Below are positions 1-64,000 of a stretch of DNA of 64,000 bases, in pieces. The position numbers and the translations under genes were made by a program. The stretch spans positions 1-64,000 of the forward strand of contig JASLOA010000038.1 in NCBI GenBank assembly GCA_030745755.1. The letters are read 5' to 3'. How positions within the stretch are numbered: the first letter of the stretch is position 1; each line of letters begins with the position of its first letter. This DNA is from Kiritimatiellia bacterium (GTDB lineage: Bacteria > Verrucomicrobiota > Kiritimatiellia > UBA8416 > JABMPJ01). Below the pieces are notes generated by a model. The model made no database searches and had not been told where the DNA came from. It saw nothing but the letters and a program-made list of their open reading frames with translations.

Positions 1-554
1 GCCTTGATGGAGATTTCTACTGTGAGGCCGGTGGCCGATGAGGCATTGATAGTGATGGATGTCCATGATAGCCCGTCGAACTGGTCTTGGTTGGAGCTGT
101 CTATGGTCAGCACGTCCTGTTCTGTACCGCCGTCCAGCCGATAGCCGACTTCGAATTTGTTGCCGCTACCGTGAAGCCCGTCTCCTATCTGTGCGAAATC
201 CATTGCTATCTGCACGCTACCATTGGATGACACGTCTATGCTCTGCGATTCCCAATAGCCCAAACTGCCCCCAACGTCTTGGCCTTCAAAGACGCCATTG
301 GTGACCATCCACCAATTGAGGGAAGCATCGCCATTAAGACCGCCCGCCCCCGAAACACTCCACTTCGTAATGCCGGACATGTTGGTTACTATGCCCAGGG
401 CAGTTGAGCCATGCATGCCCTTGCCTTCCTGTCCCGTGAAGTTCTCGGTCCAGATATCAGTGGCCACGGCTGAATCCGAGAGGAGGAGTCCGATCAGGCT
501 CGCCAAGAGAGCAAGAACTGGAGTGCGGATAGTACGTCCTAATCCTGATTTCAT
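1..554 (-). CDS. Secreted protein, N-terminal part (runs off left edge)
   Basis: Reverse-strand open frame from ATG at 554 to the window edge without stops: MKSGLGRTIRTPVLALLASLIGLLLSDSAVATDIWTENFTGQEGKGMHGSTALG... with signal peptide; not in the ORF track because it is truncated by the window edge. Confidence 0.75.
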   Translation of the reverse strand, partial: MKSGLGRTIRTPVLALLASLIGLLLSDSAVATDIWTENFTGQEGKGMHGSTALGIVTNMSGITKWSVSGAGGLNGDASLNWWMVTNGVFEGQDVGGSLGYWESQSIDVSSNGSVQIAMDFAQIGDGLHGSGNKFEVGYRLDGGTEQDVLTIDSSNQDQFDGLSWTSITINASSATGLTVEISIK

Positions 555-632
555 GGCCACGTCTCCACTTTCCGACTTGTATAGAACACTCCTCTCTATA
601 CTATCAGCATGTCGAATTTAGTCGAGGAAAAG

Positions 633-2561
633 ATGGACAGACAGAACTTCTATATAACGACCCCGATCTACTACGTGAACGACAGGCCTCATATCGGGCA
701 TGCCTACACGACGATACTGGCTGATGTGTTGGCGCGCTACCATCGCCTGATCAATGTGCCTACCTGGTTCCTGACGGGAACGGACGAACATGGGCAGAAG
801 GTGCAGCGTGCGGCGGAGGCGGCCGGAATGTCGCCGCAGCAGCAGGCGGATGAGACGGTCGTGCGTTTTCAGGAGCTGTGGCGGAAACTGGAGATCACAA
901 ACGACGACTTCATCCGCACGACAGAGCCGCGCCATCAGGAGGTGGTACGGAAGATCCTGCAGGATCTGTACGACCGCGATGAGATCTACCGGGCCGAGTT
1001 CGAGGGCTGGTATTGCGTTACCTGCGAGCGGTTCTACACGGAGAAGGATCTCGTGGAGGGCCACTGCCCGGAACCGGGCTGTGGCCGGCCGGTTGAGCGC
1101 ATTACGGAGCCCAACTACTTCTTCCGGATGAGCAAGTATCAGCAGTGGCTGATCGACTATATTGAGGCGAATCCGAAATTCATCCAGCCCGACTTCCGTC
1201 GCAACGAGACGCTGGGGTTCCTTCGCAAGGAGTTGACCGACCTGTGCATCTCTCGTCCCAAGAGCCGCATGGGGTGGGGCATCGAGCTGCCGTTCGACGC
1301 TGATTTTGTGACGTATGTCTGGTTCGACGCGCTGGTGAACTACATCAGCGCGGCAGGCTATCTCTCGGACGAGGCACGCTTTGAGAAGCTCTGGCCCGCT
1401 TCGTATCACCTCATTGGAAAAGACATCCTGACCACGCATACGGTCTATTGGCCCACGATGCTGAAGGCGATGGACGTGCCGATGCCGGAGACCATCTTTG
1501 CGCATGGTTGGTGGCTGGTCGGACGCGACAAGATGAGCAAGAGCGCCGGCAACGTGGTCGATCCGATTGCGATGGCCAACCAGTACGGCGTGGATGCGTT
1601 TCGCTATTTTCTGATGACGGAGATGTCGCTGGGGCAGGATGCCTCCTTCACGGAGGAAGCGTTCATCCGGCGCTACAACACAGACCTGGCCAACGACCTG
1701 GGCAATATGCTCAGTCGTGTGACCAAGCTGATCGGGAGCTACTTCGACGGAAAGATACCCGTTCCGCAGGAGCTGGGCGAGGGCGAGGAGCGCCTCAAGA
1801 GTACCACGCTGAAGGCCGCTGAGGAGCTGGTGACATCGGTCGATCGTATGCGCCCCGACCAGGGCCTGAACGGAATGGCGGCCGTGGTGCGCGAGGCAAA
1901 CCGCTACATGGAAGCTCGTCAGCCCTGGACGCTGGCAAAGGCCGATGACACGCGTGCGGATGCCGGGACGGTACTCTATTACGCCGCCGAGGCGTTGCGG
2001 ATTGTCAGTGGAATGCTCTACCCGGTGATGCCGGGCAAGATGGGTGAGTTGCGCAGTGCGCTGGGATTGCCCGGGGGTGATCCGGTGTTCGCCGACTTGC
2101 ATGAGTGGGGACGGCTTGAGCCGGGCACACCCATCCAGAAGATGAAGATCCTGTTTCCCCGCATCCAGGCGCCCAGGGAAACCGTGCCGGTTAAGGAGAA
2201 AGCGAAGCCGAAGCAGAAGGAGGCCCCCGTGGGTGTCGTGCAGATTGAATATGCAGATTTCGCCAAGCTGTCCCTGCGCACCGCGCGTATCCTCGAAGCG
2301 GAGAAGGTGGAGGGCGCGGACAAGTTGCTGCGTCTCCAGATCGATCTCGGCGACGAGCAACGCCAGATCGTGGCCGGCATTGCCCAGCACTACGAGCCCG
2401 ACACGCTGATCGGACGCAGCATTGTTGTGGTTGCCAACCTCAAGCCTGCCCGAATTCGCAAGATTGACTCGAATGGTATGTTGCTCGCCGCAACACAGGG
2501 CGATCAGTTACGCCTTGTCACAGTCGACGGCGACATGCCGGTGGGCAGTTCAGTTGGGTGA
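633..2561 (+). CDS. metG: Methionyl-tRNA synthetase with C-terminal tRNA-binding domain
   Basis: FYITTPIYYVNDRPHIGHAYTT, KMSKSAGN motif, C-terminal EMAP/Trbp111-like domain (VQIEYADFAKLSLRTARILEAEKVEGADKLLRLQIDLG). Confidence 0.97.
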   Translation: MDRQNFYITTPIYYVNDRPHIGHAYTTILADVLARYHRLINVPTWFLTGTDEHGQKVQRAAEAAGMSPQQQADETVVRFQELWRKLEITNDDFIRTTEPRHQEVVRKILQDLYDRDEIYRAEFEGWYCVTCERFYTEKDLVEGHCPEPGCGRPVERITEPNYFFRMSKYQQWLIDYIEANPKFIQPDFRRNETLGFLRKELTDLCISRPKSRMGWGIELPFDADFVTYVWFDALVNYISAAGYLSDEARFEKLWPASYHLIGKDILTTHTVYWPTMLKAMDVPMPETIFAHGWWLVGRDKMSKSAGNVVDPIAMANQYGVDAFRYFLMTEMSLGQDASFTEEAFIRRYNTDLANDLGNMLSRVTKLIGSYFDGKIPVPQELGEGEERLKSTTLKAAEELVTSVDRMRPDQGLNGMAAVVREANRYMEARQPWTLAKADDTRADAGTVLYYAAEALRIVSGMLYPVMPGKMGELRSALGLPGGDPVFADLHEWGRLEPGTPIQKMKILFPRIQAPRETVPVKEKAKPKQKEAPVGVVQIEYADFAKLSLRTARILEAEKVEGADKLLRLQIDLGDEQRQIVAGIAQHYEPDTLIGRSIVVVANLKPARIRKIDSNGMLLAATQGDQLRLVTVDGDMPVGSSVG

Positions 2562-2599
2562 TGCTTGATCATCCTGCGCTGATCTGAGAAGGTAAAAGC

Positions 2600-2821
2600 A
2601 TGGCTGAGAACGCACTACTTCTAGCACTCGCTGTGGGCACAATCGTGGCCATGACGTTCATTCTGGGCTGGTTCTTTCGTAGGTTGAGCCGGATTGAGCA
2701 TGCTCACTGGGCCGAGAAGGCGGGTGACAGCACGCCGCGCTGGGTCCGCTTCCTGGTGGGCAAGAAGGGCAACAAGCTGGTAGAGGAACTTGCCGCAAGC
2801 GAGCAGCCGGAGAGTGAGTGA
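2600..2821 (+). CDS. Small single-TM protein, overlaps start of nadE by 4 nt
   Basis: 73 aa, one hydrophobic helix; GTGA overlap with the following gene. Confidence 0.6.
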   Translation: MAENALLLALAVGTIVAMTFILGWFFRRLSRIEHAHWAEKAGDSTPRWVRFLVGKKGNKLVEELAASEQPESE

Positions 2822-4725
2822 TCATGACGGCGGAACGCCAGAGTGTCCGCACCCGCCTGGAGCAGATCGAAGTGCTGCCGGGACGTCCTCGTGAAAACAC
2901 GGCCCATATGCTCGCCCGGATTCATGCCGCGCGAACGGATGGCATCAGACTAGTCGTATTTCCCGAAATGGCCGTGCCCGGCTACCTGCTGGGCGATGAG
3001 TGGGAGCGCGCGTCTTTTCTAAACGAATGCGTCGCCTGCGGAGAGGCGCTGCGGGCCGCCTCGGACGGCCTCGTTGTGGTCTTCGGCAATGTGGCGCTGG
3101 ATCCTGCCCGTCGCAATGAAGATGGGCGCGTACGCAAGTACAACGCAGCTTTCGTCGCCCAGGACGGCGCGTTCATGGGGCCGGCCGGTTCGGCTTACCC
3201 CTTTGTCATCAAGGCGCTGCTGCCCAACTACCGCGAATTCGATGACAGCCGCCACTTCTTCGATCTGAGAAAGCTGGCGCTTGAGGAGGGACAGTCCCTT
3301 GACGCGCTCATCGCCCCGGTGCCGACCCGCGTGGGACGGCTGGGCTGCCTGATCTGTGAAGATGCGTGGGATGCCGACTATGCACTCTCGCCCCTCGACG
3401 CGCTGGCCGCCAATGGTGCGGATCTCTTTCTGAACATCAGCGCCTCGCCGTATACGCTGAACAAGAATCACAAACGCAACCGCGTGTTTGCCGATCATGC
3501 GGAGCGGCTGAAGCGGCCACTGGTCTATGTCAACAAGGTCGGCGTGCAAAACAACGGTAAGACGGTATTCACGTTCGAGGGACAGTCATGCGTCTATGAT
3601 GCGCATGGGCACCACACGGATTGCGGTGCCCCGTTCGAGGCCGCCTCGTTGACGATCGACTTACCCCTTGATCCGGCTGTCTCGTTTGGTGAGCCACTGG
3701 AGTTGCAGGAGGACTCGATTGACGAACTGCGTCTTGCTCTCGAGTTCGGGATGCGGCGGTTTCTCGAGCAATGCGGTGCCACGCGGGTGGTCGTGGGGGC
3801 GTCGGGCGGCATCGATTCCGCTGTGGCCGCGGCGCTCTGTGCGCGCATCCTCCCGCCGGATCAGTTGCTCCTGGTGAATATGCCCAGCCGCTACAACTCG
3901 GAGACGACGCGCCACCTGGCCGTGGAGCTGGCTGAGAACCTGGGCTGCCTCTACGCCGAGGTGCCGATCGAAGAGAGCGTGGCGACGACGATCGCTCAGA
4001 TCGACGGGCTTGTGGCGCGCAGTCCGGACGGAAGCATGGCGCGTGAGCTGAAGCTTACTCCGTTCATGTTGGAGAATGTTCAGGCGCGGGACCGCTCCTC
4101 ACGCATTCTGGCTGCCGTGGCATCGGCCTTCGGGGGCGTCTTCACCTGCAATGCCAACAAGTCGGAAGCCACGGTAGGCTATACAACGCTCTACGGCGAC
4201 CTGGGCGGCTTCATGGCCTGCCTGGCGGACCTCTGGAAAGGAGAGGTGTACGAGCTGTCGGTCCACCTGAATGCCATCAGTCCATCTCCGGTCATTCCGC
4301 AGGGGTCGATCGATGTGATGCCATCCGCTGAACTGAGTGCCGACCAGGCGGTGGATGAGCAGAAGGGCGATCCGCTGGTCTATCCCTACCACGACCGTCT
4401 CTTTGCAAGCTGGGTGGAGTGGTGGAACCGCGCCACACCTGAAGAGAACCTGCGTTGGTACGCAGACGGGGTTTTGGAGAAGCAGATCGGATACGAGGGA
4501 TCTGTCGCAGATCTGTTCCCGGATGCAGCGGCCTTCATTGCCGACCTGGAGCGCTGGTGGAATCTCTACCAGGGCATGGGTATCGCCAAGCGCATCCAGG
4601 CCCCGCCGGTTCTGGGGGTCAAACGCCGCGTGTTCGGATTCGACCACCGCGAATCCCAAATGGGGCCGCGCTATACGCGCGCCTACGAGGCGCTGAAGGC
4701 GGAGTTGCTGGGGCGTGATCTGTGA
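2818..4725 (+). CDS. nadE: Glutamine-dependent NAD+ synthase
   Basis: N-terminal nitrilase domain (VVFPEMAVPGY, CLICEDAWD) plus NAD synthase domain with SGGIDSAV P-loop. Confidence 0.95.
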   Translation: MIMTAERQSVRTRLEQIEVLPGRPRENTAHMLARIHAARTDGIRLVVFPEMAVPGYLLGDEWERASFLNECVACGEALRAASDGLVVVFGNVALDPARRNEDGRVRKYNAAFVAQDGAFMGPAGSAYPFVIKALLPNYREFDDSRHFFDLRKLALEEGQSLDALIAPVPTRVGRLGCLICEDAWDADYALSPLDALAANGADLFLNISASPYTLNKNHKRNRVFADHAERLKRPLVYVNKVGVQNNGKTVFTFEGQSCVYDAHGHHTDCGAPFEAASLTIDLPLDPAVSFGEPLELQEDSIDELRLALEFGMRRFLEQCGATRVVVGASGGIDSAVAAALCARILPPDQLLLVNMPSRYNSETTRHLAVELAENLGCLYAEVPIEESVATTIAQIDGLVARSPDGSMARELKLTPFMLENVQARDRSSRILAAVASAFGGVFTCNANKSEATVGYTTLYGDLGGFMACLADLWKGEVYELSVHLNAISPSPVIPQGSIDVMPSAELSADQAVDEQKGDPLVYPYHDRLFASWVEWWNRATPEENLRWYADGVLEKQIGYEGSVADLFPDAAAFIADLERWWNLYQGMGIAKRIQAPPVLGVKRRVFGFDHRESQMGPRYTRAYEALKAELLGRDL

Positions 4726-4734
4726 TGGGGAGAC

Positions 4735-4816
4735 GGCTCGCCGGGACAGCTCGCCCTACCTGATCGTGGGTATGGCGACATTCAGGGCTGGGTAGGGCGA
4801 GCCGTCCCGGCGAGCC
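4735..4816. repeat. Palindromic element (family 2, GGTAGGGCG... arms)
   Basis: Arms GGCTCGCCGGGACAGCTCGCCCTACC (4735-4760) and GGTAGGGCGAGCCGTCCCGGCGAGCC (4791-4816) pair with one mismatch; lies between convergent genes. Confidence 0.85.
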
Positions 4817-5825
4817 GCTGAAGCATCCCGAGAACGACTCTCCCCACTGTCTCCAGGCTTTCGGCGCTCAGCTTGTCCATCGTGTCGGCATCAGTGTGCC
4901 AGTAGTCGTTCAAGCCCGGGGCGGAGCCGAACTCGAAATCGATCAGGTCGATCGCTGGAATGCCGCGTTCCAGAAATGGAACGTGATCGTCCAGAATAGC
5001 ACCGCCGGAGATGCCGAACTGCGACCGCACACCCTCGTTTTGGGCGGCATCGAAGGCAACGCTGAGTAGATCCCGTGTGACGTTGCGGGGGATACGGATG
5101 CTGAGATCGCTGTCGCCAATCATATCCAGGACAATCACGGCACGCACTTTGTTCTGCAGATCCGCGTCTATGATCTGCTCCGCCATGTGGCGGCTGCCGT
5201 GCAAGCCGTCCTGCGGCCCGTAGTCATGGAGTGCCTCCTCGCCATCAACGAACGCCAGGATGATGGGTGGTGATGTGCTGCCGCGCTCTGCGAGAAGATC
5301 TGCCAGGTAAAGCAGAAGACCCGTGCTCGATCCAGAATCGTTGGCCCCGACAAAGTGGTCCGAGATGCCGGCCTTGGTATCGTAGTGTGAGAGCAGAATG
5401 ACAGCCGGGGTTGCGGAGCCGGCAAGTATCTCGGACAGGGTGTCGCCATCAAGACCGGGCGGGACGCCAATCACGTTTGCAAAGACAACGTCGGCCCCGG
5501 GCGTGGCATCGGGAAAAGCGTCAAGCAGAGGCCGGTAGCCTGTCCCGCGGAGCCGTTCGGAAATATAGGCCGCCGCGCTGGAAGCCCCGGGCGTGCCGGA
5601 TACTCGTGGGCCGATAGCCACAAAGCGGGCCACTTCCTGCAGTGCCGCCTCGCCATCGACTGCATCGGGCGAGGGGAGAGTGGAGGGGGCGGGGGAGTGG
5701 GAGCAGGCGCCCAGAAGGGTGATGAGAGCGATCGCAGGGAAGAGCGTGGCTGGGCGTTGGAGGTTGAATGTGGGATGTTGGATGTTCAGGCTCCCTCTCA
5801 GTGTCATGTCAACCAACTTGTGCAA
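4782..5825 (-). CDS. M28-family peptidase / glutaminyl cyclase-like lipoprotein
   Basis: Lipobox LLGAC, LLSHYDTK, GANDSGSS, FVDGEEA, DMIGD motifs; start codon uncertain (repeat sequence in N-terminus). Confidence 0.8.
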   Translation of the reverse strand: MHKLVDMTLRGSLNIQHPTFNLQRPATLFPAIALITLLGACSHSPAPSTLPSPDAVDGEAALQEVARFVAIGPRVSGTPGASSAAAYISERLRGTGYRPLLDAFPDATPGADVVFANVIGVPPGLDGDTLSEILAGSATPAVILLSHYDTKAGISDHFVGANDSGSSTGLLLYLADLLAERGSTSPPIILAFVDGEEALHDYGPQDGLHGSRHMAEQIIDADLQNKVRAVIVLDMIGDSDLSIRIPRNVTRDLLSVAFDAAQNEGVRSQFGISGGAILDDHVPFLERGIPAIDLIDFEFGSAPGLNDYWHTDADTMDKLSAESLETVGRVVLGMLQRLAGTARPTQP

Positions 5826-5832
5826 TACGCCA

Positions 5833-5908
5833 TGTCATTCCGAGCGAAGCCGAGGAATCTCCTGTCCGCCCGCCCGCAAGGAGATCCCTCGACAGGCTCG
5901 GGATGACA
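5833..5908. repeat. REPIN-like inverted pair (unit R-L)
   Basis: tgtcattccgagcgaagccgaggaatctcc ... gagatccctcgacaggctcgggatgaca. Confidence 0.85.
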
Positions 5909-5947
5909 ACGGAGATAGTCTTCGCCGTCCAACATGTGTGAAATGCC

Positions 5948-6856
5948 CTAATCGATCTCCAGTCCAATCACCTCAATGATCCGGTCCAGGTCCTCATTCG
6001 AGAAGAAGTCGATCTGGATGCTGCCCTTGCCCTTCTTGCCGTTGGCATAGGTGCGGCTGGGGGTGACGCGGACACTCGTGCCGAAGTGGCTGTGGAGGCG
6101 ATCGGAGAGATGTCCGATGTGGCTGGCCGGCAAGTCCTGTTTCATGGCGCGTGGCTTGCGCGGTGGGCGCTGCATCTTCTTGATGAGCTCGTCCAGCGCC
6201 CGTACGGAGAGGCCCTGGCTGACAGCGGCTTCGGCCACCTGGGTCTGTTCCTCGGGAATGGTCAGGCCCGTGATAAGTTTGGCGTGTCCGGCGCTGAGCT
6301 TGCCCTCGGCCAAGAGGGCCCTGACAGGTTCCGGCAGTTCGCGGATACGCAGTGCATTGGTTACGGCGCTGCGCGAACAGCCGACTCTGTCGGCCACCTG
6401 TTCGTGTGTGAGGGAGAACCGGTCGAGCAGAAGCTGGTAACCATCGGCGATCTCAACGATGTTCAGATCCTCGCGCTGCAGGTTCTCAACCAGGGCGACC
6501 TCGAGCGCTTCCTCGTCTGCGGCTTCCATAATGATAACGGGCACATCTTCGAGGCCGGCCTGGATGGAGGCCCGCAGGCGGCGCTCCCCGGCCATCAGCT
6601 CGTAGCCTTCACCCGTTTGGCGCACCAGGAGCGGCTGCAGGACACCGCGCTGACGGATCGACTGCGCCAATTCGCCCAGTGCATCTTCATCAAAGGCACG
6701 GCGCGGCTGGAAGGCGCAGGGCGTGATGGCGTCCACCGAAATGCGCTGGATACCGGGAATGGCGGGTTCTTCCTGCTCCGAAACGGGCGCGACGTCAACG
6801 CCATCGCGAATCAATGCTCCAAGTCCGCGTCCCAAACCACCTTGTCGTGCTGCCAT
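5948..6856 (-). CDS. parB: Chromosome-partitioning protein ParB
   Basis: RQGGLGRGLGALI start, ISVDAITPCAFQPRRAFDEDALGELAQSI, MAGERRLRAS, HTH ANALRIRELPEPVRALLAEGKLSAGHAK. Confidence 0.95.
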   Translation of the reverse strand: MAARQGGLGRGLGALIRDGVDVAPVSEQEEPAIPGIQRISVDAITPCAFQPRRAFDEDALGELAQSIRQRGVLQPLLVRQTGEGYELMAGERRLRASIQAGLEDVPVIIMEAADEEALEVALVENLQREDLNIVEIADGYQLLLDRFSLTHEQVADRVGCSRSAVTNALRIRELPEPVRALLAEGKLSAGHAKLITGLTIPEEQTQVAEAAVSQGLSVRALDELIKKMQRPPRKPRAMKQDLPASHIGHLSDRLHSHFGTSVRVTPSRTYANGKKGKGSIQIDFFSNEDLDRIIEVIGLEID

Positions 6857-6952
6857 GATAGCCGTCCTTTATCCTTCGCTCCTTAAGCGAGAGTTCTTTG
6901 AGTAGACGAGTCGAACAATTTCGCGGAGGTATTGTGTGATAGCCATGGTTGT

Positions 6953-7050
6953 GGTTCAAGGTTCAAAGGTTAAGAGGTTCAAGGTTACCGGACGGAACCG
7001 GATATGTGCCGCTCCCAACCTTTGAACCGTTGAACCTTGAACCTTGAACC
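6953..7050. repeat. Long inverted repeat (GGTTCAAGGTTCAAAGGTT family)
   Basis: GGTTCAAGGTTCAAAGGTTAAGAGGTTCAAGGTT ... AACCTTTGAACCGTTGAACCTTGAACCTTGAACC, ~34-nt near-perfect arms with ~30-nt loop. Confidence 0.85.
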
Positions 7051-7066
7051 CTTTCAGCGGAGCTGG

Positions 7067-7783
7067 CTAGTGTGTTCCTGCAATCTTCACTGTGGCCTTG
7101 AGTCCGCCACCTTCATGTAAGAGGAGGCGACTTGCCTTGACCCTTCCCTGCAAGAAGGCGCCCGGCATGACCGTCACAAGTCCACTGACTTCAACGGTGC
7201 CCCGGAAATTGCCTTCGACGATGAAATTCTCGCAACGCAGCTTGGAACGGTACGATAACTCTGCACCCTTCCGTATCAGAATATCACGTGTGTCGATTTT
7301 AGCAATATCGCCTGAAGCGTGAGATCCGAGCTCCAGCCGCCGACAGATCTTGGTGGTGCTGTCCTCGATTCGCCCGTCCAGGATCAGGTTGCCCACCACG
7401 ACGTGTGCCTTGGTCAGACTTCCCCCGTTGCGCACCTGCACCGTCCCAATGGTCTTGACGCGGCCCGACCAGTCGGACTCGATGATTTGCTCGTCGGCCA
7501 CGAGAATCTTGCGGCACTTGGGACAGTAGGTCTTCTGGATGCGGCCGCGCAGCGTGAAAGTGTAGCCGCACTCGTAGCAGACGATCTCGAACGTGTCGGG
7601 GATGACCGTATGGCCAATCTTGCCCCTGGGCATGCCCTTGGTCTTGGCGGCCGAATCCCGGTGGGCTGCGGGCAGACGGGTCCGGGACTGACCGTAGTGG
7701 GGATCTTGCTTGTTCTTCCCCGTACGACGGACAGCCTGGACGGACGCGAATCCGTCAATGACCAGTGGGTCCTTGGCGGTCAC
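7067..7783 (-). CDS. Bactofilin-like polymer-forming protein with zinc-ribbon-like N-terminal segment
   Basis: IVCYECGYTF...TYCPKCRKIL (two CxxC) then bactofilin-like beta repeats (IGTVQVRNGGSLTKAHVVVGNLILDGRI). Confidence 0.75.
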   Translation of the reverse strand: MTAKDPLVIDGFASVQAVRRTGKNKQDPHYGQSRTRLPAAHRDSAAKTKGMPRGKIGHTVIPDTFEIVCYECGYTFTLRGRIQKTYCPKCRKILVADEQIIESDWSGRVKTIGTVQVRNGGSLTKAHVVVGNLILDGRIEDSTTKICRRLELGSHASGDIAKIDTRDILIRKGAELSYRSKLRCENFIVEGNFRGTVEVSGLVTVMPGAFLQGRVKASRLLLHEGGGLKATVKIAGTH

Positions 7784-7808
7784 CTATTCCCCCTTCAGGA
7801 CTGTAGGT

Positions 7809-8258
7809 CTACTTCTTCTGAAAGAGGCCCTTGCCTTTGTCTTCCGCTTCGGTGTCTTCTTCGAGCACGCCCTCTTCTGCGGCGGGCTGAACCGGTTTGT
7901 GGTCAGGCGTGGCACGCGCTGGAGACTGACCGGAGGGGTTGACCTCGGTCTTGCCGATGAGTGTGGCACCGTCCTCGACGCTCAGGCGCTTGGCGCGGAT
8001 ATCGCCGGTCAGCTTGGCCGTGGCTGTGAGCTGAATGCGATCCTTGGCCGTGACGTTGCCGTTGACCTGGCCCTTAACGACGGCCGAGTCGGAGGCAATG
8101 TTGCCATTGATGACGGCGTTGGCACCGATCGTGGTGTTGCCGCTACTGCTGAGATCGCCATTGAGCTTGCCGTCGATCTGGATCGTACTGGCACACTTAA
8201 CGGAACCGGTGATCTCGATGTCTTCGGCGATGGTGGTTTGAACTGCTTCGCTATCCAT
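7809..8258 (-). CDS. Bactofilin (polymer-forming cytoskeletal protein)
   Basis: EDIEITGSVKCASTIQIDGKLNGDLSSSGNTTIGANAVINGNIASDSAVVKGQVNGNVTAKDRI. Confidence 0.88.
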   Translation of the reverse strand: MDSEAVQTTIAEDIEITGSVKCASTIQIDGKLNGDLSSSGNTTIGANAVINGNIASDSAVVKGQVNGNVTAKDRIQLTATAKLTGDIRAKRLSVEDGATLIGKTEVNPSGQSPARATPDHKPVQPAAEEGVLEEDTEAEDKGKGLFQKK

Positions 8259-8316
8259 GCTTGCTACCTCCCGCTGTTTTGCTGTGAGCGCTCCCCGTGT
8301 GTACCGCGTTGGCGGA

Positions 8317-9375
8317 TCACGGGTATATGCCCGGTCTATCCAATCCTGCTGTCTCCTCAAGTCCGAAGAGCAGGTTCATGTTCTGTAAGGCCGATCCGGC
8401 CTGTCCCTTAACCAGATTGTCAATATACGAAACGACTCGCATCCGGCGCGTCCGCGCATCGACGCTGATGACGAGCTTGACACCGTTGGTGCCGCGCACA
8501 TGCATGGAGCCGATGGGGGCCGTGCTGGGGAACACCTGCACAAAGCGCTCACCCTCGTAGAAGTCGCGGTAGACGGCCAGCAGATCTTCTTCTGTGGCGT
8601 CATGGGCCAAGGTACCGTAGAGCGTCGACATGATGCCGCGGCAGACCGGGACGACCTGGGCCGTAAAGGTGACGATGACATCCTCTCCGGCCAGCAGCCC
8701 CAACTCCCGCTCAATTTCACAGACGTGCTGATGACCGGCGAGCTTATAGGCATTCATCATGTCGTAGCGGGCCGGGTAATGGAAGACGGCATGCGGCTTG
8801 CGTCCGGCACCCGAAACGCCGGTCTTGCAATCGCAGATGATGCTGTTGGGCGCAAGCAGACCGTCTTTGACAGCGGGCGCCAGGCCGACGATACAGCTGA
8901 CGGCAAAGCAGCCGGGATTTCCGACAATGCGCGTGTCTGCCGTTACCTCGCTACGATGCAGCTCGGGAATACCGTAGACCGCTTGCGGAAGCAGCTCCGG
9001 GGCTGCGTGCTCGGTTTCCAGGTCGATGCGGCTGGCGTACTCGGCATAGGCGGCGGCATCGTTGAACCGGAAGTCGCCACTGTAATCGATGATCCTGGCG
9101 CCTTTGTCGAGTTCCGCCGAGGCCAGCTTCATGCCGACCCGGTCAGGTGTGGCCATGAAGACCACGTCGGCTGGTGCAACGGCCTCTGGTGAGTCGGGTG
9201 CCACCACCACATTGTCTATGTGTCCCGACAGGTGCGGATAGAGATCGCTCAGTTTCGCGCCCGTATTCTCAACATCAACCAGGGCACCAATCTCAGCTCC
9301 CGGATGGCCGTGAAGCAGCTCCGAAATGCCAACTCCGCCATATCCACATGCCCCAATAATCTTCGCCTTAACCAT
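8317..9375 (-). CDS. argC: N-acetyl-gamma-glutamyl-phosphate reductase
   Basis: IIGACGYGGVGISELL, VGNPGCFAVS, GVSGAGRKP; start at MVKAKIIGA. Confidence 0.93.
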   Translation of the reverse strand: MVKAKIIGACGYGGVGISELLHGHPGAEIGALVDVENTGAKLSDLYPHLSGHIDNVVVAPDSPEAVAPADVVFMATPDRVGMKLASAELDKGARIIDYSGDFRFNDAAAYAEYASRIDLETEHAAPELLPQAVYGIPELHRSEVTADTRIVGNPGCFAVSCIVGLAPAVKDGLLAPNSIICDCKTGVSGAGRKPHAVFHYPARYDMMNAYKLAGHQHVCEIERELGLLAGEDVIVTFTAQVVPVCRGIMSTLYGTLAHDATEEDLLAVYRDFYEGERFVQVFPSTAPIGSMHVRGTNGVKLVISVDARTRRMRVVSYIDNLVKGQAGSALQNMNLLFGLEETAGLDRPGIYP

Positions 9376-9497
9376 GACAGTCTCCTTAGCGCTCAGACTA
9401 TGCCGTCGCAGGGGGATGAATGTCAATCGCGGAGCCCGATTGCCGGTGGCGGAGAATCCTAATGCCCTGTCTCAGAATTGCGATTGCATAACGTGGG

Positions 9498-9571
9498 TGT
9501 CATCCCGAGCGAAGTCGAGGGATCTCTGCCACAAGATAGATATGAGATCCCTCGGCAAGCTCGGGATGACA
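9498..9571. repeat. REPIN-like inverted pair (unit R-L)
   Basis: tgtcatcccgagcgaagtcgagggatctc ... gagatccctcggcaagctcgggatgaca. Confidence 0.85.
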
Positions 9572-9612
9572 AGAGCTCACACGTTCTGAGAGCTCATTTG
9601 TGTGCTCCAAGG

Positions 9613-10113
9613 CTAATACACCCCCCAGGAATGGACTTCCCGGATGGCTTTCTCGACCTGGGTGCGTATCGATTCGAGACTGTCGAGGGAGGCGGATTCC
9701 TCCAGTTCGTCGATCCAGCGGGCCATGCGACGGCGATGTTCGGTTTCGTCGGGCATCACGCGCCAGGTGCGGTCTTCCCATGCGAAGTACATCAGGTCGA
9801 TGCGATAGGCGTAGGGCTTCTCGAGATCACGTAGCATGATCGAAAGCATCGGTTCGCCGCAGCCGGCGGAGACGAGTATCCCCAGGAAACGCAGTTCGGC
9901 CTCCTGGGAAGAACTGAGATCAGGGACGGCCTGCGGGTCGAAGCTGAGCCAACCCTTCTCGTGCAGCCAGACGGCGGCCTGCCAGTTGAGGCCGATGCGT
10001 TCACACAGAACCGTGGGTGAAACAGGGCCCGTACTGACCCCCGCCATAGGAAACAGTGTGGCTCTCCGTGCAGGATCATCATGTACACGTACCCGTTCAA
10101 CTTCGTAAGCCAT
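9613..10113 (-). CDS. Hypothetical protein, possible MerR-like HTH
   Basis: MAYEVERVRVHDDPARRATLFPMAGVSTGPVSPTVLCERIGLNWQAAVWLHEKGWLSFDP; directly downstream of the addAB-like pair. Confidence 0.5.
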   Translation of the reverse strand: MAYEVERVRVHDDPARRATLFPMAGVSTGPVSPTVLCERIGLNWQAAVWLHEKGWLSFDPQAVPDLSSSQEAELRFLGILVSAGCGEPMLSIMLRDLEKPYAYRIDLMYFAWEDRTWRVMPDETEHRRRMARWIDELEESASLDSLESIRTQVEKAIREVHSWGVY

Positions 10114-10262
10114 GTCAAAACCCCAGTATTTGCACGCTGCCAGACCGTCGAATTGTAGCCATTGCGGGCAGCTGTGAAAAGAAGATTTCAATAACATCAA
10201 ATGCCGTGAAGTCACCTTCATCTCTTGTTCGCAGGTGTGACCCTCCGTCTGGTCACCATGAA

Positions 10263-13200
10263 TCAGGAGACATCCACCACGCGGCCGGGACGTGTGAAGA
10301 TGAGCGCGCATGTTATCTGCTCTGGGGCAAGGGCTAGAATCCGTGAGAGCGCTTCTGCATAAATGGAGAGCTGCTCGCGGTGGCGCTCGAGTGCACTTTC
10401 TATATCGCTGTCGCTCGTGACGCGGTCACTCTTGTAATCGAGAATGGTGGCGCCCGTCGGGGTTCCGCTTGCGTCAAGCGTGATGGCGACGCGATCGAAC
10501 ACGCCGCTGACCAGACGCTCCTGGCGCACGAAATGAAAACGCTTCTCGCGCCACAGACGGGCGTTGCTGTCGGGCCTGGTCAGCGCGTTGCGTACCTCCG
10601 GTGACTCAGTGGCGCCGCGGAACTGGGTGATGGTGTCACGGGCCACGTCTGCCGAGACCGTCGTCGACGTTTCCCAGTCGGTAATGATGCTCTCAATGTC
10701 CGCATCGTCAATCCACTCAATGCGCTCGAAGAGCTCGTGTATCGCGCTACCAAAATCCAGGACATTCCTGGCTTCTTCGTCAAACAGCCAGGCGGCACGG
10801 CGCGGCGTGGTGTCGCCACCAGAGGGCTCAAGGCGCTGAAGAGGTCGCAGAGAAGACGTCGCAACAGGCGAGGGAGTGCCTTCCTGTGGCTCGCCAGAGG
10901 TCGCGTCGGGCTGAGGCGAAAGCGCGTAGTCTGTGTACCAGTCGCGGCGTCCACAGGCGTAGAGCTGAAGGGCAGGGGTGTCGGCAATCGTAATGGCTTC
11001 CTCATCGCCGGCGAGTTGCTGTTTGACAAACGCGCTGGCCGTGAAGCTCTTGGCCGTGGCGCCAGCGTAGCTGGTGACCAGGTAGAGCGCCCGCTTGGCC
11101 CGCGTGGCAGCAACGTAGAGTACGCACAGGTTCTCGAAACAGGATTCCGCATCGGCCTGCTCCACCGTCCGGGCCAGGGTCGAGTCGGCCTCGGCGACCA
11201 GGCGGTTTGGCAGTGAGAGGACCCAGTCAGGTTGCCGTGTTTGCGGATGCCGGCCCAGTAGGACGCTGCGGCGGGAATCCCGTGTGATATCGCTTCCATC
11301 CAGCTCGGGCACGATCACAATATCGAAACCGAGTCCCTTGGACTGGTGGATCGTCATGACGCGAACCGCACCCGGGGTCGGTGAGGAGGGGAGCGAATAG
11401 CTCTCGACGTAGCGACGAAAGGCGTCCGGATCACGCTCGGTGGTACGATCGAATAGGATGGCGGCCTCCACCAGGACGTCGAGGCAGTAACTGCCGTAAG
11501 CATCCAGCGGGCAGGCCGCGTCAATATAGCCACCCCATGTGCGTATGAAGGCTGCAAACCCGAGGATGTGGATCTCGGATAGTAGGGCTCTTGAAAGTGA
11601 ATCTTGGATGAGTCCTTTGCGCCGCAGGTGAAGATGGAGGGGGCTCATCTGGATATGCCGCCAGGCCAACGTGTCACCGGGGTGGACCGCGAATGCCATG
11701 AGGGCAAGGATGAGTGCCACCACGCCGTTCTCGTGCAGTGTGGCTTTTCCTTCGTGAGTGACGGGAATATCCGGGCACGCCTCTCTCAGCAGATCGACCA
11801 GGTGACGTCCTGTCTTGTTGGTCCGAACCAGGATGGCCGTTTCCAATCCGCGCCGAACCGGGTCGATCTCCCGGAGCAGTGCGGCAACCGTTGCATAGCG
11901 GTCGCCGGCTGTCGGTTTCTTCTGTCCCTCGCCACATTCGGGTTCAAGCAACATCGAGACACCGGACACTTCGCTCAAGTGTGGGGCACAATCGTGCAGA
12001 TGCCAGGTGCGTTCCCACTGCTGGTGTACTGCTGGTGGCAGGCGGTCATCCGGCAGGGCGTCGAAAAGAGCGTTCACCGTTTCGATGACGGGTGGAGCTG
12101 ATCGATAGGACGTCGCCAGCGGCATCTCGCTGATGCGCTTGCCGTAATCGGCCAGGATCTCGCCAAAGAGGTGCGGATTGCCGCCGCGCCACCCGTAGAT
12201 GGCCTGTTTGACATCTCCCACGTAGAAGAAGCTGCGGGTGTTGCTACTGTCCTGCAGCAGTTCATCGACCAGGTTGCGCAGAACCGCCCACTGCAAATCG
12301 CTTGTGTCTTGGAACTCATCCAGTAGCCAGTGGTCCAGGGCGCAATCGAGTCGGTAGTCGATGTAGAGGCGTCCCTCGGTTCCCGCCATTCGGCTCAGGC
12401 AGGCTCCCGCGTTAAAGCGGTTTGATTCGGTCAGCAGATACTGTGCATCGGCGAAGGTCATGCTGCCGGAGCGTCGCATGAGAGCGTCGTAGTGCACCTC
12501 GAACAGGTCAAGCAGGTGGTGGATGCCGGCCGTGCGGCGCAACGCTTTGCGCAGTTCGATTCCCAGCATGTGTCGAAGTACGGTCAGCAGGTTGCGGCAC
12601 ATCTCGGAGTCAAACTGGCACGTCCGCTTCCCGTATGTGACCGCCAGTTCACCACGGGCCAGTTCATCCAGTTGTGCCATGATTCGCGGCATGATCGTGC
12701 CGCGAGAGAAGACGCTGTCCCAGCGCGAGGCCGGGGTGTGGGCAGCGGCGCTGCCAACGATCTTCAGCAGCCCTTCCTCGAACTTGGCTGGCCAGTTACG
12801 GGCTGTGATCTGGTCGCTCAACTCCTGCGCCGCACGTGTAACGTTCTGTGTAGGGGTCAGCCAGGGCGATCCCTGTGGCCAGATGTGGCCTTCATCGCCC
12901 CACGCCATCGCATCGGAAAGTACCTGGTAGACGTCGCGGTAGTCCTGCACGAAGGCGTGCAGGCTGCGCTCCATGTTCTTTTCTTCTGTACCGTAGGTGG
13001 CCTGCTTGAACGCTTCGAAAAACTCGGTCTGGATGGCGTCGCTAACCGAAAGTGGATTGAAGATGCGATCCAGAACGCGCTCACGCATTTGCATGGCATC
13101 ACTGCTGTCTTGATCCAACATCTGGAAATCGGGCGGGAGCCCGAGCTCGGTGGGAAACGCCCGAAGGACGCCGACGATGAAGCTGTCCAGCGTTCCAATA

Positions 13201-13502
13201 TGCAGCCGCGGCAAGCAGTCCATAAGGGAGCGCAGGGCTGCAATGAAGGTGTCTGGATCGACGTCAGGCAGGCCGATACGCTTGCCCACCGCAGTGGCAT
13301 CCTCGGCTGAATGGGCCGCGTCGCAGAGATGAACCACGATGCGGTCGAATATTTCCCCAGCCGCCTTACGCGAGAAGGTCAGGGCAGCGATGCGATCAGG
13401 AGGGACCCCCCCCGCCAACAGGCGCACAAATCGGTCGGCAAGCTGGAAGGTCTTGCCTGAACCGGCCGAAGCCGAAATCGCCATGTGCCCAAGAGGTTTC
13501 AT
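10263..13502 (-). CDS. addA: UvrD/AddA-type helicase-nuclease
   Basis: SASAGSGKTFQLADRFVRLL Walker A, LDEFQDTSDLQW, VKQAIYGWRGG, VMTIHQSKGLGFDIVIVP, C-terminal PD-(D/E)XK (ATILDYKSDRV). Confidence 0.85.
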   Translation of the reverse strand: MKPLGHMAISASAGSGKTFQLADRFVRLLAGGVPPDRIAALTFSRKAAGEIFDRIVVHLCDAAHSAEDATAVGKRIGLPDVDPDTFIAALRSLMDCLPRLHIGTLDSFIVGVLRAFPTELGLPPDFQMLDQDSSDAMQMRERVLDRIFNPLSVSDAIQTEFFEAFKQATYGTEEKNMERSLHAFVQDYRDVYQVLSDAMAWGDEGHIWPQGSPWLTPTQNVTRAAQELSDQITARNWPAKFEEGLLKIVGSAAAHTPASRWDSVFSRGTIMPRIMAQLDELARGELAVTYGKRTCQFDSEMCRNLLTVLRHMLGIELRKALRRTAGIHHLLDLFEVHYDALMRRSGSMTFADAQYLLTESNRFNAGACLSRMAGTEGRLYIDYRLDCALDHWLLDEFQDTSDLQWAVLRNLVDELLQDSSNTRSFFYVGDVKQAIYGWRGGNPHLFGEILADYGKRISEMPLATSYRSAPPVIETVNALFDALPDDRLPPAVHQQWERTWHLHDCAPHLSEVSGVSMLLEPECGEGQKKPTAGDRYATVAALLREIDPVRRGLETAILVRTNKTGRHLVDLLREACPDIPVTHEGKATLHENGVVALILALMAFAVHPGDTLAWRHIQMSPLHLHLRRKGLIQDSLSRALLSEIHILGFAAFIRTWGGYIDAACPLDAYGSYCLDVLVEAAILFDRTTERDPDAFRRYVESYSLPSSPTPGAVRVMTIHQSKGLGFDIVIVPELDGSDITRDSRRSVLLGRHPQTRQPDWVLSLPNRLVAEADSTLARTVEQADAESCFENLCVLYVAATRAKRALYLVTSYAGATAKSFTASAFVKQQLAGDEEAITIADTPALQLYACGRRDWYTDYALSPQPDATSGEPQEGTPSPVATSSLRPLQRLEPSGGDTTPRRAAWLFDEEARNVLDFGSAIHELFERIEWIDDADIESIITDWETSTTVSADVARDTITQFRGATESPEVRNALTRPDSNARLWREKRFHFVRQERLVSGVFDRVAITLDASGTPTGATILDYKSDRVTSDSDIESALERHREQLSIYAEALSRILALAPEQITCALIFTRPGRVVDVS

Positions 13503-16264
13503 TCTTTAATCGCCGTCCATCCATCGATGCCGTCGTGGAAGAGTGATTCAAAGTCGTCGTAGGTGAGCGTCTCGGCGGGTGGCCAGAAGACGCCGTTCTG
13601 AATCTGTGTGGCAATGGCCTCGGCGGAGAAGAGTGCGGCGGATGCCAGGTCGGCATCAAATGTAGGCCAGGGCTCAAGGGCGGTTTCGGAGACGGCGCGT
13701 GGCAGGCAGAAATAGGCCGGCTCAGGCGGCTCCTCGGCATCGGTGACTCCGAGGAGTGCGTATAGCGGCAACTGCAAATCGATCCACCGTTTCTCTTTGC
13801 CCGCCACGGTCACTTGGGCGTAGTCGGGCGTATCGTCACGTAGCGAAGCCAGGTGGGCCTGGACCGGGCGCGCGGGTGTGTCGGACGTCTTGTAATCGAT
13901 GACCCGCAGCGCGCCCGTATCGCGGTGACGGTCGATCCTGTCGATCTTGCCTCTCACGGTCAGGCCGCCAAAGTCTGCTGTGAAGGCCTGTTCCGCCTCA
14001 ATAATCTCCCAGCCCTCTGCGGCCAGTGTTGCCTGGACCCGTGCCGCGGCTTCGAGTCGCTGCTGAGCAGCATGCAGCGCCATCCGAATGGGCAGGGACG
14101 GTGCGTGGCCGTACTGACGTTCAATCCAATGCTCGGCACGGGCAGTGAGGAAGTCAGCGATCAGGCGCGCGTCGGTTGAGGTGCGGAGATCCGGGTTCTC
14201 GCCCATGCGCTGGAGGGCGTCGTGGACCAGGATGCCGAAGTCGAGCGTATCCGGAGCGCGTTTAGTATCATCCTGGCTCTCCATGCGCAGCACGTACGTG
14301 AGGTAGAAGCGGAACGGGCAAGCCAGGTAACTGCGAAATGCCGTCACGGAAACGGTGCGTGGGGGCTTGAGTGGGGCCGTCAGGTTCGGGTCGAGACCGA
14401 AGCTCGTGGTGGCAGCGGGCCTGACGCGTGCGGACGAGACGTCGCTGAAGAGGTGCTGTGCACGTGTGGCAAGTTCACTGTCTTCGCATTGGAGAAGCAG
14501 GCGCGAGGGGCGGAGCGGGTCGCCGCTGTCGGACACCTTTCCGGCGATAAGCCACGTGCTACCTGACTCCTGCCGAGAAGCGATGATGCCCTGCAGGAGA
14601 AACGCATCACGCGCAAGCAGATCGGCATCGCAACGCATACCAAGCGTGGCACGCAAGGTGTCAGTCAAGAAGGGGTCGGCGGCGGAGGCGGAGGGCACGG
14701 CGCCTTCATTGACGCCGGCAATAACAAGGCGAGGGGCCGGATTCCATGCCAGCTCCAGCCACCCGTCCAGATCCATCGCCTCAATCCCGCGTTCGCGATG
14801 GTAGCCCGCTTCGCCGAGACGCCGACCCAGGAGCAAGGCGGCCGTGCGGTGCGAGAGCTCGGAGGTGGATTCGGCATCGCTCAATTCATGGATGGCCTTG
14901 TCGATCTCACGCGCCGCCCGTTCGAACTCATCATCTTCGGCCAACCCCGCCGTGATCGTCTTGTGTTCAAGAACGGCTTTTAAGAAAGAACGCAGATTCA
15001 TCGCCAGGGAGGAGCCCTTCTGCGGCAGTAGGGCGCCGAGCCAGTCGAGCGTCTGCTTTAGAGGTTGTGGTGCATCGTTGGCCGCAAGCCAGTGCCGAAC
15101 GGCGGCAAGGTCCCATGGCAGTCGTTCGTTCTGAAGATCGTCCAGCTGCCGCAGTAGGGCGGCAGCGTGCCCCTCCTCCTGGTCGTCCAGATGGGCGAGC
15201 AGGTCGGGTTGACGGAGCAGGCAGGCCAGGGAGGCATAGCTGCGGTCGGTGACAAGGTTTAGCCACGCCGTAACGAGATGATAGAGCGGATGCTCGCGTA
15301 GGGGTTTATCGGCCGGATCGAATGCGGTTCCGCCCCGCTGCTGGATGGCGGCTTGTAGATGCGGGACGAGCCCGCGGTCCGGCGTGCCAATAGCCGCGCT
15401 GTGGGCATCCTCAAGGAACAGGTCGACCGCTGTCGCGGCCTGGTCCGGTGAGGTGGCGGCTAGCTTGATGTGGGTGTCGGGGGAGGGGATGTCGATCGGG
15501 CGCTTGGTCCAGGTGGCGGGCAGAGGGCGCCCCCACGTGTCGAAGGCATCGGCAAGGGTCTCCGGCGCGGCAACAAGGATCTCGATCTGCACGTGCTCAG
15601 CCAACTGTTCCAGTACCCGTCGTGCCGGTGCAGTGGGATCGGGCACGGCGGCAACAACAATGCGGTTAATCGCATCATCGCATTCGGGGTTCTCCATTGC
15701 GGCCAGTTGCGTGCGGCAAGGGTCGTGCAACCCGCCCTGGGCAAGTGCGTCGAGATAGGCGGCCTCAAGCGTGGCGAGATCTTGCCACCGTTCAAGTTCC
15801 ACCAGGTCGTCAGCCCGTTCATGCACAAGTTCATGAATGGTGAGTCCTGCTTCGAGCAGGGCGTGACGAAGATCCTCAACCATGGACGCGAAGCGAAGCG
15901 CCCATTCGGCGTCTGTATCGGCGGGGGGAGACGGAAGCAGGCCGGTCAGTGTGGTGGGGTCGGTCGCTGAGAGCAGTGTAACCCAACAGGCCTGCACATC
16001 GAGTGATCCTGCGACGGGCAGAGATGTCGCAGAACGCAGAAGCACGGAGGGGGTGATAACCTGGCAGGATAGCAGCGCGGTGCCGGCCTCGGCACAACGG
16101 AGGGCAAGCGCATCGGTCAGGCGTCGCCCGGCCTGGCGCGTGGGGGCCAGGATGAGGGTGAAGGACAGATCAACCGGCTCGCCAGGAGGTGCCGGGATGA
16201 TGAAATCACGCACCGCTTCAACAAGGGGGCGGTCCCATCCCAGGAAATGGCGTGTCAGCGGCAT
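13499..16264 (-). CDS. addB: AddB-like protein with C-terminal PD-(D/E)XK nuclease
   Basis: SVTAFRSYLACPFRFYLTYVL, GILVHDALQRMG, ALRVIDYKTSDT; overlaps addA by 4 nt (ATGA). Confidence 0.8.
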   Translation of the reverse strand: MPLTRHFLGWDRPLVEAVRDFIIPAPPGEPVDLSFTLILAPTRQAGRRLTDALALRCAEAGTALLSCQVITPSVLLRSATSLPVAGSLDVQACWVTLLSATDPTTLTGLLPSPPADTDAEWALRFASMVEDLRHALLEAGLTIHELVHERADDLVELERWQDLATLEAAYLDALAQGGLHDPCRTQLAAMENPECDDAINRIVVAAVPDPTAPARRVLEQLAEHVQIEILVAAPETLADAFDTWGRPLPATWTKRPIDIPSPDTHIKLAATSPDQAATAVDLFLEDAHSAAIGTPDRGLVPHLQAAIQQRGGTAFDPADKPLREHPLYHLVTAWLNLVTDRSYASLACLLRQPDLLAHLDDQEEGHAAALLRQLDDLQNERLPWDLAAVRHWLAANDAPQPLKQTLDWLGALLPQKGSSLAMNLRSFLKAVLEHKTITAGLAEDDEFERAAREIDKAIHELSDAESTSELSHRTAALLLGRRLGEAGYHRERGIEAMDLDGWLELAWNPAPRLVIAGVNEGAVPSASAADPFLTDTLRATLGMRCDADLLARDAFLLQGIIASRQESGSTWLIAGKVSDSGDPLRPSRLLLQCEDSELATRAQHLFSDVSSARVRPAATTSFGLDPNLTAPLKPPRTVSVTAFRSYLACPFRFYLTYVLRMESQDDTKRAPDTLDFGILVHDALQRMGENPDLRTSTDARLIADFLTARAEHWIERQYGHAPSLPIRMALHAAQQRLEAAARVQATLAAEGWEIIEAEQAFTADFGGLTVRGKIDRIDRHRDTGALRVIDYKTSDTPARPVQAHLASLRDDTPDYAQVTVAGKEKRWIDLQLPLYALLGVTDAEEPPEPAYFCLPRAVSETALEPWPTFDADLASAALFSAEAIATQIQNGVFWPPAETLTYDDFESLFHDGIDGWTAIKE

Positions 16265-16362
16265 GTGGTGAGAATAGAGAGAGCGGCATTCAAAGGGAAG
16301 TCAAACCGTGTGCAGTGTCGTGGTGCGATGCGATACGACTACTGCTAGAAGCCCCGACTGAC

Positions 16363-16803
16363 TCAGAGAGCCAGCTTGATCTCCATGTCTGGGTAGTCAA
16401 TCGTTAAGACGAAATGATCAAGACAGTTGGCAACACCAAGCAAAGCAGGGATCTCTGTTGGAACGCATGAGATCAACATGTTCTCGAATGACGCGAATAC
16501 GTCACTGAGATCTGGCGTGAGAATACTGATGTCGAATGTATGCAGGTATACATCGGTTGCCCCTGAAACTCCAACGGTCGTCTCCGACATCACGTTGTCG
16601 CCCTGGAAGTTGTGCCCCAGATCGACGGCGAGAGATTCAGGGAAAGCGCAATGATCTGCCCCGGTGTCCACAAGCGCGTACACAACCGCCGACAGACCCG
16701 AATGCGGATTGGAGATTCTCACCGGCAGATAAGTGGAAGGCGGGCGAACAATACTGCCCGCCTGATCTGAGAAGGAGACAAAGGGATAGGTGCATTCAGG
16801 CAT
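16363..16803 (-). CDS. Retropepsin-like (clan AA) aspartic protease
   Basis: AVVYALVDTGADHCAFPESLAVDLG (DTGAD active-site motif), single domain ~146 aa. Confidence 0.75.
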   Translation of the reverse strand: MPECTYPFVSFSDQAGSIVRPPSTYLPVRISNPHSGLSAVVYALVDTGADHCAFPESLAVDLGHNFQGDNVMSETTVGVSGATDVYLHTFDISILTPDLSDVFASFENMLISCVPTEIPALLGVANCLDHFVLTIDYPDMEIKLAL

Positions 16804-16813
16804 GAGACACTTG

Positions 16814-17005
16814 TCAGAAAATGTGGGTCACGTTCTTCTTGGGCACCATAACCAAAAGGGGTTCCTTGTTGCCCAGTGCTTTTCTGGCCTTCTTCATGAC
16901 CGGCCCGATCTTTCGACCGGAAGCGACCGGTTTCATGCGCTTGTCGGCCGTAAAGGCGGCAACGCGGCTCTGCGCCGAAGGAACTGTGATTGTCAGTGGT
17001 TTCAT
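16814..17005 (-). CDS. Small basic protein directly upstream of the aspartic protease
   Basis: 63 aa MKPLTITVPSAQSRVAAFTADKRMKPVASGRKIGPVMKKARKALGNKEPLLVMVPKKNVTHIF; ~10 nt from protease start. Confidence 0.55.
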   Translation of the reverse strand: MKPLTITVPSAQSRVAAFTADKRMKPVASGRKIGPVMKKARKALGNKEPLLVMVPKKNVTHIF

Positions 17006-17189
17006 TGTAATCGCTCCTATCTACCCGTGCTCAGAACTGATCCTATGCCTCTCTTGTGGCTGAGTCCAGCATAAGCCGTACTCGTCCGTTCTAATCCGTG
17101 ATACGGCGCCCCCTATGCTTCTCCATGGAATGACATTGCTACACAGGGCTCCATAACGGACGGGGAGATCGGGGGTGGACCAAGCGACT

Positions 17190-17378
17190 TCAGAAGCTGA
17201 AACCGAGAACACGAATGGCGAAGCGGGTGGTGAGCCCGAGTAGGATCAGGCCCAGCAGCAGTGTCAACGCTAGCTGCTCGTGCGGGGTGAGGCCGAGACA
17301 GGCTTTGAAGACGGCACGTGCCTGGCCGGCGATGTCATCCCCGATACGGAGCAGGCGTTTGCGGAATCGCGAGTTCAC
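17190..17378 (-). CDS. Small single-TM protein coupled to leuS
   Basis: 62 aa from GTG overlapping the leuS stop (TCGTGAAC); one hydrophobic helix. Confidence 0.5.
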
Positions 17379-19882
17379 GAGACGGCGATGTTGACCAGGC
17401 GGTTGGGCACGACGATGACCTTGCGGACGGTCTTGCCCTCGATGTACTTCTGAATCGATGGGTCGGCCATGGCGGCGGCTTCAAGTTCTGACTGCGGCGC
17501 ATCTGCGGCGGCGGTGAGCCGACCGCGCACTTTGCCGTTTACCTGTACGACGAGTTCAACCGTGTCCCGGGCCAACGCCTGCTTGTCGACTGCAGGCCAG
17601 GTGGCGCGTAGCACAGAACCTTCGTGACCCAGCTCCCGCCAGATCTCTTCAGCAATGTGGGGGGCAAACGGGGACAGCAGGAGGGTCATGCTTTCGATAC
17701 TGGCGCGGAAGACGGCCTTCATGCTGTCCGAGCTGTCGCCGGTTACATGGCAGCTATCGACACTGTTGCTCAGCTCCATGATGGCGGCAATGGCGGCATT
17801 GAAGTGGAACCCGCCCTCCATGTCGTGCGTAATGTGCTCGATGGTCTCGTGCAGCTTGCGGTAAAGGTCCCGCTCAGCGGTGTCCATCGCGGAGAGGTCA
17901 CCCACCGTTGCGGGGGCGTCTTTCAGTAAGTCGTGGTGGTCGTAGACCCGTCGCCAAAAACGGCGCAGGAAGCGGGAGGCGCCCTCGATGCCCTGGTCGT
18001 TCCACTCGGCATCCTTCTCGGGCGGTCCGATGAAGAGCGTGTAGAGACGCAGCGTATCGGCCCCGTAGGACTCGATCAGCTCGTCCGGGCTGACCACGTT
18101 GTCCTTGGACTTCGACATCTTGTGGAGCTGGCCGTCCTTCTCGCTACGCTTGCAGATCATGCCCTGCGTGAAGAGCGCGTTGAAGGGTTCACGGAAACTG
18201 CAGGTCCCGGCGTCGTGAAGCACTTTCAGAATGAAACGTGAGTAGAGCAGGTGCAGTACGGCGTGTTCGATGCCGCCGATGTATTGGTCCACCGGCAACC
18301 ACTTGTCCACGTCTTCCTTGTTGTAGGCGGCGCTCTCCAGGCGTGGGTTGACGTAGCGGAGGAAATACCAGCAGGAGCAGAGCCACTGGGCCAGTGTGTC
18401 TGTCTCGCGTTGGGCCGGCTTGCCGCAGGTGGGGCAGGTGGTCGCCACAAAAGCCTCGTGGTGCGCCAGCGGGTTGCCGTGTTCGGTCTGGAAATCCACG
18501 TCATCGGGCAGCCGTACGGGAAGGTGATCATCGGGTACCGGTACGGATCCGCAGTCATCGCAATGCACGATCGGGATGGGACACCCCCAGTAGCGTTGGC
18601 GGCTGATCAGCCAGTCGCGAATGCGGAAGTTTACCGTGAAATCACCGAAGCCCTGGTCCTTGGCGTACTGGGTCATGGCCCGGATGGCTGCGCGGTTGCC
18701 CATACCGTCGAACGACTCTGAATTCACGATCGTGCCGTCCTCGACATAGGCCTCCGTCATGGTGACGGGATCAAGCGAGGCGTCTGCGTTCTGGATAACG
18801 ACCTTGATGGGAATATCGTACTGCCTGGCAAACTCGAAGTCGCGCTGGTCGTGGGCCGGAACGGCCATGACGATGCCGGTGCCGTAGTCCATCAGAACAT
18901 AGTTGGTGACCCAGAGGGGCGCTGTCTCGCCGTTGTAGGGGTTGCGCACATGGAAGCCGGTGAAAACGCCTTCCTTCTTTGTGGCATCGTCCGCCCGCTC
19001 AGCCGCCGAGGTCATGAGCTGGCGGCGCACGAAAGCCATGACGTCCTCTTCACGGTCGGTGCCGGTGACGAGTTGCTCGACGAGCGGGTGCTCAGGTGCG
19101 ATCGCCATGAAGGTGACGCCGTGGATCGTGTCCGGGCGGGTGGTGAAGATGGGGGTTTCCTCGTTGGTTTCGGCAATGCTGAAATTAACGCGCGCACCTT
19201 CAGAGCGTCCGATCCAGTTGGCCTGCATGTGACGCACCTTCTCGGGCCACTGTTCCAGCAGATCCAGGTCGTCCAGCAATGGCTGGGCGTACTCGGTGAT
19301 CTTGAAGAACCACTGCTTCAGGTTCTTCTTTACGACGGGCCGCCCGCAGCGCTCACACGTGCCGTCGGCCAGGACTTCCTCGTTGGCTAGGGTGGTGCAC
19401 AGTTCGCACCAGTTGACCGGGGCAGCCTTCTGGTAGGCCAGTCCGCGCTCATGCAGTTTGAGAAAGATCCACTGGGTCCATCGGTAATAATCGGGATGAC
19501 AGGTGGCGATTTCGCGATCCCAGTCGTATCCGACCCCCCACGAGCGGAGCTGACGCTTCATGTGGTCGATATTGCGCGTGGTCGATTCCTTGGGGTGAAT
19601 GCCGAGCTGTTTGGCGGCGTTCTCGGCGGGGAGGCCGAAGGCATCCCATCCCATGGGAGAGAGGACGTCATAGCCCTGCATGGTCTTGTAGCGCACCACT
19701 ACATCACCGATGATGTAGTTGCGCCCGTGGCCGACGTGCATGGTGCCGGACGGGTAGGGGAACATGGTCAGGCAGTAGTAGGGGTTGGTTGCCGCGGCGG
19801 TATCTGCGCGAAAGAGGTCCTTCTCGGCCCAGAACGCCTGCCAGCGGGCCTCAAGTGCCTTGGGCTCATACTTCCTATTCAT
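17375..19882 (-). CDS. leuS: Leucyl-tRNA synthetase
   Basis: [23 protein letters not shown] (HIGH region), [10 protein letters not shown] (KMSKS); start [14 protein letters not shown]. Confidence 0.97.
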
Positions 19883-21026
19883 GCTCGACCGGCTGTCCTT
19901 TCTCCCAGTATCCCTCAAGGCGGTGGCCGGACTGGGTCATATAGGTGCCCTTGCCCCATATCTGGTCTTTGCGCCACTGGCCATGGTAGCGGTCGCCATC
20001 GCCGAAGATATACGTGCCGCGGCCGCTCAAGAGGGTGCCATCTTTCCACATCCCGAAGAGCCGTCCGCCGTTGGCGTATGTATAGACGCCCTGACCGTCC
20101 ATCTTGCCTTTGACCCATTGACCGTTGTACTGCTCGCCGTCAGGAAAGCGGTAGAGACCCGTGCCGTGCTTGAGTTCGTTGCGCCACTCGCCGATGTACG
20201 ATTCGCCATTGGGAAAGGTCAGCGTTCCGCGTCCGTGCATGCGCCCTTTGAGCCAGGTGCCCTCGTAGCGCGAGCCATCCGGGAAGAGCTTTCCACGGAC
20301 CTCGATTTCCGTACGGCCGGTGACAGGGGGAGCCGCGGATGTCGCAGCAGGTGGAGGATCGAGAGGGGGTTCCGGCCGGGGGGCGGGCTTGGGCACGTAG
20401 CTGTTGAATAGGGCTTGGGCCGCATTGCTCTTGGCCCAGTCGGCCGGTGTGGTGTCGTCATCGGCCTTGATGGTGGTGTCGGCTCCGGCCTTCAGTAGGA
20501 CGCGGATAGCCTTAACCGAGTCCTTGCGGGTGGCCCAGTGTAGTGGGGTGATGCCATCGTTTCCCTGGACGTTAACACCACCGCCCTCTTTGATCAGAAA
20601 TGCGGCGACCTCCGGGGAGTTGCCGATGGCAGCCCAATGCAGGGGCGTGTACTGCTTGGAAGACGCTGCGTTCACGTCCGCATCATGTTTCACAAGCAGG
20701 CGTGCGATGGGGAGGCTGTCACGGTTGGCGGCCCAGTGCAGGGGTGTCGATCCGTTGTCGGTCACGGCCGTCACATCGGCCTTGTGCTTGATCAGCAGCC
20801 TGGCGGCATCGGGGAAGTCATGAACGGCAGCCCAATGCAACGGGGTGGAGCCGCCCCGTGCGCGTGCCGCAATCAGGGCGTCGACATCACCATCGCGCAA
20901 CAGGGCCGACAGCCGGTCCAGATCGCCGTCCTTGATTATGTCGTGTATCTCTGCTGCCCTGACGTTTGGTGTCAGCACGCCACCAACCGCCAACACTACC
21001 AGAACGCTTATCCACTTCAGTCGCAT
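19875..21026 (-). CDS. Secreted ankyrin-repeat plus MORN-repeat protein
   Basis: Signal peptide; repeated GSTPLHWAA..; then repeated YxGxWxxGxxxGxGxxxxxNGxxY MORN units; stop overlaps leuS start. Confidence 0.88.
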
Positions 21027-21429
21027 ACCACTCTCCAGGGGCTGTGGTCAGTGATCCATCCAACCCGCCTTGACCACCCGTCGGCAAGCCGCCGGCTGGG
21101 CCTCCAAAACGGTGAATAGTAGGCATTTGGGCGGGTGAATGCAATAGCCGTTCTCAGAACTGAAACGCACTATTGAGAATCCCTGTGGCGGTTTGTCGGT
21201 GGTCAATAGACGGTGTGTCATGAAGCCGTAAAAACTCTGTGAAAGCAGGCACTTCCAGGGCCCTCAGGGCCATTCGGCGCCATCTGGCACGTGTGATGCT
21301 CCAGAAGAAGGTGGCCCACAGCCGGTTCGGCAGGTTTAGACCGCGAGACGCGTGGACAGGGCACAAAGATCTCCACCAACGTCGCGACCGAACTGGCTGC
21401 CGGGCGTCGGCCTTTCCCCCCCCGGGTGC

Positions 21430-22491
21430 CTACCGGGTGAATTTCTCCCGTCCCGAGAGCCCGATGATGGTCTCGGCGATGAGTTTGGCCGTGGCTTCGG
21501 CATCCTTAAGCGCAATCGTCTCAACCGGACTGTGCATGTAGCGGCTCGGGACGCTGACCAGGCCGGCGGCGACACCGCCGCGGGTCATCTGGATCGCGTA
21601 GGCATCGGTCCCCGTGCCACGCCCCTCCGGCTGGATCTGGGTCCTGATCTTGGCCTTGGTGGCTGTCTTGCGGATGATCTCGAGCAGTCTGTGGCTGTAC
21701 GTCGGCCCCATATGCAGGATCGGACCGTCACCCAGGTTGGCCGTACCCACGATCTTCTCGTTCATGCCCGGGTAATCGGTTGCGAAACCGACATCCACCG
21801 CAATCCCGATGTGAGGATCGATCGCAAATGCCGCGGTGCGTCCCCCGCGCAGTCCGACTTCCTCCTGTACCGTGCTGACGGCATGGACCGCCACCTTGAG
21901 CGGCTTGTTCTTGAGCTGGCGCAGGACATCGGCCACCACGAAGGCACCTACGCGGTCATCGAAACCACGGCAGGCCACCAGGCCATTCTTGAGATCGGTC
22001 CAGCCGGCATCGATCGTGGCGACATCGCCGAGCTTCACCGCCTTCTCGGCGTCTTTGCGGCTCTTGGCGCCGATGTCGACCCATAGGTCATGGATCTTGG
22101 TGGCGGCCTTCTCGCGGTCCTTGGGTTCGATCATGTGAATGGGCATCACGCCCACGACACCGGGTACGGGTCCCTTGGCCGTATGGATGATGATGCGCTC
22201 GCCCTGTAGCAGCGGCACATTGACCCCGCCCAGAGCCGACATCGTGAGGAGACCCTTGTCGCTGATGTACTGAACCATCAGTCCAATCTCATCACAGTGC
22301 CCTGCCAGCATCACGCGCACGGTGGCGCCGGGGTTCATGACACCATGCACGCTGCCGTGTACATCCGTTTCAACCGTGTCGGCGTAGCACTTCATGTAGG
22401 CGGCCACGATGTTCTGCCCGCGATGTTCCCATCCTGTCGGACTGGGCGTGGCCATGAGGTCCTGGAAGAAAGTGAGGGCGGTCTTGTTCAT
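21430..22491 (-). CDS. M42-family aminopeptidase
   Basis: LMATPSPTGWE, LAGHCDEIGLMV, GFDDRVGAFVVADVL, STVQEEVGLRG motifs. Confidence 0.9.
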   Translation of the reverse strand: MNKTALTFFQDLMATPSPTGWEHRGQNIVAAYMKCYADTVETDVHGSVHGVMNPGATVRVMLAGHCDEIGLMVQYISDKGLLTMSALGGVNVPLLQGERIIIHTAKGPVPGVVGVMPIHMIEPKDREKAATKIHDLWVDIGAKSRKDAEKAVKLGDVATIDAGWTDLKNGLVACRGFDDRVGAFVVADVLRQLKNKPLKVAVHAVSTVQEEVGLRGGRTAAFAIDPHIGIAVDVGFATDYPGMNEKIVGTANLGDGPILHMGPTYSHRLLEIIRKTATKAKIRTQIQPEGRGTGTDAYAIQMTRGGVAAGLVSVPSRYMHSPVETIALKDAEATAKLIAETIIGLSGREKFTR

Positions 22492-22609
22492 GCGTGGTCT
22501 CCGTTGTACACGTGCGTTTGTCAGTAATGCGTGCTCGGGATGGTAGCGTGTTGGTCGGGCATGTCAAGTTGAGTAGACATGTGAAGATGTCCGTGGTAGT
22601 TTCTGCTGC

Positions 22610-23536
22610 ATGGCAGACTCAACGAACGGAACCAGTTTTGCCTCGCTCTTCACCTGCTACCAGGTGCTCTGCCATACGCCGCTGACGGATCGCGATGAGC
22701 TGATCCGTGAAATGGTCCGTGCCCTGGGCCCTGCCCTCGAGCATGGCGAGGTGGACGATGTGGTACAGGCGGTGCTGGAACGTGAAGCGCAGCTACCCAG
22801 TGTCATGGCGCCCGGCATCGCGCTGCCGCATGCGCGCCTGCGCGGCCTGTCGCGCCTCGTCGTGGCTGTGGCCACGTCCGGGAAGGGGGTCCGTTTCAGC
22901 GACGAGGATGATGGTCTTGCCCGGCTGATCATCCTGGTACTTGCCCCGCACGATTCACCGGCAGCCTATCTCCAGGCCGTGGCCTCCCTGGCCCGTATCC
23001 TGAAGACTCCCGGTTCGGCCGACACGGTGGCTGAACTCGATACAGCCGAGGGGGTATGGCGCTTCTTCGAGCGTGGTGGGCTCGTGCTGGCGGACTATGT
23101 CTGTGCGGGCGACATCATGCGCGATGAATTCATCAGTGTGCGTTCGGACGATACGTGCGAGAAGGCGATTGACCTGTTTGCCCGGCACCAGCTCGCGGAT
23201 CTACCTGTCATCGATGCGCAGGGCAAGCTCGTGGGACTTGTCACGGCCGATGCGCTGCTGCGGGTATGCCTGCCCGACTACATCCTCTGGATGGAGGATC
23301 TGTCGCCGATCATCAACTTTGAGCCCTTTGCCGAGTTCCTGCGCAATGAAGGGAAGACCTGGCTGGCCGACATCATGAGCGACGACTACGTCATGGTGGA
23401 CGAAAAGGCACCCGCCATCGAGGTCGCCAAGGGAATGTGCAAGCGCGGCGTACGCCAGGTCCTGGTGGTGCGCGGTGAGGAGCTGGTGGGCGTGATTGCC
23501 ATTGAAGATTTTATTGCCAGGGTACTGCGGGAGTAG
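22610..23536 (+). CDS. PTS EIIA (fructose/nitrogen type) domain fused to CBS pair
   Basis: N-terminal EIIA-2-like (PGIALPHARLRGLSRLVVAVATS), C-terminal two CBS (DIMRDEFISVRSDDTCEKAIDLFARHQLADLPVID; DIMSDDYVMVDEKAPAIEVAKGMCKRGVRQVLVV). Confidence 0.85.
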   Translation: MADSTNGTSFASLFTCYQVLCHTPLTDRDELIREMVRALGPALEHGEVDDVVQAVLEREAQLPSVMAPGIALPHARLRGLSRLVVAVATSGKGVRFSDEDDGLARLIILVLAPHDSPAAYLQAVASLARILKTPGSADTVAELDTAEGVWRFFERGGLVLADYVCAGDIMRDEFISVRSDDTCEKAIDLFARHQLADLPVIDAQGKLVGLVTADALLRVCLPDYILWMEDLSPIINFEPFAEFLRNEGKTWLADIMSDDYVMVDEKAPAIEVAKGMCKRGVRQVLVVRGEELVGVIAIEDFIARVLRE

Positions 23537-23542
23537 AAAGAC

Positions 23543-25015
23543 GTGTCATCGGTTCACAAAGAGGGGATGGGCCTGCGCCAGGTGCTGATGCGCGGAGCGC
23601 TGAGCCTGCTCCTGAGCGGCGGTGTGGCGCTGCTGGCCTATAACGCAGACTATACGCTTCCGCAGATACTCTCCTGCGCCGTGTTCACCATGACCGTGCT
23701 GGCGACGCTCCTGTTCTGGGAGTTTCGGCTGGCCGTAGCCTTTCTCGGGATTGCGACGCTGTTCGGATGCAACGTGTTGACGCTGGATCGCTTTGTCGAA
23801 TCCTGTGAGCTGCCGGTTATCCTCTTCCTGGCCGGGATGATGGTCATCGTGGGTGCACTCAAGGAACTGGGATTCTTCTCGTGGATCATCGAACTGATTG
23901 TGAGCCGACGCCGCATGACCGGCCTTGCGTTCTCCCTGATCGTGATGGTCCTGTCGGCCCTGCTGGCCTGTGCCGTAGACGAGGTGACATCCATTGTCTT
24001 CGTGTGCGCGCTGGTCTTCCAGGTCTGCGACACGCTGCGGGTGCCGCCAACGCCTTTTCTGATCATGGCGGTTATGGCGACCAACATCGGTTCGGCCGGA
24101 ACGATGATCGGGAACCCGGGGGGACTGCTGATCAGTCATCGGGCCGGGTTCACGTTCGAGGATTTTCTCGTGTGGGCGTTTCCCGTGATGGTGGCCTGCC
24201 TGGTCTCCGCCGTCGGCGTGCTGCTGCTGTGGTTCCGTCGCGACATTCGTGCGCTGTCCGACGCGCTCGAAGAGCGGCGCAAGCAGAAGCTCGACCTGGG
24301 GCCGCTGGTCAAGGTGCCTTACCATCGCGGGCTGGTGATCTTTGTCGTGACACTGGGCGTCATAGCGTTTCATCACCGCGCCGAATCGTTGCTTGGCCTT
24401 GAGCAGAATACACTGCTTATGACTGCACCACTGGCAATCGCGGGCGTCCTGATGGTGTGGCGGCGTGAGCGGGCCAAGCACTACATCGAAGTGGAGGTCG
24501 ACTGGTGGGAACTGCTCTACTTCATGATGCTCTTTGCCAAGGCCGGTGCGTTGGAGCACACCGGGGTGGCGGCAAGGATTGCCACCGACTTTGCCTCAAC
24601 ATTTGAAACCGTGCCCGAACTGCTGCTCCCTGTGATCATTGGGGTCTCGGCGATCGGATCGGCTTTCGTCGACAACGTCGTGTTTGTGGCCGCTTTCGTG
24701 CCCGTTGTACGCGAGCTGAGTTCGACGCCGCTCTGGTGGGCGCTGCTGCTCGGGGCCTGCCTGGGGGGCAATGTGACGCTGATTGGATCGGCCGCCAATA
24801 TCATTGCGGTCGGCGTCCTCGAGAAGCGGCACCGTCGCGGTATCGACTTTATGGAGTGGCTCAAGGTTGGCGTGGTTGTGGGTCTCGTGACTTGCCTTGT
24901 GGCGTGGATTGCCCTATCACAAATGGCCGATCGGATGCCGGAGCATCCGGCACATCCGCATGATGGGTGGGGCGCCTGGCCGGCGGAGGATGGACGCTCC
25001 GAGGCGGACCACTAA
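23543..25015 (+). CDS. ArsB/NhaD-type ion transporter
   Basis: ~12 hydrophobic helices; ATNIGSAGTMIGNPGGLLI and GGNVTLIGSAANIIAVG motifs. Confidence 0.85.
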   Translation: MSSVHKEGMGLRQVLMRGALSLLLSGGVALLAYNADYTLPQILSCAVFTMTVLATLLFWEFRLAVAFLGIATLFGCNVLTLDRFVESCELPVILFLAGMMVIVGALKELGFFSWIIELIVSRRRMTGLAFSLIVMVLSALLACAVDEVTSIVFVCALVFQVCDTLRVPPTPFLIMAVMATNIGSAGTMIGNPGGLLISHRAGFTFEDFLVWAFPVMVACLVSAVGVLLLWFRRDIRALSDALEERRKQKLDLGPLVKVPYHRGLVIFVVTLGVIAFHHRAESLLGLEQNTLLMTAPLAIAGVLMVWRRERAKHYIEVEVDWWELLYFMMLFAKAGALEHTGVAARIATDFASTFETVPELLLPVIIGVSAIGSAFVDNVVFVAAFVPVVRELSSTPLWWALLLGACLGGNVTLIGSAANIIAVGVLEKRHRRGIDFMEWLKVGVVVGLVTCLVAWIALSQMADRMPEHPAHPHDGWGAWPAEDGRSEADH

Positions 25016-25035
25016 ACAGTTGGAGAGTCAACGGA

Positions 25036-26199
25036 ATGAGTGCGCTCCTCGTTGAGACGTTAGGTCATGCCCTGATGATTACGGGGTTCGTGGCGGTGAT
25101 GATGCTCGTGATCGAGTATCTCAACGTGGCGACGCGCGGTACCTGGGAACGGACACTCTCACGCCATACGTGGGGACAGGTGCTGCTCTCCGGCGGACTC
25201 GGCGCCACGCCCGGGTGTCTGGGTGCCTACGCCGTGACCAGTCTGTACGTGCACCGGGTTATCACGTTTGGCGCCCTGGTGGCGGCCATGGTCGCAAGCT
25301 GTGGCGATGAAGCCTTTGTGATGCTGGCCATGTTTCCCGAACGCGCCGTGCAGCTCTTTGGCCTGCTGCTCCTGGCTGGAATCGGTACCGGTGTGCTGAC
25401 AGATCTCATCTTCAAGCAGCGGCGCACCCAGGGCAGCTATCGCGATGACTACAGCGCCGTCCACCCCGGGGAGGAGCGCTGCACCCCTTTCTCTCGACAG
25501 GAGATCATCGATCAGTGGCGCCACTGCTCGCCGCATCGTCTCTGGCTGACTGCGTTCCTGGTGCTCTTTGTGGTGGGGGTCTACACGGGATCGATCGGTC
25601 ACCAGCATTTCGAGATGGGCCCGTCTTCGCCTGATGGCTTCGACGCGGCAAGCGAGGTCCACGTTGACTGCGAGCACGGTCATGTGGAGGACACGCATAC
25701 CGACGGCCATGCGGGGCATGGGCACGGACATGGCGAATGGGACTGGATCCGGGTCACCCTGTTGCTAACCGGGGTGATCGGACTCCTGATTGTTGTCACA
25801 GTGCCCGAGCACTTCCTGACCGAGCATCTGTGGAACCATCTCTTCCGCGTGCACGTATGGCGGATTCTGCTCTGGACGCTGGTCGCACTCCTGGTGATTC
25901 GCGTGCTGCTTGTTCACGTCGATGTGGCCCGGCTGGCAGGCGACAACCGTGTGTTGCTGCTGCTGTTGGCGTGCGTGGTGGGACTCATTCCCGAGTCCGG
26001 CCCGCACATGGTCTTCGTCTCGCTCTACGCCGAAGGCGTCATCCCGTTCAGTACACTTCTGGCAAGCTGCATCGTGCAGGACGGCCACGGCATGATCCCC
26101 ATGCTGGCCCACTCACGCCGTGCCTTCCTCGGCGTCAAGCTGATCAACTTCATTGTGGGTCTTGCCATCGGGTTGGTTGGTTTGTTGCTGGGCTGGTAG
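25036..26199 (+). CDS. Putative 10-TM heavy-metal exporter (ArsP_2-like) with His-rich loop
   Basis: GGLGATPGCLGAYAVTSLYVH, GLIPESGPHMVFVSLYAEGVIPFSTLLASCIVQDGHGMIPMLA; loop DCEHGHVEDTHTDGHAGHGHGHGEWDW. Confidence 0.75.
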   Translation: MSALLVETLGHALMITGFVAVMMLVIEYLNVATRGTWERTLSRHTWGQVLLSGGLGATPGCLGAYAVTSLYVHRVITFGALVAAMVASCGDEAFVMLAMFPERAVQLFGLLLLAGIGTGVLTDLIFKQRRTQGSYRDDYSAVHPGEERCTPFSRQEIIDQWRHCSPHRLWLTAFLVLFVVGVYTGSIGHQHFEMGPSSPDGFDAASEVHVDCEHGHVEDTHTDGHAGHGHGHGEWDWIRVTLLLTGVIGLLIVVTVPEHFLTEHLWNHLFRVHVWRILLWTLVALLVIRVLLVHVDVARLAGDNRVLLLLLACVVGLIPESGPHMVFVSLYAEGVIPFSTLLASCIVQDGHGMIPMLAHSRRAFLGVKLINFIVGLAIGLVGLLLGW

Positions 26200-26239
26200 G
26201 GCTGTGTTACAAATGTGAAGCTACAGGAACTCTCTCCTG

Positions 26240-26315
26240 TGTCATCCCGAGCTTGTCGAGGGATCTCCTGGCGGCCACCCGAATCGGAGATTCCTCGGCT
26301 ACGCTCGGAATGACA
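26240..26315. repeat. REPIN-like inverted pair (unit R-L)
   Basis: tgtcatcccgagcttgtcgagggatctcc ... ggagattcctcggctacgctcggaatgaca between convergent genes. Confidence 0.85.
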
Positions 26316-26360
26316 GGGAGCATGACGTGCGCTGGTTGACACGCCATAGCGCCTGTTGCC

Positions 26361-27344
26361 TCACTGCGTCGCCGCCAACGCCTCGATCACCACATCGTGC
26401 AGCGCCCCGTTCGTGGCAACCACGCCCTTGTTGTTGCGGAGTGTGCGCCTCAGCGAGAAGTCGAGCGGTACGCCGAGTGTGTCTGTGACACGGCCGCCGG
26501 CCTCGGTGACAACGATCGCTCCTGCGGCGTGGTCCCAGATCTTCTCTTCGTAGGTGGAGTTGGCCGAGGGGATGCGCAGGTAGGTGGTGGCTTCCCCGCG
26601 CGCGACGATGGCGTACTTGCACTGGCTGTCGATCCGTACCGGCGGTAGGTGGACGCCGAGGATCTCGGACACCCGACTCGACCTGCCCTGGCGTGTATGA
26701 GCCGCTTCCACCGACTCGCACAGCACCGCCTCCGATCCTGATGTTGCCACGGAGACCTGTAGCGGTGTAACCGTGCTGCCATCCATCGATAGACTGATCG
26801 CGCCCGCCCCCTTGCTGGCCGCCATGATGACGCCGCGCTGTGTAGTGTTGTGCATCGTCTTGCAGGGCAGGTGCGGACATCCGAGCGCTCCGGCCACGAC
26901 CTCGCCATCCTCAATCAGGGCGAGCGCCACGGCATACTGGTCACCCCGGATATAGCCTTTGGTTCCGTCTATAGGATCCATAGTCCAGAAGCGTCCCTCG
27001 GGGCCACCGGCATGGTCGCCCCGGTCAATCGCGGCGAGAATGGCGGTGTCATCCAGGTGTGGTTGCAGGCGGCGCACTTCGGCAAAGACGCGCGCACGGT
27101 TCTGCGCATGCTCTTCCTGCTGCAGGAGGTGCGTGTCTTCTTCCGCCACGAGCGGATCATCAGAAAAGGTCATCTGCAGGATGCTGCTCATCGCGGCCTG
27201 CGCCGCCAGGTCGGCGATTGTGACCGGCGAACGGTCCTGTTTGGTGATGGTCTCATCCGTAACGAGCGTTGCGCGTACATGTTGACACAATTCGGATGCC
27301 TGGCGAACGGCTGCAATCGCGATCTTCAGTTCCTCTTCGTACAT
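26361..27344 (-). CDS. 3'(2'),5'-bisphosphate nucleotidase (HAL2/inositol-monophosphatase family)
   Basis: LVAEEDT, WTMDPIDGTKGYIRGDQYAVALALIEDG, IWDHAAGAIVVTEAGGRVTD; start MYEEELKIAI (longer ORF runs into repeat). Confidence 0.88.
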   Translation of the reverse strand: MYEEELKIAIAAVRQASELCQHVRATLVTDETITKQDRSPVTIADLAAQAAMSSILQMTFSDDPLVAEEDTHLLQQEEHAQNRARVFAEVRRLQPHLDDTAILAAIDRGDHAGGPEGRFWTMDPIDGTKGYIRGDQYAVALALIEDGEVVAGALGCPHLPCKTMHNTTQRGVIMAASKGAGAISLSMDGSTVTPLQVSVATSGSEAVLCESVEAAHTRQGRSSRVSEILGVHLPPVRIDSQCKYAIVARGEATTYLRIPSANSTYEEKIWDHAAGAIVVTEAGGRVTDTLGVPLDFSLRRTLRNNKGVVATNGALHDVVIEALAATQ

Positions 27345-27484
27345 GACACGGATCTCCCCGGTGGTGAAGGCGGCAAGATAAACCAGAATAGGGTGTGAAT
27401 TCGATCTGCAAATGCACACCGATTTGGACGTTGGACATTCCCCGTCGGATATTGGATATTGGACTCTCTCATATCTAAAGGGCT

Positions 27485-27616
27485 TGTTGCCCAAATCGAA
27501 GAAACGCCTGCGGCGAGATGTCTCGGCAAGCTCGACATGACAGTTCCTTAGGAAAATCGGTGGTCCCGAAACTGTCATCCCGAGCGAAGTCGAGGGATCT
27601 CCTTTTGGGCAACACG
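27485..27616. repeat. REPIN-like inverted pair (L-R) flanked by TTGCCCAAA/TTTGGGCAA termini
   Basis: TTGTTGCCCAAATcg...gagatgtctcggcaagctcgacatgaca...tgtcatcccgagcgaagtcgagggatctccttttGGGCAACACG. Confidence 0.85.
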
Positions 27617-27635
27617 CCGTAAAGGAGGCGTAGGC

Positions 27636-28964
27636 ATGCATCGAACAGAACAGGCAGATCACATTGAGACGATGTCGCATCCTTTCTCGTGGCGTTTCCT
27701 TGTACTTGCCGCCGTAGCGGGGCTGCTTCTCCTGGCTGCGATGGTCACAACGGTGTCCATGCGCGGTGGTGCGTCCTCTGCCCTGATCGTGAGCGATGGC
27801 AAGGCCTACTACGCGTGGGCACGGTCGGTCTGGATCGATGGTGATGTAGACTTTGATAATGACTACCGGCTCATCTATCCGCCCGATCCACTGCCGCCGG
27901 ACCTGGACCGGCTGACGGACAGCGGCAAGGTGCTCAACAAGACACCGATCGGCCTTGCCGTGCTCGAGACGCCGGGAGTATGGCTGGGTTCACTGGCCGC
28001 AAAACTCACCGGTTATCCTGAGGATGGTGTGTCTGCGCCCTATCAGCTCATCGTGTGCGGACTGCTGATCCTGTTCTACGCGGCAGGCTGGATGCTGCTC
28101 TATTTCGCCTGGCTCCGCCTGGGCATCCCGCCCGCTCGAGCTTTCGTCGTCTGGCTTGGCATGCTGGGTGCAACGAACCTGGTCCACTATGTCGCGAAGG
28201 AACCTGCCATGACGCATGCGGCCAGCATGTCGGCCGCAGCCCTTTTGCTCTACATCGTCAGTGGCTGGCAGTCCGGCGAGAAGTGGGCTGCGGCGAAGGG
28301 CATTCCCGCGGGAGTGTTGCTGGGATTGCTGGTGTTGGTTCGGCCCGCCAACCTGGCCTTCCTTCCCTTCCTGCTGGCGTTGCTGATTGCACGGCGACTG
28401 ATCAGTGGGCGCCTGGTAGCGGGGATGGTAGCAGGGGCTCTGCTTCCGATTGCTCTGCAGGTTGGCGCCACCTATGCCTTGTGGGGGCGGATTGGCTATG
28501 GATTCTATCCGGACGAGACGTTCTCCCGCGAGTGGCGCGGGGTCTGGCTGGGGTTGTTCAGTCACAGGCATGGCCTCTTCGTTCACCATCCCTGGTATTT
28601 CCTGCTGCTGGTACTGAACCTGGTCGCACTGGCCGGTTCGTCCCGGCAACGCACTGTGGCCCTGGGCGCGCTGGTGACGTGGGTGGCTCTCGCGCTGGGG
28701 AATGGGCTGTGGTGGTGTTGGTGGTTTGGCGACAGCTTTGGAAATCGGGCCTTCATTGAGGCACTGGTACCGCTCTCGACGGCCGCCGCACTGGGTCTAT
28801 CGGCCTGGCAGCGGTCGCGCTGGTTACAGGCCGGTCTGACAGCTCTGCTGACACTGTGCATTGTGGCCAATCTCTATCTCTGGGGCGGCTACATGCTGGG
28901 CCGCTATGCACACAATGGCGATGACCCGCTGGGTCAAGTCTATGGCTGGGCGATAGGGGAGTAG
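27636..28964 (+). CDS. Multi-pass membrane protein, ArnT/GT39-like
   Basis: ~10 TM segments, N-terminal SDGKAYYAWARSVWIDGDVDFDNDYRL; Shine-Dalgarno AAAGGAGG upstream. Confidence 0.6.
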   Translation: MHRTEQADHIETMSHPFSWRFLVLAAVAGLLLLAAMVTTVSMRGGASSALIVSDGKAYYAWARSVWIDGDVDFDNDYRLIYPPDPLPPDLDRLTDSGKVLNKTPIGLAVLETPGVWLGSLAAKLTGYPEDGVSAPYQLIVCGLLILFYAAGWMLLYFAWLRLGIPPARAFVVWLGMLGATNLVHYVAKEPAMTHAASMSAAALLLYIVSGWQSGEKWAAAKGIPAGVLLGLLVLVRPANLAFLPFLLALLIARRLISGRLVAGMVAGALLPIALQVGATYALWGRIGYGFYPDETFSREWRGVWLGLFSHRHGLFVHHPWYFLLLVLNLVALAGSSRQRTVALGALVTWVALALGNGLWWCWWFGDSFGNRAFIEALVPLSTAAALGLSAWQRSRWLQAGLTALLTLCIVANLYLWGGYMLGRYAHNGDDPLGQVYGWAIGE

Positions 28965-28977
28965 CTTGAGGAGACCG

Positions 28978-29577
28978 ATGGGATCAGAGCTCATCATAGC
29001 AACCGGCAACGCCCACAAGCTTGAAGAGATCCGGGCGATTCTCACCGTGCCGGGACTGGAGCTGGTGGGGCTCGATGCCGTGCCGAACGCACCCGAGGTC
29101 GAAGAAGATCGCGACACGTTCGAGGGCAACGCCATCAAGAAGGCCGCCACGCTGGCTGAATTCACGGGCAAATGGGCGCTGGCCGATGATTCCGGACTCG
29201 AGGTCGATGCGCTGGAGGGCGCTCCCGGTGTCACCTCTGCACGCTATGCCGGCGAGCCGCCCGACTACGCGGCCAACAATGCCAAGCTGCTTCGTGAACT
29301 TACAGGCGTGATCAACCGCACGGCCCGCTTCCGTTGCGTCATGGCGCTCTGCAGTCCGGAAGGCGAAACCCACACCGTCGAGGGGCGTTGCGAAGGATAC
29401 ATCACAGACGGTGAGAAGGGGGCGGCAGGCTTCGGCTATGACCCGCTTTTCGTCCCGGAAGGACACAACACAACCTTCGCCGAAATGCCCCCCGCCGCAA
29501 AGAACGCCATCTCCCACCGCGGCCGCGCCCTGGCCAAGGCGCTCGATGAGTGGCGGACCATCCTGTCAGGAATCTGA
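28978..29577 (+). CDS. rdgB: XTP/dITP diphosphatase (RdgB/HAM1)
   Basis: IIATGNAHKLEEI, LADDSGLEVDALEGAPGVTSARYAG, GFGYDPLFVPEG. Confidence 0.96.
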   Translation: MGSELIIATGNAHKLEEIRAILTVPGLELVGLDAVPNAPEVEEDRDTFEGNAIKKAATLAEFTGKWALADDSGLEVDALEGAPGVTSARYAGEPPDYAANNAKLLRELTGVINRTARFRCVMALCSPEGETHTVEGRCEGYITDGEKGAAGFGYDPLFVPEGHNTTFAEMPPAAKNAISHRGRALAKALDEWRTILSGI

Positions 29578-29590
29578 GCCTCTCATCTGC

Positions 29591-29765
29591 TCTACAGGGC
29601 GTGCTGCCCAAATCATCACAGTTGCTCAAAGGAGATGCTTCGACAAGCTCAGCATGACAACTTCTTAGAAAACTCGGCAATTCCAGAGCTGTCATCCCGC
29701 CTGTCCGCCATAGCCCAGCGGGCGAAGGCGGGAGCGAAGTCGAGGGATCTCCTTTTGGGCAACAC
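29591..29765. repeat. REPIN-like inverted pair (L-R) with TTGCCC-type termini and nested insert
   Basis: GGGCGTGCTGCCCAAAT ... TTTTGGGCAACACGC; right unit interrupted by CGCCTGTCCGCCATAGCCCAGCGGGCGAAGGCGGGA. Confidence 0.85.
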
Positions 29766-29768
29766 GCT

Positions 29769-30932
29769 CTACAGCGTAAGCTGCAGGGCCAGGAGCGAGT
29801 AAGCGGTGGCGAGGACAGGGTCGCTTTCCCAGAAGCGGCCGGTGTCGTTGATCCAGTAGCCGCCGCCGGTGTCAGGATCCACCTTCTGTGCTGCGACGAG
29901 ACGACGGGCGATCTGGATGCGCCAGTCGATCATTTTTCCACCCTCTGTCGGTACAAGATCCTGGCCGTAGGCGTCGAGGCTGCGGGTCAGAACATTGAAG
30001 AAGAAGTAGAGGCCCTGCCCCCCCATGCCGGGGTTCTCTTTGAGGGTCCAGTGTTTGGCCGACCAGTCGAACGCCGAGCGCACGCGCGGGTCATCACGCG
30101 ATACGTCAGCATAGATCAGCGCAAGCAGACCGGCATACGTGATGCTGCCGTAGGATCTGAATGTGACCACGCCTTGCGCGTTGGTCGTGGTGCCGGCTTT
30201 CGGGTCGCTGGGGTTATAGAAGAAGCCACCCGCCTCGTCGCCCGTGCCCGAGGGGTTCTGCAGCTTGCTGACGAACTTGGCCGTTGCTTCCCAATCGATG
30301 TCGACACGTTTTTCGCCCGCGGGACGCTTATCCTCAACCGACTGCGTCACGCGCATGGCCTGCGTTGCATAGAAGGTGTTGAGCAGATCGGTGTAGGAGC
30401 GCCCGGTCGACCGATCATAGCCGAAGCCGCCATTGTATTCGTCGCCGCCGAAGTGTTGGCCGTCCGCCACAAACTTGCGCGCTTTCAGAACAAGGGGCAG
30501 GTACTTGTCGTCACCCGTCGCATGCAGGGCCGTCATGCAGATGGCCGTGTTGTAGTTGCTGAGTCCGCCGCCCTTGCGGCCGGGAACGTTGACGTAGATT
30601 CCGCCGTCCGGCTGTACGCAGGAGGTGATGAAATCGAGTGCGCCGGGCAGCACGGTGGCTCTCTTCGGGTGTTGGGTTGCCAGGTAGGACTGCACGACCA
30701 GGGCCGTGAGAGCCGGGAACTGCGTGTTCGACCACGCGCCATCCTCACGCTGCTTCGTAGCAAGCCAGCTCAGGGCCCGGTCGACCGCTGCTGTTACTTC
30801 GTTGCGAAGCGAGGGGTCGAGTTGACCGGTTGGGTTGTATTTCGAGACAACATCCACTTCGGCGGCACAGCCGCCACTGGCCACAAAGAGCACGCATACA
30901 AGGAGTACAGAAAACAGCGAGCAGTGTTTCAT
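29769..30932 (-). CDS. Secreted prenyltransferase/squalene-oxidase-repeat (alpha/alpha barrel) protein
   Basis: Signal peptide/lipobox-like SGGC; ALSWLATKQREDGAWSNTQFPALTALVVQSYL, GGIYVNVPGRKGGGLSNYNTAICMTAL. Confidence 0.7.
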   Translation of the reverse strand: MKHCSLFSVLLVCVLFVASGGCAAEVDVVSKYNPTGQLDPSLRNEVTAAVDRALSWLATKQREDGAWSNTQFPALTALVVQSYLATQHPKRATVLPGALDFITSCVQPDGGIYVNVPGRKGGGLSNYNTAICMTALHATGDDKYLPLVLKARKFVADGQHFGGDEYNGGFGYDRSTGRSYTDLLNTFYATQAMRVTQSVEDKRPAGEKRVDIDWEATAKFVSKLQNPSGTGDEAGGFFYNPSDPKAGTTTNAQGVVTFRSYGSITYAGLLALIYADVSRDDPRVRSAFDWSAKHWTLKENPGMGGQGLYFFFNVLTRSLDAYGQDLVPTEGGKMIDWRIQIARRLVAAQKVDPDTGGGYWINDTGRFWESDPVLATAYSLLALQLTL

Positions 30933-31039
30933 GGTCAGAATCCTCTCTTTAGTGTAGATACGTAACAAAGAGGGAGTGTATTAGGGTGAGACGTGAATGT
31001 GCAACCTTTAGCAGCGATCGTTCTTGGTGTTGGATCTTG

Positions 31040-31176
31040 ACGGTGTGTTGCCCAAATCGGAAAGCGCCTTCGGCGAGATGCTTCGGCAAGCTCAGCATGA
31101 CAGTTCTCTAAGGAATTCGACTATCCCAAGAGTGTCATCCCGAGCGAAGTCGAGGGATCTCCTTTTGGGCAACACT
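31040..31176. repeat. REPIN-like inverted pair (L-R) with ACGGTGTGTTGCCCAAA/TTTGGGCAACACTCCGT termini
   Basis: Clearest full-length copy; terminal inverted repeats pair across the element. Confidence 0.88.
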
Positions 31177-31200
31177 CCGTTGAAGAGAGACCGCGAGGCT

Positions 31201-31920
31201 ATGAGAAGGTCGGCAAACATACTAGGGATTATCGTGGCGACATTCGCCGCGACCGCCCTCTCTGTTCCAGTGCTGGAGCAGCCGGGCAAGGAAGGCGAAC
31301 TGATGCAGGGCTTCAAAGAGGCGCTGAAGAAGGAGGCGAAGGTGAAAGAGAGTCGCGGCGGTGAGTGGTCCCCACATCTGACCGATAAGGAGAAGGAAGT
31401 CCTGTTCGCCATCGCAACGGACACGCTGAACTGGTGTGTGGCGGGGCGCAAAGGTGCGTTTGACAGAGGCGCCTATGTCTTGACCGACAAGCTGAAGATC
31501 CCGATGGCCACGTTTGTCACGCTGAAGATCGGGGGGCGCCTGCGCGGCTGTATCGGGTCGCTGGCGCCGGCGGCACCGCTCTACGAGTCTGTCCACGACA
31601 ATGCGGTGAATGCATCCCTGAACGACTACCGCTTTCGCCCGGTGCGGGCGGAAGAGCTGGCGAAGATCGACGTGCATATTTCCATCCTCAGTCCCATCGT
31701 CGATATTGCCTCCATCGATGAGTTCAAGCTCGGCGAACACGGCATCATTCTTCGCAAAGGCATGAATCGCGCCGTCTACCTGCCCGAGGTAGCCGTGGAA
31801 CAGAAGTGGACCGTCGAACAGACCCTCTCATCCCTCAGCCAGAAAGCCGGTATGTCAGCGGACGCGTGGCGCGAAGGCGCAAGTTTTCAGGTGTTTTCGA
31901 GTGTAGTGTTGGAGAAGTAG
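31201..31920 (+). CDS. AMMECR1-domain protein with N-terminal signal-like segment
   Basis: FVTLKIGGRLRGCIGSLAPAAPLYESVHDNAVNASLNDYRFRPVRAEEL; N-terminus MRRSANILGIIVATFAATALSVPVLEQP. Confidence 0.88.
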   Translation: MRRSANILGIIVATFAATALSVPVLEQPGKEGELMQGFKEALKKEAKVKESRGGEWSPHLTDKEKEVLFAIATDTLNWCVAGRKGAFDRGAYVLTDKLKIPMATFVTLKIGGRLRGCIGSLAPAAPLYESVHDNAVNASLNDYRFRPVRAEELAKIDVHISILSPIVDIASIDEFKLGEHGIILRKGMNRAVYLPEVAVEQKWTVEQTLSSLSQKAGMSADAWREGASFQVFSSVVLEK

Positions 31921-31932
31921 GTGTTGCGAGAA

Positions 31933-32013
31933 GCGGCCCACGCGGAGCGCGGGCCCTGCCCGGGGCGTGGGCGAGTCGATGGCGGGGTAGGGTCCGCGCT
32001 CCGCGCGGACCGC
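31933..32013. repeat. Palindromic element (family 2)
   Basis: GCGGCCCACGCGGAGCGCGGGCCCTGCCC ... GGGGTAGGGTCCGCGCTCCGCGCGGACCGC. Confidence 0.82.
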
Positions 32014-32031
32014 AGAACAGCCGAAGAAGCC

Positions 32032-34419
32032 ATGAAACGCATCCTGCGATCAATGTTCGGTGTCGGATTCCTCTCCGTGCTGGTGCAGGTGACGCTCTTG
32101 CGCGAGATGCTGGTCGTGTTCCAGGGCAATGAACTCAGCTTCGGCACCATCATGGCGTGCTGGCTGCTGTGCGTTGGGGTGGGGGCCTCGGGGGCACGGT
32201 TGTTGCGCCGTGACAGCCGCTTTCTGGCATGGACCCGCCATCTGCTCACCTTGTTGCCGGTTGCCGTGGCCTGCGTCTTTCCCTTTCAAGTCTGGCTGTT
32301 GCGCAGTGTACGTCTCCTCCTTGGAGTGGGGGCGGGTGAATACGTCCCGTTTGTACGGATGCTGGGTGCGGTGTTTCTGACCTGTCTGCCCTCCTGTGCG
32401 GCAATAGGGCTGTTCTTTCCTCTCGCCTGCGAGTGGGGTGTGAAGGATCGACGACGTGTGGATGAGGACGTGGCCGGCTCAGTCAGTCGGGTCTACACGG
32501 CTGAAGCGGTCGGCAGCATGTTGGGCGGCGTGGTGCTGACCTTTCTACTGTTGCCCCGGCTCACCCCACTGCAGGTGGTGGCTGTTGGCGGTGTCGTTGG
32601 CCTCCTGGCCGGTGGCGCGGCAGCGCCGTGGACTGCCCTCCGCTGGCTGTTGCGGTCGCTGGCGGTTCTGCTGGTGATAGGCTTCGTCGCAACGAATGGA
32701 CTGGCACTGTGGGAGGCACGCTTCGTTCAGCGACGCTGGGAAGGCTTTGGTGTAGTCGAGCAACGCAAGTCCGGGCCGTCCTCGGTACGGCTGGTAGACT
32801 CGCTCGATACGGTCTATCAGAACGTCGCGCTCTCTGAGATCCATGGTCAGTACGCTCTATATGGGGACGGCAAATTGCAGTTCGTCTTTCCTGACGAGAT
32901 AGGCGACGAGCACCGCATTCACCCCCTCATGGGTATGTATCCCCGGGGCCGCCGTGTGCTGGTCCTGGGCGGTAACCCGGTGGGCGATATCCCGCAGCTT
33001 CTGAAGTACCCCGTAGAAGAGCTGGTCTTCGTTGATCTGGACCCCGGTGTCGTTGAGCTGGTTCGGCGTGTGGCGCCCCGTGCGGTGGATCAGGCCCTGC
33101 TGGACCCACGCGTCACCCACGTGATGGGTGATGGGGTGCGCTACGTGCGACAGGACGCCGGACCGTTCGATGTCATCCTTGTCAACGCCCCCGAGCCCTC
33201 AACATCGGGAGCCAATCGCTTCTACACGGTCGAGTTCTATGAGAGCTTGCGGCGGATTCTCTCGCGCGGTGGCATCATGATTACGAGTGTGTCGGTATCC
33301 GTGAGGCTTCAAGCCGAGGCACAGGGCGCCGGTGGTGTCGTTTACCAGGCACTACAGCGTGTGTTTCCGGTTGTGAAAGCAACGGCAGGGGCGCGCAGTT
33401 GGCTCGTTGCAGGTGCGGAGACCACGCTGCCCGATGGTTCGCCACGGATTACGTTCGACCGTCAGACCCTCTACGATCGCAGCCGTGCGGCGAAGATTGA
33501 GACGACCTTTTTCCAGCCCGAGTGGTTCCTGGGTGCTGACGAGATCGACCCGGCAAAGACCGCGTTTGTCGAGCAGCGTTTCCGGGACGCCGAGGTGAAG
33601 GCGAATCGCGTCACACGGCCGGCCGCCTGTTTCGCCAACCTGAAGCTCTGGAGCCGGTTCAGCGGATCGGGCCTGGCGCGGGTACTGGGCAGCGTGGAAC
33701 GGTTGCATCCCGGCCGTGTGGAGGCTGCCATGCTTGGAGCCGGATGTCTGCTGCTCCTTGGAGGCTGGTTGCTGCGTCTGGGGGGCGACGAGCGGGCATG
33801 GGGTGGATGGGTGCGTGGACTGAGCGGTGTGGTTCTGGCTGCGATCGGATTTTTCAGTATGGCGATGGAGGTGCTGCTGGTAATGGCCTTCCAGGGCCTC
33901 TACGGCACGGTCTACTCCCGTATGGGATTCATCGTGGCGGCCTTCATGCTGGGGCTCGTGGTGGGCGCTCCCACAGGGCGACGTCTCTGTCGACGCGGTG
34001 TCACCTGGGCCTGGCGAGGCCTGTTTGCCATCCTGGCCGTGCTGCTTCTTGATGCGCTCGCCGTGCCACACATCATGGTCGTGGCCTACCGCTCCCTGGG
34101 ACATCTCTTCTGGGGCACGGCTTTTGAGATCGGCTTCTACATTCAGGTCGCGGTTCTGGGCTTCCTGACCGGGGCAGCCTTCCCCCCTGCCAATATGATC
34201 TTCACAGAAAATGGCGGTTCACTTGGTGCCGCGAGCGCCATCACCGATGCCTCCGACCACCTCGGCGCCGCCCTCGGCGCCCTCCTCGTCGGCGTCGTTC
34301 TGCTGCCCGTCCTCGGCGTGGACGGCGCGTGCCGGTTAATGGCGGCCCTGATGCTGACCGCCCTGATGACCCTCGCCGCTGCGTACATCTGCCGCCGGTC
34401 ATTGAGTATCCAGGCCTGA
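32032..34419 (+). CDS. Membrane-embedded spermidine synthase-like protein (fused TM/aminopropyltransferase fold)
   Basis: Multiple TM segments surrounding VLVLGGNPVGDIPQLLKYPVEELVFVDLDPGVVELVRR...DPRVTHVMGDGVRYVRQDAGPFDVILVNAPEP; start MKRILRSMFGVGF. Confidence 0.82.
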   Translation: MKRILRSMFGVGFLSVLVQVTLLREMLVVFQGNELSFGTIMACWLLCVGVGASGARLLRRDSRFLAWTRHLLTLLPVAVACVFPFQVWLLRSVRLLLGVGAGEYVPFVRMLGAVFLTCLPSCAAIGLFFPLACEWGVKDRRRVDEDVAGSVSRVYTAEAVGSMLGGVVLTFLLLPRLTPLQVVAVGGVVGLLAGGAAAPWTALRWLLRSLAVLLVIGFVATNGLALWEARFVQRRWEGFGVVEQRKSGPSSVRLVDSLDTVYQNVALSEIHGQYALYGDGKLQFVFPDEIGDEHRIHPLMGMYPRGRRVLVLGGNPVGDIPQLLKYPVEELVFVDLDPGVVELVRRVAPRAVDQALLDPRVTHVMGDGVRYVRQDAGPFDVILVNAPEPSTSGANRFYTVEFYESLRRILSRGGIMITSVSVSVRLQAEAQGAGGVVYQALQRVFPVVKATAGARSWLVAGAETTLPDGSPRITFDRQTLYDRSRAAKIETTFFQPEWFLGADEIDPAKTAFVEQRFRDAEVKANRVTRPAACFANLKLWSRFSGSGLARVLGSVERLHPGRVEAAMLGAGCLLLLGGWLLRLGGDERAWGGWVRGLSGVVLAAIGFFSMAMEVLLVMAFQGLYGTVYSRMGFIVAAFMLGLVVGAPTGRRLCRRGVTWAWRGLFAILAVLLLDALAVPHIMVVAYRSLGHLFWGTAFEIGFYIQVAVLGFLTGAAFPPANMIFTENGGSLGAASAITDASDHLGAALGALLVGVVLLPVLGVDGACRLMAALMLTALMTLAAAYICRRSLSIQA

Positions 34420-34446
34420 ACAACCCCCCCTCGGCATCTGCCAACC

Positions 34447-35568
34447 CTATACCCACACGCCCGGGATAGTCTGTCCGCACTTTGGGCAGGCGCCGTTTTG
34501 GATGGTCTGTGAGCGCACGACGTGGCCGTAGCGTTCGACGAGAGGGGCTTTGCAGGCGGGGCAGGTGGTGTTCTCGCCGCGCGTGCCGGGCATGTTGCCG
34601 GCGTAGACGAAGTTGAGTCCTTCGGCCCGCGCGGTTTCTCCCGCAAGCTGGATGGTCCTGGCCGGGGTGCGCGGGAGGTGGCGGATCTTGTAGGCGGGGT
34701 GGAAGCGGGTGAAGAAGAGGGGAACGTTGGGGCCCAGTTCCCTGGCAATCCAGGCGGCCATGCGTTTGATCTCGTCCATGTTATCGTTCAGCGTGGGGAT
34801 CAGCAGTACAACAATCTCAGTCCAGACCTCCAGCTCGGTCAGCAGCTTGAGCGTGTTAAGGACCGGCTGTAGCTTTCCTTCGCAGTGATCGCCATAGAAG
34901 GCCTGTGAGAAGGCTTTCAGGTCGACTTTCATGGCGGTCAGATACGGGGCCAACTGCTTGAGCGGCTTGGCCCCGATATATCCGTTGCTAACCACCACGT
35001 TGCCGAGCCCGGCATCTTTCACGGCCTTGGCGCAGTCGAGCATGTATTCGAAGAAGATGGTGGGCTCGCTGTAGGTGTAGGCGACGGTCCGGCAGTGGGC
35101 ACGCCGGGCGAGCCTGGCGATCATGGCGGGTGACACATAGCGGGCCGGTATCTCCTCGGGGCGTTTCTGTGAGATGTCCCAGTTCTGACAGAAGGTGCAG
35201 TGAATATTGCAGCCGGCGGTGGCGATCGAAAAGGAGCGCGACCCGGGATAGACATGGAAGAGGGGCTTCTTCTCGATCGGATCGCTGTTCATTGAAACCG
35301 GGCGACCGTAAACGAGGGTGACGTATTCCCCGTTCCTGTTCTCACGCACACCGCACTCACCGCGTTCACCCGGCTCGGCGGTACAGTGAATAGGGCAAAG
35401 GTCACATTCGACTATCTGCGGCCCTGTGGCATGCCAGTACAAGGCTTCGCGCACGAAGGTGTCGTGCGGGTCCGCCGCAGGGGCGGCCCCCAGGGCCGAC
35501 CCCGCTGCCGCCATCCCGGCACCGGCCATGAACCGGCGGCGAGTGCAGGTTGTGCAGGTGGCTGTCAT
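34447..35568 (-). CDS. AmmeMemoRadiSam-type radical SAM enzyme with Tat-like signal
   Basis: TRRRFMAGAGMAAAGSALGAAPAA; CxxxCxxC in ATAGCNIHCTFCQNWDIS; C-terminal CPAC...CPKC. Confidence 0.85.
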   Translation of the reverse strand: MTATCTTCTRRRFMAGAGMAAAGSALGAAPAADPHDTFVREALYWHATGPQIVECDLCPIHCTAEPGERGECGVRENRNGEYVTLVYGRPVSMNSDPIEKKPLFHVYPGSRSFSIATAGCNIHCTFCQNWDISQKRPEEIPARYVSPAMIARLARRAHCRTVAYTYSEPTIFFEYMLDCAKAVKDAGLGNVVVSNGYIGAKPLKQLAPYLTAMKVDLKAFSQAFYGDHCEGKLQPVLNTLKLLTELEVWTEIVVLLIPTLNDNMDEIKRMAAWIARELGPNVPLFFTRFHPAYKIRHLPRTPARTIQLAGETARAEGLNFVYAGNMPGTRGENTTCPACKAPLVERYGHVVRSQTIQNGACPKCGQTIPGVWV

Positions 35569-35769
35569 GGAGACAGCTTAGCACAATGAGGGGAGAGAGT
35601 ACGAGTAGGAGCACGAGTAAGAGGGATATTCCTTCGTTCCCTTACTCTTTGATCTCTTTCCCTCCTCAGAACTTACCCCAGTGGTCAGGAGCAATGATGC
35701 AGAAATGACGCAAACAGGGCTCGATCTCATTTTGGAAAGTGAGGCGGGGACATATGCGTATGGTGTGTT

Positions 35770-35845
35770 GGAGATGCCTCGGCTGGGCTCGGCATGACAG
35801 AGAAGCTTTGGAAGATGTCATCCCGAGCGAAGCCGAGGGATCTCC
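35770..35845. repeat. REPIN-like inverted pair (unit L-R)
   Basis: ggagatgcctcggctgggctcggcatgaca ... tgtcatcccgagcgaagccgagggatctcc. Confidence 0.85.
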
Positions 35846-35943
35846 TGTCTTCCCGAATGCCAAGAACTGGGGTTCTTCCATGATTGATTTCAGGCCTGAA
35901 TCCCGCTACGTTGCGGGCCTATTTACTCAACAGGGGGTTTACG

Positions 35944-37470
35944 GTGGCTAAGAAGCAGAAGACGGCGATCAGTCCGACACGGGCGGCAGACTATCCGGAG
36001 TGGTATCAGCAGGTGGTACGCGCGGCCGAGCTGGCGGAGACCAGCGCGGTGCGTGGCTGCATGGTGATTCGGCCATGGGGCTACGCTGTCTGGGAGAACA
36101 TCCGCGATGGGCTCGACGGCAAGTTCAAGGCTACCGGGCATGTGAATGCCTATTTTCCGCTCTTCATTCCTCTGAGCTTCCTGGAGAAGGAAGCCGAACA
36201 TGTCGAGGGGTTTGCCAAGGAGTGCGCGGTGGTTACCCATCACCGTCTTGAGGCCGGTCCCGACGGGGGGCTTGTCCCTTCCGGAGAACTGGAGGAGCCG
36301 CTCGTGGTGCGCCCGACCTCCGAGACCATTATCGGGGCTACCTACGCCAAGTGGGTACAGAGCTATCGTGACCTGCCGATCTTGATCAACCAGTGGGCCA
36401 ACGTGGTGCGCTGGGAGATGCGTACGCGGCTCTTTCTGCGCACGGCCGAGTTTCTGTGGCAGGAAGGGCACACCGCGCATGAAACGCGCGAAGAGGCATG
36501 GGACGAAACACTCAAGATTCTGGAGGTCTACAAGACCTTTGCAGAAGAATACATGGCCATGCCGGTGCTGACAGGTGAGAAGACAGCCGGTGAGCGTTTC
36601 CCCGGCGCTGACAACACGCTCTGCATCGAGGCGATGATGCAGGACCGCAAGGCGTTGCAGGCGGGCACAAGCCATTTCCTGGGGCAGAGCTTTGCAGAGG
36701 CCTCGGGTATCCAGTTCCAGACACGTGATGGCGAGGTCGAGCATGCCTGGACCACGTCATGGGGCGTATCGACGCGTCTGATTGGCGGTTTGATCATGGT
36801 GCATGCGGACGACAACGGCATGGTGGTACCGCCGCGCCTGGCGCCGTCGCACGTGGCGATCCTGCCGATCTACCGCAAAGAAGAGGAAAAGGACGCTGTA
36901 CTGGACTATTGCGAAACACTCGCGGCGTCTCTGCGTGAGGTGACCTATCGTGGCAAGCCGCTGGGCGTGGAGCTGGATACGCGGGATATGAATGCGGGCG
37001 AGAAGGGCTGGAGCTGGGTCAAGAAAGGCATCCCCGTAACGGTTGAAGTAGGGCCGCGGGATATGGCCAGCGGTTCGGTCTATGTCGGGCGGCGCGACCG
37101 CGAACGGAACGAGCGCTACGGCCAGCCAAAGGATGAATTCGTGGCAGGAGTCGTGGACCTTCTTGAAGATATCCAGGCCTCACTCTTTGCCCGCGCCAAG
37201 GCGTTCATGGACGAGCACACCCAGGCCATTGATGACTGGGATACCTTCACGGCATTCTTTACGCCTGAGAACACGGACAAGCCCGAGATCCACGGTGGCT
37301 TCGCCATGTCGCACTGGTGCGATGGGGATGCGTGCGAGCAAAAGATCAACGACGAGCTCAAGGTGACGATCCGCTGCATCCCGACCGATCGCGCGGAGAG
37401 CGGCCCCGGCGCCTGTGTGGCGTGCGGCAAGCCGAGTGCGGGCAGGGTCGTATTCGCCAAGTCGTACTAG
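35944..37470 (+). CDS. proS: Prolyl-tRNA synthetase (archaeal/eukaryotic-type, no insertion domain)
   Basis: GTG start VAKKQKTAISPTRAADYPEWY; PTSETIIGATYAKWVQSYRDLPILINQWANVVRWEMRTRLFLRTAEFLWQEGHTAH. Confidence 0.95.
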   Translation: MAKKQKTAISPTRAADYPEWYQQVVRAAELAETSAVRGCMVIRPWGYAVWENIRDGLDGKFKATGHVNAYFPLFIPLSFLEKEAEHVEGFAKECAVVTHHRLEAGPDGGLVPSGELEEPLVVRPTSETIIGATYAKWVQSYRDLPILINQWANVVRWEMRTRLFLRTAEFLWQEGHTAHETREEAWDETLKILEVYKTFAEEYMAMPVLTGEKTAGERFPGADNTLCIEAMMQDRKALQAGTSHFLGQSFAEASGIQFQTRDGEVEHAWTTSWGVSTRLIGGLIMVHADDNGMVVPPRLAPSHVAILPIYRKEEEKDAVLDYCETLAASLREVTYRGKPLGVELDTRDMNAGEKGWSWVKKGIPVTVEVGPRDMASGSVYVGRRDRERNERYGQPKDEFVAGVVDLLEDIQASLFARAKAFMDEHTQAIDDWDTFTAFFTPENTDKPEIHGGFAMSHWCDGDACEQKINDELKVTIRCIPTDRAESGPGACVACGKPSAGRVVFAKSY

Positions 37471-37485
37471 GATTGCAAACAGGCG

Positions 37486-37619
37486 GGTAGGGCGCGGCGT
37501 CCCGCCGCGCCGCGATCATGGGATGGGCATGTCTGCGGCAGGAGTGGGCAAGGCGAAGGACTGCCTCAAGCCATGCGCTCCGCCTTGCGCACGGCGCGGC
37601 GGGGACGCCGCGCCCTACC
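37486..37619. repeat. Palindromic element (family 2)
   Basis: GGTAGGGCGCGGCGTCCCGCCGCGCCG ... CGGCGCGGCGGGGACGCCGCGCCCTACC between convergent proS and tadA-like. Confidence 0.88.
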
Positions 37620-37648
37620 TAGCCGCCGGTGTTGCCGCGCTCTGCGGC

Positions 37649-38128
37649 CTATCGCCTCGCCCGGAAGAACCCCTGCAGTATCTCTCGACACTGGTCCTCC
37701 ATCACCCCCGTCACGACCTCGCAGCGGTGGTTGAGGTCGGGGTGGTCGAGGATGTTGAACACCGACAACGCGCCACCGCGCTTCGGATCGGGTACGCCGT
37801 AGACGACGGTCGGCACGCGTGCCAGCACGATTCCCCCGGCACACATGGGGCAGGGCTCTTTCGTGACGTAGAGGATTGTGTCGGTCAGGCGCCAGTCGCC
37901 GATGGTGGAGGCGGCCTGTGTGATGGCGATCATCTCGGCATGTGCGGTAGGGTCGCGCAGCAGTTCGGTCTGGTTATGGGCCCGGCCAAGTATGGCGCCG
38001 ACGGGCATCTCGCGATCCTCCGCCGTATTGATGATGATGCAGCCGGCCGGTACCTCCTCTGCCGCCGCGGCCTTTTCCGCCTCCTTCAGCGCCAAGGTCA
38101 TGAAATGCTCGTGTCCACGTAGTGTCAT
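37649..38128 (-). CDS. Nucleoside/tRNA-adenosine deaminase family protein (TadA-like)
   Basis: TAHAEMIAI and EPCPMCAGGIVLARV zinc deaminase motifs. Confidence 0.85.
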   Translation of the reverse strand: MTLRGHEHFMTLALKEAEKAAAAEEVPAGCIIINTAEDREMPVGAILGRAHNQTELLRDPTAHAEMIAITQAASTIGDWRLTDTILYVTKEPCPMCAGGIVLARVPTVVYGVPDPKRGGALSVFNILDHPDLNHRCEVVTGVMEDQCREILQGFFRARR

Positions 38129-38175
38129 ACCGGGGATGGTAGCCGAACAAGTGGGGGCCGTGCATCTGTTTTCTG

Positions 38176-38426
38176 GATAACGTTCAAATGTTCGGTGGCG
38201 TGGCCCCCTGCCGGCTCGCCCGGCAGGAGCCAAAAGCTTATCGGCCACTGCAGTCAGAGTGTATCCCGCAGCGGCTGGTGAGGCGCGAGAAAGAGGCCGT
38301 AGGGCAAGGCTCGCGCAAACCAGCCGCGGGGCTACTTGAGTCCTTATCTTGGCCTTTAGGCTGATTCACCTGCCAGACGAGCTGGCAGGGGTCGAGAAGC
38401 CCAGCCGTCGGGATTTGAACGTTATC
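38176..38426. mobile_element. MITE-like non-autonomous element (14-bp perfect TIR, 8-bp TSD)
   Basis: TIRs GATAACGTTCAAAT (38176-38189) / ATTTGAACGTTATC (38413-38426); flanking direct repeats GTTTTCTG at 38168-38175 and 38427-38434; internal hairpins. Confidence 0.8.
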
Positions 38427-38464
38427 GTTTTCTGCGGCCTTTACTGTCAGGACTATGGTGCGGC

Positions 38465-38572
38465 GGAGATGCTTCGGCTGCGCTCAGCATGACAGAAAGC
38501 CCTGGGAGAGTGTCATCCCGCCTGCCCGCCATAGCCCATCGGGCGACGGCGGGAGCTTGCCGAGGGATCTCC
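38465..38572. repeat. REPIN-like inverted pair (L-R) with nested insert
   Basis: ggagatgcttcggctgcgctcagcatgaca ... tgtcatcccgCCTGCCCGCCATAGCCCATCGGGCGACGGCGGGagcttgccgagggatctcc. Confidence 0.85.
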
Positions 38573-38676
38573 TATTCGACGGACAGCTCAGAACGGGGTA
38601 AATCTACCCCATTATCTCTTTACAGCCTATTATCGCTTCGCTAGTTTGATATTTCTATCTGTAGAAGTGACGCACT

Positions 38677-38949
38677 ATGAAACATCGCGACAAAATTGTG
38701 GATGTGTTCTGTCAGGTCACCGATCCTGTCGAGATGGACCGGTTCCTGGGGGAGATTCTAACCGAGGCGGAGCGGCACGATCTGGCATTGCGCTGGAAGC
38801 TGATGGAGATGATCGAAGACGGTATGTCGCAGCGTGAGGTAGCCGCCGCGCTTGGTATCAGTCTCTGCAAGATCACGCGCGGCTCCCGCGTGCTCAAGAA
38901 GCGCGGGTCCGTATGTCGCAATCTAATCAAACAGCACAGCCATGAATAA
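38677..38949 (+). CDS. trpR: TrpR-family repressor
   Basis: ILTEAERHDLALRWKLMEMIEDGMSQREVAAALGISLCKITRGSRVLK. Confidence 0.88.
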   Translation: MKHRDKIVDVFCQVTDPVEMDRFLGEILTEAERHDLALRWKLMEMIEDGMSQREVAAALGISLCKITRGSRVLKKRGSVCRNLIKQHSHE

Positions 38950-38990
38950 CCGGCCGCAGGCCGTAGTTCGCATCAAACCAAGGAGGGAAT

Positions 38991-40352
38991 ATGAGCGACC
39001 TGATCAAGATTCACCTGACCGAGGATGAGATCCCGAAGCAGTGGTATAACCTGGCAGCGGATTTCGAGAAACCGATGCCGCCGCCTGTGGGTCCCGATGG
39101 CACCCCGATTGGCCCGGAGGCCCTGGCCCCGGTCTTTCCCATGAACCTGATCGAGCAGGAAGTCAGCCAGGAACGCTGGATTGATATTCCGGAAGAAGTT
39201 CTCGGTATCCTCAAAATCTGGCGCCCGACGCCGCTCTATCGCGCGCGCCGCCTCGAAGAAGCGCTCGGAACGCCGGCCAAGATCTACTACAAGAACGAAG
39301 GTGTTTCACCTCCCGGGAGTCACAAGCCCAATACGGCGGTGGCACAGGCCTACTACAACCGTGAGTTCGGCATTAAGAAACTGACCACCGAGACGGGCGC
39401 CGGCCAGTGGGGCAGTGCGCTGTCGTTCGCCTGCAAGCTTATCGGAATCCAGTGCAAGGTGTTCATGGTGCGGATCAGTTTCGATCAGAAACCATTCCGC
39501 AAGATGATGATGCGTGTGTGGGGTGGGGAGTGCGTGCCCAGTCCGAACATGGACACGCAGGTCGGCCGGTCAATCCTTGAGAAGGATCCTGACACGCCGG
39601 GCAGCCTCGGTATTGCGATTAGTGAGGCGCTCGAAGAAGCCGTGCCGCATGAGGATACCCGCTACTCACTGGGTAGCGTGCTGAATCATGTGATGCTGCA
39701 CCAGACCATTATCGGCCTGGAGGCGCAGAAACAGATGGAGAAGCTGGGCGAGAATCCCGATGTGGTGATCGGTTGCGCCGGTGGTGGCTCCAACTTTGCG
39801 GGACTGAGTTTCCCGTTCATCTGCGACAAGATTCACGGCAAGGACATTCGCGTGGTGGCCACGGAGCCGGCGGCATGTCCGACCCTGACCAAGGCCAAGT
39901 ATCGTTACGACTCCGGTGATGTCGCGATGATGACGCCGTTGCTGCCGATGCACAGCCTGGGGCACACCTTCGTGCCGCCTCCAATCCACGCCGGCGGCCT
40001 GCGCTACCACGGCATGGCGCCGATGGTCAGCCACGCGATGAACCAGGGCCTGATCGAGGCCGAGGCCATCCACCAGGTCGAGTGCTACGAAGGCGCGGTG
40101 CAGTGGGCCCATACCGAAGGCTTCATCCCTGCACCGGAGACCTCACACGCGATCGCGCAAGCCATTCGCGAGGCCAAACGTGCCAAGGAAGAGGGCAAGG
40201 AAAAGGTCATCCTTATGAACTGGTCCGGCCACGGTCTGATGGACCTGACCGCCTACGAGGCCTACATGGACGGCGAACTCAGCGACCACGATCTCCCGGA
40301 CGAGATGCTCGAGCGCTACGCCGCCTCGATGGACGGGCTGCCGATGCCGTAG
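38991..40352 (+). CDS. trpB: Tryptophan synthase beta chain, TrpB2 type
   Basis: [58 protein letters not shown]; ~450 aa TrpB2 architecture. Confidence 0.93.
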
Positions 40353-40398
40353 GGGGGAGTAGGTCCCTCCGTGGCCATCTGGGCTATGGTGGGCAGGC

Positions 40399-40472
40399 GG
40401 AGATGCCTCGGCTTCGCTCGGCATGACAGAGAACGCCAAGGAATTGTCATCCCGAGCTTGTCGAGGGATCTC
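40399..40472. repeat. REPIN-like inverted pair (unit L-R)
   Basis: ggagatgcctcggcttcgctcggcatgaca ... tgtcatcccgagcttgtcgagggatctc. Confidence 0.85.
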
Positions 40473-40523
40473 AAGTCTTCCTGTCGCGCCAAAACAAGGC
40501 CGGGGTAAGTCCAAAGTGATCTC

Positions 40524-41186
40524 TTACCGCGCGACTGAGGCATGAATATGCGGGCCGTTGTTGCGCGAGCCTTTCTCGTGGTAGACCCAGTCGAATCCCG
40601 CCTGCCAGCAGATCTTGGCGAGCTCTTCGAGCGGCAACTCGTTGCACGTAAGGTCGATGGCGCGGCCCTCTTTGTGGAGTGATTTCGGGTTGTGAACCAG
40701 GTGGGGACGGTAGGAATCCTGAACCTTGAGGACGCCACCACGTTCCGCCACGAGCTGGATCGTGGTTTCGAGCGGCAGTCGCAGTGAGTGGTGGACCGTG
40801 TGATCGCACTCGGTGTCGCCGCTGTCATTGTCGCTTTCCCACCAGGCGCGGTCATCCTCAACATAGGTCAGGTCGCGCCCGGGGGAAAAGGTGCCGAGGT
40901 CGATCGCTCCCGACACCTCTGATTCGCGGCGATTGGGACGATAGGTTCCGCGCGGGAAGGAGCTGGGGGCCTGGCGGAGCGGCATCACCACCTCGTCAAT
41001 ATCCATCATGTCCAACGCTTCGTGACGGCCCTGAGGTGGCTGAATCCGGCTCACTCCGACGAAGAACACGACAATGGCGGACGTGCAGCCAACACTCAGC
41101 ATCACGACATGTCGCTTCATCCATCCGTTGTGTGTGGTCTGATACATGACGCTTGAGAGTGTTGCAGAAGCGCTCCCCGGTGTCAA
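40524..41186 (-). CDS. Membrane-anchored M15/DUF882-like peptidase (start uncertain)
   Basis: GGVLKVQDSYRPHLVHNPKSLHKEGRAIDLTC...YHEKGSRNNGPHIHASV (HxxxxxxD...HxH) after an N-terminal TM. Confidence 0.72.
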   Translation of the reverse strand: MTPGSASATLSSVMYQTTHNGWMKRHVVMLSVGCTSAIVVFFVGVSRIQPPQGRHEALDMMDIDEVVMPLRQAPSSFPRGTYRPNRRESEVSGAIDLGTFSPGRDLTYVEDDRAWWESDNDSGDTECDHTVHHSLRLPLETTIQLVAERGGVLKVQDSYRPHLVHNPKSLHKEGRAIDLTCNELPLEELAKICWQAGFDWVYHEKGSRNNGPHIHASVAR

Positions 41187-41295
41187 AGCAGGAGCGTTCT
41201 GATGAGTCTTCTCTTGAGAGTCTCTTAAGAGTCTTGCATCCCTCCGTTCCGTGTGCTATTTACCTCAGCTTCACCATCCCTGTTCGAGAGGTCTT

Positions 41296-42408
41296 ATGCT
41301 GGAACGCGATGCCTATGTGGCGCTGAATCTGATGGAGAAGGTGGGGCCGGTTACGGTGCGCTCACTGGTTCAACGTCTGGGCTCTGCGGCTGCGATCTTT
41401 GAGACATCAAAGCAGGATCTGTTGGCGGTCAAAGGGGTCGGAGAAGGCCTGGCGGGATCGATTCACCGGCAGTGTCGGCGGATTGACTGGCAGGATGAGC
41501 AGGAGCGGGCCGCGGCCAAGGGCATTCGCATTATGACGCGCGTGGATCCGGAGTATCCGGAAGCGCTGAGCCGGATCTATGATCCGCCCCTGGCACTCTA
41601 CGTGCGCGGCACATTGCAGGAAGGCGATAAGCATGCCATGGCGATTGTCGGGACGCGACGCGGTACGCACTACGGACACGATACGGCCAAGCGTATGGCC
41701 TCGGGGCTGGCGCAGGCGGGATACACAATCGTCAGCGGACTGGCGCGCGGGATTGATACGCTGGCGCATGAAGGCGCCCTGGAGGTGAAGGGGAGGACCT
41801 TTGCGGTACTGGGTGGCGGCATGGATCATCTCTATCCTGCCTGTAACGCGGGCCTGGCTGACCGCATTGCGGAGCAGGGGGCCGTGCTGTCTGAGTTTCC
41901 GCTGACGCGGCAGCCGGACCGCACCACGTTTCCGATGCGAAACCGCATCGTGAGCGGGTTGAGCAAGGCGATCGTGGTGGTGGAGGCCGGTCGGCGCAGC
42001 GGTGCGCTGATCACGGCGGATGCCGCTTTGGAACAGGGCCGTGATGTGTTCGCGGTACCGGGGCGGATTGACAATACGTATGCCGAAGGACCGAACGCGC
42101 TGATCCGCAAGGGCGCCGTGCTGGTCCGTGGCGTACAGGATATTTTGGATGAGTGTGGCACCTTGTGGGGCGGCGCGCTGTCGCGGGCGAACGCCGTGCC
42201 TCGTGAACTTTGCACACTCAACGAGGAGGAGACCGGTCTCCTGGCGCTGCTGGAAAGCGGCGAGCAGGGCGTGGACGAGCTGATCAGACAGTCGGGGCTG
42301 CAGGCCTCGCGGGTGAGCTCGGTTCTGCTGGGGCTGGAGATGAAGCGAATGATTCGCATGTTACCGGGGCGCGTCGTTGAAAAATGCGCCGTCAATGCAG
42401 GGGAGTAG
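41296..42408 (+). CDS. dprA: DNA-processing protein DprA
   Basis: AIVGTRRGTHYGHDTAKRMASGLAQAGYTIVSGLARGIDTLAHEGAL; FPMRNRIVSGLSKAIVVVEAG. Confidence 0.95.
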   Translation: MLERDAYVALNLMEKVGPVTVRSLVQRLGSAAAIFETSKQDLLAVKGVGEGLAGSIHRQCRRIDWQDEQERAAAKGIRIMTRVDPEYPEALSRIYDPPLALYVRGTLQEGDKHAMAIVGTRRGTHYGHDTAKRMASGLAQAGYTIVSGLARGIDTLAHEGALEVKGRTFAVLGGGMDHLYPACNAGLADRIAEQGAVLSEFPLTRQPDRTTFPMRNRIVSGLSKAIVVVEAGRRSGALITADAALEQGRDVFAVPGRIDNTYAEGPNALIRKGAVLVRGVQDILDECGTLWGGALSRANAVPRELCTLNEEETGLLALLESGEQGVDELIRQSGLQASRVSSVLLGLEMKRMIRMLPGRVVEKCAVNAGE

Positions 42409-42414
42409 ACAGGA

Positions 42415-44910
42415 ATGGGCAAGAAACTGGTAGTGGTGGAATCGCCGGCCAAGGCGAAGACGATCAACAAGATACTGGGCAAGGACTTCGTGGTGGAATC
42501 ATCCATGGGGCACGTCCGGGATCTTCCGATTCGGACCCTTGGTGTGGATGTGGAGGCGGCATTCAAGCCGAAGTATGTGCTGATCAAGGGCCGCCGCAAG
42601 GTGGTCGATAAGCTGAAGAAGACGGCGAAGGACTGTGATGCGATCTACCTGGCGCCCGACCCCGACCGCGAGGGAGAGGCGATTGCCTGGCACCTGGCGG
42701 CGATCCTGGGGGAGGCCAACAAGGACGCCGAGCTGCTGCGGGTGCAGTATAATGAGATTACACCCAGCGCGGTGAAACGTGCTTTTGATTCACCCACGGC
42801 TATTGACCAGCATCGTGTGGATGCCCAGCAGGCCCGTCGTGTGCTCGATCGCATTGTCGGGTACATGGTGAGTCCCATGCTATGGCGTCGCATCCGTCGC
42901 GGGTTGAGCGCAGGCCGGGTGCAGTCTGTGGCATTGCGGCTGCTGTGTGAGCGAGAGAAGGAGATCAAGGCCTTCGAGCCCGAAGCCTACTGGGTGCACG
43001 GTGCCCTGGCGCGCAAGATCGTCACCCCGATGGATCCCTTCCACATCAAGCTGGTGCGCGTTGATGGCAAGAAGGCGGAGATCAAGAGCGAGGGTGACTC
43101 CACGGCGATCCTGGATGATTTGAAGGGCCGCGCACTCAAGGTGCAGGGCATTGCTACGAAGCAGATCAGCAAGCGCCCGCCGCCGCCGTATATCACGAGC
43201 AGTCTGCAGCAGGCGGGATCAAGCTTCCACAGCTTCTCGCCGAAACGCACGATGGCATTGGCCCAGTCCCTGTATGAGGGGCTTGATCTCGGCCAGGGAC
43301 CGGAGGGGCTGATCACCTATATGCGAACCGACTCGGTACACCTGGCCGATGACGCGGTGCAGGCGTGTCGTCAGTTCATCTCCGAGAAGTACGGCAACGA
43401 CTTCTGCCCCGAGAACCCGAACCGCTACCGCAGCCGTTCCGGCGCGCAGGAGGCGCATGAAGCGATTCGTCCGACCAACGTGGAGCGCACGCCTGATAGC
43501 TTGCGCGGCAAACTCGATCCGGCAGCCCACAAGCTCTATACGCTCATCTGGTCGCGCTTCGTGGCCTGCCAGATGGCGCCGGCCAAGCTGCAGCAGCGCA
43601 CCGTCACGATTGAGGCGGTCAAGCCGTCCGAAGAGAGCCGTGAGTTCCTGTTCAACGGTTCCACCACCGACATTGTGTTCCCGGGCTACATGAAAGCCAC
43701 CGGGGCCGATCGTAAGAAGGCGGAGGACGACGCAAAGGATCGGCTGCCCGAGCTGTCTGAGAACGAGCCGCTGGTTTGCGTGGAGTGGCTGGCTGAGCGT
43801 AAAGAGACACAGCCCCCGCCACGCTACAGCGAGACCTCGCTTGTAGGCGCGCTGGAGCGCAACGGGGTGGGGCGTCCCAGTACCTATGCGCAGACCGTCT
43901 CCACGCTCTATGACCGGCAGTACGCGGAGCGCGAGAAACGTACCATGATCCCCAGCGACCTGGGTATGCGTGTCAGCGACCTGCTGACGGAAACCCTCGG
44001 GGATCTGTTCAACGTATCTTTCACCGCGTCGATGGAAGAGAAGCTGGACCGTGTCGAGAATGGCGAGGAGGACTGGACTGCGATGCTCGGTGAGTTCTAC
44101 GACCAGTTCCAGAAGTGGATCGAGAAGACCAAGGCGCCCCCGGCCGATGCAGAGGAGGTCGGCAGGGTGCTGGGGTTGCTCACGGAGATCACCGAGTGGG
44201 CGCCCGAGGTGCAGCGCGGCAAGCGAAAGTACAGCGACGAGAGTTTTGTGGCATCGGTCCGCAAGCGGCAGGACGATAAGGGCGACGTATCGACACGACA
44301 GCTCGAGGCGCTGGTCCGGATTGCCTGCAAGTACGATGGACAGTTGGCTGATGTCGAGACGCGGCTGAAGGATATGGGCCTCGAATCGCTGGCTGAGCAG
44401 GTGCGCCAATCACGGCCGGCCGAAGGAACGCTTCGCAAGCTGGAGATTGCTGAATCGCTGGAATCCGATGAAAGCACAACCAAGTTCGTGGCCTCGCTGC
44501 GGCAGCAAACGGATATGGGCCGTGCGCTCTCAGACGCGCAGGACAAGGTTCTGAACTCCATCATTCTGGGGGCAGCGGACAGTATTCCCGACGCGAAATC
44601 TGTTCTTGAGGAGCTGGGTCTGTCGCTGGATGACATTCCAGATGACAAAGAGAGTGGCGTCATTCTGGAAGCGATGAAGGCGGTCAGTGAGTGGAACCCG
44701 CCCACGAAACGTGGCAAGCGCACCTATGACGACAAGGCCTTTATCGAGTCGCTGTCCGGCTATTACGGGCGCAAGAAGTTTCTGTCGGAACGTCAGCGAG
44801 GCGCCCTGAAGCGTATCTGTGGCCGTTATGCGGAGCAGATTCCGAACTTCGAGGAGCTGGCCAAGGCCTACGACATCAAGGTCGGCGGCAAGAAGAAGAG
44901 CAGCGAGTAG
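42415..44910 (+). CDS. topA: DNA topoisomerase I with atypical C-terminus
   Basis: KKLVVVESPAKAKTINKILGKDF, DPDREGEAIAWHL, SAGRVQSVALRL, GLITYMRTDS; no CxxC zinc-ribbon pairs. Confidence 0.95.
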   Translation: MGKKLVVVESPAKAKTINKILGKDFVVESSMGHVRDLPIRTLGVDVEAAFKPKYVLIKGRRKVVDKLKKTAKDCDAIYLAPDPDREGEAIAWHLAAILGEANKDAELLRVQYNEITPSAVKRAFDSPTAIDQHRVDAQQARRVLDRIVGYMVSPMLWRRIRRGLSAGRVQSVALRLLCEREKEIKAFEPEAYWVHGALARKIVTPMDPFHIKLVRVDGKKAEIKSEGDSTAILDDLKGRALKVQGIATKQISKRPPPPYITSSLQQAGSSFHSFSPKRTMALAQSLYEGLDLGQGPEGLITYMRTDSVHLADDAVQACRQFISEKYGNDFCPENPNRYRSRSGAQEAHEAIRPTNVERTPDSLRGKLDPAAHKLYTLIWSRFVACQMAPAKLQQRTVTIEAVKPSEESREFLFNGSTTDIVFPGYMKATGADRKKAEDDAKDRLPELSENEPLVCVEWLAERKETQPPPRYSETSLVGALERNGVGRPSTYAQTVSTLYDRQYAEREKRTMIPSDLGMRVSDLLTETLGDLFNVSFTASMEEKLDRVENGEEDWTAMLGEFYDQFQKWIEKTKAPPADAEEVGRVLGLLTEITEWAPEVQRGKRKYSDESFVASVRKRQDDKGDVSTRQLEALVRIACKYDGQLADVETRLKDMGLESLAEQVRQSRPAEGTLRKLEIAESLESDESTTKFVASLRQQTDMGRALSDAQDKVLNSIILGAADSIPDAKSVLEELGLSLDDIPDDKESGVILEAMKAVSEWNPPTKRGKRTYDDKAFIESLSGYYGRKKFLSERQRGALKRICGRYAEQIPNFEELAKAYDIKVGGKKKSSE

Positions 44911-44951
44911 GGTGGTGTCACACAGACAAGCTTTCAAGACACGCAAGTATT

Positions 44952-45024
44952 TGTCATTCCGAGCGAAGCGAGGAATCTCATATCCATGTATGGGTAGAGA
45001 TCCCTCGGCTTCGCTCGGGATGAC
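44952..45024. repeat. REPIN-like inverted pair (unit R-L)
   Basis: tgtcattccgagcgaagcgaggaatctc ... gagatccctcggcttcgctcgggatgac. Confidence 0.85.
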
Positions 45025-45109
45025 GCACCAGCTGTACAAGCGCAATTGTGATACACGACACTAGGAATCGATCTCTGCCGGGGCGGAGAGGGCAGCAGAA
45101 AGTGCGGCA

Positions 45110-46069
45110 ATGGGGAAACGGGCACAGGACGATACAGCGCTACGTCGCTACGTGGACCACTTGCAGAGCGAGAAGAACGCTTCCACTCACACGGTGGATG
45201 CCTACTGCCGTGATATCGTTCAGTTTGCACGCTACCAATGGCCTGAGCAGACCGCGCCCTATGCGTGGCGTGATGTGGATCAGCTGGCCGCGCGCGGATT
45301 TGTAGTGCAGTTGAGCCGGGCCGAGATGGCGCCGACAACAACGGCGCGCAAGCTATCGAGCCTGCGTGCCTTCTACCGCTATCTGAAGCGTGAGGCCATG
45401 TGCACGCAGAACCCGTTTGCCGGGGTGCGGTCGCCGCGGAGGGGGCACGATCTGCCGAAAGTGCTGAGCCAGGATGAGATATCCCGCCTGCTGGAAGCGC
45501 CCGTCAAGCTGGCGGAGCGCCGCCGGGTCGAATCCAAAACGGCCGCGCGCAAGGACGAGCAGTATGCTGTCCTGCGCGACGTCGCGCTGCTCGAGGTCTT
45601 CTACAGCACCGGGGCACGCCTGAACGAGCTGGCCGGACTTCGTGAAGAGGATGTGGATCTGCTGGGCAGCGTGGTGAAGGTCAGGGGCAAAGGGAAGAAG
45701 GAGCGTCTCTGTCCGCTGGGTGGTCCGGCCTGTAGCGCGATCCGTGCCTGCATGAAAGAGGGACATGCACTGTGGGGCCGCGGCGGCCGGAGCGCACCGG
45801 TCTTTCGGAATCTGCGTGGTGGCGCCCTGACGGGACGCTCGATCGAGAGGATGCTGAAGAAGTATCTGATCGAAGCCGGCTTGGACGCCACGGTGACGCC
45901 GCATACGCTGCGGCACTCGTTTGCGACTCACCTGCTGGATGCAGGGGCCGATCTGCGGAGTGTCCAGGAGTTGTTGGGGCATGCGAGCGTGTCAACGACA
46001 CAGATCTATACACATGTGTCGGTGGAGCATCTGAAGCGGGTATACGAGGAAGCTCACCCGCGCGCATGA
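45110..46069 (+). CDS. xerC: Tyrosine recombinase XerC/XerD
   Basis: YLRHLQSEKNASTHTVDAYCRDI-type SAM-like N-domain; TPHTLRHSFATHLLDAGADLRSVQELLGHASVSTTQIYTHVS. Confidence 0.92.
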   Translation: MGKRAQDDTALRRYVDHLQSEKNASTHTVDAYCRDIVQFARYQWPEQTAPYAWRDVDQLAARGFVVQLSRAEMAPTTTARKLSSLRAFYRYLKREAMCTQNPFAGVRSPRRGHDLPKVLSQDEISRLLEAPVKLAERRRVESKTAARKDEQYAVLRDVALLEVFYSTGARLNELAGLREEDVDLLGSVVKVRGKGKKERLCPLGGPACSAIRACMKEGHALWGRGGRSAPVFRNLRGGALTGRSIERMLKKYLIEAGLDATVTPHTLRHSFATHLLDAGADLRSVQELLGHASVSTTQIYTHVSVEHLKRVYEEAHPRA

Positions 46070-46092
46070 ATGGGGTAGGGAGACAGAGTCTG

Positions 46093-47388
46093 ATGTATTG
46101 GTTGTTTTACAACGTTGTGTTTGTTGTGGGCTTCATGCTGGTGCTGCCGCGCTACTTGTGGCGCATGTGTCGACGGGGCGGCTATGCCAGGGGATTCACC
46201 CAAAGGTTCGGTTGCTATGATGAGGCACTCCTCACGACGCTGAAGGCGCGCAAGCGTATCTGGGTGCATGCGGTCAGTGTGGGTGAGGTCTTTGTGGCCC
46301 TGCGCTTTATTGAGACCTATCGGGGTGCGCATCCTGACATGGCCTTTGTGTTGACCACGAACACATCGACCGGCCATCGGATTGCTGAGGCACGTCTACA
46401 CGCAGATGATGTGTTGCTCTACTTCCCCGTGGATCTGCCTCTGTTTATCAAGCGGGTACTGGATCGCATCCAACCCGCCGCACTCGTCTTGACGGAGTGT
46501 GAACTGTGGCCGAACCTGATCCATCTTGCGGATGAGCGCGGCATTCCTATCGCGCTTCTGAACGGTCGGGTGTCCGATAGTTCGTATCGCGGCTACAGTC
46601 TCTGCAGACCGCTGTTCAGGAACTTGCTGCAGCGGTTCTCTGTGGTCCTCGTGCAGGGGAAACAGGATACTGCCCGAGTGACCGAGCTGGGTGCGCGTCC
46701 GGAGAGAATGCACGAGTTGGGGACCGCGAAGTATGACGTAGCGACGACAGATACCAGCAAGGTAGAGCTGATCCGTGGCGTGCTGGCGTCGGCGGGCTTT
46801 CCTGGTGACGCACCCATTATTGTGGGTGGTTCAACCTGGCCCGGCGAGGAACGCGTTCTGCTTGATGTGTTTCAACGCCTGCGCAGGTCGATCGAGGGAC
46901 TCAAGCTGGTACTGGTGCCGCGGCATTTCGAGAGGGCGGCCGACGTAGAGCGAGAGCTGAAGACGGAAGGCGTCAGCTATGTGAAGCGGAGTGCCCTGGA
47001 GCCAGGCACATCTGCCGGGGAACCTGCGGACGTTCTTCTGGTCGATTCAACCGGCGAGCTGATGGGGGTCTATGCTCATGCCAGTGTGATCTTTGTGGGC
47101 AAGAGTCTAACCAACCATGGTGGACAGAACATCATGGAACCGGCCCTTCTTGGGAAACCTGTTCTGTTTGGTCCGAACATGGAGAACTTCCCTGTGGTGA
47201 GTGAAGACTTCCTTGCCGCCGACGCCGCCGTACAGGTGGCGAACGAGAGTGAGCTGGAATCACGACTGGGCAAGCTGCTGACCGATGCAGAGGATGCCGC
47301 GACGCTGGGTGCACGTGCAGCTGAGCTGGTCAGATCAAAGCGTGGCTGCCTGAAGCGCAGTGTGGCGCTGATCCACGCCATGCAGTGA
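46093..47388 (+). CDS. waaA: 3-deoxy-D-manno-octulosonic acid transferase
   Basis: WVHAVSVGEVFVALRFI, LVLTECELWPNLI, FVGKSLTNHGGQNIMEPALLGKPVLFGPNMENF. Confidence 0.93.
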   Translation: MYWLFYNVVFVVGFMLVLPRYLWRMCRRGGYARGFTQRFGCYDEALLTTLKARKRIWVHAVSVGEVFVALRFIETYRGAHPDMAFVLTTNTSTGHRIAEARLHADDVLLYFPVDLPLFIKRVLDRIQPAALVLTECELWPNLIHLADERGIPIALLNGRVSDSSYRGYSLCRPLFRNLLQRFSVVLVQGKQDTARVTELGARPERMHELGTAKYDVATTDTSKVELIRGVLASAGFPGDAPIIVGGSTWPGEERVLLDVFQRLRRSIEGLKLVLVPRHFERAADVERELKTEGVSYVKRSALEPGTSAGEPADVLLVDSTGELMGVYAHASVIFVGKSLTNHGGQNIMEPALLGKPVLFGPNMENFPVVSEDFLAADAAVQVANESELESRLGKLLTDAEDAATLGARAAELVRSKRGCLKRSVALIHAMQ

Positions 47389-47913
47389 CGGCGTGGTGCG
47401 GTGGGCCGCGATCTGCGCCGGAACGGTCTCGGTGGCCCAGACAAGCTTGAAGTACCAGTCCAACCCCGGTCGCCCCACGCCGTTCTGGTAGGCGATGCCC
47501 CCGGAGTAGAAGTCGTCCCGGTGGTACCAGCCAAAGGACAGATCACGGCTACCGGCGACTCGCAGGACGTACCGCTCTCCCTTGCAGAGGCTAACCCCCG
47601 GCTCCGAGAACCGAAACTCAACCCAACCTCGATAACCCATCTTAACGGACTGGTCGGCCTGCGCGATAACGTGTCCCTGTGCGTCCAGCAGTGTGAGCGT
47701 CAGGGCTTCCGATCGCCGCCACTTGCTGTTGAGGGTCTTGACCAGGATGCGCGCGGAGGCGAGAGACTGCCCGTGTGCCACGAATCCCTGGCTGAGGCGC
47801 AGAGCGGGATCCAGTGCGGTGCAGGCCAGGCCCGGAATGCGCTGCCGCGTGGTCCCGCACCCGGTCGCCGTCAGCCCGATCAGTAGGACTGCGCACAGCC
47901 TGGTGATCAACAT
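47335..47913 (-). CDS. Putative lipoprotein
   Basis: MLITRLCAVLLIGLTATGCGTT lipobox; C-terminus overlaps waaA 3' end on the opposite strand. Confidence 0.55.
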   Translation of the reverse strand: MLITRLCAVLLIGLTATGCGTTRQRIPGLACTALDPALRLSQGFVAHGQSLASARILVKTLNSKWRRSEALTLTLLDAQGHVIAQADQSVKMGYRGWVEFRFSEPGVSLCKGERYVLRVAGSRDLSFGWYHRDDFYSGGIAYQNGVGRPGLDWYFKLVWATETVPAQIAAHRTTPSLHGVDQRHTALQAATL

Positions 47914-48085
47914 GGACTGAGTTGTATCTTCTCTTGTCACTGTCACCCCGCCTGAAGTTCGGCTTCGAAACCTACTAGATAGCACCTTCCATGCCATGGG
48001 CTGTGTTCTGGGAAGATAGGGCAAATAGTGGCCCATAAACCGACTCTGGCGGCGAATGCCGGGGGATATTGGGAGTAATCCGTTC

Positions 48086-48445
48086 TCAGTCGAGCGAGAT
48101 GCGAGAGCGGCGCAAGGCCCAGAGGAGTGTCAAATATTGCGACACAACGAGCAGTCCCATGACGAATGGACCGTAAATGGTTCCGCCCTGAACAAGGTGG
48201 TTCAGGGCGGACGAGAAGAGGAAGATGTTCATAAACCACGCCTCGCAGAGGTCGTGCGCAACACCCGCACGGCGCAGCAGGTTGGGGACGATGGCGTAGA
48301 GTCCCAGTCCGTACGAGATGACGAGCCAGCGGCGAAGAAGAGCAGCCACCGGTGCTCTGCGGCGCCAGGCATCCAGCAGGGGACGATAGGTCAGGGCGGT
48401 AGCGACGGCCATCCCTAGCGAGAAGTGGAGCGTGGAGTGCATCAT
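48086..48445 (-). CDS. Small membrane protein
   Basis: ~3-4 TM; ATGA overlap with upstream gene. Confidence 0.6.
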   Translation of the reverse strand: MMHSTLHFSLGMAVATALTYRPLLDAWRRRAPVAALLRRWLVISYGLGLYAIVPNLLRRAGVAHDLCEAWFMNIFLFSSALNHLVQGGTIYGPFVMGLLVVSQYLTLLWALRRSRISLD

Positions 48446-48792
48446 GATGGCTTCTCCTTCTCGGCCAGCCACACTTCACGCCAGGCCACGGCAAAGATGG
48501 AGAGTGCCATCAGAACGAATACGACCGTGTAGAGAATCGAGTCTGTTTCCAGCTTATCGATGGTGTAATGCATGAAGAAGATGTTGCTGCGCGGATCGTT
48601 GGCCATCTTGTGGTAAAGCCCATCCATGCGGAGCGCACGCGGAATATCCGGCACCACGGCCCAGATGGCGCAGGCGGCCATGGCCAGCGGCGCCACAACC
48701 AGGAGCGTCATCGAGGCGCGTGCTCTGCGAAAGAAGTAGATGAGGGCGGCAACGATGTAGGGGATAGACGCGCCAATGACGATCTGGTTCAT
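48442..48792 (-). CDS. Small membrane protein
   Basis: ~3 TM, 116 aa; ATGA overlap with upstream O-ligase-like gene. Confidence 0.6.
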   Translation of the reverse strand: MNQIVIGASIPYIVAALIYFFRRARASMTLLVVAPLAMAACAIWAVVPDIPRALRMDGLYHKMANDPRSNIFFMHYTIDKLETDSILYTVVFVLMALSIFAVAWREVWLAEKEKPS

Positions 48793-50558
48793 CCGTCCTC
48801 CTTAAGATAAGCCGGGACACCTACCCAACTCCGCAAAGCATGTGCCTCTTCATAGGCTTTCCGCGCGCCTTCACGGTCCTTCAGTTTCCAGCGCAGCTCG
48901 CCCAGCTTGCGCCAGTGCCGGTAGTTCTTCGGATCATACACCATGGACTGCGTCATGAAACGCTCGCCCAGCAGCTTCACGGGCTTTTCTTTGCTCCGTA
49001 TCATCCGTCTGCCCGCATAGAACCAGGCATGCTGCGAGGTCGGCGCCCAGACAATGGCCTTCGCGAGTCGGTTCGTCTTCATTCCTGGTATGGCGTAAAC
49101 AGAGTCACGTTTGTCCATGATGGGCGAAACGAAACAGACCACCAGCGTCAGTCCTGCTGCCACGATCAGTGCCGGGGCTGGTTTCCGGGGTTCCACCGAT
49201 GCCGGCAGAGCCAGGCCGACCAGTGCGCCGAGCGTGAAGCTGTAGAGCGGTATATAGGTCGCAAAGTCGACCAGGGCATGCACCCCGGCCACCACAACCG
49301 CTCCACAGGCGGCGAACGTGAGCATGGGGTCCGCTTCATGGCTACTGTGGGCGCGGTAGAAGCCGGACAGTGCCGCCATCACGGCCCACAGCGCGATGAG
49401 CGTACCGACAGTGCCACTGTCGGCTATTGTCTCGGCATAGAGGTTCTCCGCGTGCGTGCGGTGGCCTGAGACGGACGACGCACGGTGCATGGGGTAGACC
49501 GCATGGAAGCTGTTCGGGCCGGCTCCGAGGATGGGGTAGTGACGCCAAATGGTGAGGGACTCGCGCCAGACCTGCATCCGTCCCTGCAGACTCGCCGTCT
49601 GCGTAGGGCTCAGAATGGAACGCATGCTCTTCTCCACACGGGGCAGTACCGTCAGGGAAAGGGTCACGACAAGGGCAAGCAGCGGTATGAGCATCCAGAG
49701 TCCCACGCGACGATGGCGGGTGGTCAGCAGGAACAGCGGCAAGATAACAAGGGCCGATGCCCCGGCTACCACACCACCGCGTGATTCGGAGAGTGGCACC
49801 GCGGCAGCCAGGATGATGGCGCAGACACACATCAGCAAAGCGGAGGGCCAGCGTCGCTTGCTGATGTCGACTGCCGCGGCAATCACGGCAGCGGGGCACA
49901 GCATGGCCGCGAATCCCCCGAAGTGGTTCTGATTAACGAAGCAGGCTGCCGAGGAGGGACCGAGGCCTGAAGAGAGATCGATGGTCCACCAGAGCGCGTG
50001 GCCCTGTGGAATGATATGGAGCGAGACGATACCGGCTCCTGCCACGAGCGTACCGCCCAGGATCAAGGCACGAAGCAGAAAGAGACGCCCCGGCCGGGGC
50101 ATACGCCGCACGAGCAGGGCGGCACTGAAGGCGCCCATGCAGATGGCCAGGACCCGCAGCGTTCCAGCCCGGTTGCGCGTAACGCTGAAAAGCAATGTTG
50201 GCAGTTCAATGATATTGAGCGCATCCGCCTGGCGCAGGCGTGTGACGGCTACACTGTTCTGAGCAAATCGCTCCACACCGGTAATGGTCGTCAGCTTGAA
50301 GGGGAGGGGCACCAGCACAAGAACAAGAAATGAGAGGAGGGCCAGGTAGACCCATTCGGCGTTTTCCCACCAGGGGAGAGATGGGCGGGAACCAGAGGCC
50401 GAACGCCGCCGCACAAAGAGCGCTGCCCATGTCAGCAGGGCGCTGGCCCCCGCCAGAGACCAGCCGAAAACACCAGCGCCGGTAGAGGCCAGGAAAGACA
50501 GCACGACCATGATTGTTATGGCAGGTGCGTAGTCCAGAAGTCGTGCGGTTGTGCTCAT
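48789..50558 (-). CDS. O-antigen ligase-like (Wzy_C) membrane protein with C-terminal TPR-like tail
   Basis: ~12 TM, WRESLTIWRHYPILGAGPNSFHAVYPMHRASSVSGHRTHAENLYAETIADSGTVG. Confidence 0.8.
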   Translation of the reverse strand: MSTTARLLDYAPAITIMVVLSFLASTGAGVFGWSLAGASALLTWAALFVRRRSASGSRPSLPWWENAEWVYLALLSFLVLVLVPLPFKLTTITGVERFAQNSVAVTRLRQADALNIIELPTLLFSVTRNRAGTLRVLAICMGAFSAALLVRRMPRPGRLFLLRALILGGTLVAGAGIVSLHIIPQGHALWWTIDLSSGLGPSSAACFVNQNHFGGFAAMLCPAAVIAAAVDISKRRWPSALLMCVCAIILAAAVPLSESRGGVVAGASALVILPLFLLTTRHRRVGLWMLIPLLALVVTLSLTVLPRVEKSMRSILSPTQTASLQGRMQVWRESLTIWRHYPILGAGPNSFHAVYPMHRASSVSGHRTHAENLYAETIADSGTVGTLIALWAVMAALSGFYRAHSSHEADPMLTFAACGAVVVAGVHALVDFATYIPLYSFTLGALVGLALPASVEPRKPAPALIVAAGLTLVVCFVSPIMDKRDSVYAIPGMKTNRLAKAIVWAPTSQHAWFYAGRRMIRSKEKPVKLLGERFMTQSMVYDPKNYRHWRKLGELRWKLKDREGARKAYEEAHALRSWVGVPAYLKEDG

Positions 50559-52258
50559 GGTGCTGTCTGGTCGAAGATCTTCACACCATCCTCATCGTAG
50601 ATCAACACCGATCCGGAGGGAGGCTTCCTCTCGTTGTCGAGAATGACATGGTAGATCGTGCGGGCGCCGCCATACCAGTCGGTGGCGATGCCCGGCGGAT
50701 TCAGAAATCCGCGCAGATAGGCGATCCAGACCGAGGCACGCCGGCGCAGCGGTCCTTTGGCGTCGAACGGAGGCGGATTCACATTGAAGGCCCGCGGGTC
50801 GGCCACCTGTAGACTGAAGCGCGGGCAGCCGCTGACATAGCCCTGGATGTGAATGCCGTGGCGTCTGCTCGAGATAATGCGGAAGGGCCCTCGCGGGTTG
50901 ATGTGCTCAATGAACATGGCGGCTTTGTAGACCCGTGCGGGTGTGGCCTGCACCGAGCGCTGTACGACGATGGCCAGGCCACCGGCAATCGTCAGCAATG
51001 CAACCGTTTTCAGGATGGCCGTACGGTGCCGTGGCCAGTCCGACACCAGTTGAAGGACCGCGCACCAGGCGGCGATGCAGACGAATGGCAGCGTCAGCAT
51101 GGCGCCGTACATCTCGCTGTGATGGGCAAGGGGCAGTGAAGCCAGCAATCCACCCAGGCAGGCCCGGGTGGAGCCTGACTTGTTCCAGAGCCGTGGATAG
51201 AGCAGGATGCCAAGAACCGTGGCGATACCCATCCAGCCGAGACGTCGCACATCTCTGGACACATAGCCCAGGAGGTGACCGGGTAGCCCCGGAAGCCCCC
51301 AGCGCGGCGACATCAACACGCCGAGCACGAGTGCCAGCCCCAGTAGGACCGGGGCGGTCCAGGACCAGCGTGTGGGCAGCAGCAGTCCGATAGCCATGGC
51401 AGGAAAGAGGACCATCAGGGTCGGGATGCCGGCCTTGTGTGCGAGAACAAGGCAGAGACCTGACACAAGCGTCATAAGAAGGCCGGATGGTCGTCTGATT
51501 TTCAGGAGCCCCCATACGAAGAGGGGCAGAAGCGCAAGGTAGACCCCGCGACCGGTGCCCCAATGAACGTAACGCATGAAGACGGGCGCCAGAACATACA
51601 TGGCGGCGTAGCCGGCCTGGCGGGCCGGGTTCGAGGTGAAGGCTGAAGCCAGCAGGTTTGCGGCAAAGATGCCTGTCCACGCAATCACGAGCGAAGTGAG
51701 CCAGAAGCCTCCGTCAACTCCCGTGGCGCCCAGGATGGCAAGCGATCCCTGCATGAGCGGATGCAGGCTGGGGTAGGAGCGCGGCGTAAAGCCGGCCAGT
51801 GACAGGGGATGCACCAGCCACGGGACGTTCTGCTCGACGGCCATATTCGTGGCCATGTCCTGCCATTTGTACGTGTCGATGCCGGCCATGTAGGTGAATG
51901 GGAAGACGAGGATGGCCATCAGCAGGAGGATCAACCACGGCTGCAAAGGCGCGGGATGGTAGCCCGCCGGAATGGCCTTGCGGCGCAACAGTCGCATACT
52001 CAAGGCGCTGAGAAACAGCAACGCGAAGTGGAGCAGGGCCAGGCTGGACTGTTGGATTGGAATGCCTGTCCCGTGCATCAGGCATGGCAGTAGCAGGTTC
52101 AGAATGAACGCTGCAAGACCCGTTGTGGCAAGCGCCACGTCTCGGGGTGCCCGGGGAAGAAGAAGGCGGACAGTCAGCCATGGTGTGAAACAGATGGCGG
52201 TCGGGACTGCGATGCAGGCGACCAGACCGGCGAGAAGTGACGTCATAGGCCAGTCCAA
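50555..52258 (-). CDS. Large multi-pass membrane protein, GT-C-like
   Basis: Many TM, MAGIDTYKWQDMATNMAVEQNVPWLVHP...; 4-nt overlap with O-ligase-like gene. Confidence 0.6.
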   Translation of the reverse strand: MDWPMTSLLAGLVACIAVPTAICFTPWLTVRLLLPRAPRDVALATTGLAAFILNLLLPCLMHGTGIPIQQSSLALLHFALLFLSALSMRLLRRKAIPAGYHPAPLQPWLILLLMAILVFPFTYMAGIDTYKWQDMATNMAVEQNVPWLVHPLSLAGFTPRSYPSLHPLMQGSLAILGATGVDGGFWLTSLVIAWTGIFAANLLASAFTSNPARQAGYAAMYVLAPVFMRYVHWGTGRGVYLALLPLFVWGLLKIRRPSGLLMTLVSGLCLVLAHKAGIPTLMVLFPAMAIGLLLPTRWSWTAPVLLGLALVLGVLMSPRWGLPGLPGHLLGYVSRDVRRLGWMGIATVLGILLYPRLWNKSGSTRACLGGLLASLPLAHHSEMYGAMLTLPFVCIAAWCAVLQLVSDWPRHRTAILKTVALLTIAGGLAIVVQRSVQATPARVYKAAMFIEHINPRGPFRIISSRRHGIHIQGYVSGCPRFSLQVADPRAFNVNPPPFDAKGPLRRRASVWIAYLRGFLNPPGIATDWYGGARTIYHVILDNERKPPSGSVLIYDEDGVKIFDQTAP

Positions 52259-52261
52259 TGC

Positions 52262-55200
52262 TTAGACGAGGCTTTTGCTGACAACGGGTTCATCATCGTC
52301 ATCGTCATCGTCGTCATCATCGTCGTCGTCATCATCGTCGTCATCATCGTCGTCATCATCGTCGTCATCGTCGCTGTAGAAGCCATCGTCGTCGTCATCG
52401 TCGTCATCGGGAGGGGGGAGCCGACGCCCCGGAGGCTCGTCGTCATCTCCATCATCATCCTCTTCTTCTTCTTCCGGCTTCTTCTCGATGACGTGTGCAG
52501 CCTCGCTGCCTTCGACGCCGCAGGGACAGAGGCAGAGGCGATAAGGGATGCGAATTACGTATGGTGTAGTGGGTGGACCATCGCCAGGGGCCACCACGGC
52601 TCGGAAGCCTCCGAACCCATCGGTGAAATGGGGTGGTGTGTATCTACGCTCGTTGAGTGTCGGCAGCGCAAAACGCCAGGACCCACCATAGGCCGCCCGC
52701 TCACCCGCCGATCCGGCAAGTCCGGGGTCAAGCAGCCACTCGGTGACATTTCCGCTCAGATCGTGAATTCCATAGACATTCTCGTTCGTGTGCGTGCGCT
52801 TGGTGCCGTTACGCTTGCTGCCATCGAAGTAACCCACGGGCATGGTGTCCTGGTTTCCGCCTGCGAGGGCTCCGAGGAAGTTGGCGTCGAGCGTGTCAAC
52901 CGTGTCGCGGCCAAACGCGTAAAGGGTGTTGGAGTTTCCGTTCCATGAGGCCGCGGCGTAGAACTCGTTGAAGGGGTTGGGCCAGCTCTTCATGCCGCGG
53001 AATGTGTGATGATCCGGTTTCTCTTCCGGCTCCACGGTCTTGATGGGGAGACGGTATCCTTTGACGTTCTCAATCCATCGTTTGTAGTCATCAGGGCCGA
53101 AGCGATCATCACGCCACTGCATGACCCCGCAGGTGGCCGGCGCCCAATCCTCCGCCCACGATCCTTCACGATAGGCCAACTGGTCCTCGGCGATGCCATC
53201 GCGTAGCGATAGCCAGTTGCAGTACTTCATAGCACCAAAAGCGGAGACGCCTCCGACCGGTCGACCGGCATCCGCAGGAGCAACACTGAACCGTGCTCCC
53301 CGTGGCTGGAAAGGATTGAATGCGATCCGGCTGGCAGAACGCAGGAAGAGTTCATCCCGGCCCCGATGCATGGCGCTGTTGAACCAGGCGTTGCCTTCAA
53401 CACACACGAACACGTTGTCGCTGCGCGAATCAGTGGCCGGTAGCTCGATCCCGTTCAGGAACTCGACGAACTCTCGGTTTGAGACCAGGAGATACACTCT
53501 GTTCCACGCCGATGAAACCGCGCAGTTGTCCATGGGTAGGCGGAACCCGCTGTAGCCGAGAAGCTCTTCGCGCTCTTCAGCAGTAAAGATGCCGCGTGCC
53601 CAGTTGCTGGTCGAACAGGTGACCGGGGCCCAGTCGAGCGTGTGGGTGCCTTCACGGAAGCAGCGCTGACCGGCACCACGGCCCGTATCGATCGTGAGCC
53701 AGTTGCAATACTTGACGGCGCCAAACCAGGAGACACCGACGGCGGGGTGGTTGGTGTAGGATCCACCAGCCCTGGAGATGCGTGGGGTGACGGTGTAACG
53801 GCTGCCGATGGGAAACTCAGGATTATACTCTATGCGACTCTTTCCAACGGCGAAGACCTCGTCCCGCTCAGGTTCCATCTCCGGGTTAAACCAGACATTA
53901 CCAGCCGCGTCGAAGGTGAGGTTGGTACCCCGGTAATGGTTCGTATGGGCCTGGGCGTCGTTGAGGAAACGTACAAACTCATCGTTGGTCGTCTCGAAAC
54001 GCGCCATGTGGAAGCCGTAGCCTGGTCCCCCGGGCTGACTCTCTCCCGGCACCCATGCAAGATCCGGTCCGGGGTTCGGGGGAGGGGAGATCATGGCCAG
54101 CAACCCATCGCTATGTCCGCCGGCGTGGCGGGTCTGTACGGCATTGGCCGGGACAAGATTGGTCGAAGAGGTCTGACCTGATACATGGAAGAGGCGTCCG
54201 GCCTGCATGGCCCCGCCGTAGATATGATCGGCTTGGCTTCCTCCCAGGTAGGTACAGTAGACAGTATTGGAGCCGGCTACTGCGAAAGCCGCCCCGAACC
54301 CATCCCAGCGGCCACCACCATGGACAGCTTGAACCGCATCATGCACGGGCAGATTGGTAGACGATGTCTCGCCGGCAAGTGCGGCCTCGCCGATCGCGTT
54401 GGGTACCACGACGAAGGCGCGATCGTCACCTGTGCCGCCAAAGTAGGTAAGCAGGACCGGTTGCATGGCTTCAGGTTCGAGTTTGCAGACAAACGCATCC
54501 CACATTCCGCCTCCGAAGGAGGACTGGACTGGATTGACCATGCGCAGGTCGAGTGAGGCCGTCTCGCCGGCGAGGTAGGTGTAGCCGGCGCTGTCGAGGG
54601 CGATGCTGTAAGCGCGGTCATCATTCTCCGCCCCGACATAGGTAGAGAACCCGAGAGTCAGTGTGACGGGATCCAGCATGGCTACAAAGGCGTCGACACC
54701 TCCGCCGGGCTCCGCCTGCCAGGCGTCGGATGTGGGGAAATCAGACGAAGCTGTTTCGCCTGTGAGGAAAATTCTACCCGTGCCATCCACGGCCACGCCG
54801 TAGGCGGCGTCCTTGCCTGAGCCACCGATACGGACGCCGGATGCCGCCTGACCTGGCTTGACCCGCAGAACAAAGGCGTCCTGCTCGCCGCAGGGGCCGA
54901 GCGTCTTGATGCCCGCGAAGTCGTCAGATGCGGTATCACCGCTAACGACCACAGTGCCGTCCGATGCCAGGGCAAGCGCATGGGCGTGATCGTCCCCACT
55001 GCCGCCGATGCGGGCGGATCGCACGACTTTGCCCTCCGGGTCAAGGTGCGTGAGAAAGGCATCCCAGCTCTGCCCCGAAGAAGCGAGCTCGGGTGCATCC
55101 ACGAGCGGGAAGTCGCGCGACAGCGTCTCGCCACAGACAACCATGCTGCCGTCGGGTGCGACAACGAGGTCCAGGGCACGGTCCTCGGCCGAGCCGCCCA

Positions 55201-56596
55201 GGAAGGTCGTGAAGACGGGGTGTCCGTCGACGGCGCGGTACTTTGTGATGAATACGTCGATGTCCTTGGCGAGTCGTTTTGGATCGGGGGTCTTGCCCGC
55301 AAAGCGCCGCGAGGCCGTCTCACCGGCAACGTAGGTGAAGCCCTTGTGATCAACCGCAACGGCAAAGGCGGTATCGTCCGCCTCGCCACCGAGGTACGAG
55401 AGTAGATCAAGCTGCGGCCCAGTAGGTGGCGGGTTGGAGGGCGAGTGAACGTCGGGTGTCAGATCCAGTTGCACGGTGGGCCCGTGCTGCTGGAATCGGG
55501 CATTGATCGGCACGGGGATGCTGTTCTCGTCAATGCGGAAGGCACGCGGGGCGTGCTGTACGATCCTGCCGTGGCTCAGTTCCGCAATCATGTTCCCGTA
55601 GGGATCAATCGCGGCCAGCTCCGCCCCATCAAAGGCCATTTGCAGTGCACCTGGGTCACCGTCAGGGCCGACGGTGAAGATGAACTCAAGACGATTGCGT
55701 TCGGCGTAGCAGTCCATGTTGATGCCGGGGAAGACGTCGGGGTACTGGACGATGGGGTAGCCGTTAACATCGGTAAACCAGAGGGCCGGGTCGGTGCCCA
55801 TGGCATAGTGGCTAACGGGATCCAGGGCAGTGCCAGCGCGCTTGCGCTTATCTGGTCTGGTGCGCTGTTGGCCCTGGGGCAGCGAACCGCCATGGTGCCA
55901 GCGGTCCAAACGGTCGCCCTCAGTTTTGGAGGGTCCACCGGGAGGCGATCCGCCGCCGAGGGGGCCGCTGTTGACCAGCCGCAACGAGACGTCCAGCGTG
56001 CAGTCAAGGTCGCTGATCTGCGAGCGGCTGTCTTCGGGGCCGCATTCGATATTGTCGCTCACGGTCAGATCAATGTGTTCGCGCTCGATCCGCAGGGCCA
56101 CGGCTCCGCCTCCGGGCAGAATGTCGAGGGACGCGCCGTTGGCAGCCAGGTCGAACTCACCGGAGTAGTCTTCACAGAGCTCTTCAAAACAGAGGGGCGG
56201 GAGTTCCATCGGCGCGCCTGCCTTGCGCCGGCGTTCTAAGTTCTGGGGCAGATCCATGACAATCGTGCTGGCCGCCAGCGCCATGATTGGTGGCGCCGAA
56301 GCGGGGGCTTTGAACCCAAAACGGCTCTCCCGTCCACTGGGGCCGATAGACCAGGCCGGTGTGGTGTCAACGTCCTCGCCGCCGGGACCGTGCCGTCGTG
56401 ATCCATCTGTTTGGCCCGGCTCAGTGGGCCGGGCCGCGTCCGGGTCCAGTGCGTCGAGCAGGAGCTCCTGTGGCGGAGGTGCCTCCCCCCGCTTCTCGGG
56501 CAGGATAGCAAAGAAGTAGTAGCCCAGCCCTCCACTGGCCCCAACAAGGGCCGCGATGGCTAGAAGAAGAACGAGATAGGTACGTGCTCCAGACAT
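52262..56596 (-). CDS. Membrane-anchored SBBP-repeat beta-propeller plus FGE-fold protein with poly-Asp C-terminus
   Basis: N-terminal TM; repeated (D)AF/DDxAYxIALDSxGxxYLAGETxSxDFP units; FGE-like segments (NEFVRFLND..., ENVYGIHDLSGNVTEWLLDPG...GGSWRF); 27 consecutive Asp codons at 52292-52372. Confidence 0.85.
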   Translation of the reverse strand: MSGARTYLVLLLAIAALVGASGGLGYYFFAILPEKRGEAPPPQELLLDALDPDAARPTEPGQTDGSRRHGPGGEDVDTTPAWSIGPSGRESRFGFKAPASAPPIMALAASTIVMDLPQNLERRRKAGAPMELPPLCFEELCEDYSGEFDLAANGASLDILPGGGAVALRIEREHIDLTVSDNIECGPEDSRSQISDLDCTLDVSLRLVNSGPLGGGSPPGGPSKTEGDRLDRWHHGGSLPQGQQRTRPDKRKRAGTALDPVSHYAMGTDPALWFTDVNGYPIVQYPDVFPGINMDCYAERNRLEFIFTVGPDGDPGALQMAFDGAELAAIDPYGNMIAELSHGRIVQHAPRAFRIDENSIPVPINARFQQHGPTVQLDLTPDVHSPSNPPPTGPQLDLLSYLGGEADDTAFAVAVDHKGFTYVAGETASRRFAGKTPDPKRLAKDIDVFITKYRAVDGHPVFTTFLGGSAEDRALDLVVAPDGSMVVCGETLSRDFPLVDAPELASSGQSWDAFLTHLDPEGKVVRSARIGGSGDDHAHALALASDGTVVVSGDTASDDFAGIKTLGPCGEQDAFVLRVKPGQAASGVRIGGSGKDAAYGVAVDGTGRIFLTGETASSDFPTSDAWQAEPGGGVDAFVAMLDPVTLTLGFSTYVGAENDDRAYSIALDSAGYTYLAGETASLDLRMVNPVQSSFGGGMWDAFVCKLEPEAMQPVLLTYFGGTGDDRAFVVVPNAIGEAALAGETSSTNLPVHDAVQAVHGGGRWDGFGAAFAVAGSNTVYCTYLGGSQADHIYGGAMQAGRLFHVSGQTSSTNLVPANAVQTRHAGGHSDGLLAMISPPPNPGPDLAWVPGESQPGGPGYGFHMARFETTNDEFVRFLNDAQAHTNHYRGTNLTFDAAGNVWFNPEMEPERDEVFAVGKSRIEYNPEFPIGSRYTVTPRISRAGGSYTNHPAVGVSWFGAVKYCNWLTIDTGRGAGQRCFREGTHTLDWAPVTCSTSNWARGIFTAEEREELLGYSGFRLPMDNCAVSSAWNRVYLLVSNREFVEFLNGIELPATDSRSDNVFVCVEGNAWFNSAMHRGRDELFLRSASRIAFNPFQPRGARFSVAPADAGRPVGGVSAFGAMKYCNWLSLRDGIAEDQLAYREGSWAEDWAPATCGVMQWRDDRFGPDDYKRWIENVKGYRLPIKTVEPEEKPDHHTFRGMKSWPNPFNEFYAAASWNGNSNTLYAFGRDTVDTLDANFLGALAGGNQDTMPVGYFDGSKRNGTKRTHTNENVYGIHDLSGNVTEWLLDPGLAGSAGERAAYGGSWRFALPTLNERRYTPPHFTDGFGGFRAVVAPGDGPPTTPYVIRIPYRLCLCPCGVEGSEAAHVIEKKPEEEEEDDDGDDDEPPGRRLPPPDDDDDDDDGFYSDDDDDDDDDDDDDDDDDDDDDDDDDDDEPVVSKSLV
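52292..52372 (-). repeat. GAC/GAT triplet tract encoding 27 Asp
   Basis: In-frame run with partial 12-nt periodicity GACGACGATGAT. Confidence 0.9.
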
Positions 56597-56686
56597 GGAT
56601 TATCCTCTGAGTTGTCCTGTTATCCTATCCCATTTTCAGATGCATAAGCTAGGATAATCCGTGCCCATGCACCGTTTGGGCCGCTC

Positions 56687-57109
56687 TCAGAGGCTGGCTT
56701 CTACCGTGATGGCAATGCCACCGCGGGGACGGAACACGCCGATTACCTCGGCTTGGCGAGGGGCGCAGGCGGCGACGAGATCGTCGAGTACCTGGTTGAC
56801 GACCGCTTCGTGGAAGGCGCCGTGGTTGCGGTAGGCGAAGAGGTAGAGCTTGAGTGCCTTGCTTTCGATGCAGCGCTGATCGGCAATATAGCGAATCGTG
56901 ATGTGGCCGAAGTCGGGCTGACCGGTAATCGGGCAGATGGATGTGAACTCAGGACAGTCGAATGTGATCCAGTAATCGCGCTCCGGATGGCTGTTGGGGA
57001 ACGTCTCAAGACGGGCCTCGGAAGGAGACCCCGGGTAATCCGTCCGTTGCGCCCCAAGCAGTGTGAGCTCTTCCGTGTTCGGCGAAGCCTGGTTCTCTTC
57101 TGCACTCAT
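56687..57109 (-). CDS. queF: NADPH-dependent 7-cyano-7-deazaguanine reductase
   Basis: FDCPEFTSICPITGQPDFGHITIRYIADQRCIESKALKLYL. Confidence 0.95.
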   Translation of the reverse strand: MSAEENQASPNTEELTLLGAQRTDYPGSPSEARLETFPNSHPERDYWITFDCPEFTSICPITGQPDFGHITIRYIADQRCIESKALKLYLFAYRNHGAFHEAVVNQVLDDLVAACAPRQAEVIGVFRPRGGIAITVEASL

Positions 57110-57222
57110 GGCGCCTATGATAGAGAGACCACGGTTCGTGTCCAGAGACAAAGTACACAAGCTCTCTGCGCCTATCCCAGTTCAGGGACGTCAACCCAGT
57201 AGCGTCCCGTAAGGGGAGGGGA

Positions 57223-57500
57223 AAACCACGGAGGGCACGGAGGCACGGAGGAGAGGTTGCGAGAATCCGTCGGCTCGGGATACCGAGCCTAGGATTCTCG
57301 CAACATTGTTCGGGGAGGGGAGGAGAGGGAGTGGAGGCGAACGTTGGGGCCGTAGGGCTATCCGTTCACCCTCCCATCCCGCCTCTTCTCTCCATAGGAC
57401 AACGTCGCGAGAATAGAGGTGCGGGGTATTCCCCGCGCCCGATTCTCGTGACCTCTTCCGTATTTTTCTCCTCCGTGCCTCCGTGTCCTCCAGCGAAGCG
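57223..57500. repeat. Composite palindromic element
   Basis: Outer arms CGGAGGGCACGGAGGCACGGAGGAGA / TCTCCTCCGTGCCTCCGTGTCCTCC; internal hairpins 57256-57304 and 57404-57452. Confidence 0.8.
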
Positions 57501-57607
57501 GGTGGTTCGTCCCTCTCCGTCAGGGGCGGAAAAGTCTCAAATGGAGGGTTGGCAACAGGTGCCGAGATCATTAGCAAAGTCGAGTGTTTGTCGTTCGGTA
57601 TCAGGGC

Positions 57608-58786
57608 TTATGGGATGGCAGTGACGTCAACCCACTTGCGCTCTTTCCAGCTCTTCATCCCTAGCTCAGCGAGTTGGACGCCTTTGGCTCCTTCCATGAG
57701 GGAGTAGCGCCATGGTGTGTCGAGGACGACATGGTTGATGAACAGCTCCCACTGAATCTTGAATGCGTTGTCGTATTCGATGTTGTTGGGGACATCTTCC
57801 CAGCCCGCAAAGAAATCGATCGGTTGCGGAACATCCGGGTTCCAGACCGGCTTGGGCGTGTTGGCGGCGCTCTGGGTCTTCACTTCGCGCAGCCCCGCCA
57901 CGGCTGAACCTTTGTCACCATCCACCTGGATCGTCAAGAGGTCGTCCCGGCGCACGCGGGTGCACCACGAGCTGTTGAACTGGACCATGGTGCCGTCTTC
58001 AAGCAGGAACATCGCATACGCCGAGTCGTCCGCCGTTGCCTTGAATGGCGTGCCGTCCTCCTTGCGCCGCTCGGGCAGATCGGTCTTGCCATAGGAAACC
58101 AGGCTCTTGATCGGACCGAACATGTTATCAATCACGTAGCGCCAGTGGCAGAACATGTCGATCATCAGGCCGCCCCCATCTTCGCTGCGGTAGTTCCAGC
58201 TGGGGCGCTGAGGCGGCTGATCGTAATCCATGCCCGTGAAGACCCAGTAGCCGAAGTCTCCCTTAACCGAGAGAATCTTGCCGAAGAAACCGAGTTCGCT
58301 GAGCATCTTCAGCTTTCGGAAACCGGGCAGCCAGAGCTTGTCCTGAACGACGCCATTCTTGAGTCCGGCTTCATCGACAAGCTTGGCAAGCCGCACGGCT
58401 TCGGAGGTCTCAACCGCCGTGGGCTTCTCGCAGTAGATGGCCTTGCCGGCCTTGACCGCCATCTCGACAAAACCGGCGCGCTGTAGCGTGCCGGATGCAT
58501 CGAAGAAGATCTCGTAGTCCCCGTACTTACCATCGAGTGCGCCCTGCACGTCGGTGGTGTATTTGTAGGCTTCCCCACGGGCATCGTTGCCGTATTGCTC
58601 GGCAAGTGCTTTGAGCGCATAGTCCCGTCGCCCGGTCAGGATGGGATCCGGCATGATGATCAGGTCATTGCCGACCTGAATGCCGCCATCTTTGATGATA
58701 GCACTGATGGATCGCGCAAGGTGCTGATGGGTTCCCATGCGTCCGGTGACGCCGTTCATGATGATGCCGATACGTCTGATTTCCAT
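57608..58786 (-). CDS. Gfo/Idh/MocA-family oxidoreductase
   Basis: IGIIMNGVTGRMGTHQHL, EIFFDASGTLQRAGFVEMAVKAGKAIYCEKPTAVETSEAVRLA. Confidence 0.88.
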   Translation of the reverse strand: MEIRRIGIIMNGVTGRMGTHQHLARSISAIIKDGGIQVGNDLIIMPDPILTGRRDYALKALAEQYGNDARGEAYKYTTDVQGALDGKYGDYEIFFDASGTLQRAGFVEMAVKAGKAIYCEKPTAVETSEAVRLAKLVDEAGLKNGVVQDKLWLPGFRKLKMLSELGFFGKILSVKGDFGYWVFTGMDYDQPPQRPSWNYRSEDGGGLMIDMFCHWRYVIDNMFGPIKSLVSYGKTDLPERRKEDGTPFKATADDSAYAMFLLEDGTMVQFNSSWCTRVRRDDLLTIQVDGDKGSAVAGLREVKTQSAANTPKPVWNPDVPQPIDFFAGWEDVPNNIEYDNAFKIQWELFINHVVLDTPWRYSLMEGAKGVQLAELGMKSWKERKWVDVTAIP

Positions 58787-58810
58787 CGTGATGCTCCTTT
58801 GAGTATGCGT

Positions 58811-59275
58811 CTAGATTATGATGGGGCCGCCTTCGGGCATGTCAGTGCATTGCGGTTGTGCGTCTTGCGGCAGCGCCGGAACATCGACACCTGCCTTGGG
58901 AAGTGTACCGGCAAGCTCCTGACGCCAGTGTGCCACGTCCCCGGCGGGGCCGTAGCAGTAGAGGAAGTGCAGCGGTTCGTCACCGATGTTTGTCATCTGG
59001 TGGAAAACCCCCGGAGGGATTTGCACGATCTGGCCCGCCGTCATCATGGCACGCTCCTCGCCGAGGCACATCTCTCCGGTGCCGGAGATGACAAAGTAGA
59101 CCTCTTCCGAGTCCTGGTTGTGCCACGGAACCTGGCCGCCGTTGGGGTCCAGGGTCACGTAGCCCATGCAGAAGTTCTCACACTGCACGGGCGAGGCCCC
59201 TCCTACAAGGTTTTGTGTCAGTCGGCGTGCCGGATATGACCGCCCTTGAATTGTGTTCAGGTCTCCGATGATCAT
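58811..59275 (-). CDS. Cupin-domain protein
   Basis: GGQVPWHNQDSEEVYFVISGTGEMCLG...GQIVQIPPGVFHQMTNIG; start MIIGDLNTIQG with AAGGAG upstream. Confidence 0.85.
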   Translation of the reverse strand: MIIGDLNTIQGRSYPARRLTQNLVGGASPVQCENFCMGYVTLDPNGGQVPWHNQDSEEVYFVISGTGEMCLGEERAMMTAGQIVQIPPGVFHQMTNIGDEPLHFLYCYGPAGDVAHWRQELAGTLPKAGVDVPALPQDAQPQCTDMPEGGPIII

Positions 59276-59436
59276 TCTTCTCTCCTTGAAACTTCGATGG
59301 ATATAGTCGTCTTGATTATCATGTATTGGCCGCCACCAATGTTCGTATTCAGTAATATGCATGCGAAAATATATTGCTTTAGAATGTCGGTCAAGCTATA
59401 TTTCTTCGAACTGGAGAGGGAAGGAGCGCGGATATC

Positions 59437-59985
59437 ATGGGCAAAACAGGTGAACATGTCGCTAAAATGTACAATTTCGCGGTCCTTCGGGACCTGCGCA
59501 GGCAGCGCGGTCTCACCATCGCGGAGCTTTCGGCGCAGACAGGGATCTCGCCTGCCGTTATTTCCAAGCTGGAGCGGAACCAGGCCGTAGCCGGACTGGG
59601 GACGCTGTTCCGACTGGGCAGGGGGTTCGGCATCACGGCGGCGGAGCTGCTGGCGCTGATTGAGTCGCGTACCGCGCAGTGCAAGCAGGAGACGGATCGT
59701 GTTGTGGAGGACTTCCACTTCCGTCAGATCGAGTTTGCCAACGCCAAATGCTACTATGCGGATGCGCCCAAGGGCGCCAAACGTTCCAACCCGGATGCCC
59801 ATCGCGACGAGTATGAGATTTGCTGGGTACTCGAAGGTGCGGTCAAGGTGGCACTGCCACACGAGACGCACATCTTGTCGGCTGGCGATTGCGTGCAGTT
59901 CGATGCCCTTTTCGAACATACCTATGAAGTCCTGGAAGATTGCCGAATCATTATTCAACACATCCATAAACAGAAGAGGTTCTAG
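59437..59985 (+). CDS. XRE-family HTH regulator with C-terminal cupin
   Basis: LRDLRRQRGLTIAELSAQTGISPAVISKLERNQ...GLGTLFRLGRGFGI; RDEYEICWVLEGAVKVALPHETHILSAGDCVQFDALFEHTYEV. Confidence 0.88.
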   Translation: MGKTGEHVAKMYNFAVLRDLRRQRGLTIAELSAQTGISPAVISKLERNQAVAGLGTLFRLGRGFGITAAELLALIESRTAQCKQETDRVVEDFHFRQIEFANAKCYYADAPKGAKRSNPDAHRDEYEICWVLEGAVKVALPHETHILSAGDCVQFDALFEHTYEVLEDCRIIIQHIHKQKRF

Positions 59986-59987
59986 AG

Positions 59988-60761
59988 ATGAGAAAGACAG
60001 CGTTGGTCACGGGGGCCGGGCGGGGGATTGGATTTGCGATTGCCGAGAAGCTTGCCGCAGAAGGCCACGACATCGTGCTCATGGATATCCACGAGGAGTC
60101 TGTCGTGGCCGAGGCCATACAGCGCCTCGAAAGCGCGGCGGCGACAGTGCTGTACCAGCGGGCCGATGTATCCTCCGCAGAGGATCGGGCTGACATGCTG
60201 GCTGCGGTCAAAGCCAGGTTCGGTCGCCTGGATGTGCTCGTCAACAACGCCGGCGTAGCCCCGCGTGTGCGTGCGGATATCCTCGAAGCCTCGGAGGACA
60301 GTTATGAATGGGTCATGAAAATCAATCTCCAGGGCCCCTACTTCCTGACGCAGGCGGTGGCAAACTGGATGATCGAGCAGAAGCAGGCGAATGCCGATTT
60401 CGACGGCTGTATCATCAACATTGCCTCCATGTCTTCGGGGGTAGCCTCTCCGAGCCGCGGTGAATACTGTGTTTCAAAGGCCGGCATGAGCATGATGACG
60501 CAGCTCTTTGCTGTGCGCCTTGGCGAGTTCGAGATTCCTGTATATGAGATCCGGCCCGGTATCATCAAGACCGACATGACCGCCGTGGTGACAGAGAAGT
60601 ATGACCGGCTCATCTTTGAAGAGGGCATTCTGGTGCAGAGCCGCTGGGGGCTGCCGGAGGACATTGCCAAGGCCGCGGCCATGATGGTGCGTGGCGACAT
60701 CGGCTACTCCACCGGCCAGATCATCACGATTGACGGCGGCTTCACGCTGCCACGGCTCTAA
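59988..60761 (+). CDS. Short-chain dehydrogenase/reductase
   Basis: ALVTGAGRGIGFAIA, DVLVNNAGVAPR, YCVSKAGMSMMTQ, C-terminal GYSTGQIITIDGGFTLPRL. Confidence 0.93.
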   Translation: MRKTALVTGAGRGIGFAIAEKLAAEGHDIVLMDIHEESVVAEAIQRLESAAATVLYQRADVSSAEDRADMLAAVKARFGRLDVLVNNAGVAPRVRADILEASEDSYEWVMKINLQGPYFLTQAVANWMIEQKQANADFDGCIINIASMSSGVASPSRGEYCVSKAGMSMMTQLFAVRLGEFEIPVYEIRPGIIKTDMTAVVTEKYDRLIFEEGILVQSRWGLPEDIAKAAAMMVRGDIGYSTGQIITIDGGFTLPRL

Positions 60762-60787
60762 CCCTATAAGCGACAGGAAGACACCCC

Positions 60788-62752
60788 ATGAAGAATACCA
60801 CACTGAGAACGGGAAAGCACAACGACCTCGATGTGACGCGTGTGCACTCGTTAGTGATTGGCTCCGGTGCTGCCGGACTGAATGCGGCCGTACAACTTCG
60901 CAACCAGGGCATCGAGGATGTGCTGCTTGTCAGCGAAGGATTGAAGATGGGTACGTCCATCAACACCGGGTCGGACAAACAGACCTACTACAAGAGCGCC
61001 ATGTGCGGCAACGATCTCGATGCGCCCCTGGCCATGGCGAAGAACTTCTTCATGCCGGGCAGTATGCATGGTGATCTGGCGCTGATCGAAGCGGCGGTTT
61101 CAGCGCGCGGATTTCTGAATCTCGTCAACCTGGGCGTGAAATTCCCCCAGGATGCGTTCGGGCAGTTCATCGGTTACAAGACCGACCACGATCCTGCGCA
61201 GCGCGGCACGTCTGTTGGCCCCTACACCTCGCGCGATATGTGTCGTGCGTTGATTGCCGAAGTGAAGCGCCGCAAGATTCCGGTGCAGGAGCGTGTCAAC
61301 GTAGTCAGTCTACTTACGACCGGCGAAGGAAAGGCCAAGCGCGCTTGCGGGGCCCTGGCGCTCAATGCCAAAGGCGAGCTTGTCGCATTTGCGGCTGATA
61401 ACGTGGTGTTCGCCGTGGGAGGGCCCGGTGGTCTCTACAAGACCAGCGTCTATCCGGTCGTACACACAGGTGCCATCGGTATGGCCCTCAAGGCGGGCGC
61501 CAAGGCCCAGGGCCTGCCGGAAGCGCAGTATGGTCTGGCGTCCACGAAGTTCCGCTGGAACGTCTCCGGCACCTACATGCAGGTGGTCCCGAAGTTCGTC
61601 TCCACCGATGCAGACGGCAAGAGTAACCCGCGCGAGTTCATGCGCGACTATTTCCCCGATACCGGCAAGATGAACTCGATGGTGTTCCTGAAGGGCTACC
61701 AGTGGCCGTTCGATTCAAAGAAGATCATCGGCGGCTCCTCGATCGTCGACATCCTGGTCTACATCGAAACCGCGTTGAAGGGGCGGCGCGTCTTCCTCGA
61801 CTACCGCGACAATCCGCAGGACTTCGATTTCAAGGCACTGGACAAGGAGGCCTATTCGTACCTGGAGAACTCCAAGGCGTTTCAGAAGTCCCCGATTGCG
61901 CGCCTGGCGCACATGAACCCAAGTGCGATCGGGCTCTACAAAGATCACGGCATCGACATCACAACGGAGCCGCTTGAAGTCGCTGTTTGTGCCCAGCACA
62001 ACAATGGTGGTCTGGCCGGCAACCACTGGTGGGAGTCGATCAACATCAGGCATCTCTTCCCTGTAGGTGAGGTCAATGGGTCGCACGGCGTGGCCCGTCC
62101 CGGGGGCTCCGCCCTCAACTCCGGCCAGGTGGGCTCGATCCGCGCGGCCGAGTATATCGGCAACTGCTATGCGCAGAGCGATCTGAAGATGAGTGACTTC
62201 AACAAGGCGGTCAAAGCAGAGCTCAAGGACGTGTCCGGCTTTCTGAAGCGTTGCGAAACGGCTGACCAGAGCTGGCGCGTGGCTCGTGCCGAGCTTCAGG
62301 ATCGCATGAGCAGAGCGGGCGCGCACATCCGTTCGCTTGAGGGGCTGAAGCAGGCCGTCAAAGAGGCGCGGGCGCAAGTTGAGGCACTTGAGGCGCACGG
62401 CTGCAAAGCCATCAATGCCGTCGAGCGGGTGCAAGCGATGCGCAATCGTCAGCTCTGTTTCGCACATTGGATCTACCTGGCCGCAACGCTCTATCACGTG
62501 ACGAGTGGTGTCGGGTCACGCGGATCCGCCATGGTCCGCGATGCGGCAGGCCGGCGCGCCCACAAACAGCTTGATAAAGCCGCGTGGAGCTTTCTGCCCG
62601 AGAACGAGGCCTTTCGGGCCAAGGTGCAGGAAACGGTCGTTTCGGAAGGGAAGGTCAGGAATCGCTGGGTGAAGTGCCGTCCCATCCCCGAGAGTAATCT
62701 CTGGTTCGAAACCGCCTGGGCCGACTACCGGGCCGGCGCCATCTACAAGTAG
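60788..62752 (+). CDS. FAD-dependent oxidoreductase (succinate dehydrogenase/fumarate reductase flavoprotein superfamily)
   Basis: HSLVIGSGAAGLNAAVQLRNQGIEDVLLVSEG, VVFAVGGPGGLY, GLAGNHWWESINIRHLFPVGEVNGSHGVARPGGSALNSGQVGSIRAAEYI. Confidence 0.82.
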   Translation: MKNTTLRTGKHNDLDVTRVHSLVIGSGAAGLNAAVQLRNQGIEDVLLVSEGLKMGTSINTGSDKQTYYKSAMCGNDLDAPLAMAKNFFMPGSMHGDLALIEAAVSARGFLNLVNLGVKFPQDAFGQFIGYKTDHDPAQRGTSVGPYTSRDMCRALIAEVKRRKIPVQERVNVVSLLTTGEGKAKRACGALALNAKGELVAFAADNVVFAVGGPGGLYKTSVYPVVHTGAIGMALKAGAKAQGLPEAQYGLASTKFRWNVSGTYMQVVPKFVSTDADGKSNPREFMRDYFPDTGKMNSMVFLKGYQWPFDSKKIIGGSSIVDILVYIETALKGRRVFLDYRDNPQDFDFKALDKEAYSYLENSKAFQKSPIARLAHMNPSAIGLYKDHGIDITTEPLEVAVCAQHNNGGLAGNHWWESINIRHLFPVGEVNGSHGVARPGGSALNSGQVGSIRAAEYIGNCYAQSDLKMSDFNKAVKAELKDVSGFLKRCETADQSWRVARAELQDRMSRAGAHIRSLEGLKQAVKEARAQVEALEAHGCKAINAVERVQAMRNRQLCFAHWIYLAATLYHVTSGVGSRGSAMVRDAAGRRAHKQLDKAAWSFLPENEAFRAKVQETVVSEGKVRNRWVKCRPIPESNLWFETAWADYRAGAIYK

Positions 62753-62979
62753 GAGAAAGTGGGGTCGGTCTTTGAAACCGGGACTACGCCGGAAAGTCAG
62801 TGAACTGGAGGCAGTCCTTGGGGCAACGGCGCCAGCGGATCGCAAAGGCGATCGGGCCGGATGCACATGCACTGGTCTCCGGCACGGGCTTCCAGCTTCC
62901 CTATGAGAGCCCCAGCCTTCGGCAGTGGCCTCTTCTCGGCGCCGCCCAGCGCCTCGTAGTCTAATCCATCTGGAAGATG

Positions 62980-63077
62980 TTGCAGGGAGCTGCATTGAGC
63001 TGCAGGGAGCTGCACGCCTGCCACTTACGCCAATCGACATGTTGCAGGGAGCTGCAGGGAACTGCAGGAAGCTGCAT
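62980..63077. repeat. Short tandem decamer repeats (CTGCAGGGAG)
   Basis: ttgcagggag ctgcattgag ctgcagggag ctgcacgcct ... ttgcagggag ctgcagggaa ctgcaggaag ctgcattaac. Confidence 0.8.
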
Positions 63078-63084
63078 TAACTCC

Positions 63085-63300
63085 CCAACCTGGCCGTACA
63101 AACACGTCACCTTCTCCGTCTGCCACCACCCCGCCAACCACGCGCTACAGAACTCAATGGACACATTCGCAGATCTGCTGGGTGATAAGACCCGTTTCTT
63201 CTCATTCACCTCTGAACCGCTCATGATCCGTTCGCGGGAATGTGAGACCACAGCGCTACAGGAGTTGGCGGAGTGGTATAGAATGCTGTATTTCGACTGA
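63085..63300 (+). pseudogene. Possible 3' remnant of a nuclease-like gene
   Basis: Frame PNLAVQTRHLLRLPPPRQPRATELNGHIRRSAG is not used; the open frame WPYKHVTFSVCHHPANHALQNSMDTFADLLGDKTRFFSFTSEPLMIRSRECETTALQELAEWYRMLYFD* reads like a protein C-terminus with no upstream part. Confidence 0.3.
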
Positions 63301-63424
63301 GGATTGTCGGCGGGGATTGAAGGGTGTCTGTGTCCGGCGACACCTGTGTGTGAGATGCGCCTGTGTGACATCGAATCTGGAGTTTTGTTTTGCGGAATTG
63401 GATAGCATGTGTGATACTGGGGAT

Positions 63425-63649
63425 ATGCAAGAAAACGGAATACATGGGACTGAGACGAACTTCGTCTTTCAGCGTGGCAAGCCTAGCGTTCGCCCGCTTG
63501 GCTCGGAGCGTTCCGATGGTGCGGAGTGGATGAGTGCCTCGCCTCAGAAACGCATTGCGGCCGTGGAGTTCTTGCGATCAGGGTTTGCGGGTCCGAGCTA
63601 TGCTACACAAAGACTTTCGCGATTTCTTGGCGTTGCTCGCCGAGCATAA
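63425..63649 (+). CDS. Small protein partner upstream of nucleotidyltransferase
   Basis: WMSASPQKRIAAVEFLRSGFAGPSYATQRLSRFLGVARRA, a pattern I recognise from small ORFs preceding this NTase family; overlaps next gene by ~50 nt. Confidence 0.6.
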   Translation: MQENGIHGTETNFVFQRGKPSVRPLGSERSDGAEWMSASPQKRIAAVEFLRSGFAGPSYATQRLSRFLGVARRA

Positions 63650-64000
63650 GGTACGCCACCTGGTTGTTGGCGGGTACGCGGTGGCTGTTCATGGCTACCC
63701 TCGTTATACAGGTGACCTTGCCATCTTTATCGCCCTCGACCCATCAACAGCGGAAGCTGTGACGGAGGCATTTATCGATTTCGGTTTCTCTGAAGCTGAC
63801 ATTAATGCCGACACGTTCCTGATTCCAAAGAGCATTGTTGAGGTTGGACATGAGCCACTCAAGTTGCATGTCATGAACAGCATCTCCGGCGTTGCCTTCG
63901 ATGATGCTTATGCTGACCGACAGACCGTACAGATCGATAACCTGGATGTGCCGTTCATCGGCTACGAAGATCTGGTCAGGAACAAAGCGGCAACGGGGAG
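63600..64000 (+). CDS. Nucleotidyltransferase-fold protein (runs off right edge), degenerate active site
   Basis: MLHKDFRDFLALLAEHKVRHLVVGGYAVAVHGYPRYTGDLAIFIALDPSTAEAV...LKLHVMNSISGVAFDDAY...; open to window end, absent from ORF track. Confidence 0.75.
   Translation, partial: MLHKDFRDFLALLAEHKVRHLVVGGYAVAVHGYPRYTGDLAIFIALDPSTAEAVTEAFIDFGFSEADINADTFLIPKSIVEVGHEPLKLHVMNSISGVAFDDAYADRQTVQIDNLDVPFIGYEDLVRNKAATG

Follow-up and report, generated by a model that had tools for sequence, protein, structure and literature searches.

The tadA–trpR locus and its empty counterpart

The window analysed here, a 64,000-nucleotide stretch of a Kiritimatiellota draft genome (G000), holds a 251-bp non-coding element (positions 38176 to 38426) between two divergent genes, tadA on the minus strand and a trpR-like gene on the plus strand. 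The element has perfect 14-bp terminal inverted repeats (TIRs), with an exact 8-bp duplication directly outside them. The features of the locus are as follows.

37649 to 38128, minus strand: tadA (tRNA adenosine deaminase-like), Pfam deaminase matches, ATG at 38128
38168 to 38175, plus strand: left target-site duplication GTTTTCTG, an exact match to 38427 to 38434 and single copy at the G001/G002 empty site
38176 to 38189, plus strand: left TIR GATAACGTTCAAAT, outer 14 bp perfect, with ends common to the ISH6 IS and other copies
38203 to 38393, plus strand: hairpin-capped cassette of 191 nt (covariance model R1), with homologues in 13 of the 31 genomes of the order
38207 to 38227, plus strand: terminal hairpin 1, CCTGCCGG-CTCGC-CCGGCAGG, 8-bp stem and 5-nt loop
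38235 to 38246, plus strand: 5' arm of the second stem, AGCTTATCGGCC (helix 2, two-sided changes in 6 of 9 pairs)
38271 to 38327, plus strand: central two-part stem-loop, GCGGCTGGT / GCGCGAG
38351 to 38362, plus strand: 3' arm of the second stem, GGCCTTTAGGCT (helix 2)
38369 to 38389, plus strand: terminal hairpin 2, CCTGCCAG-ACGAG-CTGGCAGG, 8-bp stem and 5-nt loop
38413 to 38426, plus strand: right TIR, the inverted copy of 38176 to 38189
38427 to 38434, plus strand: right copy of the 8-bp duplication GTTTTCTG, read from the sequence
38677 to 38949, plus strand: trpR-like repressor (Pfam PF01371, E = 2.3e-16)

The TIRs, the 8-bp duplication and the three hairpins described in the initial annotation are thus all present, the central stem being made of two parts (38271 to 38279 with 38319 to 38327, 9 bp; 38283 to 38289 with 38310 to 38316, 7 bp). 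It had also held that no ORF fills the element, and this is borne out: there is no ORF of at least 60 amino acids within it, and the ORFs reaching into it are only extensions of flanking frames, one of which is tadA read from an upstream GTG. A promoter and terminator scan of 38.0 to 38.7 kb gave no signal inside the element. Its predicted fold lies 7.5 standard deviations below those of dinucleotide shuffles, none of the 200 shuffles being as low. Judging from its relatives, the ancestral TIR was 25 bp long (GATAACGTTCAAATGTTGAYGCCTG), the left one reaching to about 38200, of which the window keeps only the outer 14 bp perfect.

Because the tadA start codon (38128, conserved in G001 and G002) lies 39 bp short of the duplication, the element is located in the tadA upstream region. 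In G001 and G002, two species of the window's genus, the expected empty site exists: 39 bp upstream of tadA, each has one copy of the target GTTTTCTG and no element (TTGCATCTGTTTTCTGCGGC in G001 and GTGCATCTGTTTTCTACAG in G002). The left flank of this site aligns over 270 bp, whereas the right flank aligns for only about 4 nt past the duplication (G001), because the gene order changes there and another gene follows in G001; the empty-site evidence is therefore strong on one side only.

The surroundings of the element differ in other respects. Another gene is found upstream of tadA in the congeners (L178 and L181 of G002 contig C205; L179 of G001 contig C51), so that the window's genome has either lost this gene or moved it next to the element, and the distance between tadA and trpR in G002 is about 2.8 kb. 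Directly to the right of the element, positions 38461 to 38571 resemble a dispersed repeat (GGAGATGCTTCGGCTGCGCTCAGCATGACA ... TGTCATCCCG ... GAGGGATCTCC), similar pieces of which occur at L002, L116 and L123.

Related copies and the ISH6 partner

Full-length or near-full-length relatives of the element, at about 75% identity, are found in two genomes of the same genus (G001, G004) and in one of the same order (G018), and copies in these three genomes carry different 8-bp duplications, as had been anticipated for a transposed element. The duplication is exact in the L014 copy (GATATTTC) and in the L015 copy (AAGAGCTT), and it matches at 7 of 8 positions in the L021 copy. An exact 8-bp duplication is also shared by two contig ends of G018 (L033 and L038; AAGGAATT); with a target motif in common, some exact contig-end matches of this length are expected by chance. 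At several decayed copies no duplication can be recognised; within the window's own genome just one further copy (L002) has recognisable ends, and it is decayed and lacks a duplication. A pattern scan of the whole collection found near-exact ends at both sides in only two other records, both of them public Kiritimatiellae/Verrucomicrobia MAGs, one labelled BS-750m. Taken together, the same-ended copies with other duplications and the empty site indicate that the element is not a product of chance.

In G004, about 25 contig ends (L130 to L149) stop some 120 bp inside ISH6-ended elements with four inner sequences, as though several such elements had expanded and broken the assembly.

The 25-bp end GATAACGTTCAAATGTTGAYGCCTG is carried by an IS in G002 (C277/C238) and in G001 (C51, C66/C23 and others), and it is found both on the IS loci L043, L054, L061 and L053 and on MITE copies. 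The product of the IS scores 415.8 bits with the NCBIfam model of the ISH6-family transposase (NF041731; cut-off 240, E = 1.7e-124); a Pfam search of this protein gave no significant match, and a family search recovered the ISH6 transposase again in G002 (E = 7.7e-125). The same-ended, full-length IS that had been postulated thus exists in G001 and G002 as an ISH6 transposase IS, but no unbroken copy was read, since each copy is broken by contig ends and the transposase was read there. Two of these ends, in G001 C66/C23 (L042/L070), share the exact IS duplication AAAGGGTT.

The target motif is a second line of evidence, separate from the transposase match. According to Guerillot et al. (PMC3942029), the site that ISH6 elements duplicate is an AT-rich motif of 8 bp, AANATNTT, and the target derived here from 60 distinct ends, AANNNNTT (A 0.68, A 0.80, T 0.85, T 0.78), is close to it. 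The window's own duplication GTTTTCTG is an exception that departs from AANNNNTT.

It is therefore very probable that the element is a MITE, a non-autonomous derivative of the ISH6 family that was moved in trans in a Kiritimatiellota bacterium. Mobilisation in trans of a non-autonomous element had been suggested from the window itself, and the empty site, the varied duplications and the same-ended ISH6 IS lend it support. We infer the act of transposition itself: an ISH6 DDE transposase made elsewhere would have recognised the 25-bp TIRs and would have excised or copied the element, whose insertion 39 bp upstream of tadA would have duplicated the 8-bp site GTTTTCTG. In the window's own genome (a 92% complete draft of 63 contigs) no ISH6 transposase was found, a provisional result given that assembly often loses IS copies, so the window copy is, for the present, probably stranded there. 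Sharing a genome with its transposase is in any case no part of what defines a relic MITE.

The hairpin-capped cassette and its vehicles

Most homologues of the cassette (a hairpin, a palindromic middle and a second hairpin) in the 13 genomes lack ISH6 ends, and there are often dozens of strand matches per genome, with palindromes counted on both strands. In a sample of the phylum, searched with stricter filters (E up to 1e-9), the cassette was found in 6 of 146 genomes, the window's own included. The covariance model was built from 20 cassette members; it was trained on two groups only, and the fold of distant members is partly imposed by it. On the window, model R1 scores 168.8 bits on the plus strand (the window being in the training set) and 109 bits on the minus strand. 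The cassettes range from 67 to 234 bp and share a common hairpin design: the stem is 8 bp long and encloses a 5-nt YTYRY loop, with GNCC as the foot and WGNNNNAGMTT as the inner flank. Their stems start with CC/GG, and 31 different stems occur among 74 elements. At one locus of the window's genome (L011, contig C57, 107.6 to 111.2 kb), two fragments of the cassette, some 2.4 kb from each other, have a right flank in common (CTGATTTTGGTGGAAAAGTGATGTTG), suggestive of the duplication of a cassette-bearing region.

The cassette also occurs between at least three other, unrelated types of TIR: (i) GTAACCGTTAAGCTTG at L113 and L118, (ii) ATTTGACTTCGTA at L240, L242 and L245, and (iii) GGGCGCATTGCAGCTCTGCCGG in G006 (L249, L253 to L256 and L258), where the duplications are 9 bp long (GCAAACATG at L256 and AGTTACATG at L258). 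A weaker type, CAGCAATTCGCATTATG, is found in G021 and G025, and ATGGCGCTC flanks L266 on both sides. Compared with mismatched flank pairs, the better cases reach individual p values of 0.004 to 0.03, uncorrected for the number of elements, the control itself containing related flanks; the recurrence of each TIR in several loci is a stronger argument than these p values. Conversely, ISH6 ends enclose interiors other than the cassette at L048, L124 and L126. Since the cassette sits in other TIRs and ISH6 ends hold other interiors, the TIRs and the cassette are separable modules, and as judged from these sequence comparisons the cassette is a separate recurrent unit that is not specific to ISH6. 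In many further cassettes, a comparison of left with right flanks revealed no TIR, duplication or flank consensus, and many TIR-less copies stop sharply at GNCCCC...GGGGNC.

Compensatory changes preserve the hairpins of the cassette. The local terminal hairpins of 68 elements are Watson-Crick at 1073 of 1088 positions (98.6%), whereas the long-range pairing between the two hairpins is Watson-Crick at 853 of 1088 (78%); stem complementarity was counted on the raw sequence by a simple best-stem search, which somewhat favours pairing. Among the 49 elements whose hairpins differ, the corresponding values are 98.3% and 70%. For both structures, covariation is higher than in all, or nearly all, of the shuffles and higher than in the slid controls, tests that are inflated by kinship among the copies. 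The initial annotation had offered two alternative folds, of which the three-hairpin form is the conserved one; the single long palindrome is weaker and is rejected as the conserved fold, because it is broken where the hairpins differ. An integron attC reading of the GCTTAAC...GTTAAGC motif was likewise rejected, as variants of the motif occur (GCTTATC, GCTTAGC, AAGATC) and the outer hairpins are at odds with such a site.

A selected transcript would tolerate G-U pairs on its own strand and would not tolerate A-C. On the plus strand, the long-range pairing contains 20 G-U against 18 A-C cells; in ISH6-type copies, the central stem has 1 G-U against 10 A-C. These counts are small and depend on an uncertain orientation of the distant members. 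G-U pairs are found at only 9 of 1088 positions in the terminal hairpins, and when the hairpins are read from the outside inward there are 9 G-U against 2 A-C (p = 0.065, not significant). The missing excess of G-U over A-C argues against a selected plus-strand transcript and for a DNA-level palindrome or correction between repeat arms. An Rfam search of 37.6 to 39.0 kb gave no match at E values up to 1. From these base-pair counts, a DNA-level role of the cassette is favoured over an RNA role, though as a preference rather than a proof, and the RNA role raised in the initial annotation is left unsupported by the pairing on the tested strand and by the Rfam result.

Alternative explanations and significance

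What the cassette does may be explained in several ways. A structured regulatory RNA, or a 5' UTR element of tadA or trpR, that was copied around the genome and whose fold was kept for the transcript would account for the very stable fold (z = -7.5), for covariation above the shuffles and slid controls, for variable stems surrounded by a conserved loop and flanking motif, and for a position upstream of two genes. This is nevertheless improbable: G-U and A-C are about equally frequent in the outer stems on the plus strand, the central stem is skewed toward A-C, the terminal hairpins have almost no G-U, Rfam has no match, and the model matches both strands strongly. Moreover, two congeners lack the element at the orthologous site, which shows that tadA can do without it. 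The hairpins most likely would act as DNA structures instead, bound by a host or transposition factor, or forming a mobile unit that MITEs picked up; between recognition of the hairpins by a factor and a mobile hairpin unit, our choice is made with low confidence. The cassette may also be a DNA-structure aid to transposition or to survival.

A cassette that is itself mobile, hairpin-ended and moved by some enzyme without target duplication could have repeatedly landed in MITEs or been captured by them, with ISH6 ends as a later vehicle. Its sharp ends in copies lacking any TIR, duplication or flank consensus, its presence in at least three other TIR types, including the G006 type with 9-bp duplications, and the ISH6 ends that lack it (L124, L048 and L126) all agree with this; yet we consider it rather doubtful, as no enzyme was identified, the RAYT genes here are flanked by other palindromes, and erosion of the ends of old MITEs could have produced the TIR-less copies (a degenerate ISH6-like end survives in L091). 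Palindromes of the REPIN/BIME type, mobilised by a RAYT (Y1 tyrosine transposase), are a further alternative, and RAYT genes are indeed present in these genomes, as are dispersed inverted hairpin pairs and TIR-less copies without target duplication. However, the RAYT loci bear a different hairpin (CCCAGGC..GCCTGGG, with 3-nt loops), the CCTGCC hairpin lies near only 1 of 10 inspected RAYT loci, no GTAG tag stands beside the cassette hairpins, which have a GNCC foot, and this reading would leave the window copy's TIRs and 8-bp duplication unexplained. Mobilisation of the hairpins by RAYT is accordingly rejected as very improbable, since the RAYT loci have their own, different palindromes. The RAYT-type Y1 transposase genes (L185 on G000 contig C27, L182, L183, L191 and L193), with their CCCAGGC-NNN-GCCTGGG palindromes, represent a separate REP system of these genomes.

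With the element taken as an ISH6-derived MITE, its relation to known systems can be summarised as follows. The ISH6 family, p-MULT 2, has Mutator-related DDE transposases, and its published members are almost all archaeal, with one in Desulfobacterium (PMC3942029); a survey in which the 15 ISH6-containing genomes came from high-salt habitats suggests a restriction to such habitats (PMC9208149). The transposase scoring well over the model cut-off, the 8-bp duplications and a target AANNNNTT near AANATNTT are like those of ISH6, whereas the host belongs to a Kiritimatiellota MAG lineage and the window element has no transposase gene. In the open papers searched, only one text brings ISH6, MITEs and terminal inverted repeats together, and no ISH6 MITE is described in the passages found there.

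Prokaryotic MITEs with strongly folded interiors have been described, for example QMITE2 of Coxiella (reviewed in PMC10969869). The element resembles QMITE2, ERIC and Correia in its size, TIRs, 7- to 9-bp duplications and non-coding core with a stable stem-loop; unlike them, it has a modular core that is common to MITEs with unrelated TIRs, and its stem sequences turn over. The cassette also resembles GTAG and CGTC REPs and REPINs (PMC3733652, PMC3116915) in stem length (about 8 bp), in loop size (4 to 5 nt, as in CGTC REPs, for which, as for the cassette, no dedicated transposase is known), in its head-to-head pairs and in its alternative complementary stems. It differs from them in lacking a GTAG or CGTC tag, in its GNCC foot and WGNNNNAGMTT inner flank, in stems that begin with CC/GG, and in forming paired units of 67 to 234 bp with a palindromic middle. 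The MITE itself is ordinary in kind; the more unusual part is the modular, structure-conserved cassette.

Because the foot and the YTYRY loop are fixed while the stems change freely and yet are always complementary, the cassette may be defined by structure. We tentatively propose that the 67- to 234-bp cassettes could be a structure-defined class of mobile or selectable Kiritimatiellota DNA, recruited by unrelated MITE families with different transposases, which would either serve its carriers or move by a hairpin-reading enzyme.

Our findings link an orphan element with the family of its transposase and extend the range of ISH6, so far archaea and one Desulfobacterium, to Kiritimatiellota. 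If one structure-defined cassette does ride on MITE families with different TIRs and duplication lengths, the interior of a MITE would not be just filler, and it would become testable whether the hairpins aid transposition, shield the element or are mobile on their own.
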